Assembly: GCF_002277025.1 (NCBI RefSeq)
Contig: NZ_NIWD01000008.1
Span: 782,333 to 846,332, forward strand
DNA: 64,000 nucleotides
Source: Sphingopyxis sp. GW247-27LB
Lineage (GTDB): Bacteria; Pseudomonadota; Alphaproteobacteria; Sphingomonadales; Sphingomonadaceae
Direction of reading: 5' to 3'
Shown: positions 1-64,000 of the stretch, one piece after another
How the letters are laid out: the number at the start of each line of letters is the position of its first letter
Numbering within the stretch: the first letter of the stretch is position 1
Notes under the pieces: model-generated
The model's database searches: none
Told to the model about the DNA's origin: nothing
What the model saw: the letters and a program-made list of their open reading frames with translations, nothing else
Made by a program: the position numbers and the translations under genes

Positions 1-31
1 TTGCTTCGTCGCTACGCTCCTCGCAATGACG
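1..31. repeat. Partial copy of an interspersed palindromic repeat (family A)
   Basis: The window opens inside a repeat arm ending in TCGCAATGACG. The same arm is seen in the complete hairpins at 9640-9715 and 21666-21748. It lies just past the stop codon of the minus-strand hydrolase, as expected for an intergenic element. The rest lies outside the window. Confidence 0.7.
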
Positions 32-39
32 GTCGAGTT

Positions 40-984
40 TTACTTCTCCGCCAGGAACGCATCGAGCGCCTTGGCGAACGCCTCCGGCTGGTCGAGCATG
101 ATGAAGTGGCGGCTGCCGGGCACCATCTGCGCCTTGAACCTGGCGACGCCCGCATATTGCGGCTCGAACGCCGCCTTGGCGGCTTCGGCCGGCATCGCGC
201 TGTCGTCCTGCGCATAGAGCAGGGTGACCGGCGCCGCGATCTGTCCCATCTCGCCGCGCAGGTCGGTGGTCATGTCGTCGTAGAAGAGCTGTGCGCTGAC
301 CCGCGGGTCGGCGTCGCGCATCCAGCCTGCGACCGCGGTGCGGCCCGCGGGCGTGTTCGACATGCTGCCGACCATGCTCGCCGCGCCGGGGTCGGCGACC
401 GGGCCCGCCGGCTTCGGCTTGCCAAATTGCGCGCGCATCGCGGCCGCCATCGCCTCGGCTCGCGGCTTCATCATCTCTGCCGTCGCGCCGGGGGCGAAGA
501 TGGTGCCGATGAAGGGCACCGCGTCGACGACCATCAGCTTGCCGACCTCCTGCGGCGTGCGCGCCGCGATCATCAGCCCGGTCAGCCCGCCGAGCGAATG
601 GCCGACGATCGCCGGAGCGGGGCGCCCCGCGTCGGTGATGCAATCGTCGATATAGTCGGCGATCTCCTGCATCATCGGTTCGAGCACCGGACCCGCGGCG
701 TTGATCCCCGCGTCGCCGCCGCCGAAGCCGCGCACCTGCACCAGATGCAGGCGATATTTGCCTTTCAGCCGTTCGGCGGCCTGGTCCCACACCGCGCGCG
801 GCGAGGACAGGCCGGGGATCAGCACGACATCGGGGCCTTCGCCCTCGACCTTCACCGTGATCCGCTTGCCCTCGACGAGCGGCGCGGCGCACGCGGCGTC
901 GGGTTCGGCCGCCCGGGCTTGGGTGGCGACCAGATTGGCGACGAGCAGCGCAAAGAGCGCCATGATGGGAAGCAGTTTTCGCAT
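40..984 (-). CDS. Secreted alpha/beta hydrolase
   Basis: A 314-aa protein with a Sec-type signal peptide: a basic start, a hydrophobic stretch, and an ARA-A cleavage context near residue 25. The mature part has an alpha/beta hydrolase fold with nucleophile elbow GHSLGG; Asp and His candidates lie in LLYAQDD and GSRHFIM near the C-terminus. It is probably a periplasmic esterase or lipase-like enzyme; the substrate cannot be told. Its start lies 4 nt after the stop of the XRE regulator, so it is the third gene of a three-gene operon. Confidence 0.85.
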   Translation of the reverse strand: MRKLLPIMALFALLVANLVATQARAAEPDAACAAPLVEGKRITVKVEGEGPDVVLIPGLSSPRAVWDQAAERLKGKYRLHLVQVRGFGGGDAGINAAGPVLEPMMQEIADYIDDCITDAGRPAPAIVGHSLGGLTGLMIAARTPQEVGKLMVVDAVPFIGTIFAPGATAEMMKPRAEAMAAAMRAQFGKPKPAGPVADPGAASMVGSMSNTPAGRTAVAGWMRDADPRVSAQLFYDDMTTDLRGEMGQIAAPVTLLYAQDDSAMPAEAAKAAFEPQYAGVARFKAQMVPGSRHFIMLDQPEAFAKALDAFLAEK

Positions 985-988
985 GGGT

Positions 989-1180
989 TCAGTCCTTCAG
1001 GAAAATATCTTCGATGGGGAGGCCGAACAGGTCGGCGATGCGGAAGGCGAGGGGGAGCGACGGGTCGTATTTCCCCGTCTCGATCGCGTTGACCGACTGG
1101 CGCGACACTTCGAGCCGCTCGGCGAGATCGCCCTGGCTCCAGTCGCGCTCGGCGCGCAGGACCTTGAGGCGATTTCTCAC
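989..1180 (-). CDS. XRE-family transcriptional regulator, small (63 aa)
   Basis: This minimal Cro/C1-type helix-turn-helix protein consists of little else than the DNA-binding domain: WSQGDLAERLEVSRQSVNAIE forms helices 2-3, and DPSLPLAFRIADLFG helix 4-5. The start is a GTG whose last bases overlap the TGA stop of the upstream membrane-protein gene (GTGA), which implies translational coupling. Longer readings upstream have no plausible composition. Small XRE proteins paired with a membrane protein are common in alphaproteobacteria. It probably acts on the repeats at 1848-1888 in its own operon promoter. Confidence 0.85.
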   Translation of the reverse strand: MRNRLKVLRAERDWSQGDLAERLEVSRQSVNAIETGKYDPSLPLAFRIADLFGLPIEDIFLKD

Positions 1181-1770
1181 GACCCGCGCACCCGGTGCCA
1201 GATCTGCGCGACGCCGAGCCCGATCGCCCAGACCGGCACGGCCATCCAGCTTTCGACGTGCGGCACGACCTTGAAGCTCTCGAGGAAACCCCACACGGTC
1301 GCCACGATCAGCAGCAGGCCGAGCCCGAACAGCGCATGGGTGACATAGCGCATCTTCAGATATTCGTCGGTCTCCTCGACCAGATAGCGATAGAATCCCC
1401 AGACGAAATAGACGATCGGCAACGCCGGGAGCACCGCGATCAGCCACAGCAGCGGCCCCTCGGGCTTCAGCCAGTCGTTGACCGAAATGGCGAAGAACAG
1501 CGCGGCGACATAGGAGAAGGACCAGATCAGCCCTCGGCGGTTGTAGCGCTTGAGCGCTGGCGAGGAGCAGCCGGCGAAGTTGCCGTCGCGCTCGGTCGAG
1601 CGGATCAAGGGAATCAGCAACAGCATCGGCGGCAGCATGACGATCATCGTCCAGATGCCGTCGAGACCGGCGAACCGCGCGCCGAACCCCGTTCCGAACA
1701 TCGCGACGACGAACGCCAGCCCCCAGAGCAGCGGCGCGTGATTGGCGACGGGCGCGTTATCCTGGGCCAT
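1177..1770 (-). CDS. Multi-pass membrane protein of an XRE/membrane-protein pair
   Basis: A 197-aa protein with about five hydrophobic segments (roughly residues 14-32, 38-56, 82-98, 105-123, 143-165). Between the second and third lies a charged loop with STERDGNFAGCSS. Function unknown. It is the first gene of the operon with the XRE regulator and secreted hydrolase. The tight coupling to the regulator suggests that it is the regulator's target or modulates a signal, but nothing in the sequence proves this. Confidence 0.75.
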   Translation of the reverse strand: MAQDNAPVANHAPLLWGLAFVVAMFGTGFGARFAGLDGIWTMIVMLPPMLLLIPLIRSTERDGNFAGCSSPALKRYNRRGLIWSFSYVAALFFAISVNDWLKPEGPLLWLIAVLPALPIVYFVWGFYRYLVEETDEYLKMRYVTHALFGLGLLLIVATVWGFLESFKVVPHVESWMAVPVWAIGLGVAQIWHRVRGS

Positions 1771-1847
1771 CTCAGGCGCTCCGCGGACGCGGCAAGGGGT
1801 GGTGATTGGTGGTCATTGGTCAAGCTCCCTTGTTAATCAGTAAAGGA

Positions 1848-1888
1848 ACATTGACATTAGGGAGTGTGAAAGTCAAGCGACATTGACA
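1848..1888. promoter_or_regulatory. Paired direct repeats upstream of the XRE operon (candidate operator)
   Basis: ACATTGACA occurs twice, at 1848-1856 and 1880-1888, 32 bp apart (about three helical turns). The second copy also forms an inverted repeat GTCAA-N6-TTGAC at 1872-1887. On the minus strand TTGACT in this tract could be a -35 box. Repeats on one helix face ahead of a small XRE regulator gene suggest autoregulation. Confidence 0.5.
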
Positions 1889-1943
1889 AATTGATTGGTG
1901 TGCTTGTCGGCCTGAGCCCGAAAACGAGCGATATTCGGGGAAT

Positions 1944-2321
1944 CTATCCGATCAGCCGGCTCGGCCAGCCGATCCGCACCAGCGTGTCGCCGGGGTCCGA
2001 AACCGCGAATTCGTACATGCCCCAAGGCTTGTGAGTCGGCGCCTTGAGCGGGCCGATGATCGCGTCGCGCACCGCCTCGGCGATCTCGGCGACCTTTTCG
2101 GTGTAGAAATAGAGTCCGAACGGATTCTGTCCGGGCACCAGCCACTCCTGCGGCGATTCATCGGTCAGGTGAAGCTGCCAGCCCGCGCCGTCGTCGAGCA
2201 GGCGATAGCTGCCGTGATCGCTCACGACCCTGAGCCCCAGCCGTTCGTAGAAGGCGGTGCTGGCGTCGAGGTCGCGGCAGGGCAGGATCGCGGCGATGCT
2301 GTGGCGGGGGGCGTCGGACAT
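1944..2321 (-). CDS. VOC family protein (glyoxalase/bleomycin-resistance fold)
   Basis: A 125-aa single vicinal-oxygen-chelate domain: an N-terminal strand IAAILPCRDLDAS, then the FYERLGLRV helix, then DPGDTLVRIGWPS at the C-terminus. The fold serves in glyoxalases, extradiol dioxygenases and antibiotic-binding proteins; the exact activity cannot be assigned. It lies 9 nt downstream of the MerC-like gene in the same direction and is probably co-transcribed with it. Confidence 0.8.
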   Translation of the reverse strand: MSDAPRHSIAAILPCRDLDASTAFYERLGLRVVSDHGSYRLLDDGAGWQLHLTDESPQEWLVPGQNPFGLYFYTEKVAEIAEAVRDAIIGPLKAPTHKPWGMYEFAVSDPGDTLVRIGWPSRLIG

Positions 2322-2330
2322 GGCGCAAGT

Positions 2331-2765
2331 TTAACCATGCGTCTCTGCCTCGCCAATCGGACTTTTCGCACTGTGCCGCAGCCGCCAGTTGGCGAGATGC
2401 GCCGCGGCGAGAGCGATCGCGCCGGCCGAGGTGAGCCAGCGGTCGGCGGCTTCGGGATCGAGCGCGCCGAGCCAGCCCTCGTGGCCGGCGAGGCCGAGCG
2501 CGAGGAGGCCCAGCCCGCCCGCCGCGAGCAGCGCGGGCCCCGCGCGCCGGTGCCGTCGCCAGCCGCCCGACATGGCGGCGAACGCCGCGGGCGCCGCGAG
2601 CAGCAGGATCGCGGCATGAAAGGCCTCGGGCAGCGCCAGCCAGGCGCTGAGCGCCGGCGCGAGCAGCAGGATCAGCGGCAGCACGAGGCAATGGACCAGG
2701 CAGGCGAAGGACAGGCCGACGCCCATCGCGTCGAACAGCCGCGCGCGGGAGGAGGGGAGGCACAT
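2331..2765 (-). CDS. MerC-domain membrane protein
   Basis: A 144-aa protein with four predicted membrane helices and the MerC hallmark in helix 1, a CLVHCL cysteine pair (roughly residues 22-26). MerC proteins take up mercuric ion in mer operons, but many chromosomal MerC-domain proteins lie near zinc-homeostasis genes. I chose the ATG at 2765; an in-frame ATG at 2810 would put the start inside the palindrome at 2801-2819. No merR, merA or merT is nearby, so mercury resistance is not supported. Confidence 0.75.
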   Translation of the reverse strand: MCLPSSRARLFDAMGVGLSFACLVHCLVLPLILLLAPALSAWLALPEAFHAAILLLAAPAAFAAMSGGWRRHRRAGPALLAAGGLGLLALGLAGHEGWLGALDPEAADRWLTSAGAIALAAAHLANWRLRHSAKSPIGEAETHG

Positions 2766-2800
2766 GGGAGAGGACTTTCGCAAGAGTATGCGTGCCAGAT

Positions 2801-2819
2801 AATGATACATTGTATCATT
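2801..2819. promoter_or_regulatory. Perfect 9-1-9 palindrome between MerC gene and thrS (candidate Zur/Fur-type operator)
   Basis: AATGATACA and TGTATCATT are exact inverted repeats around a single T. The site lies 36-54 nt upstream of the chosen MerC start and about 90 nt upstream of thrS. Length, AT-richness and the ATG...CAT frame resemble Fur-superfamily boxes, especially zinc-responsive Zur sites. Assignment to Zur is inference. Confidence 0.5.
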
Positions 2820-2910
2820 GCAAGCGGCGATTGCGAATCCGCCCCTTGCCGCTCCCCGCGCATACTGGCAAAGGAGCCCGGCAATTTTGCCCAGAAAGGC
2901 CTATTTTTCG

Positions 2911-4938
2911 ATGTCCGAGATGATCCGCGTCACCCTTCCCGATGGCTCTGCCCGAGAAGTCGCGCGCGGAACTACCCCGGCTGAGATCGCGGCGGACATC
3001 GGACCGGGCCTCGCCAAGGCCGCGCTCGCCGCGAAGGTCGACGGCGAAGTGCGCGACATCCTGCGTCCGCTCGACGCCGACACGAACCTTGCGCTGATTA
3101 CCAGCCGCGACGAGGCCGACGCGCTCGAACTCGTCCGCCACGACTATGCGCATATCCTCGCCGAAGCGGTGCAGGCGCTGTGGCCGGGAACGCAGATCAC
3201 CTTCGGCCCCGCGACCGAGGACGGCTTTTATTACGACGTGAAGGCGCCCGAGAGCCGCGATCCCTTCTCGATGGACGATCTGCCCGCGATCGAGGAGAAG
3301 ATGCGCGAGATCATCCGCGCCGACAAGCCCTTGATACGTGAAGTCTGGACGCGAGAAGACCTAATCTCTCGGTGGGAACACCTCGGAGAAACGTTCAAGG
3401 CGGAATGGGCCAAGGACCTACCTGAGTTTGAGGATTTGACGGTCTATTGGTCCGGCGACCCGAACGGACCCGATGGCGAAACGGCATGGATGGACATGTG
3501 CCGCGGCCCGCACCTCGCGAGCACGGGAAAGGTCGATCCGCAGGCTTTCAAGCTGATGCGCGTCGCGGGCGCCTACTGGCGCGGCGACCAGAGGAACGCG
3601 CAGCTCACGCGCATCTACGGCACCGGCTGGCTGAACAAGAAGCAGCTCGACGCGCATCTCCACAAACTGGAGGAGGCTGCGAAGCGCGACCACCGCAAGC
3701 TCGGGCGCGAGATGGATCTGTTCCACCTCCAGGAAGAGGCGCACGGCAGCGTCTTCTGGCACCCGCACGGCTATATCGTCTGGCGCGAGCTCGAGGCCTA
3801 TATGCGCCGCGCGATCGACGGCGCGGGCTACAAGGAGGTCAAGACCCCGCAGGTGATGGACGCGCGCCAGTGGGAACAGTCGGGCCATTGGGGCAAATAT
3901 CGCGAGAATATGTTCGTCATCCCCGACGAGGTGCCGAACATCGAGGACGAAGGCCCGCTCGTCTCCGACGCCGCCGAGTGGATGGCCTTGAAGCCGATGA
4001 ACTGCCCCGCGCACGTCCTGATCTTCCGCCAGGGGATCAAGTCGTACCGCGACCTGCCGCTGCGCATCTACGAAAACGGATGCTGTCATCGCAATGAACC
4101 CCACGGCGCCCTCCACGGCCTCATGCGCGTGCGTCAGTTCACGCAGGACGACGCGCACATCTTCTGCCGCGAGGATCAGATCATCGACGAGGTGCAGGAC
4201 TTCTGCGCGCTCGCCGACCGCATCTACAAGGATTTCGGCTTTTCCTACGCGATCAAGCTGGCGCTGCGCCCCGACAAGCGCTTCGGCAGCGAGGAGATGT
4301 GGGACCTGTCGGAGGCCGAACTGCGCGACGCGGTCGTCCGCGCGGGGCTCGCCACCGACGATTATGGCTGGGAGGAGCTGCCGGGCGAGGGCGCCTTCTA
4401 CGCGCCCAAGCTCGAATGGCACCTGACCGATGCGATCGGGCGAACGTGGCAGGTCGGCACGATCCAGTCCGACCGCGTCCTGCCCGAGCGCCTCGACGCG
4501 AGCTATATCGCCGAGGACGGCGAGCGCCACCGCCCGATCATGCTCCACCGCGCGATCTTCGGCAGCTACGAACGCTTCATCGGCATTTTGATCGAGCATT
4601 TCGCCGGCCGCTTCCCGACCTGGCTCGCGCCGGTGCAGGCGGTGGTCGCGACGATCGTGTCCGACGCCGACGATTATGCGAAGGATGCGGTGGCGCAGCT
4701 TCAGGCGGCGGGCATCCGCGTCGAGAGCGATCTTCGCAACGAGAAGATCAACTACAAGGTGCGCGAGCACAGCCTCGCCAAGGTCCCCTATCTCCTCGTC
4801 GTCGGCAAGCGCGAGGCGGAGGAGGGCACGGTCGCGGTTCGCACGCTCGGCCAGGACGGCCAGCGCATCATGCCGCTCGCCGAAGCGATCGCGATGCTGA
4901 AGGGCGAAGCGACGCCGCCGGATTTGCGCGCGGCTTGA
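2911..4938 (+). CDS. thrS: Threonyl-tRNA synthetase
   Basis: A 675-aa class II synthetase that charges tRNA-Thr in the cytoplasm. Domains in order are an N-terminal TGS domain (about 1-65), the editing domain with the HDYAH (HxxxH) motif near residue 77 and MCRGPH, the catalytic core with zinc ligand MNCPAH, motif 2 [17 protein letters not shown] and motif 3 [12 protein letters not shown], then the anticodon-binding domain. The ATG at 2911 starts the TGS domain cleanly. The stop overlaps the next gene's TTG start. Codons in about 3330-3480 (cta, ctt, tct) depart from the rest of the gene. Confidence 0.97.
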
Positions 4939-5696
4939 CCGCCCTGCACCCGATCCTCGGCTTCGCGCCGCTGACGCTGGCGGGCGCGGCGGCGATGACC
5001 TTTGGCGCCGCCTATGTGCGCGGGCTGACAGGGTTCGGGATGGCGATCATCCTCGTGCCGCTGCTCGGGCTGATCATCCCGCCCGCACAGGCGGTGGTGC
5101 TCGGCATCCTGATGCAATTGCTGATCGGGCCGGTGGGGCTGGGGCTGATCCACGCCGATGCCGACCGGGCGACGGCGCTGCCGATCGGGCTGATCGCGAT
5201 GGCGACGACGCCCATCGGGATGGCGGTGCTGGGCGTCACGCGGCCCGACGTCGCGCGGCTGCTGATCACAGGGGTCGCGGTCGGCGCCTTCGTCGCGGTG
5301 CTGCTGCCCAAGCAGCCCGAAGGGCACCGGCCGGGCCGCGCTGCGGTGGTCGGCACCGGGGTCGCGTCGGGCATCTTGACCGGCTTCGCGGCGATGCCGG
5401 GACCGCCGGTGGTGCCCTTCTATCTTCGCCGCCACCTCGAGCCCCGCGTCGCGCGTGCCTCGATGCTGCTGATCTTCTTCCTGACCGCGATCGCCGGGAC
5501 GGCGGCGGCGCTGTGGGTCGGCATCGCGACGAAGCGGCTGTTCCTGCTTGCGCTGCTGCTCTTCGTCCCCATGTGGCTCGGCAACCGCTTCGGCGGCCGC
5601 CATTTCGGCCGGGTGCCGCCGCATGTGTGGCAGGCGATGGTCGCGGTCGTGCTGGGCATCGCCGCGATTTCGGCGGTCGTCCGCCTCTTGAACTAA
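4935..5696 (+). CDS. TauE/SafE family membrane permease
   Basis: A 253-aa protein with about eight hydrophobic segments in two repeats; [18 protein letters not shown] is the family's typical first-repeat signature, and [15 protein letters not shown] its second-repeat counterpart. The family exports sulfite, sulfoacetate or other small anions; the substrate here is unknown. The preferred TTG start at 4935 overlaps the thrS stop (TTGA); an ATG at 4995 would remove the first 20 residues. The stop overlaps the stop of the convergent ABC permease gene. Confidence 0.85.
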
Positions 5697-8194
5697 AGGC
5701 TTCGCAGCGCGCGCGCCGGGCGGGCCGACAGCAACGGCCAGCTTCCGGCGATGCCGATCAGGAAGGACAGACCAGCGCCGCCGAGCAGGGTCAGGCCGAC
5801 GATCAGCGGATCGGGGGCGAAACGGAAGTCGAAGAGCTGGGTGACGACATACCAGGCCGAAGCGAGCCCGAGGCCGAGCGCCAGCACCGCGAGCACCACC
5901 GCGAGCACGCCATATTCGACCCCCTGCGCCCCCAATATCTGGCCTCTCGTGGCGCCGAGCAGTTTCAGGATGACGCTGTCGTAGACGCGCCGCTCGCGGC
6001 TCGCGGCGATCGCGCCGATCAGCACCGCGATGCCGGCGAGGATGGCGATGCTCGCCGCGGCGGCGATCGCCTGGCTCATTTGGGTGAGGAGACCCGTTAC
6101 CTGCGTCACCACGTCGCGCACCGCGATCAGCGAGGCCGAGGGGAAGGCGCGTGGAATGCTGCGCGCGAGGCCGGTCTCGGCGGCCGGCGGCACCGCGACG
6201 GTCGCGACCATATTGTGCGGCGCGGCGTCGAAGCTGCCCGGCGAGAAGACGAGGACATAATTGAGGCCGAAATTGTCCCACTCGACGGTACGGAAGGAGG
6301 CGACCTTGGCCTGCACCTCGACCCCGAGGACGTTGACGGTCAACGTGTCGCCGAGCTTCAGGCCCAGCGATTTCGCGACCTCCTGCTCGACGCTGACCAG
6401 CGGCGGACCCTTGTAGTCCGCCGGCCACCAGGCGCCGCCGACGAGCGCGCTCCCCTGCGGCAGGGCGGCGCTGTAGGTCAGCCCGCGGTCGCCGCGCAGC
6501 ACCCATGCGCCCTCGGGCAATTGCGCGAGCGCGTCGACGCGCTGGCCGGCATATTCGGTGATGCTGCCGCGCAGCGCCGGGATCAGGTTGACCTCGGCCT
6601 TCGGGTCGGCGGCGGCCACCAGCGCGCGGAAGCGCGCCGCGCCGTCGCGGGGCACGTCGAGGACGAAGAAGCTCGGCGCGCGCTGCGGCACGGTGCGCGC
6701 GATCTCGGCGGTGATGCTCGTCTGGATCGCGGCGAGGGTGACGAAGAGGGTGAGGCCGAGTCCGAGCGCGACGACGAGCGCACCGGTCGCGGCGCCCGGC
6801 CGGTGGAGATTGGCGAGCGCGAGGCGGAGCAAAGGCCGCTCGGGCCGCGGAAGCCGGCTCGCGACGCGCCGCACCAGCCAGCCGAGCCCGACCAGAAGCA
6901 CGAGCAGTCCCGCCGCGGCGCCGACGAAGCCGAGCGCGAACAGCGGCTCGCGGGCGGTTCCGACGGCGAGCGCGACGATGGCGGCGAGCGCCGCACCGAC
7001 CGCGAGGACGGTTCGTCGCTCGGGCCGCGCGAGCCCGTCGACGGTGGCGCGGAACAGGCCCGCTGCGGGCACCTGCCGCGCCGCCGCGAGCGGGGGCAGG
7101 GCGAAGGCGACGGCGATCAGCAGGCCATAGGCGGCGCTCACGCCAAGCGGCAGCGGATAGAGGGCGAGGCCGGGCTTCACCGGCAGCACGTCGCCGGCGA
7201 TCGCGGTGATGATCGTCGGCGCGAGCGCCCCGACCGCCAGTCCCGCGATAATGGCGGCCGCCGCGACGGCGAGGATCTGCAGGGCATAGATGCGCATCAC
7301 CGCACCGCTGTCCGCGCCGAGGATCTTCAGCGTCGCAAGGCCGGGGCGCTTGCCCGCGAGATAGCTCGCGACCCCGTTGCCGACCCCGATCCCGGCGATG
7401 ACGAGCGCGGCGAGACCGACGAGCGAGAGGAATTGCCCCATGCGCTCGATGAAGCGCCGCGTTCCGGGGGCGCCGTTGCTGCGGTCGGTGACGTCCCAGC
7501 CGGCATCGGGGAAGGCGGCGGTCAGCCGCTTGCCCACCGCCTCGGGGTCGGCGCTGCCCGGCAGGCGGAGGCGATATTTGCTCTCGTAGAGGCTGCCGGG
7601 CTGGATCAGCCGCGTCGCGGGCAGGTCGGAAAGCCCGATGATCGCGACCGGCCCGAGCGTGAATCCCTCGCCGAGCCGGTCGGGCTCGTCGGCGATGATG
7701 CCGCCCACAACGAACGCTTTTTCGCCGAACTTCACACTGTTTCCGACTTCGAGATCCAGCCGCGAGGCGAGATCCTTGCCGATCCAGATGTTCCCCGCTG
7801 GCGGTGGGCCCCGCCGCGCTCCGCTTTCGAGCCGCATCGTGCCGTAGAGCGGATAGGCGGCGTCGATCGCCTTGAGTTCGGAGAGCAGCGCTTCGCCGTC
7901 GGGGGCGTTCGCCATCGCGCGCAGCCGCACCGTCGCCGAGACGCGCCCCTCGCGGCGGAAGGCGGCCATTTCCTCAGGCGTAGCTTCGCGCTGCGGCAGG
8001 CCGAATTCGACGTCGCCGCCGAGGATCGTCTGGCCGCGCGTTTCGAGCTCGGACGTGATCCCGCGCGTCAGGCTGCCGATCGCGGCGAGCGTCGCGACGC
8101 CGAGGAACAGGCAGACCGCGAGCAGCCGCAGCCCGCGAATGCGCGCCGCGAGGTCGCGCCGCGCGATCCGCCAGAGGGTGGCGAGCGGGATCAT
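5693..8194 (-). CDS. ABC transporter permease, FtsX/MacB-like (YbbP type)
   Basis: An 833-aa inner-membrane protein with a first membrane segment near residue 25, a long periplasmic domain, an FtsX-type block of helices at about 255-375, a mid-protein pair of helices, a second periplasmic domain, and a second FtsX block near the C-terminus. Size and topology match YbbP, which works with YbbA and is encoded beside the esterase gene tesA, exactly as here. The system is thought to extrude lipophilic compounds. The start lies 4 nt after the ATPase stop. Confidence 0.88.
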
Positions 8195-8198
8195 CGGA

Positions 8199-8906
8199 TC
8201 AACGTTCCTCGATCCGCCCGTCGTGCATCGTGACGACGCGGTCGCAATGCTCGGCGAGTTCGGGGTCGTGGGTGATGATGAGCAGGGTCGCGCCGAGCGC
8301 GGCGCGGCGGGCGAAGATCAGCTCGATGATCGCATGGCCGGTCGCGGTGTCGAGATTGCCGGTCGGCTCGTCGGCGAAGATGATCGCGGGCGAACTCGCC
8401 ATCGCGCGCGCGATCGCGACGCGCTGCTGCTCGCCGCCCGAAAGCTGGGCGGGATAGTGGGTCAGCCGGTGGCCGAGGCCGACCGCCTCGAGTTCGGCGC
8501 GCGCGCGTCCGAACGGGTCGGCGATGCCCGCGAGTTCGAGCGGCACCGCGACATTTTCCAAAGCCGTCATCGTCGGCAGCAGGTGAAAGGCCTGGAGCAC
8601 GATACCGATCCGCCCGCGCCGCGCGCGGGCGAGGCCGTCCTCGTCCATCGCGGCGAAGTCGAGCCCCGCGACGCGGATGCTGCCGCCGCCCGCGCGTTCG
8701 AGCCCCGCGAGCACCGCCATCAGCGAGCTTTTGCCCGACCCCGACGGGCCGAGCAGCGCGACCGAGGTGCCGGCTTCGACCTCGAAATCGACCCCGCGCA
8801 ATATTTCGACGGGGGCCTTGTCGCTCCCCAGCGTCAGCGTCACATTGTGGGCGGCGATCGCCAGCTCTGGCGCCAGAGAGATCTGGTGTCGGGGCGCGTC
8901 GGGCAA
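8199..8906 (-). CDS. ABC transporter ATP-binding protein (YbbA/LolD type)
   Basis: A 235-aa nucleotide-binding subunit with Walker [11 protein letters not shown]-loop [11 protein letters not shown], signature LSGGEQQR, Walker [14 protein letters not shown] and switch H in IITHDPE. It is coupled to the FtsX-like permease downstream. Its start is only 11 nt from the divergent tesA start, an arrangement conserved in many proteobacteria. Confidence 0.92.
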
Positions 8907-8917
8907 GGAAGGACCCT

Positions 8918-9634
8918 TTGGAAATGAAAACGGCCGGATGGCGTTCTGTCTGGATATATGGTTGTGCGATCGCGCTTTGCCAACCGCTCGCCGCGTGCGG
9001 CAGCGGAGAGGCTCCGCCGCCGGCGCCGAAGGGCGAGGTGAAGGCCGACGCGCCCGCGCTCCCCGACGACGCGCCGCTGATCATCGCGTTCGGCGACAGC
9101 CTCTATGCCGGCTACCAGCTCGGGCCGAAGGAAGGGCTGGCGCCGCAGCTTCAGGCCCAGCTTCTCGCCGACGGGGTGCGCGCGCGTGTTCAGAACGCCG
9201 GCGTTTCGGGCGACACCACCGCGGCGGGGCGCCAGCGCCTGTCCTTCGTGCTCGACCATGCGAAGGCGAAGCCCGCGCTCGTGCTGCTCGGGCTCGGCGG
9301 CAACGACATGCTGCGCGGCATCGGCCCCGACCAGACGCGCGCCAATCTCGACGCGATGCTCGCCGAGCTTCGGAAACGGGATATTCCGGTGCTGCTCACC
9401 GGCATGGTCGCGGCGCCCAACCTCGGCGCCGACTATGCCAAGGCGTTCGATCCGATATACCCGGAGCTGGCCGCCAAATATGACGCGAGCCTCTATCCCT
9501 TCATCCTCGACAATGTCGTCGGCAAGCCCGAGTTGATGCTCGGCGATCATATCCATCCCAATGCCAAAGGGGTGAAGATGATCGTTGGCGGGCTGGCGCC
9601 GCTGGTGGAAGGGGCGTTGCCGGATAGCGAGTAA
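8918..9634 (+). CDS. tesA: GDSL-type arylesterase/lysophospholipase, lipoprotein
   Basis: A 238-aa SGNH hydrolase: block I FGDSLYAGY (Ser61), block II with Gly in NAGVSGDT, block III GGNDMLRG, and block V DHIHPN with catalytic Asp/His. The N-terminus looks like a lipoprotein signal, with lipobox LAAC at Cys27, so it is probably anchored in a membrane facing the periplasm. It is transcribed divergently from the YbbA/YbbP genes and ends before a hairpin repeat that may stop transcription from both sides. Confidence 0.9.
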   Translation: MEMKTAGWRSVWIYGCAIALCQPLAACGSGEAPPPAPKGEVKADAPALPDDAPLIIAFGDSLYAGYQLGPKEGLAPQLQAQLLADGVRARVQNAGVSGDTTAAGRQRLSFVLDHAKAKPALVLLGLGGNDMLRGIGPDQTRANLDAMLAELRKRDIPVLLTGMVAAPNLGADYAKAFDPIYPELAAKYDASLYPFILDNVVGKPELMLGDHIHPNAKGVKMIVGGLAPLVEGALPDSE

Positions 9635-9639
9635 TCCGT

Positions 9640-9715
9640 CGTCATTGCGAGCGAAGCGAAGCAATCCAGAGTGTGACAAGCCGCTCTGGATTGCTTCGCT
9701 TCGCTCTCAATGACG
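9640..9715. repeat. Interspersed hairpin repeat, family A, between convergent genes
   Basis: Inverted arms of about 32 bp (9640-9671 and 9684-9715) begin CGTCATTGCGAGCGAAGCG and enclose 12 nt. The element lies between the stops of tesA and the MOSC gene, so it could act as a bidirectional terminator. Related copies lie at 1-31 (partial) and 21666-21748. Confidence 0.85.
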
Positions 9716-9718
9716 CGT

Positions 9719-10366
9719 TCAGGCGAGCAATTTCTCCGCCCGCGCGCGCCAGTTCGTCGCGAGCGCGTCCATGTCCGCCAGTGCCCGCAGCGCCGCCGGC
9801 TCGCGCTTTCCCGCGCCGCCGATCAAGAGGGTGAAGACGCGCGCCACCGTCCAGTCGGGAAGTGGGCGCTCGATCAGGTCGAGCGCCTCGCCCGCCGCGA
9901 CCGTGCCTTCCTCGATCACACGATAATACCAGCCGCTGCGCCCGCTGCTCACCACCGTCGCGGGAACGCTCGCGATGCCGAAGCGGTGGCCGAGTTTCCA
10001 GCAGGGCTGGCGTCCCTGGCTGATCTCGACCAGCGCGCTGCCGAGCCGGAACCGGTCGCCGACGCAGACGATGCTTTCGACGAGCCCGGTGGTCGAGACA
10101 TTCTCGCCGAACGCGCCCGGCGCGGCGAGCAGCGCGTGGTCGGCGAGCCGCTCGCGCCAGAAGGGATAATGATCGCGCGGATAGTGATGGATCGCCTTGT
10201 CGGGGCCGCCGTGGACCGACAGATCGGCCTGCTCGTCGCCATCGATCCCGAGAAAGCCGACGCGCCGCGGACTCGCGACGGGGGATTTGGCGATCGCGCT
10301 CGCCTCGCCCTTGTCGCCGAACCGGCGTGCCTTGCCGGTCAGCAGGGCGTCGACGACCCAGGTCAT
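9719..10366 (-). CDS. MOSC domain protein (YiiM-like)
   Basis: A 215-aa protein with the molybdenum-cofactor sulfurase C-terminal fold. It shows DLSVHGGPDKAIHHY, GAFGENVSTTGL and the conserved cysteine in GRQPCWKLGHRF. In E. coli, YiiM uses Mo cofactor to detoxify N-hydroxylated base analogues; the same role is plausible here. The ATG overlaps the TGA of the MarR gene (ATGA), so the two are coupled. Confidence 0.88.
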   Translation of the reverse strand: MTWVVDALLTGKARRFGDKGEASAIAKSPVASPRRVGFLGIDGDEQADLSVHGGPDKAIHHYPRDHYPFWRERLADHALLAAPGAFGENVSTTGLVESIVCVGDRFRLGSALVEISQGRQPCWKLGHRFGIASVPATVVSSGRSGWYYRVIEEGTVAAGEALDLIERPLPDWTVARVFTLLIGGAGKREPAALRALADMDALATNWRARAEKLLA

Positions 10367-10914
10367 GCGGCCTCCTGTTCGACGCAGATGGCGGCGGCGT
10401 CCTCGCGACCGAGCGGCACGTCGAGCAGGCCGCAGAAATGGGGGCTTCCCCGCTCGGCGTCGCGAAGGAAATGCCGGCATTCGGCGCAGAGGCCAAAGGG
10501 GCGATGGCCGCGCGCGGCAAGAAATCCCGCGAGCATGTGGGCGAGGAGGGGCGCGAAGATCGCGCGCTCGGCGGCGGTCAGTCCCGCGAGCATCGCGTCG
10601 GCGACATTCTCGGGCGTGCGTTCGAGCAGCGCGCGGCCCGCTTCGGTCAGGGTCAGGCGCACGAGGCGCCGGTCGTCCGCGTCGCCGGTCCGCTCGACCA
10701 GCCCCTTGCGCTCCAGCGTCGCGACGGTTTGCGATACCGTGCCCTTGGTTTGCCCCAGCCAGGCGGCGAGAGCGCCCGGCGTGCGCGAAAAACGGTTCGC
10801 GATTCCCAGATAGCGCAGGGCCTGCCACTGCACCGGCTTGAGTCCCGCCGAATGCCCGTCCCCGGCAATCAGGCGTGCGGCGCGCGTCAGCATGTCGGAG
10901 AGCCGGTCGGTCAT
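10363..10914 (-). CDS. MarR-family regulator with a cysteine-rich C-terminal tail
   Basis: A 183-aa protein. Residues 1-135 form a winged helix: GALAAWLGQTKGTVSQTVATL is the recognition region, and the DDRRLVRLTLTEAG wing follows. The last 45 residues are unlike ordinary MarR proteins and carry CAECRHF, then HFCGL and ICVEQ, four cysteines that could bind metal or sense redox. It is divergent from a thioredoxin-like gene, with a palindrome at 10975-10989 between them, so it probably represses both directions. Confidence 0.85.
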   Translation of the reverse strand: MTDRLSDMLTRAARLIAGDGHSAGLKPVQWQALRYLGIANRFSRTPGALAAWLGQTKGTVSQTVATLERKGLVERTGDADDRRLVRLTLTEAGRALLERTPENVADAMLAGLTAAERAIFAPLLAHMLAGFLAARGHRPFGLCAECRHFLRDAERGSPHFCGLLDVPLGREDAAAICVEQEAA

Positions 10915-10922
10915 TGCATAAT

Positions 10923-10989
10923 GGTATCGACTAAAAACTATTTGCGCAATCCCGGTGCGCGTGCCAGATAATTGGTATCGAGTCGATAC
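10923..10989. promoter_or_regulatory. Candidate MarR operators between divergent genes
   Basis: A perfect 7-1-7 palindrome, GTATCGA-G-TCGATAC, lies at 10975-10989. A second copy of the core GGTATCGACT is at 10924-10932, next to the regulator's start at 10914. Two sites flank both start regions, as expected for an autoregulating MarR repressor. Binding itself is inferred. Confidence 0.6.
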
Positions 10990-11016
10990 TTTAATGCTCG
11001 ATGACAGGAGACGATC

Positions 11017-11253
11017 ATGACCGAGAAAGCGATTTTCTATCACGCCGGCTGCGGCGTTTGCGTCGATGCCGAACAGGCGGTGGCCGACGCCATCGACCCG
11101 GCGCGCTACAATGTGGAAAGCGTCCATCTGGGCGAAGCCCCCGGCCGCGTTGCCGAGGCGGAGGCCGCGGGGGTCAAATCGGTGCCCGCGCTCGTCCTCG
11201 GCGGGCTTCCCTATCACATCAACTTCGGCGCTCCGCTCGACGCGCTCAAATAG
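11017..11253 (+). CDS. Small thioredoxin/glutaredoxin-like protein
   Basis: A 78-aa protein with a redox motif CGVC (Cys12, Cys15) after the first strand, and the cis-proline region KSVPALVLGG. It is close to the minimal thioredoxin fold. A purine-rich ribosome site (GACAGGAGACG) lies about 7 nt before the ATG. It is divergent from the Cys-tailed MarR regulator and probably under its control, which makes a small thiol-redox module plausible. Confidence 0.85.
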   Translation: MTEKAIFYHAGCGVCVDAEQAVADAIDPARYNVESVHLGEAPGRVAEAEAAGVKSVPALVLGGLPYHINFGAPLDALK

Positions 11254-11278
11254 GATGACGTGCCGCGCAGGGCCGGTG

Positions 11279-11602
11279 TCAGGCCCCGCGCGGCCCGAAC
11301 AGGATGATCGCGGCGCCCCCGAGACAGACGAGCGCGCCGATCAGGTCCCAGCGGTCGGGCTTTGCCCCCTCGACCGCCCACAGCCACAGCAGCGCCGCGA
11401 CGATATAGACCCCGCCATAGGCGGCATAGGCGCGCCCGGCATGATCGGCGTCGACCAGCGTCAGCAGCCAGGCGAAGAGCGCGAGCGAGGCCATGCCGGG
11501 CAGCAGCCACCAGGCGGACTTGTCCAGCCGCAGCCATGCCCAGAAGGCGAAGCATCCGGCGATCTCGGCGAGCGCGGCTCCGATATAGGCGAAAGCGGTC
11601 AT
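11279..11602 (-). CDS. YnfA family membrane protein (UPF0060)
   Basis: A 107-aa protein with four membrane helices. Typical YnfA features are [14 protein letters not shown] in helix 1, [20 protein letters not shown] in helix 3, and [20 protein letters not shown] in helix 4. The family resembles small multidrug resistance transporters; the physiological substrate is not established. It is convergent with the thioredoxin-like gene. Confidence 0.9.
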
Positions 11603-12247
11603 GGCCTTACCGTGGCGTGAGCGCGCGGGAAAGGGAAGGGGGTTGTGGGTCCGCTTTGCGGGAAGCAGACGCCGCTCCCACCTTTGTCGTTCCCGCGAAA
11701 ACGGGGCGACGAAGTTATGAAACGCGGAATGGCCACTTCCGGTCGATTATGGACATCTAAGCCCCTCCTCTTCAGAGGAGGGGCCGGCGAGACTTACGAA
11801 CTTGTTCGTTAGTCGCAGCGGGGTGGTGAATGCGATGGTGCGCTGGCCTTCGGCCACCACCCCGCTCGACTAAGGCCCGGCTGCGCCGGACCAAGTCTCT
11901 CTGCCCCTCCTCTGAAGAGGAGGGGGATGGTTGTGGCAGCTCCCCACCCCATTCCTGCCGTTCCACCCGAAGTTCACGCATGAAAGCGGGCGGTCGCCGG
12001 TGTTCCGAATTTCGTCCGCGCCGCCGGGGAACGGGGCCCCCGCGTTCAGGCTCCCGATTTTTCGCTGTCCTACATGGGTGCGGCGCGATAGCGTCGCGCC
12101 ATGATGCAGATGATCCGCCAGCCGATTGGACTCCGGACAGGCGGGTTCGATGCCTGCCGGGAGGACCAACAGAGGGGGGACGTAGCGTGACTTTCGTGAC
12201 CTTTGGAATAAAATTGCGCGAGGGGCGGCAGGCCTGACCGAGTCGAT
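11603..12247. other. Long intergenic region before recG
   Basis: 645 bp without a credible gene. It contains a repeat at 11762-11925 (described separately), an exact hairpin GGCGCGA-TAGCG-TCGCGCC at 12082-12100, and a tRNA-like 3' end at 12141-12168: T-stem GCGGG/CCTGC, loop TTCGATG, then 7 nt, A and CCA. I could find no matching 5' acceptor or D-arm, so it is not an intact tRNA gene. Confidence 0.5.
11762..11925. repeat. Interspersed repeat, family D (CCCCTCC palindromes)
   Basis: Two 22-bp near-identical palindromes (11762-11783 and 11904-11925), each CCCCTCCTC...GAGGAGGGG, bracket a tract with a GCGGGGTGGT / ACCACCCCGC inverted repeat. Related palindromes flank the DUF559 gene at 19533 and 19948. 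Confidence 0.75.
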
Positions 12248-14314
12248 ATGCGTCCCGAAATCCTCAACCCGCTCTTCGCCGCGCTGACCGACCTCAAGGG
12301 CGTCGGGCCGCAGCTCGCCAAGCCGCTGGCGCGGCTGGGGCTCGAGCGCGTGATCGACGTGCTCTTCCACCTCCCGACAGGCCTCATCTCGCGCGTTCCC
12401 GTCGAGCGGCTCGATCAGGCGCAGGCGGGCCAGACGATCATCGTCGACGTGACTGCGCAGGACTATCGCCCCGGCCGCAGCCCCCGCGCGCCCTTCGGGG
12501 TCGAAGCGTTCGACCGCGCGGGCGACCATGTCCGGCTCGTCTATTTCGGGCGGACGTCGGGGCTGGCGCGCAAGCTGTTTCCGCTCGGGGAGGCGCGCCG
12601 CGTCTCCGGGCGGCTCGACCTCTATGGCGACATGCGCCAGATCGTGCATCCCGACCATGTCGCCGAGCCGGGCGACACGGGGGCCATCGCGGTCCACGAA
12701 CCCGTCTATCCGCTGACCGAGGGCCTGACCAACGCGCGGCTGTCGCAGCTCGCCGCGGTGGCGCTCGAACGGCGGCCCGAGCTTGCTGAGTGGATCGACG
12801 CGCCGCTGCTCGCCTCCCGAAACTGGCCCGTGTGGCGCGAGGCGATGGAGCGCGCGCACGCCAGCCCGCGCGACGAGGCGGCGCGCGACCGGCTCGCCTA
12901 TGACGAGATTTTCGCGAGCCAGGTCGCGCTGATGCTGATCCGGCAGGGGCTGCGCAACCGCAAGGGGAAGGGGATTGCCGGCGACGGACGGCTGACAAAT
13001 GCGCTGAAGCTGCCTTTCGGCCTCACCGGTGCGCAGGAGCGCGTCGGGCGCGAGATCGCGGGCGACATGGCGCAGGACGTGCCGATGCTGCGGATGCTGC
13101 AGGGCGATGTCGGGTCGGGCAAGACGCTGGTCGCGCTCCGCGCGATGCTGACCGCCGTCGAGGCGGGAACGCAGGCGGCGTTGCTCGCCCCGACCGAGAT
13201 CCTCGCGCGCCAGCATTTTGCGACCTTGCAGGCGATGCTCGCCGGGCTTCCGGTCAATCTCGCGATCCTGACCGGCCGCGACAAGGGGAAGGTCCGCGAA
13301 TCGACGCTGATGGGCCTCGCCGACGGCAGCATCGACATTCTCGTCGGCACCCACGCGATCTTTCAGGAGGCGGTGCGGTATCGCGACCTGTCGCTCGTCG
13401 TCGTCGACGAGCAGCACCGCTTCGGCGTCGCGCAGCGGCTGATGTTGACCGACAAGGGCGCGCGGCCGCCGCATCTGCTGGTGATGACCGCGACCCCGAT
13501 CCCGCGCACGCTGCTGCTCGCCAATCATGGCGAGATGGATGTGTCGCGGATCGACGAAATGCCGCCGGGGCGCACCCCGGTCGACACGCGCGTCGTCTCG
13601 GTCGACCGGCTCGACGAGGTGGTGGGCGGGCTCGAACGCCATCTCGCGAGCGGCGCGCAGGCCTATTGGGTCTGCCCGCTGGTCGCCGAGAGCGAGACGA
13701 GCGAGCTCGCGGCGGCCGAGGACCGTGCGGCGCTGCTCCGCGAACGTTTCGGCGCCGGCCGGGTCGGGCTCGTCCACGGCCGGATGAAAGGGCCCGACAA
13801 GGATGCCGTGATGGCGCGTTTTCAGGCGGGCGAGATCGGCGTCCTCGTCGCGACGACGGTGATCGAGGTCGGGGTCGACGTCCCCGCCGCGAGCCTGATG
13901 ATCGTCGAACATGCCGAGAATTTCGGCCTCGCTCAGCTCCACCAGCTTCGCGGGCGGGTCGGGCGCGGGACGGCGAAATCGGTGTGCCTGCTCCTGCGCT
14001 CGCAGGCGTTGTCCGAAACCGCGCGCGAGCGGCTCGCGCTGATGCGCGAGACGAACGACGGTTTCGTGATCGCCGAAAGGGACCTCGAACTGCGCGGCGG
14101 CGGCGAACTGCTCGGGCTCAAGCAGTCGGGCGACGCCGATTACCGGCTCGCGACCCCCGAACAGCTCGTGCGGCTGCTGCCGGTCGCGCACGACGATGCG
14201 CGGCTGTTCGTCGAGCGCGACGGAGGGGTCGAGGGCGCGCGCGGCGAGGCGGTGCGCCTCTGCCTTTATCTGTTCGAGCGCGACGCCGCGGTGCCGCTGC
14301 TGCGAAGCGGTTAG
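12248..14314 (+). CDS. recG: ATP-dependent DNA helicase RecG
   Basis: A 688-aa superfamily 2 helicase that remodels stalled forks and branched DNA. An N-terminal helix-hairpin and wedge/OB domain (LTDLKGVGPQLAKPLARL; roughly 1-170) precedes the helicase core: Walker A GDVGSGKT, DEQH box VVVDEQHRFG, motif III MTATPIPRT, motif VI with QLRGRVGRG. Near full length for RecG. The stop overlaps the stop of the convergent PilZ gene by 4 bp. Confidence 0.96.
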   Translation: MRPEILNPLFAALTDLKGVGPQLAKPLARLGLERVIDVLFHLPTGLISRVPVERLDQAQAGQTIIVDVTAQDYRPGRSPRAPFGVEAFDRAGDHVRLVYFGRTSGLARKLFPLGEARRVSGRLDLYGDMRQIVHPDHVAEPGDTGAIAVHEPVYPLTEGLTNARLSQLAAVALERRPELAEWIDAPLLASRNWPVWREAMERAHASPRDEAARDRLAYDEIFASQVALMLIRQGLRNRKGKGIAGDGRLTNALKLPFGLTGAQERVGREIAGDMAQDVPMLRMLQGDVGSGKTLVALRAMLTAVEAGTQAALLAPTEILARQHFATLQAMLAGLPVNLAILTGRDKGKVRESTLMGLADGSIDILVGTHAIFQEAVRYRDLSLVVVDEQHRFGVAQRLMLTDKGARPPHLLVMTATPIPRTLLLANHGEMDVSRIDEMPPGRTPVDTRVVSVDRLDEVVGGLERHLASGAQAYWVCPLVAESETSELAAAEDRAALLRERFGAGRVGLVHGRMKGPDKDAVMARFQAGEIGVLVATTVIEVGVDVPAASLMIVEHAENFGLAQLHQLRGRVGRGTAKSVCLLLRSQALSETARERLALMRETNDGFVIAERDLELRGGGELLGLKQSGDADYRLATPEQLVRLLPVAHDDARLFVERDGGVEGARGEAVRLCLYLFERDAAVPLLRSG

Positions 14315-14658
14315 TTGAGATCCCCTCTGGCGCCCATCGCGCGGATCATGGGGAGGTAATCCTCGACCGCGATCATCTTGTCGAACTGGACGCCGGTCTT
14401 GCCGCCCAGCGACCAGATGACTTTCGCCGCGGTGCGGCCGATGATCGGCATGCGGAAGACGACGAGGTCGCCGGGCTCCAGCCCGCGCTCGAAGCGCATC
14501 AGCAGGCCGTCGGCGCTGATGTTGACGCAGGTGCACATTTCCTGCCGTCCGTCGGGCATGACGAAGGGCAGGCGGCAATAGACGTCGCTACGCGGAGAAA
14601 GCCGCTGGTCGAGCCCGACATAGTGGGCCTTGTTGGTGTCGATCTTGCGCATCATCAT
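14311..14658 (-). CDS. PilZ domain protein (c-di-GMP receptor)
   Basis: A 115-aa single PilZ domain. The two ligand-binding motifs are intact: RLSPR (RxxxR, residues 19-23) and NISADG (residues 46-51). It is therefore likely to bind cyclic di-GMP in the cytoplasm. No output domain is fused, so its effect must come through a partner. Two further in-frame ATG codons follow the first, so the exact start is uncertain by two residues. Confidence 0.9.
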   Translation of the reverse strand: MMMRKIDTNKAHYVGLDQRLSPRSDVYCRLPFVMPDGRQEMCTCVNISADGLLMRFERGLEPGDLVVFRMPIIGRTAAKVIWSLGGKTGVQFDKMIAVEDYLPMIRAMGARGDLN

Positions 14659-14726
14659 ACCCTTGCTGGTCTGGCGCGCAGGATCGACTCGATTCCGCTA
14701 AGAATCGGTAAATATCCGCGCTCGAC

Positions 14727-15953
14727 TCATCGCGTCACGAGGCCGTGCTTTTTGGCACCCAGGCTGACCGGAACCGGCTCGTCGGCGGGCTGGATCAGGT
14801 GGTGCGGGTCGCGGATCACGACGCCGCCCGCCTTCACCGCGCCCTCGTCGAGCTTGCGCCGCGCTTCCTTGTTCGAGGCCGCGAAGCCGAGCTCGCGCAG
14901 CGCGTCGAGGATGCGCAGCCCTTCGGCGGGCGCCGCAACCTGGGGCAGATCGCCGCCGATATGGCCCTTTTCAAAGGTTTGCGTCGCGGTCTCGGCGGCG
15001 GTTCGCGCCGCTTCGGCGCCGCGGCACATCGCGGTCGCCGCATTCGCGAGGATCTTCTTCGCCTCGTTGATCTCGGCGCCCTCGAGCGCTTCGAGCCTTG
15101 CGATCTCGTCGATCGGCAGATCGGTGAACAGCTTCAGGAAGCGCCCGACGTCGCGGTCGTCGCAGTTGCGCCAATATTGCCAATAGTCAAAATGGGACAG
15201 TTGATCGGCATTTAACCAGACCGCGCCGGCGGCGGTCTTGCCCATCTTCGCGCCCGCGGCGGTGGTCAGCAGCGGTGTGGTCAGGCCATAGAGCTCGGCA
15301 CCGTCCATCCGGCGGCCGAGCTCGACGCCGTTGACGATATTGCCCCACTGGTCCGATCCGCCCATCTGGAGCCGCACCCCCATGTCCTTCGACAAATGAC
15401 GGAAATCATAGCCCTGCAGGATCATATAGTTGAATTCGAGAAAGGTCATCGGCTGCTCGCGATCGAGCCGCAGCTTCACCGAATCGAAGGTCAGCATGCG
15501 GTTGATCGTGAAATGCGTTCCGACCTCCTGCAACAGTTCGATATAGCCAAGCTGCCCCAGCCAGTCGTGGTTGTTGACCATCGCCGCGTCGGTCGGCCCG
15601 TCGCCAAAGGTCAGGAAAGGTTCGAAGATCGTGCGGATCGAGGCGATATTATCCTCGATCGCCTGATCCGACAGCATCTTGCGGCTTTCGTCGCGCCCGG
15701 TGGGGTCGCCGATCCGCGTCGTTCCGCCACCCATCAGCACGACGGGCTTGTGCCCCGTCTGTTGCAGGCGGCGCAGCATCATGATCTGGACGAGGCTGCC
15801 GACGTGCAGGCTGGGCGCGGTTGCGTCGAACCCGATATAGGCCGGGACGACCTGCTTCGCTGCGAGAGCATCGAGCCCTTCCGCATCGGTCATCTGGTGG
15901 ATATAGCCTCGCTCGTCGAGCAGGCGCAGCAGGTCGGATTTGTAAGTCGTCAT
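14727..15953 (-). CDS. tyrS: Tyrosyl-tRNA synthetase
   Basis: A 408-aa class I synthetase. It shows the Rossmann core with HVGSL (HIGH motif, near residue 45), tyrosine-specific YMILQGYDF and GGSDQWGNI, the KMSKS-equivalent KMGKTAAGA, and a C-terminal S4-like RNA-binding domain. The ATG at 15953 was chosen; a longer reading runs into a repeat and has no plausible sequence. Confidence 0.96.
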
Positions 15954-16003
15954 AGCGCGCGGGCGCTTAGCATGGGGGCATAGGGAAGGGAATAACCTCC
16001 AAA

Positions 16004-16044
16004 CCCGTTCGCCCTGAGCTTGTCGAAGGGCCGTTCTTCCCTTT
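16004..16044. repeat. Left inverted arm (family B) enclosing the GIY-YIG gene
   Basis: About 41 bp with core CTGAGCTTGTCGAAGG and ending TTCTTCCCTTT. Its inverted partner is at 16322-16362. The same pair of arms occurs at 18174-18261 around only about 15 nt. Confidence 0.9.
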
Positions 16045-16055
16045 ACACGATCCCG

Positions 16056-16373
16056 ATGACCTTTTGGGCCTATATCTTGCATTGTCGGGGTGGAGCCTTT
16101 TACACCGGTCATACGGACAATCTTTCCCACCGCGTTGGCCAGCACGAAACAGGCGCAATTCCGGGCTTTACAGCAGATAAATTGCCCGTGACGCTCGTGT
16201 GGAGTCAGGAATTCCCGACGCGGATCGAGGCCTTGGAGGCGGAACGCCGAATCAAAGGATGGAGCCGTGCTAAGAAAATGGCATTGGTCCGGGGCGATTG
16301 GGACAGGATTTCGAGCTTGGCAAAAGGAAAGAACGGTCCTTCGACAAGCTCAGGACGAACGGAGGAGGACTAG
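16056..16373 (+). CDS. Solitary GIY-YIG nuclease (UPF0213/YhbQ-like)
   Basis: A 105-aa protein consisting of one GIY-YIG domain. AYILHC and FYTGHT are the GIY and YIG strands, LSHRVGQH holds the catalytic Arg region, and [18 protein letters not shown] carries the metal-binding Glu, as in the UrbC/SLX1-like single-domain group. The start is an ATG at 16056, 12 nt inside the left repeat arm. Residues from about 90 onward ([12 protein letters not shown]) are encoded by the right repeat arm, and the stop lies just outside it. Gene plus arms form one compact cassette between tyrS and the DOMON-like gene. Confidence 0.88.
16322..16362. repeat. Right inverted arm (family B) enclosing the GIY-YIG gene
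   Basis: About 41 bp beginning AAAGGAAAGAACGG with core CCTTCGACAAGCTCAGG. It is the inverted counterpart of 16004-16044 with a few mismatches. It is translated as the nuclease's C-terminal tail. Confidence 0.9.
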
Positions 16374-16943
16374 GTGTCCAACCATCAGGAGAGCCGTCTG
16401 CTCTCCCTTATGTGCCATCCCGACACGCCGGCAAAGGCTGTCCGGTCGACAAGCGTCGAGGTGTCGCTGTCCTTCGACGACGGCTTCGTGCTCCGCTTCG
16501 TCGTCGAGGGCGAGATCGACCGCATCGTCCTGCCCGCGGGCGACGGGCAACTCGTGATCGCCGACGGCGCGACCGACGGGTTGTGGCAGGGCACATGCTT
16601 CGAGGCCTTCCTGACCGAGGACGGCACCCCCGATTATACCGAATTCAACTATGCGCCCGATGGCCGCTGGGCCTGTTACCAGTTCGACGATTACCGCTCG
16701 CTGCTCGGACCCGACGATCTGGCGCCGTGGGACATGGCCGCCGAACGCGAGCCGGCGCGCTATGCGCTGCGCGTCGAGCCCGGCATCTTTCCCGATCGCG
16801 GCAGCAAGCTCGCCCTCTCCGCGGTCATCGAGGAAACCGACGGCACCAAAAGCTATTGGGCGCTATGCCATCCGCCGGGGAAACCCGATTTCCATCATCC
16901 CGATTGCTTTAGGCTGACGCTTGGGGCACCCGACCCGGCATGA
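16374..16943 (+). CDS. DOMON-like domain protein
   Basis: A 189-aa protein resembling the sphingomonad 'DOMON-like' family: a beta-sandwich with LWQGTCFEAFL and YTEFNYAPDGRWACYQFDDY. Some DOMON domains bind haem or sugars; no ligand can be assigned here. A GTG immediately after the nuclease stop gives the longest form; family members usually start close to the CHPDTP motif, so a start near residue 12 (ATG at about 16410) is possible. The stop overlaps the next gene's ATG. Confidence 0.75.
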   Translation: MSNHQESRLLSLMCHPDTPAKAVRSTSVEVSLSFDDGFVLRFVVEGEIDRIVLPAGDGQLVIADGATDGLWQGTCFEAFLTEDGTPDYTEFNYAPDGRWACYQFDDYRSLLGPDDLAPWDMAAEREPARYALRVEPGIFPDRGSKLALSAVIEETDGTKSYWALCHPPGKPDFHHPDCFRLTLGAPDPA

Positions 16944-18151
16944 CCACCCAATTCGGCATCGATCGCCTGCTCGCCGATCCCGCGCTCCGCAAGCCGCTGG
17001 AGGGGCGGCGCGTCGCGCTGCTCGCGCATCCCGCCTCGGTCACCGCGGACCTCACCCACAGCCTCGACGCGCTGGTCGCGGCGGGGATCAACGTCAGCGC
17101 GGTGTTCGGGCCGCAGCACGGGGTGCGCGGCGACCTGCAGGACAATATGATGGAGTCGCCCGACTTCACCGATCCGGTTTATAGAGTTCCCTGTTTTAGC
17201 CTATATGGCGAGGTTCGTCGGCCGAGTGGCCAGTCGATGCACAGCTTCGACGTGATGCTCGTCGACCTCCAGGATCTCGGCTGCCGCATCTACACCTTCA
17301 TCACCACCTTGCTCTATGTGCTCGAGGCAGCGGCCGAGCACGGCAAGGCGGTGTGGGTGCTCGACCGGCCCAACCCCGCGGGGCGCCCGGTCGAAGGAAC
17401 GCTGCTCCGCCCAGGCTGGGAGAGCTTCGTCGGCGCCGGGCCGATGGCGATGCGGCACGGGTTGACGATGGGCGAGATGGGGCGCTGGTTCATCCGCCAC
17501 TTCGGGCTCGATGTCGATTACCGGGTGATCGAAATGGCAGGATGGGATCCCGACGCCGCGCCCGGTTGCGGCTGGCCGCCGGAGCGGGCGTGGATCAACC
17601 CCAGCCCCAACGCACCGAACGTCAATATGGCGCGCGCCTATGCCGGGACGGTGATGGTCGAGGGCGCGACCCTCAGCGAAGGCCGCGGCACGACGCGCCC
17701 GCTCGAACTGTTCGGCGCCCCTGATATCGACGCGCGCGCGGTGATCGCCGAAATGCAGCGGCTCGCGCCCGGCTGGCTCGGCGGATGCAAGCTGCGCGAT
17801 ATCTGGTTCCAGCCGACCTTCCACAAGCATGTCGGCGCGCTCAGCAGCGGCGTCCATATCCATGCCGACGGGCCGTGGTACGATCCCGCCGCCTTCCGGC
17901 CGTGGCGCGTGCAGGCGCTGGGGTTCAAGGCGATCCGCAGCCTCTATCCGGACTATTCGATCTGGCGCGGCACCGACTTCAAATATGAATATACCGAGGA
18001 TGTGCTCGCGATCGACGTGATCAACGGCTCGCCGCTGCTGCGCGAGTGGGTCGACGATGCCGGCGCCGAGGCGGGCGACCTCGATGCGCTCGCGCTGCCC
18101 GACGAGGCGGCGTGGCGCGAGGAAGTGAACGGCGTGCGGCTTTATCGTTAG
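16940..18151 (+). CDS. DUF1343 protein, NamZ-like exo-beta-N-acetylmuramidase
   Basis: A 403-aa protein covering the whole DUF1343 family. It shows LLAHPASVT, VFGPQHGVRGDLQDNM, MLVDLQDLGCRIYTF, VLDRPNPAGR and ATLSEGRGTTRP. The characterised relative NamZ of Bacillus subtilis removes terminal MurNAc from peptidoglycan fragments. No signal peptide is visible, so it may act on recycled fragments in the cytoplasm. It is coupled to the DOMON-like gene by ATGA overlap. Confidence 0.85.
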   Translation: MTTQFGIDRLLADPALRKPLEGRRVALLAHPASVTADLTHSLDALVAAGINVSAVFGPQHGVRGDLQDNMMESPDFTDPVYRVPCFSLYGEVRRPSGQSMHSFDVMLVDLQDLGCRIYTFITTLLYVLEAAAEHGKAVWVLDRPNPAGRPVEGTLLRPGWESFVGAGPMAMRHGLTMGEMGRWFIRHFGLDVDYRVIEMAGWDPDAAPGCGWPPERAWINPSPNAPNVNMARAYAGTVMVEGATLSEGRGTTRPLELFGAPDIDARAVIAEMQRLAPGWLGGCKLRDIWFQPTFHKHVGALSSGVHIHADGPWYDPAAFRPWRVQALGFKAIRSLYPDYSIWRGTDFKYEYTEDVLAIDVINGSPLLREWVDDAGAEAGDLDALALPDEAAWREEVNGVRLYR

Positions 18152-18173
18152 CCCATTAGATGGACATTAAAAT

Positions 18174-18261
18174 CCGTTCGTGCTGAGCTTGTCGAAGCAC
18201 CGTCCTTACTTGCTGCGTCAAAAGGAAGAACGGCCCTTCGACAAGCTCAGGGCGAACGGGG
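18174..18261. repeat. Family B hairpin repeat without a gene
   Basis: Two inverted arms (18174-18207 and about 18221-18261) enclose about 15 nt. They match the arms of the GIY-YIG cassette in sequence and orientation, so this is the 'empty' form. It lies between the NamZ-like gene and the M24 peptidase gene. Confidence 0.9.
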
Positions 18262-18281
18262 AACAGGGAGTAGTTGAGATC

Positions 18282-19529
18282 ATGCACCGGCGGAATTTTC
18301 TGGGCGCGGCGGCGGTTGGCGGCCTCGCGGTGAGCCTGCCCGCGGCAAGCTGGGCGGCCGACGATTTCGCGGGCCTCGCGAACATGGCGAAGGACGCGCA
18401 GCCGATCGGCGCCGACGAGCATAAGGCGCGGCTGGCCAAGGCGACCGCGTTGCTGCGCGCCCATGACATGGACGCGCTGCTGATCGAACCCGGCGCGAGC
18501 CTCATCTATTTTACCGGCGTCCATTGGTGGCGCAGCGAGCGACTGACCGCCGCGGTGCTGACGCGCGAGGGCGAGGTGGCGATCGTCACCCCCTTCTTCG
18601 AAGAACCCTCGGTGCGCGAAAGCCTGGGCGTCGCCGCTGAGGTTCTGACGTGGAACGAGGACGAGAATCCGCTCGCGGCGGTCGCGGCGTGGCTCGGCAA
18701 GCGCGGGCTGACCAAGGGCCGCATCGGCGTCGAGGAGACGGTGCGCTATTTCGCGGTCGACGGGCTCGAAAAGGCGATGCCGGGCGTCACCGTGGTCAAC
18801 GGCGCCCCGGTCGTGCGCGGGTGCCGCATGATCAAGTCGGCCGCCGAGATCGCGCTGATGCAGCTCGCCACCGATATTACCATGGCGGCCTATCGTTACA
18901 CCGCGCCGCGCGTCGAGGCGGGGATGACCCCGGCCGACATCGGGGCGATCATGAACGGCGCGACCAAGGCGCTCGGCGGGTCGCCCGAATTCGCACTAGT
19001 TCTGCTCGGCGAGGCGAGCGCCTATCCGCACGGCAGCGGCCAGCCACAAATGGTGCGGCCGGGCGAGGTGGTGCTGATGGACTGCGGCTGCAACGTCCAT
19101 GGCTATCAATCCGACGTCTCGCGAAGCTGGGTGCACGGCACCGCGACCGCGCGCGAGCGGCAGGTGTGGGAACAGATGCGCAAGGGCCAGCTCGTCGCCT
19201 TCGGGGCGGCGAAGCTCGGCACCCCGGCGGGCGCGGTCGACGATGCGGTACGCACCTATTATGAAGGCCTCGGCTACGGCCCCGGCTACAAACTCCCCGG
19301 CACCTCGCACCGCACCGGACACGGCATCGGGCTCGACGGGCACGAACCCGTCAACCTGGTGCGCGGCGAGACGACGCGGCTTGCCCCCGGCATGTGCTTC
19401 TCGAACGAGCCCGGCATCTACATCCCCGGCGAATTCGGCATCCGGCTGGAGGATTGCTTCCATATGACCGAAAGCGGGCCCGAATGGTTCAGCAAGCCGC
19501 CGGTGTCGTTCGACGATCCGATCGGATAG
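18282..19529 (+). CDS. Secreted M24-family (Xaa-Pro) metallopeptidase
   Basis: A 415-aa protein with a Tat-like signal (MHRRNFLGAAAVGG; cleavage near SWA-AD), an N-terminal creatinase/prolidase domain, and the pita-bread catalytic domain. Metal ligands are visible: Asp in MDCGCNVHGY and QSDVSRSW, His in HRTGHGIG, Glu in SNEPGIYI and Glu in GIRLEDC. It probably cleaves Xaa-Pro dipeptides in the periplasm. The ATG was chosen because it begins the twin-arginine signal. Confidence 0.9.
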   Translation: MHRRNFLGAAAVGGLAVSLPAASWAADDFAGLANMAKDAQPIGADEHKARLAKATALLRAHDMDALLIEPGASLIYFTGVHWWRSERLTAAVLTREGEVAIVTPFFEEPSVRESLGVAAEVLTWNEDENPLAAVAAWLGKRGLTKGRIGVEETVRYFAVDGLEKAMPGVTVVNGAPVVRGCRMIKSAAEIALMQLATDITMAAYRYTAPRVEAGMTPADIGAIMNGATKALGGSPEFALVLLGEASAYPHGSGQPQMVRPGEVVLMDCGCNVHGYQSDVSRSWVHGTATARERQVWEQMRKGQLVAFGAAKLGTPAGAVDDAVRTYYEGLGYGPGYKLPGTSHRTGHGIGLDGHEPVNLVRGETTRLAPGMCFSNEPGIYIPGEFGIRLEDCFHMTESGPEWFSKPPVSFDDPIG

Positions 19530-19532
19530 ATT

Positions 19533-19565
19533 CCCCTCCCTTCAGGGAGGGGCCAGGGGTGGGTT
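19533..19565. repeat. Left inverted repeat (family D) enclosing the DUF559 gene
   Basis: Palindrome CCCCTCCCTTCAGGGAGGGG followed by CCAGGGGTGGGTT, starting 3 nt after the M24 peptidase stop. An inverted copy lies at 19948-19982. Confidence 0.85.
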
Positions 19566-19598
19566 GGCGAGCGAAGCTCGCCGTTCTAACCTGCGATC

Positions 19599-20006
19599 AT
19601 GCGCCGTATTCCCGAGACCATGACCGGCCGCGCGCGGCGATTGCGCCGGGAAGCCACACCGGCCGAACGCAAGCTCTGGGGCCTTATCTCACGCTATCGT
19701 CCCAAGTTCACGCGCCAACTCGTTGTCGGTCCCTATATCGTTGACTTTGCCTGCCGCGAAGCGAAGCTCGCAATCGAACTCGATGGCAGTCAGCATCTCG
19801 ATCAGCAGGATTATGATGAGACCCGAACCACCTTTCTGGAGTCGGGAGGCTGGCGTGTCGTCCGGATCTGGAACGTCGACGTGCTCACCAACCCCGAAGG
19901 CTCGGCCCAAATGATCCTGAAAGAAGCCGCCGAGTGCCTCGGCGGTACCCACCCCCAACCCCTCCCTTCCAGGGAGGGGAGAGCACGGCGTTCGCGTTAC
20001 GAGTGA
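19599..20006 (+). CDS. Solitary DUF559 (Vsr-like) endonuclease-domain protein
   Basis: A 135-aa protein of the PD-(D/E)XK-like DUF559 family, related to the very-short-patch repair endonuclease fold. It shows a basic N-terminus (MTGRARRLRREATPAE), GPYIVDFAC (Asp49), LAIELDGSQH (Glu60 and following), and GWRVVRIWN. Residues 117-128 (THPQPLPSREGR) are encoded by the right-hand repeat. The stop overlaps the convergent DUF817 gene by 10 bp. Like the GIY-YIG gene 3.5 kb away, it is a lone nuclease between inverted repeats. Confidence 0.85.
   Translation: MRRIPETMTGRARRLRREATPAERKLWGLISRYRPKFTRQLVVGPYIVDFACREAKLAIELDGSQHLDQQDYDETRTTFLESGGWRVVRIWNVDVLTNPEGSAQMILKEAAECLGGTHPQPLPSREGRARRSRYE
19948..19982. 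repeat. Right inverted repeat (family D) enclosing the DUF559 gene
   Basis: ACCCACCCCC followed by the palindrome CCCCTCCCTTCCAGGGAGGGG (written in two parts because the spacer AA intervenes). It is the inverted partner of 19533-19565 and is translated as part of the nuclease tail. Confidence 0.85.
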
Positions 20007-20860
20007 CCCAGTCCCCGCGGCCGCTGCACCAGGCTCACCAGCACGAACGAGATGATCATCAGCAGATACCAGCTGCCGAGCTTTTCCACCCCGACCATGT
20101 GCCAGCCGCTCTGCTGGCTGGGGTAGGTCCAGGCGCGGGCGAAGGTACCGATATTCTCGGCGAACCAGATGAACAGCGCGACGAGCGCCCAGCCGACGAG
20201 CAGCGGCATGCGGCGGTGGATATGCAGCGGGCGGAACCACACCTGACAGCGCCAGAAAAGCAGCGCGGTCGCCGCGAACAGGATCCAGCGGATGTCGGGC
20301 AGCCAGTGATGCGCGAAGAAATTGACGTAGATCGCCGCGGCGAGCGCGTAGCTCGTCCAGGCGGGCGGGTAGCCCGTGTAGCGGAAATCGAAGATGCGCC
20401 ACACGCGCGCGATATAGCTGCCGACCGCGGCGTACATGAAGCCCGAGAAGAGTGGCACCGCGCCGATATGGAGCAGGCTGCCTTCGGGATATTGCCACGA
20501 TCCCGCCGCGGTCTTGAACAACTCCATCACCGTCCCGACGATGTGGAAGATCAGGATGACCACCGCCTCCCTCGGTGTTTCGAGCCGGAAGGCGAGCATG
20601 GAGAGCTGGATCAGAACCGCGCCGATGGTGATCGCGTCATAGCGGTGGACCGGCGCGCTGTCGGGCCAGAAGAGGTGCGTTCCGAGCAGCAGCGCCAGCA
20701 TCAGCGCGCCGAACAGGCAGGCCCAGCCCTGCTTGAAGCCGAAGACGAAGAATTCGAGGAGCCACCCGCGCGGCCCCGGCTCGACCGCCATCGCCTCGAG
20801 CCGCGCGCGGACGCGATAGAAGCGCGAATGGGCGCGGCGCGGTTCAGACATGGACGGCAA
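19997..20860 (-). CDS. DUF817 family membrane protein
   Basis: A 287-aa protein with about seven hydrophobic segments. Histidine and tryptophan motifs lie between them (VNFFAHHWLPDIRW, IWFAENIGTFARAW). DUF817 proteins have no established function. The gene overlaps the downstream end of the Amj-like gene by 17 bp, so they form an operon. A second ATG at 20851 is an alternative start. Confidence 0.8.
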   Translation of the reverse strand: MPSMSEPRRAHSRFYRVRARLEAMAVEPGPRGWLLEFFVFGFKQGWACLFGALMLALLLGTHLFWPDSAPVHRYDAITIGAVLIQLSMLAFRLETPREAVVILIFHIVGTVMELFKTAAGSWQYPEGSLLHIGAVPLFSGFMYAAVGSYIARVWRIFDFRYTGYPPAWTSYALAAAIYVNFFAHHWLPDIRWILFAATALLFWRCQVWFRPLHIHRRMPLLVGWALVALFIWFAENIGTFARAWTYPSQQSGWHMVGVEKLGSWYLLMIISFVLVSLVQRPRGLGHS

Positions 20861-21650
20861 CGAGCGCGATCAGCGACGCGGCGGGGAGCAGCAGGGCTTG
20901 GGCAAGGACCGTGCCGGCGAGACGGCTCAGCGAGATGAAGGTGATGGCGCGGCGGAAATCGGCTTCGTCGACCTTTCCCTCGACGGCATCGTCGGTCATC
21001 ACCGACAATTGCGGGTCGATGAAGGCGAAGAGCAGGATGGTCGCGAAACCGTTGATCAGCGCCGACAATTGCGACGCGGTGACGCGGAATTCGGGCGCGA
21101 GATAGCCCGCGTAGAGCGAGGCGACGACCCCGACCGCGAGCAAGGATTGCGCGAGGCAGTTGGCGATCAGCACCCCCCAGCCGATCCCCTGTGGCATGTG
21201 CCAGTCCTTGAGATGTGCGAGGCTCGGGAAGCGGAGCGACTGGCGCAGGGTGCGCAGCCCGGCGGGGCTCGCGGCCTTGAGCGCGAGCTTCGTGGTCGAG
21301 CGATTGTCCTGATACCAGCCGATCGCGGCCGCGAACATCCGCTGCCCGGTCGGGACGAGCAATATGCCGACCAGCGTCGCGACGCTCGCCGCGGCAAGGA
21401 CGAACTGCATGTCGACGAACAGCGAGGCGCCGCTGCCGTCGTGGATCCGCGTCTCGATCCGCTTGGCGAGGAAGGGACCCAGAAAGCTGTTCGACGTGCG
21501 CGAGAAGAGCACGAGGATGTTGAACAGCGCAAAGGACATCGCGATCCGCCGCGTCCGCACCCCCGCGATCCGCGCCGCATAGGCGAGTGCGCCGATCAGA
21601 TTGATGAAGCCGGTGAGGAGGAGGATGGTGACGAGGGGGAGGTCGATCAT
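20844..21650 (-). CDS. Amj-type lipid II flippase family protein
   Basis: A 268-aa membrane protein with about six hydrophobic segments and the DUF2837/Amj signature LIGALAYAARIAGVRTRRIA followed by LFNILVLFSRTSNSFLGP. Amj of Bacillus subtilis is an alternative flippase for the cell-wall precursor lipid II that substitutes when MurJ is inhibited. The start at 21650 gives a clean first helix; an upstream in-frame extension would run into repeat DNA. It is co-transcribed with a DUF817 gene. Confidence 0.78.
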   Translation of the reverse strand: MIDLPLVTILLLTGFINLIGALAYAARIAGVRTRRIAMSFALFNILVLFSRTSNSFLGPFLAKRIETRIHDGSGASLFVDMQFVLAAASVATLVGILLVPTGQRMFAAAIGWYQDNRSTTKLALKAASPAGLRTLRQSLRFPSLAHLKDWHMPQGIGWGVLIANCLAQSLLAVGVVASLYAGYLAPEFRVTASQLSALINGFATILLFAFIDPQLSVMTDDAVEGKVDEADFRRAITFISLSRLAGTVLAQALLLPAASLIALVAVHV

Positions 21651-21665
21651 GGAGGCCTTATTTCT

Positions 21666-21748
21666 CGTCATTGCGAGCGAAGCGAAGCAATCCAGTGCGG
21701 TTTGCGCGAGCTCTGGATTGCCACGGGCCTTCGGCCCTCGCAATGACG
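21666..21748. repeat. Interspersed hairpin repeat, family A
   Basis: CGTCATTGCGAGCGAAGCG at the left, and its inverted form ending CTCGCAATGACG at the right, with inner arms pairing around TGGATTGC. It lies between the VWA gene and the Amj-like gene, both on the minus strand. Confidence 0.85.
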
Positions 21749-21766
21749 ATTAATCGAAGCTGTAGA

Positions 21767-22945
21767 TCAATGCTTTCGCGTCAGCTCGCGCATCGCATCG
21801 TCGAGCCCCGCGAGCGTCAGCGGATACATGCGGTCGTTCATCAGCTGTTTGATCAGCTTCACCGACTGGGTGTAGCCCCAATGCGCCTCGGGCACCGGGT
21901 TCAGCCATACCGCGGCGGGATAGACGTGCGTCATCCGCTGGATCCACACCGCGCCGGCTTCCTCGTTGAAATGCTCGACGCTGCCGCCCGGATGGGTGAT
22001 CTCATAGGCGCTCATCGACGCGTCGCCGACGAACACCAATTTGTAATCATGACCATATTTGTGGAGGATATCCCACATCTGATGGCGTTCGGACCAGCGG
22101 CGCTTGTTGTCCTTCCACACGCCTTCATAGGGACAGTTGTGGAAATAGAAGAATTCGAGGTTCTTGAACTCGCTCGTCGCGGCGCTGAAGAGTTCCTCGC
22201 AGAGCTTGATGAACGGGTCCATCGAGCCGCCGACGTCGAGGAAGAGCAGCAATTTCACCGCATTGCGCCGTTCGGGGCGCATCTTGATGTCGAGCCAGCC
22301 CTGCCGCGCGGTGCCGTCGATCGTGCCCGGAATGTCGAGCTCGTCGGCCGCGCCCTCGCGCGCGAATTTGCGCAGGCGGCGGAGCGCGATCTTGATGTTG
22401 CGGGTGCCGAGCTCCTTGCTGTTGTCGAGATTCTGGAACTCGCGCTTTTCCCAGACCTTCAGGGCCCGCTTGTGCTTGCTCTCGCCGCCGATCCGCACGC
22501 CTTCGGGATTATAGCCCGAATTGCCGAAGGGCGAGGTGCCGCCGGTGCCGATCCACTTATTGCCGCCCTGGTGGCGCTTCTGCTGTTCCTCGAGCCGCTG
22601 CTTCAGCGTTTCCATGATCTCGTCCCACGAGCCGAGCGACTTGATCGCCTCCATCTCCTCGGGAGTCAGATATTTCTCGGCGACCGCCTTCAGCCATTCT
22701 TCGGGAATGTCGACCGGGTTCTGGCCGTAATCGGTGAGCAGGCCTTTGAAGACCTTGTTGAACACCTGGTCGAAGCGGTCGAGCTGCCCCTCGTCTTTCA
22801 CATAGATCGCGCGGCTGAGATAATAGAATTGCTCGGGACTGCGGTCGATCACCTCGCGGTCGAGCGCCTCGAGCAGCATCAGATGCTCCTTGAGGCTAGC
22901 GGGAATGCCCGCGGCCCGCAATTCGTCGAGAAAGCCGAAAAACAT
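21767..22945 (-). CDS. VWA (CoxE-like) domain protein
   Basis: A 392-aa protein. The first half is helical with a charged QKRHQGGNKWIGTGGTS linker; the second half is a von Willebrand A domain with metal-site motif DVGGSMD (a variant of DxSxS). Such proteins normally work with a MoxR-type AAA ATPase encoded next to them, as a chaperone-like assembly pair. No MoxR gene is visible here: upstream the sequence passes directly into the phage-like element. Confidence 0.85.
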   Translation of the reverse strand: MFFGFLDELRAAGIPASLKEHLMLLEALDREVIDRSPEQFYYLSRAIYVKDEGQLDRFDQVFNKVFKGLLTDYGQNPVDIPEEWLKAVAEKYLTPEEMEAIKSLGSWDEIMETLKQRLEEQQKRHQGGNKWIGTGGTSPFGNSGYNPEGVRIGGESKHKRALKVWEKREFQNLDNSKELGTRNIKIALRRLRKFAREGAADELDIPGTIDGTARQGWLDIKMRPERRNAVKLLLFLDVGGSMDPFIKLCEELFSAATSEFKNLEFFYFHNCPYEGVWKDNKRRWSERHQMWDILHKYGHDYKLVFVGDASMSAYEITHPGGSVEHFNEEAGAVWIQRMTHVYPAAVWLNPVPEAHWGYTQSVKLIKQLMNDRMYPLTLAGLDDAMRELTRKH

Positions 22946-23021
22946 GGATGTCGGCGTAACCCGTCGCGACGGTCGACGCAACCGCTTTACGTAAACGGAA
23001 AGTGGGGTCGGGCGATAGATA
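22946..23021. other. Upstream region of the VWA gene
   Basis: 76 bp between the VWA start and the left direct repeat of the phage-like element, with an inverted repeat CGTTTACGTAAACG-like core (CCGCTTTACGTAAACGG). The promoter of the VWA gene must lie here or in the direct repeat itself. Confidence 0.4.
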
Positions 23022-23042
23022 GGAACATACACTTTGGCCGTG
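23022..23042. repeat. Left 21-bp direct repeat of the Mu-like element
   Basis: Begins GGAACATACACTTTGGCC and is identical over 21 bp to 31677-31697 in the same orientation. Confidence 0.85.
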
Positions 23043-23645
23043 GGCCGGGATTAAGTGGGCTTCGCCGGGATTACGCGGGACGCAAATCTAGAATTCGGCG
23101 CGCGCGTTCATGCGGAGTGCAATCGGTGCACTCCGCATTTTGTCTCTCGCGAGACATGCGAAAACCGGTTGATAGTTGAAATTACGGCGGGGCCCCACTG
23201 ATCGAGCCAGGGGCATACGTCCGAAACGCGCGCCGCGAGGGTGACGACGGGCCAGATGCAAAGCCTCTGGCAGAACGTCCGAAACGATCGCCGTCGCCCG
23301 ATCAATAACGCATTGCAGGACTCGAGGCAATAAAGCGCGGACCGGTGGCGATTGGAGTAAAACCACCGGCCCGCGCAGACAGCGATCCGCGCCCTTTCCC
23401 AAGGCGGATCGCTGACATGCTGACAGGCTGACCACCCTGGCAGCAATTTGATATCCTCGTTCGCAAATTGCTGGCGTGATGCGGGCGGCGCCGAAGAAGG
23501 AGAAACCGCCGCCCGCATCTGCGGGGCGTTGGCCAGGTGCGAACCAACGTCCCTGCAAAGATGGCCTCAGCTTGCGCACAAGCTGCTTTCCCAACGGCCA
23601 TCTCACCATTCGGCTTAGGGGAACGTGAAACCCCATCCGAACCTC
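23043..23645. other. Hairpin-rich non-coding late end of the Mu-like element
   Basis: No credible gene in 603 bp. It starts with a tandem repeat of GCCGGGATTA(A/C)G, then an exact 11-bp stem (TGCGGAGTGCA, 23111-23121, with 23127-23137) and TGTCTC/GAGACA (23141-23156). Further stems follow at 23342-23369 (CCGGTGG/CCACCGG), 23381-23413 (AGCGATCCGC), 23443-23470 (CAATTTG/CAAATTG), 23478-23519 (GATGCGGGCGGC) and 23560-23602 (GATGGCC). This density of stems suggests a structured RNA or a terminus with a recognition role. Confidence 0.6.
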
Positions 23646-25184
23646 TTATCCGCCCCTGACCATAGCGCCGCCGCGATAGACCAGGGCGAGGTCAAGATTT
23701 TGCGATTGCATGCTGCGCGACTGGACCTTTGTCCCGCGATCGGAGTGGACTTCGAGCACGATCTTTCCCGATGGCGGTTTCGTCGCCGGGGCTTGCGGAG
23801 ACGGCGAACGGAAGAATGCCGGATTGATGGGCTTGCCCCGTAGGCTCATTGGAGCCGCGCGGGGGATCGGCTTCGATTGGAGCGCACCGCGCCACCGCTC
23901 GCGATCCGCTGCATTCATGGGAGCCTGGCGCCGTTGAACCGATGAAGACTTCTTTCCGAAAAGATCGCCCCAGCCAGGACCGCCGATGCCCCAGCGATCA
24001 ACCCAGGCGTCTGTGCTGGCCCAGGCACTATCGATCTTCTTGACCCAGCCATAGACGGTCGAAAAACTCCGCGCCAAATCGCCAACCGCCTTGGCGATGG
24101 TCGTCAGGTCTTCCTTGAAGCGATTAAAATCCTCTTCGGTGATGCTGCCGATCCATTTGACGACCTTCTCGAGCTCGATCGACACGCGCTTTGCCCATGT
24201 GTCAATCGAGCCATCGTCGAGCTTCTTGTTGAGCCAGTTCAGAAGGCCTTGGAGTTTCGATTTCACGCTGTCGAAAACGCCTGCTTGACCGACCTTCAAC
24301 ATGAACGCGGTCCATTGATCCTTGAGATTGTTGAAGATGCCGAACAGCGTGCCCGCCTGGCGATTCATCCCGCCGCCGAAGCGATCATTCCAGATGCCGC
24401 TAATCGCCTCCCTCATCGCGGTTGAGGTTTTCGCGACCTCTTTTCGGATTTCCTTGTTGTTTTTGACGTATGAAAACGTCACGCGCTCGCCCGCGACGCG
24501 GGCAGTGATGCCGAAAGCCTTGAGGCGTTCGAATTCGCCCGTTCCTGCGTCGGCAAGCGCCTCGACGGCTTCAATGAGCTGTTTCGACATTCCTGCTGCG
24601 GCGTCACCGGCCGCGCGAAGCGAGCCGTCCATCGGATCGATGCCGTAGGCTTTGAGCTGGACGAAAGCTTCCATCACCTGGTCAAGTTCATAGGGCGTCC
24701 GCTTCGCGAAATCCTGCACCCATGCCATCGCCTTTTTGGCTTTTTCTGCTGACCCCTCGGTGCCTTCGAGCATGATCTGGAACTGCTCGAACTTTCCGGT
24801 GGTTGCGATGATGCCGCCGAGAAAGGCGGTGCCGCCGATAGCCGCCGTTGCGGCGGCAAGCTGACCGACGCGCAACGCAAGCGCCCCTGCTTTTTTGATT
24901 GTCCAACCAATGGCGCGACCGGCACCATAGGCGCCTCTTTCGAGGGCCTTCATGCCCATCGGTCCCGCGAGCTGTCGAACGCCGACGAGAAGGCCGACAC
25001 CTAGACGATTGTGTAGGCCGCTTGCGGATCGAGACATGCGATCCAACGACCGCGAGGTCGTTCCGGCCTCGATTCCCAGCCGACGGGCCCGAATGGCCAT
25101 AACGCGCGTCTCGGCCGATGCGCGCTTAGCCGGAGCGGATAGCCGGTCGACCATTTGCAGGATCATGGAGAATTTCAGCGCCAC
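23646..25184 (-). CDS. Phage tail tape measure protein (Mu-like)
   Basis: A 512-aa protein. A basic coiled N-terminus is followed by hydrophobic segments around residues 75-130, then the tape-measure core GKFEQFQIMLEGTEGSAEKAKKAMAWV..TPYEL typical of tail-length proteins, and a long helical region. The Pro/Ser-rich C-terminus ends naturally. In Mu-like phages this protein sets tail length and is injected with DNA. The ATG at 25184 directly abuts the stop of the chaperone's frameshifted extension. Short for a tape measure but not visibly broken. Confidence 0.88.
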   Translation of the reverse strand: MALKFSMILQMVDRLSAPAKRASAETRVMAIRARRLGIEAGTTSRSLDRMSRSASGLHNRLGVGLLVGVRQLAGPMGMKALERGAYGAGRAIGWTIKKAGALALRVGQLAAATAAIGGTAFLGGIIATTGKFEQFQIMLEGTEGSAEKAKKAMAWVQDFAKRTPYELDQVMEAFVQLKAYGIDPMDGSLRAAGDAAAGMSKQLIEAVEALADAGTGEFERLKAFGITARVAGERVTFSYVKNNKEIRKEVAKTSTAMREAISGIWNDRFGGGMNRQAGTLFGIFNNLKDQWTAFMLKVGQAGVFDSVKSKLQGLLNWLNKKLDDGSIDTWAKRVSIELEKVVKWIGSITEEDFNRFKEDLTTIAKAVGDLARSFSTVYGWVKKIDSAWASTDAWVDRWGIGGPGWGDLFGKKSSSVQRRQAPMNAADRERWRGALQSKPIPRAAPMSLRGKPINPAFFRSPSPQAPATKPPSGKIVLEVHSDRGTKVQSRSMQSQNLDLALVYRGGAMVRGG

Positions 25185-25340
25185 TTATCTCTCCATTGCG
25201 TTTTCGATGCCCGCGCTTGCGGTCCAGTTGGCCTGGTCGATCCACATTTCAATATCGGGCCATTCGAGGTCGAACAGCTCGCCAGGCGACCAGCCGAAGC
25301 GAGCGGCGAGAACGCCTAAGCCGTCTCGCCAGTCTTTTGG
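25185..25340 (-). CDS. Frameshifted C-terminal extension of the tail assembly chaperone
   Basis: In the -1 frame relative to the gp41-like gene, an open frame encodes about 50 residues including DGLGVLAARFGWSP and LEWPDIEMWIDQA. This matches the GpE-like FGWSPxEL...W pattern of chaperone extensions in Mu/P2-type phages. It has no start of its own; it would be reached by -1 slippage at CCAAAAG (25334-25340, minus strand). A 7-bp stem GGCGAGA/TCTCGCC follows (25330-25324 with 25311-25305) and the zero-frame stop lies in its loop. Confidence 0.65.
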   Translation of the reverse strand, partial: PKDWRDGLGVLAARFGWSPGELFDLEWPDIEMWIDQANWTASAGIENAMER

Positions 25341-25603
25341 CCACTCGGCAAGATGGCCATGACAAGCTCCCCCAGCGCTTCGATGTCCTCCGCGTCGAGC
25401 TCGTCGGCAAAGCCGGGGAAGATCGGACCGCCATCGGGATGCTGGCAAAGGCGATCGATCAGCATCAAGGTGCCATCGAAATCGTTCTTCGCCTCGGCGA
25501 TCGCGCGCAGGTCCTTGCCCTTGGCGCGGCGAATATGCACCTCGGCGACCATCGGCTTGCCGTCGCGGGTTTCGATCGGGTGCTTGAGCAGATAGTGGTT
25601 CAT
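25316..25603 (-). CDS. Phage tail assembly chaperone (Mu gp41-like)
   Basis: A 95-aa protein of the Mu gp41/tail assembly family: LLKHPIETRDGKPMVAEV at the start, then a helical KGKDLRAIAEAKNDFD, and an acidic FADELDAEDIEALGELVMAIL end. These proteins hold the tape measure during tail assembly, usually as short and frameshifted long forms. The ATG overlaps the stop of the preceding 87-aa gene (ATGA). Confidence 0.8.
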   Translation of the reverse strand: MNHYLLKHPIETRDGKPMVAEVHIRRAKGKDLRAIAEAKNDFDGTLMLIDRLCQHPDGGPIFPGFADELDAEDIEALGELVMAILPSGQKTGETA

Positions 25604-25863
25604 GCCGGATAGTCCCCGAAAATCTTGCGCGCACCGCGCTTGATGCCGTCTTCGAGCTTGAGCCCTTCAAGCACTTCGCGCGTTACTGGATTGCCGTCGT
25701 CGTCACGCAGGATGGAAACGCAGGCGCGCAAAAGGTTCGGATCATTGTCCGGATCGTTCTCATCACGAGCATCGAACTCGAGCTGCCCGAGTTCGACATT
25801 CTGGAAATTATTGCCGTCGCGTCGCGTCATCCGGATGGGTCGCGAAAGAATGAAAGTCTTCAT
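25600..25863 (-). CDS. Small phage protein, function unknown
   Basis: An 87-aa acidic protein (MKTFILSRPIRMTRR..., then DARDENDPDNDPN). The position between capsid and tail chaperone genes, coupled by ATGA overlap to the latter, points to a head or tail assembly role. The N-terminal ILSRPI pattern is faintly like the start of the gp41-like protein, so it may be a diverged paralogue. The sheath and tube genes expected here in Mu are absent. Confidence 0.65.
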   Translation of the reverse strand: MKTFILSRPIRMTRRDGNNFQNVELGQLEFDARDENDPDNDPNLLRACVSILRDDDGNPVTREVLEGLKLEDGIKRGARKIFGDYPA

Positions 25864-25874
25864 GGCGGGTTCCT

Positions 25875-26762
25875 TTACAGCCACTGCGAAACGAGAAGTT
25901 CGGCGCTTTCAGCCCACGGATTGCTTTCGCCGCCGGTGATGAGCTGGGTTTTGAGAATACGACGCCCGTCGCCTTCCAACTCGGTCGGCACAACAAGGTG
26001 CGTCGGTTTGATTCCCAGCTTGCGATTGTTCTCCCCGCGCAAGCTGGTCATCGCAGCACGGGCCGCTTCATAGTTCGCGACGGTAAGATCGGCCTTGCTG
26101 GCAAATGCCAATTGCCACAGACCGAAGCCCGCGTTCATGCGCCCGCGTAAACCGTAGAGATAATTGTCCTTCATGAAGACGTTCTCATCGTTCTCGCCGT
26201 CGAGGCGCTGCAACTGGAAGGGGATGCGCTGCTGAAAGATGAATGGCCGGATGTTCCGGCTCAGGTCGAGAAGATACCATGCCGGGCCAGCGCCAGCCTG
26301 CACATTCGAGAAGCTGGTCGGATCATTCGGATCGCCTACCGGATGATCGGTGTCGAAGAAAAACTGGCCATCATAGCAGTTGGTATCGAAACCCGACGCC
26401 ATCAGTTCCGCGAGCAATTCGTCTGGAAACTCGGCACCCTTGCGCCCCAGCTCCTCCAGCATGGGTGAATAGGAACCATAGTTATCGTCTTCGATATCGG
26501 TTCGCTTGACGCGGATCGTTGATTCGAACTTGCGATTTTCGAGTATGAAGCCATCCTTGGCGAGCCCATGAACATAGCGTTCGGCAACCCATTCCCGAAT
26601 ATTGGGAAGCTCCCTCAGCCAGACATATGCTTCGGCTGCGTTGCTGGAGACGGTTTTCATCGCGATCTTGTCGTAGATCGTTTGCGCACCTTCCCAGCCG
26701 CGATTGAACGCGCCTTGGAAGCCGGTCATGAGCGTTCTCATAGTGTTTGCGTCGATGCGCAT
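25875..26762 (-). CDS. Mu-like major head subunit (gpT)
   Basis: A 295-aa protein covering the Mu gpT family (usual length about 300). The N-terminus has MRIDANTMRTLMTGFQGAFNRG, the middle GQFFFDTDHPVGD, and the C-terminus PTHLVVPTELEGDGRRIL. The ATG at 26762 has AAAGG about 9 nt upstream. Normally preceded by portal, F/G genes and protease/scaffold; here it directly follows the Mor-like activator gene with 1 nt between. Confidence 0.9.
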   Translation of the reverse strand: MRIDANTMRTLMTGFQGAFNRGWEGAQTIYDKIAMKTVSSNAAEAYVWLRELPNIREWVAERYVHGLAKDGFILENRKFESTIRVKRTDIEDDNYGSYSPMLEELGRKGAEFPDELLAELMASGFDTNCYDGQFFFDTDHPVGDPNDPTSFSNVQAGAGPAWYLLDLSRNIRPFIFQQRIPFQLQRLDGENDENVFMKDNYLYGLRGRMNAGFGLWQLAFASKADLTVANYEAARAAMTSLRGENNRKLGIKPTHLVVPTELEGDGRRILKTQLITGGESNPWAESAELLVSQWL

Positions 26763-26763
26763 T

Positions 26764-27174
26764 TCAGAACCTTTCATTGTTGAAGGAATCGCCCGCGCGG
26801 CGCGCGGGAGGAAGGAAGCCGTCTCCCCGAAGATCGGCACGAATATTGGAAACCTGGCGCGCGGTGATTTCGCTTGCCTCGGCGATGGCGTTGATGGTCA
26901 TGCCGGCCCAGGACAGGATCAGGACGAGGATACGTCGTGCGTTGATCCGAACCTTCTGAATCGGGACGTTGTAGGCAGAGCCCCCGATCTCGCTGCAAAG
27001 CCGCGATGCGACTTCGAGCCCAAGGCATTTGCAGAGATGATGATTGAGCGGGACGCTCTCGGGGATATAGACATTCTGTCCCGCGTAGGATCGCTGGAAC
27101 AGTTCGGCGTCGCCATGCACGTAGGCGACCCAAGCCAGAATATCGTCATCGTCGGGAGGAAGTGCGTCAGCCAT
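26764..27174 (-). CDS. Mor/C-like late transcription activator
   Basis: A 136-aa protein whose middle follows the Mor family (GQNVYIP, then LGLEVASRLCSEIGGSAYNVP) and whose C-terminus is a helix-turn-helix (MTINAIAEASEITARQVSNI). In Mu, Mor turns on middle and late genes. Here it sits directly in front of the capsid gene, and its own upstream gap (27175-27391) is where a regulated promoter would be expected. Confidence 0.72.
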   Translation of the reverse strand: MADALPPDDDDILAWVAYVHGDAELFQRSYAGQNVYIPESVPLNHHLCKCLGLEVASRLCSEIGGSAYNVPIQKVRINARRILVLILSWAGMTINAIAEASEITARQVSNIRADLRGDGFLPPARRAGDSFNNERF

Positions 27175-27391
27175 GCCCGACTGATGCGAACTTTTTCACC
27201 CGCGCGTCAGATGAAGTATTTCATACGAAAATGGCTCTCGGAGCCAAGTCGAAGAGTGATGCCGGGATAGCGGGGCCAAGTTGGCCGGACTATATTTATG
27301 GGCCATCGTCGCGGGTGGCGAACTGATTTGCCTCTAGGAGCGATTTAAGAGGGGCTAAGAGGCCACTCGCTCCACGAAGACGGGGAAAGCC

Positions 27392-27838
27392 CTATCCGGC
27401 GTCCTGAGGGGCTTCTGTGGCCCGCTTTTCGTTATGCCGGTTCCAGCCTGTCAGCGCGGTTATCAGAATATGGGCGCCGCGACGATCGACGAAGCGAAGA
27501 TCGCTGGCGCCGGTCTTGTTGTTGACGAAGGTTCGCAACCCTTTGGCGGTGCCGCCGCCGCACGTGCACAATGTCCACAGCTCGCGAATCTTGGCAATCT
27601 GACCGGCGCTCGCCATGTCGCCGCGATCGGAGCGATTGAAGGCCTCTAACCGCTTGTCGGACACGAAGCCGAGCGTGGCGAAATGGTCCATCAACCGGGC
27701 GAAGCCCGCATCGTCGAGGTTCTTGATGCTATCGACGCCGGCCTCGCGCTGAAGCACCGGGCGCCAATCCGCGTCATCGGCGAGGCCGGTGCTATGGCGG
27801 GCCAGGCCGATCAGCCTGTAGCGGGCGGTCCAGTTCAT
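27392..27838 (-). CDS. GemA/gp16-family regulatory protein
   Basis: A 148-aa protein of the phage gp16/GemA family. It shows YRLIGLARHSTGLADDADWRP near the start, the AGVDSIKNLDDAGFARLMDHFATLGF core, and GQIAKIRELWTLC. GemA of Mu alters host gene expression and DNA topology. The stop lies 217 nt before the Mor-like gene; its start overlaps the preceding coiled-coil gene. Confidence 0.82.
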   Translation of the reverse strand: MNWTARYRLIGLARHSTGLADDADWRPVLQREAGVDSIKNLDDAGFARLMDHFATLGFVSDKRLEAFNRSDRGDMASAGQIAKIRELWTLCTCGGGTAKGLRTFVNNKTGASDLRFVDRRGAHILITALTGWNRHNEKRATEAPQDAG

Positions 27839-28101
27839 GCCGCCTTCGCCATTCTCTCTATCGAGTCACGAAACATGAACTCGGACAGATCACACATTTT
27901 GCTGGCGAGCCGTTCGATATCTTCGCCGAGCTTCTTGACGACGAGTTCGACACGCTGTTCCCTGTCGTCCTGTCCGATGGGCAAAAACAACTGGTCGGCC
28001 ATGATCGAATTCAGGTGATACATATCGCTGAAGAGGTCTGTGACCTCTTCGATCGTCTTTTGAAGCTGGGGGAATTCAGCCCCGTCTGCGATGCTGGTCA
28101 T
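27835..28101 (-). CDS. Small coiled-coil phage protein, function unknown
   Basis: An 88-aa mostly helical protein with heptad-like patterns (LQKTIEEVTDLFSDMYHLNSI and LVVKKLGEDIERLASKM). It sits between the ATPase and GemA genes in the early operon and overlaps the latter. I do not recognise a family. Confidence 0.65.
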   Translation of the reverse strand: MTSIADGAEFPQLQKTIEEVTDLFSDMYHLNSIMADQLFLPIGQDDREQRVELVVKKLGEDIERLASKMCDLSEFMFRDSIERMAKAA

Positions 28102-28113
28102 TTGCCTATACTC

Positions 28114-28908
28114 CTATCGTGGGTTGAGAACGTCGTTGACGAGTTGCGCGGTGACCGGCGCGCCCTGGGCAAGCCGGTTGCAATTCGCGATGATGCGCCC
28201 GATCTGGCGCAGGCTGCGGGGCCGCCGCATCCTGGCGAAATATTCGATGATGACGCCCACGGCCGCGCGATCGGCGACGCCGCGCGTTGCCGCGACCTTG
28301 CGGATATCGTCGTCGGACAGATTGGCGTAGGCGAGCTCTTCGGAGTGCAAGAGCCGGTCGCGAACGGCTTCCGACAGGACACTTTCCCCGTCCCGGCCGG
28401 GAGCGAGCGCGAACTCGTTATTGCCGATGAATATCAGCCCGATCGGAAAGGGCATGATCGTGCGATCAGCGTCGTTCCAGAAGCGGAGCGTTTCGATCGC
28501 GGCCCGTGATAGATACTGCGCCTCGTCGAAGACGAACGTCAGTAGCTGATGCTCCATCTCTTCGGCGAAATAGCAGGAGTGCAAAAGGCTGCGGAAATTT
28601 GAGGTCAAGTATGCAATCTGCGTTCGCTGGTTCGAATAATGGTGCAGGCCCCGGCTATCGCAGAATGCGGCGGTTAGAAGCTGCAAGAGAGACACAGGCG
28701 AAGCGCCGATGCCGCGAGGGCTGGGCAGTGCCTTGACGACGAGGCATTGTCCGTCGAACCGGCGTTCGAATTCGTCGATCGCCGTGGTCTTGCCGATGCC
28801 GGGAGGGCCGGACAGGACGGATATGCCGCGCTGTTCGTGCGTTTCGGCCATCATGAGCTGCATCATGCGGAAAACCGACGTGTCGGCGATCTCAGGCGCG
28901 GTTTGCAC
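28114..28908 (-). CDS. MuB/TniB-like AAA+ ATPase
   Basis: A 264-aa ATPase with Walker A GPPGIGKTT near residue 37, Walker B LLTFVFDEAQYLS, and an arginine-rich C-terminal helical part. Proteins of this type bind target DNA and deliver it to the DDE transposase. The start overlaps the 3' end of the transposase gene by 17 bp. Target immunity is expected by analogy to MuB. Confidence 0.87.
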   Translation of the reverse strand: MQTAPEIADTSVFRMMQLMMAETHEQRGISVLSGPPGIGKTTAIDEFERRFDGQCLVVKALPSPRGIGASPVSLLQLLTAAFCDSRGLHHYSNQRTQIAYLTSNFRSLLHSCYFAEEMEHQLLTFVFDEAQYLSRAAIETLRFWNDADRTIMPFPIGLIFIGNNEFALAPGRDGESVLSEAVRDRLLHSEELAYANLSDDDIRKVAATRGVADRAAVGVIIEYFARMRRPRSLRQIGRIIANCNRLAQGAPVTAQLVNDVLNPR

Positions 28909-30844
28909 GATATTTCTCCATTTGCCGTAGCTTCGCGTTCTGACGCCGGACGTTCTCTTCCTCGGCCGACAAGGCGCGAGGCGCGGGGCCGATGCGATCG
29001 CCTTCGAATTTTGGTGCGTCTTGCGCCGTCAGAAACTCTATTACTGGATTCGGCGTTGTGGCCCTGGGGAGCCGCGTCACTCGCTCGCGCATCGCGGCGG
29101 CGAGGTCGGGCACGATCGCGTCCTTCCGCAACGCTTTGACACCACGAACTTGCGCGCACTGGACACGTGACGACGCCTCAGCGCCGCCGATCTCCTGCGG
29201 ATGCCAGAACTCATCGTGCTGCATCGCGGCCCAGCCGAGACCCGGAAGATTGACGAGGGGCGCCGCGCCACGCCGGTAGGGGCGTGCAATCTCGACCTTC
29301 CGCCGCAACGGCAATTCTGGATGGCGCCATTTGACGCCTCCCACCGAGACGAAGCCATTTTGAACTGTTCGCGCTTCCCGCTGGTGAAAGGCGAGGTCAA
29401 GCGCAAAGGGATCGGCGGTGATCGGACGCCAACCGCTGTCGACGTGATCGGCAAAGCATTGGGCGGGGCTCGTTCCCTTGAAAGGACCGCTCTTGATCGT
29501 CATGCCATGCCAGTCGGCGATACGAAGCTCGGCCTCCGCGACGAATTCTTCGAACGAGCCGGGATAGCGCGCGGGTGGTTTGCCCACCGTCTGGGTCTTT
29601 TTCACCATGCGGTTGCTGCCAGCATAGCCGAGCATCTGGGAAAATACCTGACGATCAAGGATGGCGAACTTGCTCTCGATCTGCTTGGACGCGCCGGAAT
29701 AGGCCTTTGCGTTGATGATCGGTTTCACGCCGTCCAGCGCGATTTCGGCCATACATTCACGCAGCCGGTCGAAGGCAAAGAACTCGGAGCCATTGTCCCG
29801 GTAGAGTTGACGAGGAAAGCCCCATTCGGGGTGCATCACCATATCGATGAAGGCGCCGATCACGTGCTCTTGCGTGATGCCCTCGCCCTTTCGCTTCATG
29901 ACGAAATGGTAGAAAATGCGATGCGTGGCGTTGTCTTGAAAGCCGATCATGGTCGGCCAGACTTCGGAGCCGTCCGGCCTCGACATGACGATGTCGAGCG
30001 GCTTCACGTCCATGACGACCTGATCCATCGGCATCAGCAAGCGATTGTTGCGAGTGATGCGGTGCTTCCAGTCGTCGGCGCGTTTACGGTCGTTGGCGTA
30101 GATATCGACAATGCGATGGTGGCTTCGTTCGACGATGCGGCGTTTCGACAGATGGAAAGCGGCCTTGGGTAGCGCTATGTCGCGCTTCCGGCATTCCAGC
30201 TGCATCAGGGTGTGCGCCTCTAACTGGATGCGCCCCCATCCGGCACGCTGCGCCTCGCTTTGCCATAGGCCATTGATCAGCCGCGTCACCCATTCGCCCA
30301 TGTCAGCAAGCGCCGCGTCGTCCAGTCCGGCCGCACGCCATGCGCGATCGAAAGGCCGGGAAACGAACACACGCTGTTCGCCGGAATTGCTCGGGCGTTT
30401 GTAGGCTAAAGCGTTCGCATCCCAACCGTGCTTTTCCGCGTTGGCTAACCAAGTGCGAAGGGTGCGGATCGGCTTGCCGAACTGGCGAGATGCGCGCTCC
30501 AATTCAGCGGCGCGCTCTGCCGATCCGCGCGGATATTTCGCCGCTTCGCTGATGATCATCAAACGCCGCTCGATCCGAGCGGCCTGATTGCTCGCGGCGG
30601 CGGGCGCCGGGGTAAATGAGATAGGAATGAGAGCCGTCTCATCGGCCTCTGACGGATCGCCTAGATAGACCTGATAGGTCGATCCGGATGCACCGCCGCG
30701 CCCATGCGCGGTGCGGACGGTGAAAAGCTCGCCCCGCCAAGGTTTCCCCTTGGCCATGGCCTTGAGGGCGTCGGTCGCGGCCCGACGAGTGATATTCATG
30801 ACGGCCGCGAACTCGCCAGCTCCAAGCCATCCGCTGGCGATCAT
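28892..30844 (-). CDS. Mu-type DDE transposase (MuA-like)
   Basis: A 650-aa protein: N-terminal winged helix (WLGAGEFAAVMNITRRAATDAL), further DNA-binding helices, and an RNase H-like core with all three catalytic acids, Asp279 (VVMDVK), Asp350 (YRDNGSEF) and Glu390 (KQIESKF). A beta-barrel Mu-C-like domain and a basic C-terminus follow. It would cut and join the element's ends for transposition or replication. The ATG overlaps the preceding stop (ATGA). No lesion is visible, so it may be active. Confidence 0.92.
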   Translation of the reverse strand: MIASGWLGAGEFAAVMNITRRAATDALKAMAKGKPWRGELFTVRTAHGRGGASGSTYQVYLGDPSEADETALIPISFTPAPAAASNQAARIERRLMIISEAAKYPRGSAERAAELERASRQFGKPIRTLRTWLANAEKHGWDANALAYKRPSNSGEQRVFVSRPFDRAWRAAGLDDAALADMGEWVTRLINGLWQSEAQRAGWGRIQLEAHTLMQLECRKRDIALPKAAFHLSKRRIVERSHHRIVDIYANDRKRADDWKHRITRNNRLLMPMDQVVMDVKPLDIVMSRPDGSEVWPTMIGFQDNATHRIFYHFVMKRKGEGITQEHVIGAFIDMVMHPEWGFPRQLYRDNGSEFFAFDRLRECMAEIALDGVKPIINAKAYSGASKQIESKFAILDRQVFSQMLGYAGSNRMVKKTQTVGKPPARYPGSFEEFVAEAELRIADWHGMTIKSGPFKGTSPAQCFADHVDSGWRPITADPFALDLAFHQREARTVQNGFVSVGGVKWRHPELPLRRKVEIARPYRRGAAPLVNLPGLGWAAMQHDEFWHPQEIGGAEASSRVQCAQVRGVKALRKDAIVPDLAAAMRERVTRLPRATTPNPVIEFLTAQDAPKFEGDRIGPAPRALSAEEENVRRQNAKLRQMEKYRANRA

Positions 30845-31074
30845 GCGGCGTTTCCGTCGGCGGCGGTGACGATCTTTGCGCGCAGTACCTGCGCATTCGT
30901 CCCGTTGGTCATCCCGCGCAGGACTCGATGCGCATGGGCATGATCGACGGCATTGGCGCGGCACCAAGCCGCAAGCGATGTACCCTTTGCGGTGAAGGCT
31001 CCCCGAACCCGCAAAAGTAGGCTAGGGCTTCCGCCGTTGTTGGAGTTTTCGAGCTGCATATCTAATCCAGTCAT
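30841..31074 (-). CDS. Ner-like small DNA-binding protein
   Basis: A 77-aa protein with a helix-turn-helix (GTSLAAWCRANAVDHAHAHRVLRG) resembling Ner of Mu-like phages, which damps early transcription. It is the first gene of the early operon and overlaps the transposase start. The ATG at 31074 was chosen; 31059 is another in-frame choice. The palindrome at 31077-31094 lies immediately upstream. Confidence 0.72.
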   Translation of the reverse strand: MTGLDMQLENSNNGGSPSLLLRVRGAFTAKGTSLAAWCRANAVDHAHAHRVLRGMTNGTNAQVLRAKIVTAADGNAA

Positions 31075-31076
31075 GC

Positions 31077-31117
31077 GATGTGACATGTCACATCTAACGG
31101 GCAATAGTGACATGTCA
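31077..31117. promoter_or_regulatory. Twin repressor operators of the Mu-like element
   Basis: TGACATGTCA occurs at 31081-31090 and 31108-31117, 27 bp apart. The first is extended to a perfect 18-bp palindrome (31077-31094). One site abuts the Ner-like start and the other covers the repressor ATG at 31112, so a dimeric repressor could shut both directions. Confidence 0.75.
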
Positions 31118-31585
31118 ACAGAGTTTGCGAACGAGCAGGTCGATAATCTAAGAGCACTGCTCGGCGCTGAGACCGATCAGGACTTTGCCCAAATGCTGGG
31201 GGTAGAGCGCAGCACGATCGCTCAATGGCGGCGCCGCAAAGGCGTGCCGGACCGATGGGCGCGCGCGATAATGTCGCGTTCGCTTCAAGGTCATGTAGAT
31301 GCGCAGCGCTTTCGGGTCTTCGGCGCGGGCGATGGATATTTTCTCGCGATGGCGGCACTCGCAGTCTTGCCGAAAGACGCCATCGACTTCGACGGCGCTG
31401 GACTAACTGACGCTTCGCTAGGGGATGTACGAATGCAAAGGCTGCTTCACGCGGTGAGCCATGTCAGCGAGGTCGCAAATGGCGAGGCGATCGACAGCTT
31501 CGCCAAGTATGAAAACTTAGTCGCCCGCTTGGCACTGCCAGAGCATCGAGCGCGCTTAGAGGATCGGCTGCGGCGCGATTGGTAG
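31112..31585 (+). CDS. CI-like phage repressor
   Basis: A 157-aa protein. The N-terminus is a helix-turn-helix of the bacteriophage CI type (DQDFAQMLGVERSTIAQWRRRKGVPDRW) and the C-terminus is helical without a LexA-like Ser-Lys protease signature, so it is not visibly self-cleaving. It is divergent from the early operon and overlaps one of the two palindromic operators. It probably keeps the element silent. Confidence 0.82.
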   Translation: MSTEFANEQVDNLRALLGAETDQDFAQMLGVERSTIAQWRRRKGVPDRWARAIMSRSLQGHVDAQRFRVFGAGDGYFLAMAALAVLPKDAIDFDGAGLTDASLGDVRMQRLLHAVSHVSEVANGEAIDSFAKYENLVARLALPEHRARLEDRLRRDW

Positions 31586-31588
31586 TTC

Positions 31589-31673
31589 GCTTCCTCAATG
31601 TGGCCGTAGCTTCCTCAATCGGGCTGGCGCCGCATCGACAAGCCCAGAAATGCGTCATTTTGATTGAGGAAGC
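31589..31673. repeat. Candidate transposase-binding sites at the right end
   Basis: GCTTCCTCAAT occurs at 31589-31599 and 31609-31619, and inverted at 31663-31673, 3 nt from the direct repeat. Read inward from the right boundary, the terminus starts TGTATGTTCC, like the 5'-TGT ends of Mu/Tn7-type elements. I see no copy of this motif at the left end. Confidence 0.6.
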
Positions 31674-31676
31674 GCT

Positions 31677-31697
31677 GGAACATACACTTTGGCCGTG
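31677..31697. repeat. Right 21-bp direct repeat of the Mu-like element
   Basis: Identical to 23022-23042 in the same orientation. The rest of the gap up to 31828 holds an inverted repeat around GGCGCAGATTTGCGCC and no gene. Confidence 0.85.
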
Positions 31698-31828
31698 AGC
31701 GGGCGCTAATGGCGCAGATTTGCGCCCTTTTTGCGCCATTGGGGAACCATTGCGGCAACTATGGCCACGGCCAAATCGTAAAATCATTTCCAGCGACGCG
31801 GAACGACCGGTTGCGCGGGATGAAAATA

Positions 31829-31847
31829 TACTATAGGGGGGTATGGT
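31829..31847. promoter_or_regulatory. RcnR/CsoR-type operator
   Basis: A G6 tract (31836-31841) lies between TATACTATA and TATGGTAT, immediately before the repressor's ATG. RcnR-type repressors bind such G-tracts flanked by AT-rich half sites. Confidence 0.6.
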
Positions 31848-32120
31848 ATGAGTCATCTCGCCACCCGCCCCGAACTTCTCGCCCGCGTCCGCCGCATCGC
31901 CGGCCAGGTCGCCGCGGTCGAGAAGGCGCTCGCCGCGAACGAGCCCTGCGCCACCGTCCTGCACCGCGTCGCCGCGGTGCGCGGGGCGGTGAACGGGCTG
32001 CTCGACGAGGTGATCGCCGAGCACCTGACCGAGCATGTCGCGCTGCCCGGGCTCAGCGACGCCGAACGCGCCGCGGGCGCCGACGAACTGCTGGCGGTGA
32101 TCCGCCGCTACGCGAAATAG
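31848..32120 (+). CDS. RcnR/DmeR-like metal-sensing repressor
   Basis: A 90-aa all-helical CsoR/RcnR family protein. The ligand set His3, Cys34, His59 and His63 is that of the Ni/Co sensors (RcnR type: His, Cys, His, His), not of copper CsoR (Cys, His, Cys). It is followed 9 nt later by a CDF exporter gene, the DmeR-DmeF arrangement. It probably represses both until nickel or cobalt binds. Confidence 0.88.
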   Translation: MSHLATRPELLARVRRIAGQVAAVEKALAANEPCATVLHRVAAVRGAVNGLLDEVIAEHLTEHVALPGLSDAERAAGADELLAVIRRYAK

Positions 32121-32129
32121 GGCGAGGCG

Positions 32130-33056
32130 ATGTCCGACGGCGATTCTCCGGCCACCCGGCATATTCACGACTTTCTCGGCGCTTCGCACGACGAAAATGC
32201 AAAGCGGACCTTGTGGGTCGTCGCACTGACCGCGGTGATGATGGTCGGCGAGATCGCGGCGGGGTACTGGACCGGATCGATGGCGCTGCTCGCCGACGGT
32301 TTTCATATGGCGACCCACGCGGGGGCGTTAGGGCTGGCGGCGCTCGCCTATCGCTATGCGAAGAACCATCGGCACGATCCGCGCTTCAGCTTCGGCACCG
32401 GCAAGGTCGGCGACCTGACGGGTTTCGCCTCGGCGCTGATCCTCGGCATCTTCTCGATCGGGATCGCGGTCGAATCGGTGCTGCGGCTGATCGACCCGGT
32501 GCGCGTCGATTTCGGCAGTGCGACGCTCGTCGCGGTGCTGGGGCTGGTGGTCAATATCGTCAGCGCGTTGCTGCTGATGGGCGGGCATCATCACGGGCAC
32601 CATCACGACCACGATCATGATCACGGTCCCGAAGGCCATCACCATCATGGGCACGACAACAACCTTCGCTCGGCCTATTTCCATGTCCTCGCCGATGCGC
32701 TGACCTCGCTCCTCGCGATCGCGGCGCTGCTCGCGGGGCGCTATCTCGGGCTGCGCTGGATGGATCCGGCGATGGGCATCGTCGGCGCGATCGTCATCGC
32801 GCGCTGGTCGTGGAGCCTGATGCGCGACACCGCGGCGATCCTGCTCGACGAAACCGATGCGGAGCTCGCCGCGGCGCTGCGCGAGCGGATCGACGCGATG
32901 GCGGGGCTGCGCCTCGCCGACCTGCACGTCTGGCGCGTCGGGCCGCAGGCGCGCGCCGCGATCGTCGAGGTCGAGGGCCGGGTCACCGAGACCGAACTCC
33001 GCGGGCGCCTCGCCGATCTCGATTCCATCGCGCACCTGACGATCGCCATTCGCTGA
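32130..33056 (+). CDS. dmeF: CDF family Co/Ni efflux transporter DmeF
   Basis: A 308-aa cation diffusion facilitator with six membrane helices. The metal-binding pattern is seen in helix 2 (LLADGFHMATHAG, HxxxH) and helix 5 (FHVLADALTS). A long histidine-rich loop lies between helices 4 and 5 (residues about 152-175) and a cytoplasmic C-terminal domain follows. Divergence from zinc CDFs and the adjacent RcnR-like gene support Co/Ni export. Confidence 0.9.
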   Translation: MSDGDSPATRHIHDFLGASHDENAKRTLWVVALTAVMMVGEIAAGYWTGSMALLADGFHMATHAGALGLAALAYRYAKNHRHDPRFSFGTGKVGDLTGFASALILGIFSIGIAVESVLRLIDPVRVDFGSATLVAVLGLVVNIVSALLLMGGHHHGHHHDHDHDHGPEGHHHHGHDNNLRSAYFHVLADALTSLLAIAALLAGRYLGLRWMDPAMGIVGAIVIARWSWSLMRDTAAILLDETDAELAAALRERIDAMAGLRLADLHVWRVGPQARAAIVEVEGRVTETELRGRLADLDSIAHLTIAIR

Positions 33057-33125
33057 TCCGAACGGACATTTCGCTTTCGGCCCCCGAATGATAGATCAGC
33101 CTCCGGTTCCCAATCGGAGGATGAG

Positions 33126-33740
33126 ATGCAGATCGCGGTTTTGACGTTCGACGGCTTCAACGAGCTCGACAGCTTCGTCGCCGCCGCGATCCTGAACCGG
33201 CTGCGCGGACAGGGCTGGGCGGCGCATATCACCGCGCCGACGCCGCAGGTGACCTCGATGAACGGCGTGACGGTCGCGCGGCAGAAGCCGCTGGAATTCG
33301 CCGCGGAGGCCGATGCGGTGATCATCGGCAGCGGCGTCCGCACACGCGACTATGCCGCCGATGCCGATCTGCTGGCGCGCATCCGGCTCGAACCCGAACG
33401 CCAGTTGGTCGGCGCGCAATGTTCGGGGACGCTGCTCCTCGCCAAGCTGGGGCTGGTCGGCGACCTGCCTGCCTGCACCGATCTCACCACCAAGCCGTGG
33501 GTGATCGAAGCGGGGGTCGAGGTGCTCGACGCGCCCTTTGTCGCGCACGGCAATGTCGCGACCGCCGGCGGCTGCCTGGCGTCGCAATATCTCGCAGCGT
33601 GGATCATTTCGCGGCTCGCGGGCGAACCCGCGGCCGAGGCGGCGCTGCACTATGTCGCGCCGGTAGGCGAAAAAGAGCTTTATATTGCGCGGGCGATGGC
33701 GACGGTGCGGCCGTTCCTGCCCGTGGAGGCAGCGGCTTAA
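33126..33740 (+). CDS. DJ-1/PfpI family protein
   Basis: A 204-aa class I amidotransferase-like protein with the nucleophile elbow AQCSGTLLL (Cys near residue 99) after a Rossmann-like start (IAVLTFDGFNELDS). Members include deglycases, proteases and isonitrile hydratases; which one applies is not clear. It stands alone between DmeF and the GMC oxidoreductase. Confidence 0.85.
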   Translation: MQIAVLTFDGFNELDSFVAAAILNRLRGQGWAAHITAPTPQVTSMNGVTVARQKPLEFAAEADAVIIGSGVRTRDYAADADLLARIRLEPERQLVGAQCSGTLLLAKLGLVGDLPACTDLTTKPWVIEAGVEVLDAPFVAHGNVATAGGCLASQYLAAWIISRLAGEPAAEAALHYVAPVGEKELYIARAMATVRPFLPVEAAA

Positions 33741-33821
33741 CTGGCGATCCGGTACAATACGCCTTGCCTCGGCCGGCTATAAACCGGCATCTGCGATCAA
33801 GGGCAAAGGGGGGGCAGGGCG

Positions 33822-35834
33822 ATGACGGCACCGTTCAATTTCGGGCAGCTCAAATTTCTGAAGGCGCTGACCGAGGCGCTGTTCCACGAGGCCGAAATGG
33901 CGATCTCGGCCGATCAGGTGGTTGCCAATGTCTGCGAGCTGTTCGCGAAGGTCGGCGGGACGAAGCTCGACGAGATTCGCCTGTCGTTGACCGCGACCGA
34001 GATCGTGCTCGGGCCGCTGTTCGCGGCGGTCGATGTCGAGACGCGGGCCGAGCGGATCCGGCACCGCCTGCAGAACAGCCAGTTCGATCTGTTCCAGGAC
34101 ATGGCGCGGCTGCGCGGGATCATCTACGCCTGCTATTACGGCCATTGGCAGCCGGGGACCGAGCCCGGCGACCAGGACGCCAATGTCGCCAATCCGGTGC
34201 ACGCCCAGATCGGCTTCACCCTGCCGAAGTTTCGCGCGCGCGGCGCGGGCGAGATGCCGATCACTCGCGTCGATGGGCGCGAGATCGATCCCGCGCATGT
34301 GCTCGACGCCGCCGACCTCGAACCCGAATATGACGTGATCGTCGTCGGGTCGGGCGCGGGCGGCGCGGTCGCGGCCTATAACGTGGCGGCGCAGGGCTAT
34401 AGGGTGCTGATCGTCGAGGCTGGGCCCTTCTACCCCTCGCCGCGCATCACCCACCACGAGCTCGACATGGTCGCCGAACTGTTCAAGCACGGCGCGTTGC
34501 AAACCTCGACCAACCGCGATTTCGTGGTGTTCCAGGGGCGCTGCGTCGGCGGATCGTCGACGATCAACAACGGCATCTGCCTGCGCGTCAACGAGGCGGG
34601 GCGCACCCATCCCGACGCGCCCGACATTCTCGCCCGATGGGCGAACATGGGGGCGCCGATCGACGCGGCGGCCTTTCACGCGAGCTATGACGCGGTGCAG
34701 GCGAAGCTGGGCATCGCGAAGATCGAACCGCGCAGCGGGCGTCATAATGGCCCGCACCTCCTGAACGGCTGGGCTGCGCACGCCGCCGCCTCGACCGATC
34801 CCAGGGAGCGGCGCGCGGTCGCCGACTGGTTCGCGAAGAATTTCGGGCCGCCGAACACGCCGACCGCCTGCGCCTATTGCGGCTATTGCAATTCGGGCTG
34901 CGCCTATGGGCGGCGGATGGGGATGGCGCAGACCTATCTGCCCGAGGCGTGCCGCGATTTCGGCGCGCGCATCCTGCCCGGCACCAAGGCCGACCGGATC
35001 GTCTGGCAGACCGCGATCGACGGGCGGCGCGAGGCCGAGGCGGTGAAGCTGGTGCTGCCCGACGGATCGAAGGCGCTGGTTCGCGCCCGCGTCGGCGTGA
35101 TCGTCGCCTGCGGCACGATCGCCTCGTCGAAGCTGCTCGACCGCAGCGATATTGATAGGACCGGTCATCAGGTATCGCTCAACGTCGCGTCGCCCGTCGT
35201 GGCGCTGATGCCCGAGGGCGTCGGCGGCGACGCGTGGGACGAGGACCAGATGTCGAGCTATGTCGATTGCGGCGACTTCCTGCTCGAAAGCCATTTTCAG
35301 CCGCCGATGGCGATGGCCTCGCTGATGCCCGGCTGGTTCGCCGACCATAGCGCGCGGATGAAGAATTACGATCGCGTCCATTCGGCGGGCATCCTGTTCC
35401 CCGCCGACCGCCGCGGGCGCGTGAAGGACGGCAAGCTGAAATTCCAGCTCGACGCCGAGGAGGACCTGCCGATGCTGCGCCGCGCGATGGCGACGCTGAC
35501 CAAGGTGCATTTCGCCGCCGGCGCGATCGAATGCTACCCGGCGCTGACGGTCGGGCAGACGGTGACCCCCGACATGGACATCGATGCCTTCTTCGAGGAC
35601 GCGATCCGCGAGGCCGACGATGTGACGCTGTCGAGCAGCCATCCGCACGGCGGCAATGCGATCAACGAGAATCCGCAACACGGCATCGTCGACCCCGAAT
35701 GCCGCGTCCACGGCACAACCAATGTCCTCGTCACCGACGCGAGCGTCTTCCCGAGCTGCATTCGCGTCAACGCGCAATGGACCACGATGGCGATGGCGCA
35801 CTATGCGACGGGGAGGAGCGACCCGTTTCGGTGA
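33822..35834 (+). CDS. GMC family FAD-dependent oxidoreductase
   Basis: A 670-aa flavoprotein. An N-terminal helical domain of about 165 residues (possibly a fused small subunit-like part) precedes the FAD-binding motif [19 protein letters not shown]. It has [14 protein letters not shown], a cysteine-rich [14 protein letters not shown], and the C-terminal active-site region [15 protein letters not shown]. It oxidises an alcohol or sugar; the substrate is unknown. No signal peptide is seen. Confidence 0.88.
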
Positions 35835-35865
35835 CGGAGACTTTTGTTCGGAACGGGGCACGGCT

Positions 35866-36606
35866 ATGAGCCGCGCCATGAGCTTCACTGTCGCCGCCCT
35901 CTATCGCTTCGCGCCATTCGACGATCCCGCCGCGCTGCGTGCTCCGCTGATCGACCTCTGCGCGGCGCAGGGGATCAAGGGCACGCTGCTCCTCGCGCGC
36001 GAGGGGGTCAACGGGACGATCGCGGGGAGCGCCGGGGGCGTTGCCGCCGTCATCGCGCATATCCGCGCGCTGCCTGACTGCGCCGATCTCGACGTCAAAT
36101 ATTCGACCGCCGCCGCGCTGCCGTTCCAGCGCATGAAGGTGCGGTTGAAGAAGGAAATCGTGACGATGAAGGTCGCGGGGATCGATCCCGCGCGCGATGC
36201 CGCACCCTATGTCGACCCGGCCGACTGGAATGCGCTCGTCGACGATCCGGACATCGTGCTGATCGACACGCGCAACGATTTCGAGGTCGGTTACGGCAGT
36301 TTCAAAGGTGCGCTCAACCCGCATACCAGAAGCTTCGGCGATTTTCCCGACTGGTGGCGCGCCAACGCCGAACGCCTGGCGGGAAAGCGCATCGCGATGT
36401 TCTGCACCGGCGGCATCCGCTGCGAGAAATCGACGGCCTTCCTGAAGAGCGAAGGCGTTGAGGATGTCGTCCATTTGAAGGGCGGCATCCTCGCTTATCT
36501 CGAGCAGGTACCGGCGGGGGAGAGCCGCTGGCGCGGCAGCTGTTTCGTCTTCGACGAGCGCGTCAGCGTCGGGCATGGGCTGGTCGAGGTGGGAGAGGGG
36601 GAGTAG
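35866..36606 (+). CDS. trhO: tRNA uridine(34) hydroxylase (rhodanese-like)
   Basis: A 246-aa protein with an N-terminal acylphosphatase-like domain ([20 protein letters not shown]) and a rhodanese domain with the loop [10 protein letters not shown]. TrhO (YceA) uses oxygen to make 5-hydroxyuridine at tRNA position 34. The ATG at 35866 begins the conserved N-terminus; the frame upstream overlaps the GMC gene and is not conserved-looking. Confidence 0.92.
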
Positions 36607-36657
36607 GGTTAGGTTGAGCGCGCGGCGGCTTTGGGGGTGGGAAGCGAATGTTATGAC

Positions 36658-36825
36658 CTAATGTGAGTTTTCCTTTCTTGGTCGATATGCTCGGTAAAAA
36701 AGGAGGCAAGCGGACGCCACAAATATAGGCCACGTCCAATTCTCGACGATACGGTCGAAGGCCACCCAACCCAAGCCTATCATCACGAACGCCATTAGCA
36801 GTGACCAATTATCCTTTGGTTTCAC
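36658..36825 (-). CDS. Small hypothetical membrane protein
   Basis: A 55-aa protein with two hydrophobic stretches (SLLMAFVMIGLGWVAF and WPIFVASACLLFYRAY) and basic ends. I chose a GTG start because GGAGGA lies 9 nt upstream; an ATG at 36852 lacks such a site. The GC content is clearly lower than in the neighbours. No known family. Confidence 0.5.
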   Translation of the reverse strand: MKPKDNWSLLMAFVMIGLGWVAFDRIVENWTWPIFVASACLLFYRAYRPRKENSH

Positions 36826-36920
36826 AGCAATGTCTCCTCCGAGCCAAGGCATTATCTATACCGTGGCCGAGGCAGCCGCAACGTCCGCAATCGGTCGCTG
36901 CCTGTCGTCGCCTCGCGCCG

Positions 36921-38216
36921 TCACTCCGCGCTGACCCGATAGGTCACCCGATATTCGCTGCGATCGCCGTTCAAGGTGCGCACGAAGCTGCCGGTACGCG
37001 GTTCGAGATCGATCGTGCCGAGGATGTCGCTGCCGCCGACATCGTCGTCCTCGAGCAACTGGACCGTCGAATTGCCGTCGAAATCGAAGCTGCGCGGGAT
37101 GACCCAGCGCTGGCCCTTTTTCATCGTATAGCTGTCCTTCTTGCTCTCGGGGAAACGCTGGTCGCCGCCGAAGCGCAGGAAAAGCTGATCAGGAAGCCCC
37201 AGGAATCCGGTGACCTTCACGCATTCGATGACGATGTCCGAAACGCGATACTGGCCGCTGCGCACCGCGCCGTCGGCGCTCGGCTGAAGCAGGCGCGCGA
37301 TCGCGTCGGAGGCGTCGGCTGCATGGCGCCCGCCCGGAAATTCGGAGAGATAGGCGCTGAACGCGCGCACGCTGCTTTCGGCGAGCGCGCCCTTCCAGAG
37401 CAGTTCCTCGCTGACCGCGCGGTCGGTCGCCGGCGCGGCGGGCGGCGGGGCGACGAGCGTCGCGACGGTGCGCGGAACCAGATAGACCGGCGTGCCGGTG
37501 ATGCTCGCGCTGACGAAGGGGCGCTGGTTGCCGCCGGTCGCGGCGAGCACATCGTCGCGGATCGCGCCGCCGAGCAGCTGCACCGGCAGGTCGGGCTGCG
37601 GCAGGCGCCGCGCGAGCGCCTCCGCAAAGGGGCTGTTGCCGCCGGTGCCGTCGCTGGCGGTCTGGCCCGGCGCGGCGGCGAAGATCACCAGCACATCGTC
37701 GGCCTCCACCCCCGCGAGTCCGCGCGCGATGGCGCGGGTTCCCGAGCGCCAATTCTTGCCGAACGGGTTGTTGCGGCACGAATCGAGGACGACGAGCCGG
37801 ATCTGCGCCCCGGAAACGGCCTCCATTAACCGGTCGAGGTTGATCGCCTCATAGGGCAGGTCGAGGTCGGACTTCAGCTCGGCATCGACCGGGACCAGCC
37901 AGTTCTTCCCCTGCGCCTCGATCCCGTGCCCCGCGAAATAGACCATCGCCACCTCGGCCCCGTCGGCCTTGGCGCGAAAGTCGCGCATCGCGTCCTGAAA
38001 CGCCTTGTTGGTCAGGTTGTCGGCGATAGTGACGTCGTCGAACCCCGCTTTCCGGGCCGCGTCGGCGACGAGTTTGCCGTCGTTGACCGGGTTGGCGAGC
38101 GGCGTGGCGTGCGCATAGGCGGCGTTGGCGATCACCAGCGCGACCTTGCGCGCTTCGGCCGCCGTCGGCGCGAGGAGGAACAACAGGGAGAGCAGGGTCA
38201 GCCAGAATCGGGTCAT
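36921..38216 (-). CDS. Secreted caspase-family (C14) protease
   Basis: A 431-aa protein. The signal peptide is MTRFWLTLLSLLFLLAPTAA, and residues 23-250 form a caspase-like fold with the catalytic dyad His97 (YFAGHGIE) and Cys147 (LDSCRNNP). The C-terminal part (about 330-431) is beta-rich, unassigned. Caspase homologues of this type in bacteria often cut after Arg or Lys. A secreted one suggests a periplasmic target. No partner inhibitor or toxin is seen beside it. Confidence 0.87.
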   Translation of the reverse strand: MTRFWLTLLSLLFLLAPTAAEARKVALVIANAAYAHATPLANPVNDGKLVADAARKAGFDDVTIADNLTNKAFQDAMRDFRAKADGAEVAMVYFAGHGIEAQGKNWLVPVDAELKSDLDLPYEAINLDRLMEAVSGAQIRLVVLDSCRNNPFGKNWRSGTRAIARGLAGVEADDVLVIFAAAPGQTASDGTGGNSPFAEALARRLPQPDLPVQLLGGAIRDDVLAATGGNQRPFVSASITGTPVYLVPRTVATLVAPPPAAPATDRAVSEELLWKGALAESSVRAFSAYLSEFPGGRHAADASDAIARLLQPSADGAVRSGQYRVSDIVIECVKVTGFLGLPDQLFLRFGGDQRFPESKKDSYTMKKGQRWVIPRSFDFDGNSTVQLLEDDDVGGSDILGTIDLEPRTGSFVRTLNGDRSEYRVTYRVSAE

Positions 38217-38229
38217 CGCGGCATCCTCT

Positions 38230-38853
38230 CTACGATGCGTGGGCGGCTCCATATTCGACCCAGCCGAAGGGTCGGGGGGTCTTGGGCATATAGCGCGCCC
38301 CGCGGCGGTCGACCGCGAAGCCGGCGCGGGCGTAGGCATCGGCGATCGGGCGCGTCAGGTGGCAATTGCCGCCGATGCGCTTCCACAGCGGTTCGATCCG
38401 CCGCTGCCATTTCGCGACGCCGGCGTCGGGGGCGGCGCCATGTTCGAGGAACAGCGCAGTGCCGCCGGGTTTGAGCACACGGCGGATCTCGGCGAGCACC
38501 GCGGCGGGATCGGCGACCGAGCAGAGGGTGAAGGTGGTGACGACGGTATCGAAGCGTCCGCTTTCGAACGGCATCGCCTCGCCGATGCCGCCCCGGATGT
38601 CGGCGTCGATCCCGCGCGCCTGCGCCGCCGCGCGGCTCATCGCGAGCAGTTCGGGCGACGGGTCGAGGCCGCTGAAGCGCGCGACGCGGGCGGGGTCATA
38701 GAATTCCATGTTGATGCCGCCGCCGCAGCCGAGCTCCAGCACGTCGCCCGATGCCTGCGGCACGACCTGGCTGCGCAGCTTCATGATCTGCCCCTGCGAA
38801 CAGGCGCATTTAATCAGGCGCGGTACCCCGTGACGCTCCCACCAGCTCGGCAT
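38230..38853 (-). CDS. Class I SAM-dependent methyltransferase
   Basis: A 207-aa protein with motif I VLELGCGGGINMEFY, a post-I Asp in SGLDPSPELL, and motif III region LKPGGTALFLEHG, a Rossmann-fold methyltransferase of the UbiE/phosphatidylethanolamine methyltransferase-like group. The substrate is unknown. Its stop is 13 nt from the caspase start, so the two are probably co-transcribed. Confidence 0.88.
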   Translation of the reverse strand: MPSWWERHGVPRLIKCACSQGQIMKLRSQVVPQASGDVLELGCGGGINMEFYDPARVARFSGLDPSPELLAMSRAAAQARGIDADIRGGIGEAMPFESGRFDTVVTTFTLCSVADPAAVLAEIRRVLKPGGTALFLEHGAAPDAGVAKWQRRIEPLWKRIGGNCHLTRPIADAYARAGFAVDRRGARYMPKTPRPFGWVEYGAAHAS

Positions 38854-38948
38854 CTGCGCGACTCCCCCTTGGCGCGGAAGGTGAGCCTTGCTAGCGCGAT
38901 TGGCAACACCCATCTGTGCTGTCCGGCACAGGGCCGCAAAGGATCGTC

Positions 38949-39914
38949 ATGCCCACCACGCACCACACCAAGATGCTCATCCTCGGCTCCGGCCCCGCCG
39001 GCCTGTCGGCGGCGATCTATGCCGCGCGCGCGGGGATGCAGCCGATCGTCGTGCAGGGACTCCAGCCGGGCGGGCAGCTGACGATCACCACCGACGTCGA
39101 GAATTATCCGGGCTTCGCCGAGGTGATCCAGGGTCCGTGGCTGATGGAACAGATGACCGCGCAGGCGGTGCACGTCGGCACGAGCATGATCTGGGACACG
39201 ATCGTCGATGTCGACCTGAACGAGCGGCCCTTCCGGCTGACCGGCGACGGCGGCGATGTCTATGTCGCCGAAACACTGGTGATCGCGACCGGCGCGCAGG
39301 CGAAATGGCTGGGGGTTCCGGGCGAACAGGAACTCGGCGGCAAGGGCGTGTCGGCCTGCGCGACCTGTGACGGCTTCTTCTATCGCGGCAAGAAGGTGGT
39401 GGTGATCGGCGGCGGCAACACCGCGGTCGAGGAGGCGCTCTACCTCACCAACCACAGCGACGATGTGACGCTAATCCATCGCCGCGATTCGCTGCGCGCC
39501 GAAAAAATCCTGCAGGACCGTCTGTTCGCCAATCCGAAGATCAAGCTGCTGTGGAACAAGACGGTCGACCGCTTCGTCGCGGGCGAGGGCACGGCGGGGC
39601 TGGTCGGGGTCGACCTGATCGACACCGTCACCGGCGCGGCGAGCCACGAGCCGACCGACGGCGGCTTCGTCGCGATCGGCCACAGCCCGTCGACCGAGCT
39701 GTTCAAGGGCAAGCTGCCGCTCGACGCCGACGGTTATCTCGAGGTCACGCCGGGCACGTCGCTGACCGCGATCCCCGGCGTGTTCGCGGCGGGCGACGTG
39801 ACGGACAAGGTCTACCGCCAAGCGGTGACCGCGGCGGGCATGGGCTGCATGGCGGCGCTCGACGCCGAGCGGTTTCTGGCCGAGGCGGAATATCACGCGA
39901 TGGTGGATGCGTAG
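38949..39914 (+). CDS. trxB: Thioredoxin-disulfide reductase
   Basis: A 321-aa flavoprotein with FAD motif GSGPAGLSAAIYAARAG, redox-active CATCDGFF, NADPH motif VVIGGGNTAVEEA and C-terminal GVFAAGDVTDKVYRQAVTAAG. It regenerates reduced thioredoxin with NADPH. Standard length. Confidence 0.97.
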   Translation: MPTTHHTKMLILGSGPAGLSAAIYAARAGMQPIVVQGLQPGGQLTITTDVENYPGFAEVIQGPWLMEQMTAQAVHVGTSMIWDTIVDVDLNERPFRLTGDGGDVYVAETLVIATGAQAKWLGVPGEQELGGKGVSACATCDGFFYRGKKVVVIGGGNTAVEEALYLTNHSDDVTLIHRRDSLRAEKILQDRLFANPKIKLLWNKTVDRFVAGEGTAGLVGVDLIDTVTGAASHEPTDGGFVAIGHSPSTELFKGKLPLDADGYLEVTPGTSLTAIPGVFAAGDVTDKVYRQAVTAAGMGCMAALDAERFLAEAEYHAMVDA

Positions 39915-39978
39915 GCGGAGTCGGAACGGCAGGAACCGACCGATTGCGGACATGGCGTCTAAAGCTCATCATTCGCTA

Positions 39979-40212
39979 ATGAGGATATGGATTCGCCGTT
40001 TCGCCGTTGCGTTCATAATCGCCATACTGCTCGGAACCTCGGCATGGGTGGTCTTTATTGAGGTAGTCCTCACGTCGTTTTCGCCGAACGTGTTGTTGCA
40101 GTTGCTGCTTCCGGTGGGCTTGGCCATCTTAGCATTGGCCGGTTGGCGGGTAATCGTTGCGCTCCACAAATGGGCGCCAGGCGCGTCGCGAGCATTGGGG
40201 AGCGTCCGCTAG
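39979..40212 (+). CDS. Small hypothetical membrane protein
   Basis: A 77-aa protein with two hydrophobic segments (AVAFIIAILLGTSAWVVFI and LLQLLLPVGLAILALAGW) and a basic C-terminus. The ATG at 39979 removes an unlikely Arg-rich leader. Base composition is less GC-rich than the neighbours. No known family; could be a recent acquisition. Confidence 0.5.
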   Translation: MRIWIRRFAVAFIIAILLGTSAWVVFIEVVLTSFSPNVLLQLLLPVGLAILALAGWRVIVALHKWAPGASRALGSVR

Positions 40213-40238
40213 CGACCAGAAGCGGACCTTTCATTCTT

Positions 40239-40341
40239 CGTCACCCTGAACTTGTTTCAGGGTCCATGGCCTGCCCTTGAATTGGGCGCGGCGCCGAAGG
40301 AGGGACCCGGCCATGGATGCTGAAACAAGTTCAGCATGACG
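40239..40341. repeat. Interspersed hairpin repeat, family C
   Basis: Inverted arms of about 31 bp (40239-40269 and 40311-40341) with core CTGAACTTGTTTCAG and its inverse CTGAAACAAGTTCAG enclose about 41 nt. It lies between a small membrane protein gene and the end of the exosortase-associated hydrolase gene. Confidence 0.85.
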
Positions 40342-40375
40342 AGGTTGGATGGCAGCTCCCACCCCAAAGCCGACG

Positions 40376-41176
40376 CTATCGCCAGCCTAGTTTTTCCAAT
40401 ATCCGCGCCGCCAGCCACTCCGCATCGGCACCCGCAAAACTGTGCGAAGGACTGTCGAGACATTCGACGGGCACCGCGCCGGGGTGGCACGCCTCCGTGA
40501 AAGCCTGCGCCGTCCGGTCGCCGGTGGCGAGCAGAATCGTCACGGGGCAGGGGAGCGCGGCCAGCGCGGCGTCGAGACGCGCGGCGAGGCTGTCGGGCGC
40601 GGCCCGCGGCTTTTTCCGGCCCAGCGCCGCGACGCCGCGCAGCAGCTTCCTCAGATCGACCTCGCCCTTGAGCAGCCGAAGCAGGCTTTTCGGATCCTTG
40701 AGCCGCGCCAGATAGCGCGCGCGGATCGCCGCGGCCGGGGGCAGGGCGGGCTCTTCGCTCGCCTCCTCGTCGGCCGTGCCTTCATAGGTCCACGGATTGG
40801 CGAGAATCAGCGCGTCGAGCCCGAGCGGCCGGTGGAGGAGCAGCGCGCTCGCGGCGTCGCAATTGCCAAAGGCGGCGATGCGCGCGACGTGCGGCGCGGC
40901 GGCGCGGAACGCGGGAATCGCGGCGGCGATGTCGGGGCCGCTCGTCTCGAAGCCGCCGTTCGCGCCCTCGCTGTCGCCGATCCCGCGGCGGTCGAAGCGA
41001 AACACCGGATGACCCGCCGCGGCGATTCGCTGTGCCAGCATCGCCATGCCGCGGTGCGCGCCGCTGCGGATCTCGTTGCCGCCCGACACGATCAGCAGCC
41101 CGGTGGTTCCCGGCGCTTCGTCGAGTGTCGCGGCGAGCGCCGCGCCCTCGCAGGGAAAGCTCAGATGATGCCGCAT
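40376..41176 (-). CDS. Hydrolase 1, exosortase A system-associated
   Basis: A 266-aa alpha/beta hydrolase of the exosortase-linked family. An oxyanion stretch GLLIVSGGNEIRSGAHRG precedes a nucleophile elbow AFGNCDAAS, where cysteine takes the usual serine position. It overlaps hydrolase 2 and belongs to a minus-strand operon GNAT-ACP-hydrolase 2-hydrolase 1. Its substrate is probably the acyl or ester product of that module. Confidence 0.85.
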   Translation of the reverse strand: MRHHLSFPCEGAALAATLDEAPGTTGLLIVSGGNEIRSGAHRGMAMLAQRIAAAGHPVFRFDRRGIGDSEGANGGFETSGPDIAAAIPAFRAAAPHVARIAAFGNCDAASALLLHRPLGLDALILANPWTYEGTADEEASEEPALPPAAAIRARYLARLKDPKSLLRLLKGEVDLRKLLRGVAALGRKKPRAAPDSLAARLDAALAALPCPVTILLATGDRTAQAFTEACHPGAVPVECLDSPSHSFAGADAEWLAARILEKLGWR

Positions 41177-41829
41177 GACCGGCTCCATGCGGCGATGTCG
41201 GCAGCGATCGCCTGCGCCATGCCTGTATCCTCGCCGGGCTCGGCGCGCAGCCACAGCGGCGTGCCCGCGATGCCCTCGGCACCGAGCGCCACGCTGCGCA
41301 GCGGCTCGACCGGCTGCGCCTCGGCGGCGGCGAGTTCGGCGATCATCGTGGGGGACAGCAGATTCCCGGCGAGCAGCAGCGGTGCCGACGCCGCTTCGGT
41401 CTGCAGGCTATCGAGCGAGGAGGCGATGCCCGCCTCGCGATCGGCCGAAACGCGGGCGCGGAGCAGCGTGCGGAGCAGCGACGCGCCGCTGGCGGGGGCC
41501 AGCCGCCACCATGTTGCGGCCTTGGCCGCATGGTCGATCAGCGCGCCCCCGCGCAGCGAGGCGACGATCAGCGGGCCGTCGATGCCGTGCGCGATCTCGG
41601 CGAGCGCGTCGCGCCAGCGCGTCAGGTCGGCCTCGACGAGCGGGACGGGGCTTTCATTCTGTCCCGGCAGGTCGGGCAGGAGCGCCGCGAAGCCCTCCGC
41701 TGCGAGCGCGCGCATCGCGAGCACGAGCGTGCGCCGCGTGCGGTTCGCTTCCTCGAACAGCGGTGGAACGAAAAGGATGGTCGCGCGGGGGAGGCCGGCG
41801 GGGTCGATGCGCAGTTGATATTCGCCCAT
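41161..41829 (-). CDS. Hydrolase 2, exosortase A system-associated
   Basis: A 222-aa alpha/beta hydrolase family protein (ATILFVPPLFEEANRTRR near the start, VASLRGGALID at the nucleophile position). It overlaps hydrolase 1 by 16 bp. The pair is characteristic of exosortase A loci; biochemical function unknown. Confidence 0.85.
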   Translation of the reverse strand: MGEYQLRIDPAGLPRATILFVPPLFEEANRTRRTLVLAMRALAAEGFAALLPDLPGQNESPVPLVEADLTRWRDALAEIAHGIDGPLIVASLRGGALIDHAAKAATWWRLAPASGASLLRTLLRARVSADREAGIASSLDSLQTEAASAPLLLAGNLLSPTMIAELAAAEAQPVEPLRSVALGAEGIAGTPLWLRAEPGEDTGMAQAIAADIAAWSRSCGII

Positions 41830-41847
41830 GCGCCCCCGCGATTCGCC

Positions 41848-42126
41848 TCAGCCCGCGACCTTGCGCACCGAAAAGGCGAGCAGATTGCCGTAGGTTTCGA
41901 AAATCTCGCCGTCGACCTCGTCGTCGTCGATCAGGATGCCGAGCCGGTCCTCCATTTCGGTGAGCACGGTGGCGACCGCCATCGAATCGAATTCGGGCAG
42001 TTCGCCGAACAGGCCGCTGTCGGCGGTCAGCGCGGCGGCGCGTGCCTCGCCGAGGCCGAGGACATCGGCAAGCAGCGCGCGCAAGGTGGCATCGACGGCG
42101 GTGGCAGGCGTATCGGTCACGAGCAT
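41848..42126 (-). CDS. Acyl carrier protein of the exosortase module
   Basis: A 92-aa carrier protein with the phosphopantetheine attachment motif EFDSMAVATVL (Ser48) and four-helix composition. It is 5 nt from the GNAT gene and 18 nt before hydrolase 2. With the acyl-CoA ligase and decarboxylase on the other strand it suggests that an amino- or acyl-thioester is made. Confidence 0.9.
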   Translation of the reverse strand: MLVTDTPATAVDATLRALLADVLGLGEARAAALTADSGLFGELPEFDSMAVATVLTEMEDRLGILIDDDEVDGEIFETYGNLLAFSVRKVAG

Positions 42127-42131
42127 ATCCT

Positions 42132-43130
42132 TCAGGCGCGCCCGAGCGCCGAGCGCGCAAAAGCCTTGAGTGCCGGCCCCCATGCCGCGATGCGCGACGG
42201 ATTGAAAGCCTCGATATGCCACAGCGGCTCGTGCCGGTTCATCCAGTCGCGCTTGTAGGCGTCGTTGCCGGTGCCGAAATCGACGCGGGCGACGCGGTCG
42301 ACCTCGATCACATGGCGGAACAGCGCCGCCGACAGCAAAGTGCCCGGCGAGGCTTTCAGGCTGTCCTCGACATGCGCGAGCTTGTGGATGAAGGCGGTGC
42401 CGTCCTCGACCGTCCAGAACTGCGCGGCGACCGGCGCGCCCTCGATCCGCGCAAGCCCCATGCGGACGGTACCGCGCACGCTCTCGGCCTCGGCAAAGGC
42501 GCGCAGCAGCGCGGGATCGCCTTCCTCGGGCTTCCAGCTTGCGGCATAGATGGCCTCATAGGCTTCCCATACCGCGGGATCGAAGGCGCTCTGGAGCGAA
42601 ATGTCGACGACGCCTTTCTTCGCCTTGCGCTTGACCGTGCTGCGTAGCGCGCCGGGCCGGCTCTCCCACCAGCCGTCATGGTCGAGCCCGGCGAGGTCGA
42701 GCCAGTGGCGGTCGCCCTTCGGCGCGGCGCGAACCCACCAGCCAGCATCGCGCATCGCAGCGGCGATGCCGTCCTTCTCGCTATCGGGAACGGGATAGAG
42801 CATCAGGCGCGCCGCCCGCTTGCGGAGCCGCGCGAACAAATCGCGGAGCGCGGCGGCGCGGCCCTCTTCGCCGGTGTAGAGTGGCCGGATCGCGAAGCTG
42901 TACCAGTTGGCCAGCCCCGCCAGCGCATCCGGCTTCTCGACGCGGAGCGGCAGCCACGCGGTCGTATCGCCCGCGGCGCCGCACGCGTCGAAGCGCCCGC
43001 CGGGCGCGAAACCGTGCGCCGCCAGCAGGTCGAACCACGCAGCGCGGTCGAAGGGCGAGGCGAAGCCGGCGCCGCGCGCTGCGGCGGGCAGCGCCTTATC
43101 ATTAGCCTGATGTTCACCGTTCCCTTGCAT
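42132..43130 (-). CDS. FemAB/GNAT-like N-acyltransferase, exosortase-associated
   Basis: A 332-aa protein with the GNAT-like core in the second half: RKAKKGVVDISLQ, APVAAQFWTVEDGTAFIHKLAH and DRVARVDFGTGNDAYKRDWM. Proteins of this class move acyl or aminoacyl groups. Its start is only about 35 nt from the divergent ligase gene, so the real start may lie further in. Confidence 0.8.
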   Translation of the reverse strand: MQGNGEHQANDKALPAAARGAGFASPFDRAAWFDLLAAHGFAPGGRFDACGAAGDTTAWLPLRVEKPDALAGLANWYSFAIRPLYTGEEGRAAALRDLFARLRKRAARLMLYPVPDSEKDGIAAAMRDAGWWVRAAPKGDRHWLDLAGLDHDGWWESRPGALRSTVKRKAKKGVVDISLQSAFDPAVWEAYEAIYAASWKPEEGDPALLRAFAEAESVRGTVRMGLARIEGAPVAAQFWTVEDGTAFIHKLAHVEDSLKASPGTLLSAALFRHVIEVDRVARVDFGTGNDAYKRDWMNRHEPLWHIEAFNPSRIAAWGPALKAFARSALGRA

Positions 43131-43165
43131 GACGGGGCGCTCTATCACCACTCTCCTAACAGCCG

Positions 43166-44698
43166 ATGACCAAAGCCCTAAGCCCGTCCTCCTGTCCGAT
43201 CGACCATCTCGCCCGCCGCGGCGCGCCGGGCGCGCCTGCGCTGCTGATCGGCGATCGGGTCACCAGCTTCGCCGATCTCGACGCCGGGGTCGGGCGGCTC
43301 GCGTCGTGGCTGCTCGGACAGGCGGGCGGGCCGGGCGAGCGCGTCGCGAGCTGGAGCGCGAAGACGCGGACGGCGTGCCTGATGCCGCTCGCCGCGGCGC
43401 GCGCCGGGCTGATCCATGTGCCGGTCAACCCGCTGCTCAAGGCGCCGCAGGTCCAGCATATATTGGCCGACAGCGGCGCGAAGCTGCTGATCACCAATGG
43501 TTCGCGCGCCGACTCGCTTGGCGGCGGGCGCCCCGAAGCCTGCGCGCTGCAGGATTTGACGATCGCCGAGGAGGTGATCGATTCGGGCGGCGAAGGCTTG
43601 CCGCCGTCGCTCGCCGAGCCCGGCGATCTCGCCGCGATTCTCTATACCAGCGGTTCGACCGGGCGGCCGAAGGGGGTGATGCTCAGCCACGCCAATCTGT
43701 GGCTGGGGGCGGAGAGCGTCGCTTCCTATCTGAAGATCGTGCCCGACGACCGCGTGCTCGGGGTGCTGCCGCTCAGCTTCGACTATGGGCAGAACCAGCT
43801 CCTGTCGACCTGGCATGCCGGAGCCGCGGTCGCGCCGCTCGACTATCTGACTCCGCGCGACGTCGTGAAGGCGGTCGCGCGGCATGGCATCACGACGCTC
43901 GCGGGGGTGCCCCCGCTCTGGGTGCAGCTGGTCGAGAGCGACTGGCCCGCCGAGACGGCGGCGCTGTTGCGACGCCTCACCAACAGTGGTGGCGCGCTGA
44001 CGCCGTCGCTGATCGACGCGATGCGCGCCACATTCCCGAAAGCCGACATCTATCCGATGTACGGGCTGACCGAGGCGTTCCGCTCGACCTTTCTCGACCC
44101 CGCGCTCGTCGCCCGTCATCCGACCTCGATGGGCCGCGCGATCCCACATGCGGAAATCCTCGTCTGCCGCCCCGACGGCAGCATCGCCGCCGACGACGAG
44201 CCGGGCGAACTCGTCCATTGCGGGCCGCTGGTGGCGCAGGGTTATTGGCAGGATGCGGAGCGCACTGCGCAGCGATTCAAGCCCGCGCCTCCTTCGTCTA
44301 TCTATGGAGGACCGGCGGTCTGGTCAGGGGACACCGTGCGGCGCGACGCCGACGGCCTCCTCACCTTCGTCGGCCGCGACGATGCGATGATCAAGACCGC
44401 GGGCAACCGCGTCAGCCCGACCGAGGTCGAGGACGCCGCGGTCGCCTCGGGACTGATCTATGAGGCGGTGGCGTTCGGCGTGCCCGATCCGCGGCTCGGC
44501 GCCGCGATCGTCCTGATCGTGCGCGGCAAGGGCGGCGCGGAGGATGCCGAGGGGCTGGCGGCCTATTTGCGCCGGAATCTGCCGAACTTCATGCAGCCGC
44601 AGACGATCGAGTGGCGCGAGGCGCTGCCGCGCAATCCCAACGGCAAGCTCGACCGCGTCGCGATCGCCGCCGAATGGGACGGAAAAGTGACGGCATGA
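43166..44698 (+). CDS. Acyl-CoA ligase (AMP-forming), exosortase A system-associated
   Basis: A 510-aa adenylate-forming enzyme: A3 P-loop LYTSGSTGRPKGVMLSH, A5 YGLTEAF, A8 region FVGRDDAMIKTAGNRVSP, and the A10 lysine in PRNPNGKLDR. It probably loads a carboxylate onto the nearby carrier protein. It is coupled to the decarboxylase gene by ATGA overlap. Confidence 0.9.
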   Translation: MTKALSPSSCPIDHLARRGAPGAPALLIGDRVTSFADLDAGVGRLASWLLGQAGGPGERVASWSAKTRTACLMPLAAARAGLIHVPVNPLLKAPQVQHILADSGAKLLITNGSRADSLGGGRPEACALQDLTIAEEVIDSGGEGLPPSLAEPGDLAAILYTSGSTGRPKGVMLSHANLWLGAESVASYLKIVPDDRVLGVLPLSFDYGQNQLLSTWHAGAAVAPLDYLTPRDVVKAVARHGITTLAGVPPLWVQLVESDWPAETAALLRRLTNSGGALTPSLIDAMRATFPKADIYPMYGLTEAFRSTFLDPALVARHPTSMGRAIPHAEILVCRPDGSIAADDEPGELVHCGPLVAQGYWQDAERTAQRFKPAPPSSIYGGPAVWSGDTVRRDADGLLTFVGRDDAMIKTAGNRVSPTEVEDAAVASGLIYEAVAFGVPDPRLGAAIVLIVRGKGGAEDAEGLAAYLRRNLPNFMQPQTIEWREALPRNPNGKLDRVAIAAEWDGKVTA

Positions 44699-45924
44699 AG
44701 CCGCATGGCCCGATCCCCCCCGGCTACGCCGCCGACGAGGACGGCATGCTGCTGATCGGTGGCCACCGCGCCGATGCGCTCGCCGACAGGGCCGGGGACA
44801 CGCCGCTGTTTGTCTATGACAGCGCGATGCTCGCGGCGCGCGCCGCCGAATGGCGCGCGGCGATGCCCGCCGAAGTGCAGCTTCATTATGCGATGAAGGC
44901 CAACCCCTTCGCGCCGCTGCTCACCCATATGGCGGGGATCGTCGACGGGTTCGACGTCGCGTCGGGGGGCGAACTCGCGGCGGCGCTGGCGAGCGGCATG
45001 GCGGCCGAGCACATCAGCTTTGCCGGCCCTGGCAAGCGCGACCGCGAACTCGAAGCGGCGATTGCTGCGGGCGCGACGCTCAACCTTGAATCGACGGGCG
45101 AAGCCGAGCGCGCGCTGCATATCGCCGCGCGTCGCGGCATGACGCCGCGGCTCGCGGTGCGGGTCAATCCCGACTTCGACCTCAAGGGCTCGGGGATGAA
45201 GATGGGCGGCGGAGCCAAGCCCTTCGGCGTCGATGCCGAGGCGGTGCCCGCGCTCGTCCGCCGTCTGATCGACGCTGGCGCCGACTGGCAGGGTTTCCAT
45301 ATTTTCGCGGGATCGCAAGCGCTTGATGCGAACGCGATCGCTGACACCCAGGCGCAGACGGTCGCGCTCGCCGCGCGGCTCGCGAACGAGATCGGCGCGG
45401 TGCCGCCGCTCGTCAATCTGGGCGGCGGGATGGGTGTGCCCTATTTCCCCGGCGACCAGGCGGTCGATGTGGCGGCGGTCGGCGCTGCGCTCCGCGCGAC
45501 GCTGGCGGCGCGCGATCCGGTGCTGGCGGGCAGCCGTTTCGCAATGGAACTCGGCCGCTGGCTGGTCGCCGAAGCGGGCGTCTATCTGGCGCGCATCGTC
45601 GACCGTAAGGTCAGCCACGGCGAAACCTTCCTCGTCACCGACGGCGGCCTCCACCACCAGCTCGCCGCGAGCGGCAATTTCGGGACGGTGATCCGCCGCA
45701 ACTATCCGATCGCGGTCGCCAGTCATTTCGGCGCCGAGCCGGTCGAGACGGTGTCGGTCGTCGGCTGCCTCTGCACCCCGCTCGACCGCCTCGGCGACCA
45801 GGTCGCGCTGCCGCGCGCCGAGGTCGGCGATCTGGTCGCGATCTTCCAGGCGGGCGCCTATGGCGCCTCGGCGAGTCCCGCCGCCTTCCTGGGGCAGGGG
45901 CCGGCGGGCGAAATGCTCGTCTGA
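44695..45924 (+). CDS. PLP-dependent decarboxylase, exosortase A system-associated
   Basis: A 409-aa fold III decarboxylase of the ornithine/diaminopimelate type. The PLP lysine is in LHYAMKANP (Lys68); GFDVASGGEL, FAGPGKRD, GGGMGVPYF and GCLCTPLD are visible. It would produce an amine or beta-alanine-like unit used with the ligase and carrier protein. The substrate is unknown. Confidence 0.9.
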   Translation: MKPHGPIPPGYAADEDGMLLIGGHRADALADRAGDTPLFVYDSAMLAARAAEWRAAMPAEVQLHYAMKANPFAPLLTHMAGIVDGFDVASGGELAAALASGMAAEHISFAGPGKRDRELEAAIAAGATLNLESTGEAERALHIAARRGMTPRLAVRVNPDFDLKGSGMKMGGGAKPFGVDAEAVPALVRRLIDAGADWQGFHIFAGSQALDANAIADTQAQTVALAARLANEIGAVPPLVNLGGGMGVPYFPGDQAVDVAAVGAALRATLAARDPVLAGSRFAMELGRWLVAEAGVYLARIVDRKVSHGETFLVTDGGLHHQLAASGNFGTVIRRNYPIAVASHFGAEPVETVSVVGCLCTPLDRLGDQVALPRAEVGDLVAIFQAGAYGASASPAAFLGQGPAGEMLV

Positions 45925-46101
45925 ACACCACGCCGATTCTGTCCCGAAACGGAACGAAAGCCGACGGGCGCGGCGCGAACTTATTCCAATACTAACGGTA
46001 TCTTCACCCTTTTCGGTGATGGCTGAGGCTGACGCAATGGCTGTCGCCGCGAGCCTTTGGCCCGCGGTCGCCTCCCCGGCCGGTCGAAAGGTGATTTGAA
46101 C

Positions 46102-46758
46102 ATGACGTCCTTCCCCTCGCTTCGCGCCGCGCGCGCCGCGCTGATCTCGGGCATCGCCGCCACCGCCCTGACGGGCTGCGCGGGCGGTGTCGGCAATGCG
46201 CCGCAGCTTCCCAGCGCCAATTTCGTCGCGAACCAGGAAGGACCGGGCGAGGAATATATCATCGGCCCGCTCGACGAACTGCAGATCTTCGTGTGGCGCA
46301 ACCCCGAACTCGGAGGCAAGGTGCAGGTGCGCCCCGACGGGCGGATCACCACGCCGCTGATCACCGACATGCCCGCAGTCGGCAAGACCGCGACGATGCT
46401 GCAGCAGGACATCAAGCTCCAGCTCAGCCAATATATCACCGACCCCATCGTCAGCGTCATCGTCACCAGCTTCAATAGCACCTTCTCGCAACAGGTGCGG
46501 ATCGTCGGCGCGACCGAGAAACCCGCGTCGATCCCGTTCCGCGCCAACATGACCGTGCTCGACGCGATGATCGCGGTCGGCGGGCTCGGCGAATATGCGG
46601 CGGGCAACAAGGCGCGCCTCGTCCGCTTCGACAAGGGCAGCGGCAAGCAGCACGAATATGCGCTGCGCCTCAATGACCTGATCAAGCGCGGCGACATCAA
46701 GGCGAACGTCCGGCTGCAGCCGGGCGACGTCATCATCATTCCCGAAAGCATGTTCTGA
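46102..46758 (+). CDS. XrtA-type polysaccharide export lipoprotein (Wza-like)
   Basis: A 218-aa outer-membrane lipoprotein with lipobox ALTGC (Cys26), a polysaccharide-export domain (YIIGPLDELQIFVWRNPEL) and SLBB-type repeats (VRIVGATEKPASIPFR). It forms the outer-membrane part of the exopolysaccharide channel. It heads the long export operon. The 177 bp upstream has no gene; the promoter should be there. Confidence 0.9.
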   Translation: MTSFPSLRAARAALISGIAATALTGCAGGVGNAPQLPSANFVANQEGPGEEYIIGPLDELQIFVWRNPELGGKVQVRPDGRITTPLITDMPAVGKTATMLQQDIKLQLSQYITDPIVSVIVTSFNSTFSQQVRIVGATEKPASIPFRANMTVLDAMIAVGGLGEYAAGNKARLVRFDKGSGKQHEYALRLNDLIKRGDIKANVRLQPGDVIIIPESMF

Positions 46759-46812
46759 CGCGAGGCCGCGGCCACCGCCACGCTCAACCCTTCCAAGGAT
46801 CGACCCCGACCG

Positions 46813-48357
46813 ATGAACAGCCTTTACGACGAATTCCGGGTGGCGCTGCATAGCGTGTGGACGCGCCGCTGGCTGGTGCTGGCGGTCGCCTGGGGCATCT
46901 GCATCCTCGGCTGGCTCGCGGTCGCGTCGATCCCCAACCGTTATGATTCGCGCGCGCGGCTCCTGGTCGACATCAACCAGATCCTTCCCGACGACGCGCA
47001 GGGCGGCCCGCTCGGCGGGCGGCGGCAGCTCGACGAGATTCGCGGGACGCTGACCAGCGCGCGCAATCTGGAGAAGGTCGGGGTGACGACGGGCCTGCTT
47101 CCCGCGGGCGCGGGCGAGCGCGAAAAGGCGGGCGCGGTCGCGATGCTGCAAAAGAATATCAAGGTCGTTCCGCAGCAGGACAATATCTTCGAAATCACCT
47201 CGAGCATCGCGGTTGGCAGCTTGTCGGACGCCGACAATGCGAAGCTCGCCTCGGGCGTGCTCGACAGCCTGATCACCGTGTTCCGCGACGACCAGCTTCG
47301 CGGCGGGCGCATGGACGCGCGCGAGGGGCTGAAATTCCTCGACGCGCAGATCGCCGACCGCGAAAAGGCGCTGCGCGAGGTCGAAGCGCGCCGTGCCGCG
47401 TTCGAGGCGCAGAATATCGGATTGATTCCCGGCGGGTCGGGCTCACCCGCGCAGCGTGTCGACGCGGCGCGCGCCGAGCTCAACCAGATCGAATCGCAGC
47501 TCGTCGCGGCGCAGGCGTCGCTCGCGGCCACCAATGGCCAGCTCGCCTCGACCCCCGCGACGATCAACGTCCCGGGGATGTCGGCGACCGGCGCCGGCGT
47601 CGCGCGGCAGCAGCTTGCGGGGGCGCAGAACGAACTCTCCGCGATGCGCGCGCGCGGACTGACCGATGCGCACCCCGACATCATCGCGATCAAGAGCCAG
47701 ATCGCCTCGCTGAAGGCGCAGGCCGACCGCGAAGGCAGCGGCGGGGGCGGCGGCAACGCGCAGAATCCCGCCTATGCCTCGCTCGCCGCGATGCGCGCCG
47801 AGCGCCAGGCGACGGTGAGCGCGCTCAGCGCGCGCAAGGCGCAGCTGACTGGCGATATCGCCAAGATCACCTCGCAGCAGATCCAGAACCCCGGCATCGC
47901 GGCCGAATATGACCGGATCAACGGCGAATATACCGCGCTGAAGGCGCAATATGACAAGCTGCTCGGCCAGCGCGAGCAGGTGCGGCTGCGCGGCGAAGTG
48001 CAGACCGAAACCGACGCGATCAAGGTCGAGCTGCTCGACCCGCCCTCGAAGCCGACGAGCCCTGCCGCACCCAACCGGCCGCTGTTCCTGACGCTCGTGC
48101 TGCTGGCGGGGATCGGCGGCGGTATCGGTGCCGCCTTCGGGCTCGCCCAGGTACGCGCGAGCTATCCGACCGCCGCCCGCCTCGAACGCGCGAGCGGGTT
48201 GCCGGTCATCGGCTCGATCACCGAAGTGGTGACACCCGAGCGCCATGTCGAGCGCAAGAAGAAACTCGTTTGGCTCGCCAGCGGCGGCGGGGCGCTCGTC
48301 GGGCTCTATGCGCTGCTGCTCGTCGCCGAATTCGTCCAGCGCGGCATGGTCGCCTGA
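46813..48357 (+). CDS. XrtA-system polysaccharide chain-length determinant (Wzz family)
   Basis: A 514-aa inner-membrane protein: a first membrane segment at about residues 20-40, a long periplasmic coiled-coil domain (REKALREVEARRAAFEAQN; Gly-rich linker near 310), and C-terminal membrane segments around residues 422-440 and 482-505. It controls chain length and bridges export protein and kinase. Confidence 0.9.
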   Translation: MNSLYDEFRVALHSVWTRRWLVLAVAWGICILGWLAVASIPNRYDSRARLLVDINQILPDDAQGGPLGGRRQLDEIRGTLTSARNLEKVGVTTGLLPAGAGEREKAGAVAMLQKNIKVVPQQDNIFEITSSIAVGSLSDADNAKLASGVLDSLITVFRDDQLRGGRMDAREGLKFLDAQIADREKALREVEARRAAFEAQNIGLIPGGSGSPAQRVDAARAELNQIESQLVAAQASLAATNGQLASTPATINVPGMSATGAGVARQQLAGAQNELSAMRARGLTDAHPDIIAIKSQIASLKAQADREGSGGGGGNAQNPAYASLAAMRAERQATVSALSARKAQLTGDIAKITSQQIQNPGIAAEYDRINGEYTALKAQYDKLLGQREQVRLRGEVQTETDAIKVELLDPPSKPTSPAAPNRPLFLTLVLLAGIGGGIGAAFGLAQVRASYPTAARLERASGLPVIGSITEVVTPERHVERKKKLVWLASGGGALVGLYALLLVAEFVQRGMVA

Positions 48358-48368
48358 GGGGACAGGAT

Positions 48369-49388
48369 ATGAACGAACATCGCCCCGTCAAGCGCCAGCC
48401 CTCGCTGCTCGAACGCGCTGCCGACCTGTTCGGTATCGATCCCGCCGCGGGCGCGCCGACGATCGACGTCAGCGGCCTGCCGCCCGAGCCCGAGAAGAAG
48501 GCGAAGAAGGCCGAGCCGGTCGTCGAACCCGAACCCGCCCCGGAAGCCGCATCCGCCGTCGCGGCCGAGCCGGTCGTCGAGGCCGCGCCGACGGTCAAGC
48601 CCTCGCCGCGCAAGGAGGTCGCGCGCGCCGCGCCCGCGGTCGTGCCGACGCGGCAGGGGACGATCGACCGCGACCGGCTCGCGGCGCGCGGAATGATCGT
48701 GCCCGGTGCCCCGGTGACGGGCATTTCCGAAGAATATCGCATCGTGAAGCGCGAGATCATCCGCAACTTCACGGGCGCGCCGGGGCGCCCGGTGCTGCCG
48801 CGCGGCCACCGAGTCCTGATCGCCTCGGCCAATCCGGGCGAGGGCAAGACCTTTTCGGCCGTCAACCTCGCGCTGAGCCTTGCGGTCGAGGCCGATCACG
48901 ACGTTCTGCTGATCGATGCCGACATCGCGAAGCCGAGCGTGCTGGAGGCGCTGGGGCTGGACGACGGGCCGGGGCTGATGGACGCGCTCGCCGATCCGCA
49001 CCTGCCGCTCGGCGACTGCCTGATCCAGACCGACATCGCGGGGCTGAAGGTGATGCCGGCGGGCACCCAGCATATGCACGACACCGAATTGCTCGCCTCG
49101 GCGCGCACCGAGGCGCTGCTCGCGCAGCTCGAGGCCGGCGCGCCGGGGCGCATCCTGATCCTCGATTCGCCGCCGGTGCTTGCCGCCTCGCCCGCCGCGG
49201 TGCTCGCGGGGCACGTGGGCCAGCTGATCATGGTCGTGCGCGCCGACGAAACGCTCGAATCCTCGCTGCGCGACGCGATCGGGCTGATGGGCGCGTGCCT
49301 GCACATCCAGCTCCTCCTCAACGGGGTCAAATATTCGCCCGGCGGCCGCCGCTTCGGCACCTATTATGGACAAGGAGGCGCGTCCTGA
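48369..49388 (+). CDS. XrtA-associated tyrosine autokinase (CpsD/CapB-like)
   Basis: A 339-aa cytoplasmic BY-kinase. An Ala/Pro/Glu-rich N-terminal linker (to about residue 105) precedes the kinase domain with Walker A ANPGEGKTF, Walker A' VLLIDADIAKPS and Walker B ILILDSPP. The usual C-terminal tyrosine cluster is reduced to YY in GTYYGQ. It partners with the chain-length protein just upstream. Confidence 0.9.
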   Translation: MNEHRPVKRQPSLLERAADLFGIDPAAGAPTIDVSGLPPEPEKKAKKAEPVVEPEPAPEAASAVAAEPVVEAAPTVKPSPRKEVARAAPAVVPTRQGTIDRDRLAARGMIVPGAPVTGISEEYRIVKREIIRNFTGAPGRPVLPRGHRVLIASANPGEGKTFSAVNLALSLAVEADHDVLLIDADIAKPSVLEALGLDDGPGLMDALADPHLPLGDCLIQTDIAGLKVMPAGTQHMHDTELLASARTEALLAQLEAGAPGRILILDSPPVLAASPAAVLAGHVGQLIMVVRADETLESSLRDAIGLMGACLHIQLLLNGVKYSPGGRRFGTYYGQGGAS

Positions 49389-51085
49389 TGCGCACCAACC
49401 GCAATCTCATGCGCCGCACCGCGGCGCTCGCCGCGCTGTTGCTTGCCGGAACGGCGGGTACGGCGCAGGCGCAATTCTCGGGTGACGCGGGGTCGGGCGG
49501 CGGCGAGGCGCCGGGCGCCTCGGCCCCGGCGCCCTCGTCCGACGGTGGCGACGCCAAGCGCGGCGGGCAGCGCAAGCAACGCCAGGTCGACGTCAGCCCC
49601 TATCTCGAAGTCGGGCAGGTGCTCACCGCCGACCTCAAGGGCGATCGCGACGTCCTCACCTATACGACGGTGGCAGCGGGCGTCGACGCGGCCATCGTCA
49701 CGCGCCGCGCCGAAGTGGCGGCAACCCTGCGCTACGAGCATCGCTTCGGCGAATCGGGCGGGCTCGGCGACGCCGACATCATCAGCGGCCTCGCACGCGG
49801 GCGGGTCGAGGTCGCGCGCGGCCTCAATCTCGAGGGCGGGGCGCTCGCGACGCGCACGCGCGCCGACGGCGGCGGCATCGGCGGCCTCATCACCGGCGGC
49901 GACAATGTCGCGGACATCTATTCGGTCTATGCGGGTCCGACGCTGGCGCAGCGCGTCGGCAGCCTCGACGTCGGCGCGGGCTATCGCTTCGGCTATACCA
50001 AGGTCGACGTCGACGGATCGGGCAATGTCCCCGGCGGCAATTTCGACAGTTCGACCAACCATGTCGCCTGGGCGAGCGTCGGCCAGCGGCCGGGCGACCT
50101 GCCGTTCGGCTGGCAGGTGTCGGGCGGTTACGAGCGCGAGGATGCGAGCCAGCTCGACCAGCGTTTCGAGGGCAAATATGCGCGCGCCGACGTCACGGTG
50201 CCGATCGGCCCGACGGTCGCACTGCTCGGCGGCGTCGGTTACGAGGATATCGAGATCAGCCAGCGCGACCCGGTGCTCGACCCGAACGGCGTGCCGGTGC
50301 GTGACGCGAACGGTCGCTTCGTCACCGACAAGTCGCAGCCGCGCCAGCTGTCGTTCGATACCGACGGGCTGATCTGGGACGCGGGCGTGATGTGGCGGCC
50401 CAGCCGCCGCACCTCGCTGACCGCGCGCGTCGGCCGCCGCTATGGCGACACCATCTATACCGGCAGCTTTTCCTACCGCCCCGACCATGCGACGATGGTC
50501 CAGGTCGGCGTCTACGACGGGCTGTCGAGCTTTGGCCGCGGTCTGTCGAGCGGGCTGTCGTCGCTGCCGACCCAATTCGACCCGACGCGCAATCCGATCG
50601 ACAGCAGCATCAACCCCTGCGTGTTCGGCGAGGAAGGCGCGGGCTGCCTCAATCCGCAATTCGGCAGCACGACCAGTCTCCAGTTCCGCAATCGCGGCGT
50701 CCAGGCGCTCTATTCGTCGCGCTTCGGCCGCTGGAGCTATGGCGTCGGCATCGGCTATGACCAGCGCCGCCTGCTCGTGCCGGAAAATTCGGTGCTCGCA
50801 CCGCTCAACGGCATCAAGGACGAGAATTATTATCTCTTCCTGACCGCAGGCCGCCAGCTCGACGCCGATTCCGACCTCAGCCTGTCGGGCTATGTCAGCT
50901 ATTTCGACAATGGCGCGGCGGGCGTCGGCGACATGCAGTCGGCGGGAATCGCGGCCGCTTATTCGCGGCGCTTCTGGCGCGACCTGACCGGCACCGCCGC
51001 GGCGTCGCTCAACGCCTTCGACCAGGACGGCTTCGCCAGCGAACTGATTGGCTCGGCGCTGGTCGGTCTCCGCTACAATTTCTGA
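49388..51085 (+). CDS. XrtA-associated outer-membrane beta-barrel protein
   Basis: A 565-aa protein with a signal peptide (AGTAQAQ cleavage) and alternating beta-strand pattern throughout, ending in a C-terminal strand SALVGLRYNF typical of outer-membrane insertion. It matches the PEP-CTERM-associated outer-membrane family. Its exact role in exopolysaccharide export is unknown. The start overlaps the kinase stop (TGATG). Confidence 0.85.
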   Translation: MRTNRNLMRRTAALAALLLAGTAGTAQAQFSGDAGSGGGEAPGASAPAPSSDGGDAKRGGQRKQRQVDVSPYLEVGQVLTADLKGDRDVLTYTTVAAGVDAAIVTRRAEVAATLRYEHRFGESGGLGDADIISGLARGRVEVARGLNLEGGALATRTRADGGGIGGLITGGDNVADIYSVYAGPTLAQRVGSLDVGAGYRFGYTKVDVDGSGNVPGGNFDSSTNHVAWASVGQRPGDLPFGWQVSGGYEREDASQLDQRFEGKYARADVTVPIGPTVALLGGVGYEDIEISQRDPVLDPNGVPVRDANGRFVTDKSQPRQLSFDTDGLIWDAGVMWRPSRRTSLTARVGRRYGDTIYTGSFSYRPDHATMVQVGVYDGLSSFGRGLSSGLSSLPTQFDPTRNPIDSSINPCVFGEEGAGCLNPQFGSTTSLQFRNRGVQALYSSRFGRWSYGVGIGYDQRRLLVPENSVLAPLNGIKDENYYLFLTAGRQLDADSDLSLSGYVSYFDNGAAGVGDMQSAGIAAAYSRRFWRDLTGTAAASLNAFDQDGFASELIGSALVGLRYNF

Positions 51086-51109
51086 TCCGGACCCCAAAGG
51101 GAAATAGCG

Positions 51110-52465
51110 ATGTACGATCAATATTATGGCTTCACCGGACGCCCCTTCCAGCTGACGCCCGACCCGCATTTCTATTTCGAGAGCGGGACGCACAGGAAGG
51201 CGATGTCCTATCTGGGCTATGGCCTCGCGCAGGGCGAGGGTTTCATCGTCATCACCGGCGACGTCGGGGCGGGCAAGACGACGCTGGTCGGCCATCTGAT
51301 GAACACGATCGACCCCAACCGCCTGACCGCGGTCAAGCTGGTGTCGACGCAGGTCGAGGGCGACGACCTCCTCCGCCTCGTCGCCGAGCAGTTCGGGCTC
51401 GAATGGGAAGGGCAGAGCAAGGCCGAGTTGCTGCGGTCGATGGAGCAATATCTGCGCGAACAGGCGCGCGCCGGGCGGCGCACGCTGCTGATCGTCGACG
51501 AGGGGCAGAATCTCGCGATCTCGGCGCTCGAAGAGCTGCGGATGCTGTCGAACTTCCAGCTCGGCGGTCATTCGCTCTTGCAGATATTCCTGCTCGGCCA
51601 GCCCGAATTCCGCCAGACGCTCTTCCACTCGCCGACGCTCGAACAGCTCCGTCAGCGGGTGATCGCGACGCATCACCTCGACCCGATGGAGCCCGAGGAG
51701 GTCGAGCCCTATATCCTTCATCGCCTCGGCAAGGTCGGCTGGACGGGCAACCCCAGCTTCAGCCCCGACGCGTTCGAGGAGATTTTCGACTATAGCGAGG
51801 GCGTCCCGCGCAAGCTGAACGTGCTGGTCAGCCGGCTGCTGCTCTATGGCGCGGTCGAGCAACTTGGCCGCATCACCGGCGCGCACGTCCGCGATGTGGT
51901 GAGCGAGATCGAGGCCGATCGCGGGATCGACCAGGCGACGCTGGTTGCGCTGCCGGTCGAGGCGCCGGCGCCCGTCGCCGAACCCGCAGCCGTGCTCGAA
52001 TGGCCCGCTCCGCCCGTCGCCGCCGAGCCCTTGGCGGTGGCGCCCTTCGCGGCGCCCGAGGCCGGACCGCTCGATCTCGCCGCGTCGATGGCGCCGGAAG
52101 AGACCGAGCCGGTCGTGGCACCGTCGCCGCACTACGGCGATGGGGGCTTTGCCGAGGCGCGCTCGCTCGTCGCCGAACAGCTTGGCCTCGCACCCGCCGA
52201 TATCTGCGAACCCGAACCCGAAGCCGTTCCGGCTGCGGAACCGCGCGTGTGGGAAGCGGCGGCCGACGAGATCCCGGAGGAAACACCCGCGCCCATCGAC
52301 GACGCGCATCTGGTCGCGCTCGAGCGCCAGATCGCCGGGCTCGAGGCGCGTATCGCCGATCAGGACGCGGCGCTCCGCCGCGTGCTCGACCTGCTGATCG
52401 ACTGGGTCGAGCGCGACCCGGCGAACGCGCCCGATCCGGCGGCATCGCAGACCTGGGCGGCCTGA
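51110..52465 (+). CDS. XrtA-system ATPase (ExeA/GspA-like AAA)
   Basis: A 451-aa protein: a domain starting YYGFTGRPFQLTPDPHFYF, Walker A ITGDVGAGKTT, Walker B LLIVDEGQNL, sensor-like NFQLGG; then a low-complexity Ala/Pro/Glu-rich region (about 280-395) and a coiled-coil C-terminus (ERQIAGLEARIADQDAAL). It belongs to every complete XrtA cluster; its function there is not defined. Confidence 0.9.
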   Translation: MYDQYYGFTGRPFQLTPDPHFYFESGTHRKAMSYLGYGLAQGEGFIVITGDVGAGKTTLVGHLMNTIDPNRLTAVKLVSTQVEGDDLLRLVAEQFGLEWEGQSKAELLRSMEQYLREQARAGRRTLLIVDEGQNLAISALEELRMLSNFQLGGHSLLQIFLLGQPEFRQTLFHSPTLEQLRQRVIATHHLDPMEPEEVEPYILHRLGKVGWTGNPSFSPDAFEEIFDYSEGVPRKLNVLVSRLLLYGAVEQLGRITGAHVRDVVSEIEADRGIDQATLVALPVEAPAPVAEPAAVLEWPAPPVAAEPLAVAPFAAPEAGPLDLAASMAPEETEPVVAPSPHYGDGGFAEARSLVAEQLGLAPADICEPEPEAVPAAEPRVWEAAADEIPEETPAPIDDAHLVALERQIAGLEARIADQDAALRRVLDLLIDWVERDPANAPDPAASQTWAA

Positions 52466-52502
52466 GGCGCCGCCCGGCCAACGGGATCGACGAAGGTGAG
52501 GG

Positions 52503-53366
52503 ATGATGCAGAACAGCTTGTCGGTCGATGTCGAGGACTGGTTCCACGTCGGCGCCTTTGAGCGCACGATCGACCGCGCCGACTGGCCGCGGCTCGAATG
52601 CCGGGTCGAGGGGAATTGCGACGCGGTGCTTCAGATTTTCGCCGATGCCGGGGTCACCGGCACCTTCTTCACCCTCGGCTGGGTCGCCGAACGCTATCCG
52701 GCGCTGATCAAGCGCATCGTCGCGGCGGGGCACGAGCTCGCCAGCCACGGTTATGACCACAAGCGCGTCTTTGCGATGACCGCCGGCGAATTCGCCGCCG
52801 ACCTTCAGAAGACGCGCGCCATCCTCGAGGATGCGGGCGGGACCCCGGTACGCGGCTATCGCGCGCCGAGCTTTTCGATCGACGCGCGGACGCCGTGGGC
52901 GCATCCGGTCCTCGCCGAGCAGGGCTATGCCTATTCGTCGAGCGTGGCGCCGGTGGTCCACGATCATTATGGCTGGCCGCAAAGCCCGCGCCATGCGTGG
53001 CGGCCGGTCGAGGGCAGCGATCTTGTCGAATGGCCGGTGACGACCGCGCGCGCGCTCGGCCGCACGCTGGCGGCGGGCGGCGGCGGCTTCATGCGGTTGC
53101 TTCCCTATGGCTTCACGCGCTGGGCGATCGGGCGGATGAATGCCGAGGGGCACCCGGCGATCCTCTATTTTCATCCGTGGGAAATCGACCCCGGCCAGCC
53201 GCGCGTCGCCAATGCGCCGCTGAAATCGAAAATACGCCATTACAGCGGTTTGTCAGCCATGGCTGACAAGCTGAAAAGGTTGTGCGCCGATTTTGAATGG
53301 ACCCGCGCCGACGCGCTCGTCCCCGCGCAGCGCGGCCGCGCCGCGCCGTGGCGCGCCGCGGCGTGA
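52503..53366 (+). CDS. XrtA-system polysaccharide deacetylase
   Basis: A 287-aa NodB-domain protein: SVDVEDWFHV (catalytic and metal Asp), HELASHGYDH (metal His pair), YRAPSFSID and a C-terminal DUF3473-like end (YFHPWEIDPGQPR). It removes N- or O-acetyl groups from the exopolysaccharide. A second ATG at 52506 is possible. The stop overlaps the GTG of the FemAB-like gene. Confidence 0.92.
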   Translation: MMQNSLSVDVEDWFHVGAFERTIDRADWPRLECRVEGNCDAVLQIFADAGVTGTFFTLGWVAERYPALIKRIVAAGHELASHGYDHKRVFAMTAGEFAADLQKTRAILEDAGGTPVRGYRAPSFSIDARTPWAHPVLAEQGYAYSSSVAPVVHDHYGWPQSPRHAWRPVEGSDLVEWPVTTARALGRTLAAGGGGFMRLLPYGFTRWAIGRMNAEGHPAILYFHPWEIDPGQPRVANAPLKSKIRHYSGLSAMADKLKRLCADFEWTRADALVPAQRGRAAPWRAAA

Positions 53367-54433
53367 ACGCGCCCGCGCATCCTTTGGCAGGGGGCGATGT
53401 GTCCGCCGCGCCGCTCGGCGATGCGGCCGAATGGGACGCCTATGTCGCGGCGCATCCCGGCGCGACGCCCTTTCACAGCCGCACCTGGTGCGAGGCGATC
53501 ACGCGCGCGACCGGGCATCGCTGTCATATCGTCACCGCGCGCGATGCGGCGGGGACGCTGACCGGTCTGCTGCCGCTCCACCATGTTCGCTCGCCGCTGT
53601 TCGGGCAGGCGCTGGTCGGCAGCGGCTTCGCGGTCGGCGGCGGTATCCTCGCCGACGATCCAGCCATCGCCGCTACGCTCGCCGGGGGCGCGGCGGACAT
53701 CGCCAAATCGCTCGGCGTTCCCTCGGTCGAGCTGCGCGGCGGCCCGCTGCCCGAAGGCACCGGCTGGGCCAGCGAGGAGGGCGTCTACGCGGGCTTCGCG
53801 CGCGACCTCGCCGCCGATGAAGAGGCCGAACTGCTCGCCATCCCGCGCAAGCAGCGCGCCGAGGTGCGCAAGGCCCTCGTCAGCGATCTCCGCGTCACCA
53901 CCGGCCGCGATTCCGCCGAGCGCCGCGATCATTATCGCGTCTATGCGGAGAGCGTCCGCAACCTCGGCACGCCCGTCTTTCCGCGAGCCTTGTTCGATGC
54001 CATCCTCGACGCATTCGGCGACGATGCCGACATATTGACCGTGCGCGACGGCCGCCGGCCGATAGCGAGCGTCCTCAGTCTCCACTGGCGCGGCACGGTA
54101 ATGCCCTATTGGGGCGGCGGCACCTTCGACGCGCGGCGGCTGCGCGCCAACGAGCTGATGTATTTCGCGCTGATGCGCCACGCCCGCGAGCGCGGCGGCA
54201 CCCGCTTCGACTTCGGGCGCTCGAAGGTCGGGACGGGCCCGTTCGCCTACAAGAAGAACTGGGGGTTCGAGCCCGAGCCGCTCGTCTATGCGCGCTGGCT
54301 CGCGCCGGGCGAGCAGCCGCGCGACACCAACCCGAACAGCGCCAAATACCGGTTGCAGGTCGATCTGTGGAAGAAGCTGCCGCTGTGGGCGGCGAACCGC
54401 ATTGGGCCGCTGATCGCGCGCGGGCTCGGCTGA
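53363..54433 (+). CDS. FemAB-like XrtA/PEP-CTERM system-associated protein
   Basis: A 356-aa protein of the FemAB/GNAT superfamily. It shows FHSRTWCEAI near the start, LAIPRKQRAEVRKAL, and a C-terminal GNAT fold (ASVLSLHWRGTVMPYWGG, RFDFGRSKVGTGPFAYKK). It probably attaches an aminoacyl or acyl group to the polymer or a lipid carrier. The GTG start overlaps the upstream stop (GTGA). Confidence 0.88.
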   Translation: MNAPAHPLAGGDVSAAPLGDAAEWDAYVAAHPGATPFHSRTWCEAITRATGHRCHIVTARDAAGTLTGLLPLHHVRSPLFGQALVGSGFAVGGGILADDPAIAATLAGGAADIAKSLGVPSVELRGGPLPEGTGWASEEGVYAGFARDLAADEEAELLAIPRKQRAEVRKALVSDLRVTTGRDSAERRDHYRVYAESVRNLGTPVFPRALFDAILDAFGDDADILTVRDGRRPIASVLSLHWRGTVMPYWGGGTFDARRLRANELMYFALMRHARERGGTRFDFGRSKVGTGPFAYKKNWGFEPEPLVYARWLAPGEQPRDTNPNSAKYRLQVDLWKKLPLWAANRIGPLIARGLG

Positions 54434-55638
54434 TGGCCGAGATATTGTTTTTGGTGCACCGCGCGCCGTGGCCGCCCGATCGCGGCGACCGCATCCGCAG
54501 CTGGCACATGTTCGAGGCGCTCGCCCGGCTCGCCCCCGTCCATGTCGCGGCGCTCGCCGACAATGCCGCCGAGGCCGCGCTCGCGCGCGCGAAAATGGCG
54601 CGCCTTTGCAAAAGCCTGGCAATCGAAGTGCGCAAGGTGTCGCGGCCGCTCGCGCTTGCGCAGGCGGTGCTGCGTGGCGAGCCCGTGTCGAACCGGCTGT
54701 TTCGCAGCGCGGCCTTGTCGGAGCATGTCGATAAGTTGCTCGCGAGCAGGGCGATCACCCATATCGTGGCCTTCTCGGGCCAGATGGCGCAATATCTGCC
54801 CGCGCGTTTCGACGGCCCGGTGATCATGGATTTCGTCGACGTCGATTCGGCCAAATTCGCCACCTATGCCGAACAGGATCGGGGGCAGCCGATGCGCTGG
54901 GTTCATGCGCGCGAGGCTGCCAAGCTCGGCGCGTTCGAGGCCGAGGTCGCGCGGGCGGTCGATGCCAGCCTGTTCGTCAGCGAGGCCGAGGCGGCGCTGT
55001 TTCGCGATCGGAGCGGGCTCGGAGCCGCGCAGGTGCGCGCGGTCGAGAATGGCATCGACACCGCCCGCTTCGACCCCGCGCAGCCGCTGGCGACGGTGGG
55101 CGAGGGCGAGGGGCCGCTCGCGGTCTTCACCGGCCAGATGGACTATCGCCCCAACATCGACGCGGTGCGCTGGTTCGCGGACGACATCCTGCCGCTGATC
55201 CGCAAGCGCCACCCGCAGGCGCGCTTCGCGATCGTCGGCCGCGCGCCGACCGTCGACGTGCGCGCGCTCGAAGAGCGGCCGGGGGTGCTCGTCACCGGTC
55301 AGGTTCCCGATGTGCGGCCGTGGCTCGCGGCCGCCGACGCGGTGGTCGCGCCGCTGCTGCTCGCGCGCGGAGTGCAGAACAAGCTGCTCGAGGCGATGGC
55401 GATGGCGCGGCCTGTGGTCGCGAGCCGCGCCGCCGCGACCGGAATCGACGCGGAGGCGGGCGAGCATCTGCTCGTCGCCGACGATGCCGAGGCGATGGCG
55501 AGGGCGGTGTGCGAGCTGTTCGATGATCCAGCAACGGCGGCACGCATGGGCGCCGCGGCGCGCGAGCGGATGATCGCGCGCTACGGCTGGGAGGCACGGC
55601 TCGCGCCGCTCGGGCAGCTGCTGGGGCTGGCGGCGTGA
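54433..55638 (+). CDS. XrtA/PEP-CTERM system glycosyltransferase (TIGR03087 type)
   Basis: A 401-aa GT4-like transferase. It begins ILFLVHRAPWPPDRGDRIRSW, has VENGIDTARFDP at the domain junction, FTGQMDYRPNIDA, and the donor-site region LLLARGVQNKLLEAMAMARPVV. It adds a sugar to the lipid-linked exopolysaccharide repeat. The start overlaps the preceding stop (TGATG). Confidence 0.92.
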   Translation: MAEILFLVHRAPWPPDRGDRIRSWHMFEALARLAPVHVAALADNAAEAALARAKMARLCKSLAIEVRKVSRPLALAQAVLRGEPVSNRLFRSAALSEHVDKLLASRAITHIVAFSGQMAQYLPARFDGPVIMDFVDVDSAKFATYAEQDRGQPMRWVHAREAAKLGAFEAEVARAVDASLFVSEAEAALFRDRSGLGAAQVRAVENGIDTARFDPAQPLATVGEGEGPLAVFTGQMDYRPNIDAVRWFADDILPLIRKRHPQARFAIVGRAPTVDVRALEERPGVLVTGQVPDVRPWLAAADAVVAPLLLARGVQNKLLEAMAMARPVVASRAAATGIDAEAGEHLLVADDAEAMARAVCELFDDPATAARMGAAARERMIARYGWEARLAPLGQLLGLAA

Positions 55639-57146
55639 CCGCCCGCGCGCTTTCACGCCCGCAGGGCTGGTCGCTCTGGCAGCGGCATCTCGCGGCGTTG
55701 ACCGCGCTGTCCGCGGCGATCCTTCTCCTCTTTCGCCATGATGTTGCCGACATGGCGGGCATCTGGTGGGCGAGTTCGACCTTCACCCATTGCCTGCTGA
55801 TGGTGCCGATGATCGGCTGGCTGGTGGCGCAGCGTGCGCCGCTGCTCAAGCCCCTGACGCCTGCCTTCTGGTGGCTCGCGCTCGCGTGGATGGCGGGGGC
55901 CGGCGTCGTGTGGCTGGTCGGCGAGGCGGCAGGGGTCGGCCTGTTCCGCCAGCTCGGGCTGGTGCTGATGCTGCAGGGCGCGGTCGCGGTGACGCTCGGC
56001 GCGAAGCTGGCGCGCGCGCTGCTTTTCCCGCTCGCCTATGCGCTGCTCCTCGTGCCCTTCGGCGAGGAGCTGGTGCCGCTGCTCCAGACGCTGACCGCGC
56101 ATATCTCGGTCGTGCTGCTCCACCTGTCGGGCCTGTCGGCCGAGATGGAGGGGGTGTTCATCACGACGCGCGCGGGTTTCTTCGAGGTCGCCGAGGCGTG
56201 CTCGGGGGTCAATTTCCTGATCGCGATGCTCGCCTATGCGGTGTTCGCGGCGCACCTCTGTTTCCGCAGCTGGACGCGGCGCATCCTCTTTGTAGCGCTC
56301 GCGCTCGCGACGACGATCATCGCCAACGCGCTGCGCGCCTATGGCACGATGGTCGCCGCCGAGATCTGGGGGGTCGAGGCGGCGGGCGGGATCGACCATG
56401 TCTTCTACGGCTGGATTTTCTTCGGGCTCGTCATCCTCGCGGTAATGCTCGTCGCGCGGCGCTGGTTCGACCGGCCCGCGAACGATGCGGCGGTCGACGT
56501 CGGCGGACTGGACGGCCTGCCGCGCCTCGCCGGCCCCGCGAAGGCGGTGCTGCCCGCGGCGCTTGCAATCCCGCTGCTCTTCGCGGTCTGGGGCGCGCTC
56601 GCCGGTGCACGCACGGCGCCGCTTCCTTCGACGATGGCGGTGGCGGCACCCTCGGGCTGGACCCTTGCCGCGCCGCAGGGCATCGCCTGGGCTCCGCGCT
56701 TCGATGGCGCCGACCAGCGGCTCGTCCGCCATTTCGCCGATGCCCGCGGCCGCCACGTCACCGTGGCGGTCGGCGGTTACGAGCGGCAGGCTGAAGGGCG
56801 CGAGGTCGCCGCCTTCGGGCAGGGCGCGGTCGATCCCGACGGCCCATGGGCGTGGAGCGCGTCGCTGCCGGCGATAGACGGGGCGAAAACCGAGCGGCTG
56901 CTGCATCGGGGGCCGGTGCTGCGCGACGCCGCGACCTGGTATGTCGTCGATGGCCACGCGACGGGCAGCGCGCGCGCGGCGAAGTTCGCGGGGTTGAAAG
57001 CGCGCCTTTTCGGCGGCGATCCGCGCGCGCTGTCGCTGATCGTGTCGAGCGAGGAAGGCGAGGGCGGCGCCCGCGCGATCGCCGATTTCGTCGCCGCGTC
57101 GGGCGGGGCGCAGCTGATGGCTGACCGCGCACTAAAACTGCGCTAG
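55635..57146 (+). CDS. xrtA: Exosortase A fused to EpsI domain
   Basis: A 503-aa inner-membrane transpeptidase. The N-terminal half has about eight membrane helices with the catalytic triad Cys189 (EACSGVNFL), Arg234 (NALRAYG) and His255 (GGIDHVFYGW). The C-terminal half (about 300-503) is a periplasmic EpsI domain, a fusion common for exosortase A. It recognises and cleaves PEP-CTERM proteins; none of those substrates is encoded in this window. Confidence 0.94.
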   Translation: MTARALSRPQGWSLWQRHLAALTALSAAILLLFRHDVADMAGIWWASSTFTHCLLMVPMIGWLVAQRAPLLKPLTPAFWWLALAWMAGAGVVWLVGEAAGVGLFRQLGLVLMLQGAVAVTLGAKLARALLFPLAYALLLVPFGEELVPLLQTLTAHISVVLLHLSGLSAEMEGVFITTRAGFFEVAEACSGVNFLIAMLAYAVFAAHLCFRSWTRRILFVALALATTIIANALRAYGTMVAAEIWGVEAAGGIDHVFYGWIFFGLVILAVMLVARRWFDRPANDAAVDVGGLDGLPRLAGPAKAVLPAALAIPLLFAVWGALAGARTAPLPSTMAVAAPSGWTLAAPQGIAWAPRFDGADQRLVRHFADARGRHVTVAVGGYERQAEGREVAAFGQGAVDPDGPWAWSASLPAIDGAKTERLLHRGPVLRDAATWYVVDGHATGSARAAKFAGLKARLFGGDPRALSLIVSSEEGEGGARAIADFVAASGGAQLMADRALKLR

Positions 57147-57157
57147 GCATCGCGCGC

Positions 57158-59053
57158 ATGTGCGGGATCGCGGGCCTCTATCATCTGGAAACGGCGAAGC
57201 CGGTCGATCCGGCGCGGCTGCGTGCGATGCTGCATCCCATGAGCCATCGCGGACCCGACGGATCGGGCGAATGGACCGCGCCGGGGGTGGGCCTCGCCCA
57301 CCTTCGCCTCTCGATCATCGACATCGCGGGCAGTCCGCAGCCGATGGCGAGCGACGACGAGACGGTGACGCTGACCTACAACGGGGAGATCTATAATTTC
57401 CGCGAGTTGCGCGCCGAACTCGAGGATCGCGGGCACCGCTTCCGCACCAGCGGCGATACCGAGGTGATCATCGCGGCGTGGCGGCAATGGGGCCCCGATT
57501 GCCTGTCGCATCTCAACGGCATGTTCGCCTTCGCGCTCCACGATCACGCCCGCGGCTGCCTGTTCCTTGCGCGCGACCGGCTGGGAGTGAAGCCGCTCCA
57601 TTATGCCCGCCTCTCGGATGGGTCGATCGCCTTCGCGTCCGAACTCAAGGGGCTGCTGCGCCACCCGCTGCTCCGCCAGGAGGCGAATCTGTCGGCGGTC
57701 GAGGATTTTCTGGCGCTCGGCTATGTGCCCGACGACAATTGCATCGTCGCGGGGGTACGGAAATTGCCCGCGGGCCATTTCCTCCTCCTCGAACGCGGCA
57801 AGCCGCTACCCGCGCCGACGTGCTGGTGGTCACCCGATTTTTCGCGGCGCATCCGCGCGAGCGAGGACGAGGCGGCCGAGCATCTCGTCCATCTGATGCG
57901 CGCCGCGGTGACCGATCGGATGGTCGCCGACGTGCCGCTCGGCGCTTTCCTCTCCGGCGGGGTCGATTCGAGCGCGGTGGTCGCGCTGATGGCCGAAGCA
58001 AGCAGCAAGGCGGTCAAGACCTGCACGATCGGCTTCGATCAGGCGGCGCTCGACGAGACCGCTTACGCGCGGCAAATCGCCGAGCGGTTCGCCACCGACC
58101 ACCGCACCCGCACCGTCGCGGCGGCCGATTTCGCGCTCGTCGACCGGATCGCCGACATGTTCGACGAACCCTTCGCCGATGCGAGCGCGCTCCCTACCTA
58201 CCGCGTCTGCGAACTCGCGCGCGAAGAGGTGACGGTCGCGCTGTCGGGCGACGGCGCCGACGAGGCGTTCGCGGGCTATCGCCGGCTCGTCTTCCAGCAT
58301 CAGGAGGAAAGGCTACGCGGGCTGATCCCCGCCTTTCTGCGCAAGGGCGTGATCGGGCCGCTGGCGCGCGTCTGGCCGCAGATGGACTGGGCTCCGCGCC
58401 CGCTGCGCGCCCGCGCGACGCTGGCCAGCCTGTCGAAGACCGGGGCCGAGGGCTATGCCGAGGCGGTCGGCGTGACCGGCCCGGCGCAGCGGGCACGGCT
58501 GTTCAACGATGCGGCGCACCGCGCGCTCGGCGATCATGTCGCCGAGACGCGCTATTGGCGGGCGATGGCCGAGGCGCCGTCGCGCGAGGCGCTCGACCGC
58601 GCGCAATATGCCGACCTCAAGATCTGGCTCCCGGGCGACATTTTGACCAAGACCGACCGCATGAGCATGGCGGTCAGCCTCGAGGCGCGCGAGCCCCTGC
58701 TCGACTATCGTCTCGTCGAATTCGCCGCCAGCCTGCCCGCGTCGATGCGCGTCAAGGGCGCGACGGGGAAGGCGGTGCTCAAGCGGGCGATGGAACGCTA
58801 TCTGCCGCACGACATCCTCTATCGCCCCAAGATGGGCTTCGTGACGCCGGTCTCGCACTGGTTCCGCGGGCCGCTCGCCGAACAGGCCCGCGCGCTCGCC
58901 ACCTCGTCGACCCTCGCGCGCTCTGGCTGGTTCGACATGGCCGAAATCGAGCGCATCGTCGCCGCGCACCAGTCGGGACGCCGCGATCATGGGCGGCTGA
59001 TCTGGCAATATTTCATGCTGGAGAAGTCGCTGGCGAAGTTGTTCGGGATTTGA
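57158..59053 (+). CDS. XrtA/PEP-CTERM system amidotransferase (asparagine synthase-like)
   Basis: A 631-aa protein. The N-terminal class II glutaminase begins MCGIAGLYH with the nucleophile Cys2 and has SHRGPDGSGEW. The synthetase domain has the ATP loop LSGGVDSSAVVALM and ALSGDGADEAFAGY. It amidates an unknown acid, probably a sugar acid or peptide part of the exopolysaccharide. Last gene of the XrtA operon. Confidence 0.92.
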   Translation: MCGIAGLYHLETAKPVDPARLRAMLHPMSHRGPDGSGEWTAPGVGLAHLRLSIIDIAGSPQPMASDDETVTLTYNGEIYNFRELRAELEDRGHRFRTSGDTEVIIAAWRQWGPDCLSHLNGMFAFALHDHARGCLFLARDRLGVKPLHYARLSDGSIAFASELKGLLRHPLLRQEANLSAVEDFLALGYVPDDNCIVAGVRKLPAGHFLLLERGKPLPAPTCWWSPDFSRRIRASEDEAAEHLVHLMRAAVTDRMVADVPLGAFLSGGVDSSAVVALMAEASSKAVKTCTIGFDQAALDETAYARQIAERFATDHRTRTVAAADFALVDRIADMFDEPFADASALPTYRVCELAREEVTVALSGDGADEAFAGYRRLVFQHQEERLRGLIPAFLRKGVIGPLARVWPQMDWAPRPLRARATLASLSKTGAEGYAEAVGVTGPAQRARLFNDAAHRALGDHVAETRYWRAMAEAPSREALDRAQYADLKIWLPGDILTKTDRMSMAVSLEAREPLLDYRLVEFAASLPASMRVKGATGKAVLKRAMERYLPHDILYRPKMGFVTPVSHWFRGPLAEQARALATSSTLARSGWFDMAEIERIVAAHQSGRRDHGRLIWQYFMLEKSLAKLFGI

Positions 59054-59114
59054 TCGCAGACGAGCGTTTTTGAAGAGTGAATGGGGTTTCCTAGTGGCTG
59101 GTGGCGGCCATAAG

Positions 59115-59259
59115 ATCCTCCCTGCGGCGCAGCCGTGGGGAGGGGGACCATCCGAAGGATGGTGGAGGGGCCGCGAGCGCCAGCGAGCGCTTCGCGCTCG
59201 GCCCCTCCGTCAGCCCCTGCGGGGCTGCCACCTCCCCATCGCTGCGCGACAGGGAGGAT
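59115..59259. repeat. Intergenic palindromic repeat, family E
   Basis: The gap 59054-59379 (326 bp) has no gene. It holds inverted outer arms of about 31 bp (59115-59145 and 59229-59259, core ATCCTCCCTG) around a second palindrome (GGAGGGGCCGCGAGCG / CGCTCGGCCCCTCC). The structure resembles other families of intergenic repeats in this window. Confidence 0.8.
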
Positions 59260-59379
59260 TTTCCATGTCCGCTCCCACCCCAAAGCCGCCGCAAACCTGC
59301 CCCCGCAGCCATCGTCGATAGGGGGCGCCCCGGAGGCTGGCCACTTCATCTTAACCCTTGGCGGCTACGCTCGCCATCG

Positions 59380-60576
59380 ATGACGGTCCATCCCGCCTTT
59401 CCGGTCGACGGCGTCCCGGTGCCCACCGGTGGCGCACCGCTGACGGTGCGCGTGGTCGATCCGCTGTCGCTGTCGGACGAGATGGCGGCGGCCTGGGACG
59501 CGCTTGCATCCGAGGCGAGCGAGCCCAATCCGTTCACCGAGCGCTGGTGCCTGCAGTCGGCGCTGCATTTGCTCGATCCCGATCGGCGCGCGCGGCTGGT
59601 GATCGTCCGCGATGGCAGCGGCGGTCCCGTGATCGGCGCCATGCCGCTCGCCGCCGCGACGCGCTACGGCCGCCTGCCGCTGCGGCATGTCACCGGCTGG
59701 GCCCATCCGAATCATTTCCACGGGGCGCCGCTCGTCCGTGCGGGGTTCGAAAGCCTGTTCTGGTCGATCCTGCTCGGCTGGTGCGACGCCGCGCCGTGGG
59801 CGCGCACGCTCGTCCATCTGCCGCGGCTGACCGAGGACGGGCCGCTCCACCGCGCGCTCGTCGATGTCGCGCGCGCGCGCGGCGGCGAGGCGGTGATCGT
59901 GCACGGCGAAGAACGCGCGCTGCTCGAAAGCGATCTGTCGCCCGACGCCTATTGGGACGCGGCGGTGCGCGCCAAGAAGCGCAAGGAACTCCGCCGGCAG
60001 GCCAATCGGCTCGCCGAACAGGGCGTGGTCGCCTTTCGCCGCTGGCAGCCGGGCGAGCCTCTCGACCCTTGGCTCGATGCCTTCCTCGCGCTCGAGGCGC
60101 GCGGATGGAAAGGCCGGGCCGGCTCGGCGCTTGCGAGCCATGGCGACACCGAAGCCTGGTTCCGCGCGGTGCTCGGCGGCGCGGCGGAGGCGGGCAAGCT
60201 CGACCTGCGCGCGCTCGACCTCGATGGCCGCCCGCTCGCGATGCTGGTCAATTTCCTGTCTCCCCCGGGCGGCTTTTCGTTCAAGACCGCGTTCGACGAG
60301 GATTATGCCCGTTTCTCGCCCGGCGTGCTGCTCCAGCAGGCGAACCTCGACCTGCTGGACGATGCGCGCATCGCCTGGGTCGACAGCTGCGCCGCGCCCG
60401 ACCATCCGATGATCGACAGCGTATGGCGCGAGCGTCGTCGCCTCGTCTGGGTCAATGTCCCGCTGTCGGGCACCGCCGACCGGATGCGCTTCGCGGCGCT
60501 CCGCAGGATCGAAACCTTGTGGCGGCGCTGGAAGCGTCCCGCACCCTCCGCCGCCGAAATCCAGGACCAGCCATGA
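59380..60576 (+). CDS. GNAT/CelD-like acetyltransferase
   Basis: A 398-aa protein of the BcsL/CelD-type GNAT group: WDALASEASEPNPFTERW at the start, KKRKELRRQANRLAEQG, FLALEARGWKGRAGSAL, and a GNAT-like core with GFSFKTAFDEDYARFSPG. The Lys/Arg-rich motif recurs in the other two FemAB-like proteins of the cluster. It probably modifies an exopolysaccharide component. The next gene overlaps by ATGA. Confidence 0.85.
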   Translation: MTVHPAFPVDGVPVPTGGAPLTVRVVDPLSLSDEMAAAWDALASEASEPNPFTERWCLQSALHLLDPDRRARLVIVRDGSGGPVIGAMPLAAATRYGRLPLRHVTGWAHPNHFHGAPLVRAGFESLFWSILLGWCDAAPWARTLVHLPRLTEDGPLHRALVDVARARGGEAVIVHGEERALLESDLSPDAYWDAAVRAKKRKELRRQANRLAEQGVVAFRRWQPGEPLDPWLDAFLALEARGWKGRAGSALASHGDTEAWFRAVLGGAAEAGKLDLRALDLDGRPLAMLVNFLSPPGGFSFKTAFDEDYARFSPGVLLQQANLDLLDDARIAWVDSCAAPDHPMIDSVWRERRRLVWVNVPLSGTADRMRFAALRRIETLWRRWKRPAPSAAEIQDQP

Positions 60577-61439
60577 CCGCGCATCAAGCCATTACCCGCC
60601 CCGTCTTCCCCGCCGAAACGCTGGATGCGATGGAGCGGCTCTATCCGCTGCAGGCGGGATTGCTCCGCCACCGGCTGCCCGACCATCCCTTGCTGTCGCT
60701 GGCGGCGCTGGCCGATCTCGGTGAGCAGCTGCCCCCCGCACAGGTCGAATATAATCCGGGCGACCTTCCCGTCGGCATCCGGCCCGAGGACGTGCCGTCG
60801 AACGGCCTGTCGATCGGCGAGACCATCCGCACCATCGACACGAACCGGAGCTGGGCGGTGCTCAAGAATATCGAGAGCGAGCCCGCCTATCGCCAGTTGC
60901 TCCTCGATCTGCTCGGCGAACTCGAGCCCGTGGTCGCGCCGCGCACCGGCGCGATGCTGACGCCGCAGGGCTTCGTCTTCATCTCGTCGCCGGGGTCGAT
61001 CACCCCCTATCATTTCGATCCCGAGCACAACATCCTGCTCCAGCTCCAGGGGACCAAGGTGATGAACGTCTGGCCCGCGGGCGACGAACGCTTCGCGCAC
61101 CGGCTGGAGCATGAGCGTTATCACACCGGCGGCCACCGCAACCTGCCGTGGCAGGAGAATTTCGAGGGCGGGCAGCAGCGTGTGCCGCTTGCCCCCGGCG
61201 ATGCGGTGCTGATGCCGGTGATGGCGCCGCATTTCGTCGCCAATGGCGATGCGCCCTCGATCTCGCTGTCGATTACCTGGCGCAGCGAATGGAGCTATCG
61301 CGAGTCCGAGGCGCACGCCGCCAACGCGGCACTCCGGCGCATGGGGTTTAACCCCGCGATGCCGCCGCGCTGGCCGAACCATGCCCGGGCGAAAACGCTC
61401 GGCTGGCGGGTCGCGCGCAAGCTGCGCCTCGTATCCTGA
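60573..61439 (+). CDS. Cupin-like/JmjC-fold oxygenase domain protein
   Basis: A 288-aa protein. The core shows [24 protein letters not shown] (written here only as motif HFD, HxD iron site near residue 147) and a distal His in APHFVANGD, the 2-His-1-carboxylate set of Fe(II)/2-oxoglutarate hydroxylases. Function unknown; it is coupled to the acetyltransferase gene and may act with it. Confidence 0.8.
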
Positions 61440-61524
61440 CACGGTTTTGCGACAGATCGCTTTCCATTGCGCCGATTTGGCGTTATGGGCGCGCATCCCG
61501 ATATTTCGAGCCCATAGAGGATTG

Positions 61525-61743
61525 ATGGCGAAAGAAGAACTTCTGGAAATGCGCGGCCAGGTGGTCGAACTGCTGCCCAACGCGATGTTCCGCGTCAAAC
61601 TGGAAAATGACCACGAGATTCTGGGCCATACGGCCGGCAAGATGCGCAAGAACCGCATCCGCGTGCTGGTGGGCGACGAAGTGCTCGTCGAACTCACCCC
61701 CTATGACCTGACCAAGGGTCGGATCACCTATCGCTTCAAGTGA
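61525..61743 (+). CDS. infA: Translation initiation factor IF-1
   Basis: A 72-aa OB-fold protein ([47 protein letters not shown]). It binds the ribosomal A site during initiation. Full standard length. It is the first gene of an infA-maf-RNase-yacG cluster; the stop overlaps the next gene's GTG. Confidence 0.98.
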
Positions 61744-62342
61744 GCGGCGCGGCGAAAATGCCCGCCCCCGTGCGACATCTGGTGCTCGCCTCGACCTCGC
61801 CGCGCCGGCGTGAATTGCTGGCGCGGATCGGCGTCACGCCCGCCCGCATCGCGGCCCCCGACATCGACGAGACCCCGCTGAAGGGCGAGCTTCCGCGCGC
61901 CTATGTCGCGCGCCTGGCGCTCGGCAAGGCACTGGCGGTCGAGCGCGCGGCGGATGAGGTCGTCCTCGCGGGCGACACGACGGTGGCGGTCGGTCGCCGC
62001 ATCCTCGAAAAGCCCGTCGACGAGGCCGATCTGCGCCGCATGCTCGGCCTGCTGTCGGGACGGCGGCACCATGTCTGGTCGGGCGTCTGCGTCGTCGATG
62101 CGGATGGCAGGCCGCGGGTCCGCGTCGCCGATACCATCGTCGCCTTCAAGGTGCTGAGCGCGGCGGAGATCGACTGGTATGTCGAAAGCGGCGAGGGGGT
62201 GGGCAAGGCGGGCGGCTATGCGATCCAGGGCCGCGCCGAAACCTTCGTCCGCTTCCTTTCGGGGAGCCATTCGAACGTGGTCGGCCTGCCGCTCTTCGAA
62301 ACCCGCGCGCTGCTGAGCGCCGCCGGCGTGCCGCTTGGCTGA
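61740..62342 (+). CDS. maf: Maf family nucleotide pyrophosphatase
   Basis: A 200-aa protein: [12 protein letters not shown] at the start, [26 protein letters not shown] with the catalytic Asp, and GYAIQG. Maf proteins hydrolyse non-canonical nucleoside triphosphates. The GTG overlapping the infA stop gives six extra residues; an ATG at 61758 is the alternative. Confidence 0.93.
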
Positions 62343-63309
62343 GTGGCTCTACGAAGCCGGGATCGGCGAAGCGCGCGCGGCGCTCGTCGAGGCCGGGCGC
62401 ATCGTCGAGGCGCGGATCGAGCGCGAAGGCGAAGGCCCGCGCGTCGGCGCGGTGCTCGGCGCGCGGCTGGCCGAGCCGGGCAAGGTCGCGCTCGATGCGC
62501 CGGGCGAACCGGTCGCGACGATCGCGGGCGTCCCGCGCGACCTATCGACCGGCACGCGGCTCACCGTCGAGATCACCCGCATGGCGCTGCGCGAACGCGG
62601 GCGCGACAAGCCCGCGCGGGCGCGGATCGCCGAAGCGGGGGCCGCCTTGTCGGACGGTCCCGATCTGCGCGCGCGGATCGAAACGACGGGCTTGCCCGTC
62701 ACCGAATGGCGCGCGGGCGATCCCGATTTGCTCGAAGAGGCCGGCTGGTCCGAGCTGATCGACCATGTCCGCACCGGCCATTGGCCCTTCGCGGGCGGGG
62801 CGCTGTGGGTCGACGCGACGCCCGCGATGTTGCTGATCGACATCGACGGCGAGGGCGACGCCTTCGCGCTCGCGAAGGCGGGAGCGGAGGCGGCCGCGCA
62901 TGTCATCCGCTGCTGCGACATCGGCGGCTCGATCGGCATCGACTTTCCCTCGCTTCCCGGCCGCGCCGAGCGGCTGGCGATCGATACGCTGATCGACGCG
63001 TCGCTACCGCAGCCGTTCGAGCGCACCGCGACCAACGGCTTCGGTTTCTTGCAGATCATCCGCCGCCGCGAGCGGCCGTCGCTGGTCGAGCAGGTGCGAT
63101 TCGACGCGGTCGCGACCGACGCGGCGCTGCTCCTCCGCCAGGCCGAGCGCGCCATCGGCCACGGCCCGTTGCAACTGACCGCGCGCCCGGCCGTTGCCGA
63201 GCATATCGAGGCGCATCCCGGCTGGATCGCCGAACTCGGCCGGCGCACCGGCCGCCCGGTCGCGATCGCCGCCGACGCCGTCATGAAAGGAGCCGGCCAT
63301 GCCCAGTGA
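62335..63309 (+). CDS. Ribonuclease E/G family protein, short form
   Basis: A 324-aa protein with an S1-like start (IVEARIEREGEGPRVGAVLGARLAE) and the two catalytic Asp regions of RNase E/G, AMLLIDIDGEGD and SIGIDFPS. It ends soon after these, without the Zn-link cysteines or long tail of RNase E or full RNase G (about 490 aa). The TTG start overlaps the maf stop. Such shortened forms recur at this position in sphingomonads. Confidence 0.82.
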   Translation: MAEWLYEAGIGEARAALVEAGRIVEARIEREGEGPRVGAVLGARLAEPGKVALDAPGEPVATIAGVPRDLSTGTRLTVEITRMALRERGRDKPARARIAEAGAALSDGPDLRARIETTGLPVTEWRAGDPDLLEEAGWSELIDHVRTGHWPFAGGALWVDATPAMLLIDIDGEGDAFALAKAGAEAAAHVIRCCDIGGSIGIDFPSLPGRAERLAIDTLIDASLPQPFERTATNGFGFLQIIRRRERPSLVEQVRFDAVATDAALLLRQAERAIGHGPLQLTARPAVAEHIEAHPGWIAELGRRTGRPVAIAADAVMKGAGHAQ

Positions 63310-63493
63310 CACCCCCGCGAAACCGCGCCGCTGTCCGCTTTGCGGCAAGCCGCGGGCGGAGGAATATAAGCCCTTCTGCAGCCGCGGCTGCCGCGACCGC
63401 GACCTCAATCGCTGGTTCGACGAAGGCTATCGCGTGCCCGTCGACCAGCCGCCCGACGGCACCGCCGACGACGATCGTTTCGACGAGGGCTGA
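63299..63493 (+). CDS. yacG: DNA gyrase inhibitor YacG
   Basis: A 64-aa zinc protein with Cys12-x2-Cys15 and Cys27-x3-Cys31 (CPLCGK, CSRGC), then DRDLNRWFDEGYRVPV. YacG binds GyrB and blocks its DNA binding. It overlaps the ribonuclease gene by 11 bp. Confidence 0.95.
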   Translation: MPSDTPAKPRRCPLCGKPRAEEYKPFCSRGCRDRDLNRWFDEGYRVPVDQPPDGTADDDRFDEG

Positions 63494-63589
63494 CGCGCCG
63501 AAATAGGGCGAGAAAGCCACTGGACAGGACGAAAGGCCCTGCCTATAGCCGCCGCTCGCCAGCAGGCCGACCGGCCTCGCGGAGCCCGT

Positions 63590-63665
63590 GCCCGGGTAGC
63601 TCAGTTGGTAGAGCATGCGACTGAAAATCGCAGTGTCGGCGGTTCGACCCCGTCCCCGGGCACCA
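63590..63665 (+). tRNA. tRNA-Phe (GAA)
   Basis: A 76-nt cloverleaf with acceptor GCCCGGG/CCCGGGC, D-arm GCTCAGTTGGTAGAGC, anticodon loop CTGAAAA with GAA at 63623-63625, T-loop TTCGACC, and an encoded CCA. It follows yacG, as in many sphingomonads. Confidence 0.98.
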
Positions 63666-63822
63666 TTCCCGTCCTTTGCGGAAATCACTCCAAGCTGTGC
63701 CTCTCCGATTATCGGATGAACGCGGGACATCGCTTCGCAAGGGGCGGCGATCGCACTACAGAAGCGTCATGCCTCCGCCTGCCTCCAGCTCGGGAACCGA
63801 AGTGACGACGGACAGCCCGCAT

Positions 63823-63851
63823 TTGCCAACGCTGTATTGTCGATGTAATAC
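63823..63851 (+). promoter_or_regulatory. Sigma-70-like promoter before the last gene
   Basis: TTGCCA (63823-63828) and TAATAC (63846-63851) are 17 bp apart. The start of transcription would fall 0-5 nt before the ATG at 63861, so the messenger may be nearly leaderless. Confidence 0.5.
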
Positions 63852-63860
63852 GGTGACGGT

Positions 63861-64000
63861 ATGAACCTGTTCCATCGTTTCGGCACTCCGCCTCCGCCGC
63901 TGGATCCGTCCGTCGCGCCCGCTCCCGAGGTCCCGGCCGACTCCGCTCCCGCGCGCCGCCGCCCGCGGTGGCTGCGCTGGACGCTGCGCGGGCTCACGGC
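63861..64000 (+). CDS. N-terminus of a probable membrane-anchored protein (runs off the window)
   Basis: 46 codons are visible. The start MNLFHRFGTPPPPLDPS is Pro/Ala-rich, followed by a basic stretch ARRRPRWLRWTLRGL that looks like the edge of a membrane anchor. This resembles the N-termini of class A penicillin-binding proteins, but the catalytic part is outside the window, so the assignment is only a guess. Confidence 0.55.
   Translation, partial: MNLFHRFGTPPPPLDPSVAPAPEVPADSAPARRRPRWLRWTLRGLT

Follow-up and report, generated by a model that had tools for sequence, protein, structure and literature searches.

Stand-alone GIY-YIG nuclease genes between inverted REP arms as candidate partners of REP families in Sphingopyxis and its relatives

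Among the repeat-associated enzymes described so far, RAYTs come closest to the system reported here. In the available text of Nunvar 2010 (PMC2817692) they are described as genes flanked by inverted REPs, which co-evolve with their repeats and show no IS-like multiplication of the gene, with the number of REPs depending on the presence of the cognate gene. CGTC repeats are a second point of comparison, and for these the accessible part of Di Nocera 2013 (PMC3733652) reports no associated transposase genes, suggests that the REPtrons have been lost and leaves open what moves the repeats; their hosts include Sphingobium and Sphingomonas types (S. chlorophenolicum and S. wittichii), and no GIY-YIG or DUF559 gene is mentioned in that part of the paper. 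Such genes are not mentioned either in the available portions of RepRanger 2025 (PMC12306157) and of the Bradyrhizobium repeat paper (PMC5082802), and among the matches listed in the open-access literature no link of GIY-YIG or DUF559 genes with REPs was found.

Here we describe an element from Sphingopyxis in which a nuclease gene takes the position between two inverted repeats. It is located in a window of 64,000 nucleotides, positions 782333-846332 of contig C1, which is the whole stretch of DNA that was analysed, and it measures 359 bp, made up of a repeat arm, a stand-alone GIY-YIG gene and the inverted arm. The features of the locus are as follows, where the family labels F1 to F6 were coined in this analysis:

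14727..15953, minus strand: tyrS, the left neighbour, which defines the empty site (PF00579 and empty-site comparison)
16004..16044, no strand assigned: F1 repeat forming the left arm of the loaded element, with core CTGAGCTTGTCGAA and inner part CCGTTCTTCC (inverted repeat and genome-wide repeat)
16056..16373, plus strand: gene of a stand-alone GIY-YIG nuclease with 105 aa when started at the ATG at 16056 (PF01541, E 4.3e-14)
16323..16362, no strand assigned: right arm of this element, an inverted copy of the left arm (inverted repeat)
16374..16943, plus strand: gene of a DOMON-like protein (so named in an earlier note on this DNA; no Pfam match), the right neighbour, which defines the empty site
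18174..18260, no strand assigned: gene-free, REPIN-like pair of family F1 (inverted repeats; single-strand fold z -8.55)

The earlier note, made from the letters of the DNA, had placed the inverted arms at 16004-16044 and 16322-16362, in agreement with the computed arms at 16005-16044 and 16323-16362, which are 40 nt long, 93% complementary and separated by 278 nt. It had also pointed to a twin of the element at 18174-18261. This pair is indeed gene-free, with arms at 18174-18211 and 18222-18259 that are 84% complementary, but its spacer measures 10 nt and not the proposed 15 nt or so. When the two copies are compared, 98% complementarity over 41 nt is found between the left arm of the loaded one and the right arm of the empty one. 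As the note had claimed, the nuclease frame fills the loop with its PF01541 domain between the arms; the first ATG within the arms is found at 16056, and as the stop codon occupies 16371-16373, the right arm and a few bases beyond it code for the last residues of the nuclease. A longer nuclease would result from an alternative start, a TTG in the left arm at 16020. PF01541 is the sole Pfam domain of the protein (53 bits at a curated cut-off of 22.6), and its closest solved structures are the UPF0213 proteins 1zg2 and 1ywl, which share the same single small domain but for which no association with repeats is implied. No match to PF01797 was found between the arms. The enzyme is a GIY-YIG nuclease, whereas a RAYT is an HUH/Y1 transposase (PF01797). 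In GIY-YIG enzymes each active site hydrolyses a single strand with no covalent DNA intermediate, and no strand transfer is expected from this chemistry.

The F1 core was detected at 52 sites (up to three mismatches) in the 4.79-Mb genome, while the reversed control pattern gave 0 hits. These sites form 23 pairs within 500 bp, every one of them head-to-head, and 6 sites are unpaired. The spacing is 58-67 bp in 22 pairs and 335 bp in the remaining one, which is the gene-bearing pair. The idea of loaded and empty forms of one element, put forward in the earlier note, is thus borne out, with 22 of the 23 F1 pairs being gene-free and one holding a GIY-YIG frame. A comparison of 18 gene-free pairs revealed that they share an outer core, followed inwards by a CCGTTCTT-like part that surrounds a variable loop, and it is the position of this loop that the gene occupies in the loaded copy. 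Folded as single strand, a whole gene-free pair reaches -34 kcal/mol (z -8.55 against shuffled DNA), and a single arm folds no better than shuffled DNA (z -0.06 and 0.29). Unlike an insertion sequence, the element carries no transposase domain and only one F1 pair of 23 bears the gene. The window also contains gene-free head-to-head pairs of F3 (40247-40333) and F5 (21668-21746), with the corresponding nuclease genes being located elsewhere in the genome (L001 and L004).

A search with PF01541 gave six matches in the source genome, namely UvrC and five stand-alone genes. All five stand-alone genes are located between inverted arms (scores 22-31), each in a different repeat family: F1 CTGAGCTTGTCGAA in the window, F3 CTGAACTTGTTTCAG, F4 CCCCGGCGAAAGCCGGGG, F5 CATTGCGAGCGGAGCGAAGCAATC and F6 CCCCGGGCTTGACCCGGGG. 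UvrC is found without inverted arms (score 9). The arms of F3, F5 and F6 and many of the F4 arms start with CGTC and are placed head-to-head, these elements being CGTC REPs with a gene inside, whereas the outer end of F1 is CCGTTCG and the CGTC tag is absent from it.

In order to extend this to relatives, 99 genomes of the same bacterial family were searched with PF01541, yielding 304 matches, from which 93 GIY-YIG loci of 49 genomes were taken with the best matches first (thus not at random) and with UvrC excluded; the fifth stand-alone gene of the source genome (L002), also in arms, is outside the 93. Arms were scored by a strict inverted-arm score within 300 bp on either side with a cut-off of 15. 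This cut-off was reached by 76 of the 93 loci, and 7 of the 17 loci below it scored less than 12. In the controls it was reached by 1 of 354 displaced windows (derived from 60 of the same loci), by none of 30 ParE toxin loci and by none of 21 Y1 transposase genes from genomes of the family (L147 dropped). The enrichment of such arms round other GIY-YIG genes, on which the earlier note had made its reading depend, is therefore evident (76/93 versus 1/354). These numbers also bear on chance or hitch-hiking, according to which dense intergenic REPs would often flank small genes anyway. More than 100 copies of one family are possible in these genomes, but the displaced windows, the two control families and the fixed spacing speak against it, and chance co-location, to which we assign a practically negligible probability, was rejected on the displaced windows and control families. 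The same data led us to reject a RAYT as hidden enzyme, as a Y1 transposase is present in only 18 of the 99 genomes and in 0 of 21 cases between inverted arms. On this evidence the GIY-YIG element is not a RAYT, and it works like one.

The geometry is uniform among the 76 arm-flanked loci, where the elements measure 390 bp in the median, with 370 and 403 bp as quartiles. The closest start codon in frame is found 18 nt (median) inside the left arm, and the stop codon is reached 1.5 nt (median) after the right arm has begun, with a long tail in this last value. All 93 GIY-YIG domains possess Y7, Y18, G20, R28, H32, E65 and K69, residues of the conserved GIY-YIG set for which we assume the assigned catalytic roles, and this full conservation argues for active enzymes. 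An independent set of 79 loci from named genomes, chosen by similarity to the window protein and with one contig-end locus left out, contains 62 loci with arms, of which 58 are F1, one is F2 and three are of other types. Beyond the family, arms were found at 12 of 16 loci from other Alphaproteobacteria and at 3 of 31 loci from outside this class, all three of the CGTCATTCCCGCG type; 20 loci of this wider survey had been picked so that neither the own family nor an over-represented one (f21) was included. Because of these 3 of 31 loci the GIY-YIG family as a whole is not tied to REPs, and a general rule for all GIY-YIG genes was rejected. Some further observations were made during these searches. 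Outside the Alphaproteobacteria, a clade A nuclease (see below) with F1 arms was found in a Pseudoxanthomonas genome (L356, score 30) and another one in a Thiobacillus MAG (L361, score 15), there with the arms in opposite orientation. A match was present in 44 plasmid records. At G033:C1:668039-668420 an F3 pair with 368 bp spacing holds a GIY-YIG match in two pieces, representing a decayed loaded element.

To take a closer look at the relationship between nucleases and repeats, the arm families were mapped onto a tree of the nuclease domains. Over 83 labelled loci the arm family switches 8 times, and for all seven labels 16 changes are needed compared to a mean of 56 after shuffling. As many loci share their context by descent (the 93 loci represent 49 genomic contexts, 37 of them single, with nine F3 loci in one context and eight F2 loci in another), the tree was thinned to one locus per context, which left 7 changes over 46 labelled loci, with shuffles never below 19. 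On this thinned tree F1 forms one supported clade of 16 contexts. Within F1 even the subtype of the inner arm (CGTTCTT-like or CGCGC-like, classes that were assigned by eye after the data had been seen) changes only twice over 64 loci, with shuffles never below 12. One exception is L148, which has F3 arms and a protein outside the F3 clade. Judged from these sequences, at least six repeat families have matching nuclease clades, where the earlier note saw one.

The number of repeats follows the nucleases as well. Genomes with clade A, which comprises the F1 and F2 nucleases and is cleanly separated from the rest, have a median of 33 F1 cores (33 genomes) compared to 1 in the 66 genomes without it. 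For F3 cores the median is 15 where the F3 clade is present (21 genomes) and 0 where it is absent (75 genomes), the limit of this clade being softer, with G021, G071 and G033 omitted due to their ambiguous F3 membership. In a joint regression, which ignores kinship, the cognate nucleases showed t values of 5.9 and 7.4 and the non-cognate ones of 2.2 and 3.5. There are also genomes rich in F1 without a clade A gene (G010, G054 and G061 with 91, 84 and 76 copies) and genomes with clade A in which F1 is absent (G057, G071 and G083). When the repeat number was set against the family of the sampled loci only, the relation was not family-specific. The earlier note had compared the small nuclease with RAYTs, and this likeness holds for the architecture, for the co-evolution with the repeat and for the way in which the number of repeats depends on the cognate gene. 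As far as the available parts of the RAYT literature go, RAYTs (TnpA-REP) with their GTAG REPs and REPINs share with our elements the gene between two inverted REPs and the co-evolution of enzyme and REP (PMC2817692; Bertels and Rainey 2011, PMC3116915; Corneloup 2021, PMC8266576), and likewise a repeat abundance that goes with the cognate gene and few genes next to many gene-free REPs.

We also followed the tyrS locus through the genus. The neighbour protein is present in 57 of 60 same-genus genomes, and 30 same-genus loci including the window's own were compared. Of these, 23 are empty with neither arm nor gene, the end of tyrS lying 39-74 nt before the matching part of the neighbour, which is the clean empty site that the earlier note had proposed to look for in related genomes. 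Three loci are loaded, namely the window's own, G132 and G145, the latter with a broken frame. G155 retains the two arms together with the first codons, the remainder of the gene having gone; this loss of the gene with its arms left (L215) represents an internal deletion derivative. In G137, G116 and G140 one arm is kept beside an inserted gene-free F6 pair (L210, L217 and L223), showing that different repeat families land in the same gap. From the empty, loaded, broken and arms-only states it follows that the element arrives and decays, with a gene-free pair being left. As regards the rapid evolution relative to neighbouring genes that characterises RAYTs, a comparison of this locus with G132 gave 83% for the GIY-YIG protein and 79% for the neighbour, and thus no acceleration in this one case, with dN/dS being saturated. 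MITEs and their parent insertion sequences are known as terminal inverted repeats without and with an internal gene, and our elements resemble them in having arms with and without gene and in the internal deletion derivative L215. In contrast to them no transposase is involved and no target-site duplication was demonstrated here, the flanks of the empty sites, which were examined for it, having diverged.

Two other explanations have to be considered at this point. The nuclease gene could be a parasite similar to a homing endonuclease, which invades older REP pairs that have spread by other means by cutting gene-free pairs and being copied into them during repair. Homing endonucleases are known among GIY-YIG as well as VSR-like enzymes, and the gene is located exactly in the variable loop of a pair, which counts in favour of this model. 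However, homing should fill many sites and in this genome only 1 of 23 F1 pairs is filled; the repeat number rises with the cognate nuclease, although a parasite of pre-existing repeats need not alter it; and while the gene was seen to be lost from between its arms (L215), no gene-free pair was seen to acquire one. We therefore regard homing as unlikely.

The second one is a host maintenance enzyme that trims or resolves REP hairpins stalling replication and is kept beside its substrate, with the spread of the REPs having another cause. The GIY-YIG enzyme Slx1 cuts branched DNA, which would fit such a function, as does the long retention in place of the nine F3 and eight F2 loci mentioned above. 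Furthermore, in one conserved context of ten genomes with the same clade A nuclease (L038, L039, L040, L042, L044, L045, L046, L047, L050 and L149; we take the neighbouring frames to be nrdR to trmJ) the arms are F1-like, F2-like or, at 5 of the 10 loci, not detectable, so that the gene can persist without arms and in this context may be retained for its own sake. Maintenance leaves unexplained, however, why the gene is bounded by the repeat and why both come and go together at the tyrS locus, and we give it a low probability.

We favour the explanation that the stand-alone GIY-YIG genes encode repeat-specific nucleases, each with its own REP family, in the role that RAYTs have for GTAG REPs, and we consider this probable. 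What the data show is the architecture, its specificity and spread, its gains and losses at one locus, and a repeat number that is linked to the cognate nuclease. From these we infer a function of the enzyme in moving or maintaining the repeat. In the proposed model each nuclease lineage would recognise its own REP family; the gene in the loop of one REP pair would be the loaded form, and the tens of gene-free pairs (REPINs) would be its non-autonomous, MITE-like relatives. The enzyme might nick the folded REP pair, either in its cruciform state or where single-stranded DNA at the fork forms a hairpin, and repair or replication restart at the nick might then copy the pair to new places. The nuclease gene itself would be copied rarely and mostly be inherited in place. 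The match between nucleases and repeats suggests that these enzymes are the long-missing partners of the repeats.

A second kind of nuclease was found in the same arrangement further downstream in the window:

19532..19564, no strand assigned: left arm of the second nuclease-in-repeat element, from a different repeat family, CCCCTCCCTTCAGGGAGGGG (inverted repeats; score 13, under the cut-off of 15; L372)
19599..20006, plus strand: DUF559 nuclease-like gene between the arms (PF04480, E 3.9e-33)
19947..19980, no strand assigned: right arm of the DUF559 element (inverted repeats)

In the bacterial family 28 of 30 DUF559 loci are flanked by arms that belong to a single repeat type, CCCTCTCCC...GGGAGAGGG, and in the source genome 9 of 11 reach the cut-off of 15, the copy in the window with its score of 13 being one of those below. 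That a second, unrelated nuclease is found between arms might indicate that small genes are simply cargo, carried along by recombining REP pairs, with the nuclease having an unrelated role, for example in defence. Equally small and mobile ParE toxin genes are never found there (0 of 30), though, and cargo would need no match between nuclease clade and repeat family, a match that was nevertheless found, making this explanation very unlikely. Returning to the repeat-specific nucleases, the two families can be joined in a broader model, whose chances we see as roughly balanced. GIY-YIG and the VSR-like DUF559, two unrelated hydrolytic families, would each have taken the place of a RAYT, with each lineage living in, recognising and multiplying a palindromic repeat of its own through nicks in the folded copies, which are then copied by the repair or replication of the host. 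REPs would accordingly need no transposase, and the CGTC REPs, regarded so far as orphans or relics, would be living elements served by their own, novel type of enzyme.

CGTC-type REPs belong to the commonest repeats of Alphaproteobacteria, and a candidate enzyme can now be named for at least six repeat families. With a named candidate and cognate pairs at hand, the question of what moves CGTC REPs can be put to a direct test in vitro. Should a plain nuclease be able to drive a repeat family, repeats could spread without transposase chemistry. It would also give a plausible job to the small genes annotated as 'GIY-YIG nuclease family' or 'DUF559', which by impression and not by count amount to thousands. 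Finally, two N bases are present in the source assembly at the tips of DUF559 repeat palindromes (L368 and L369), perhaps as an effect of hairpins on the assembly.
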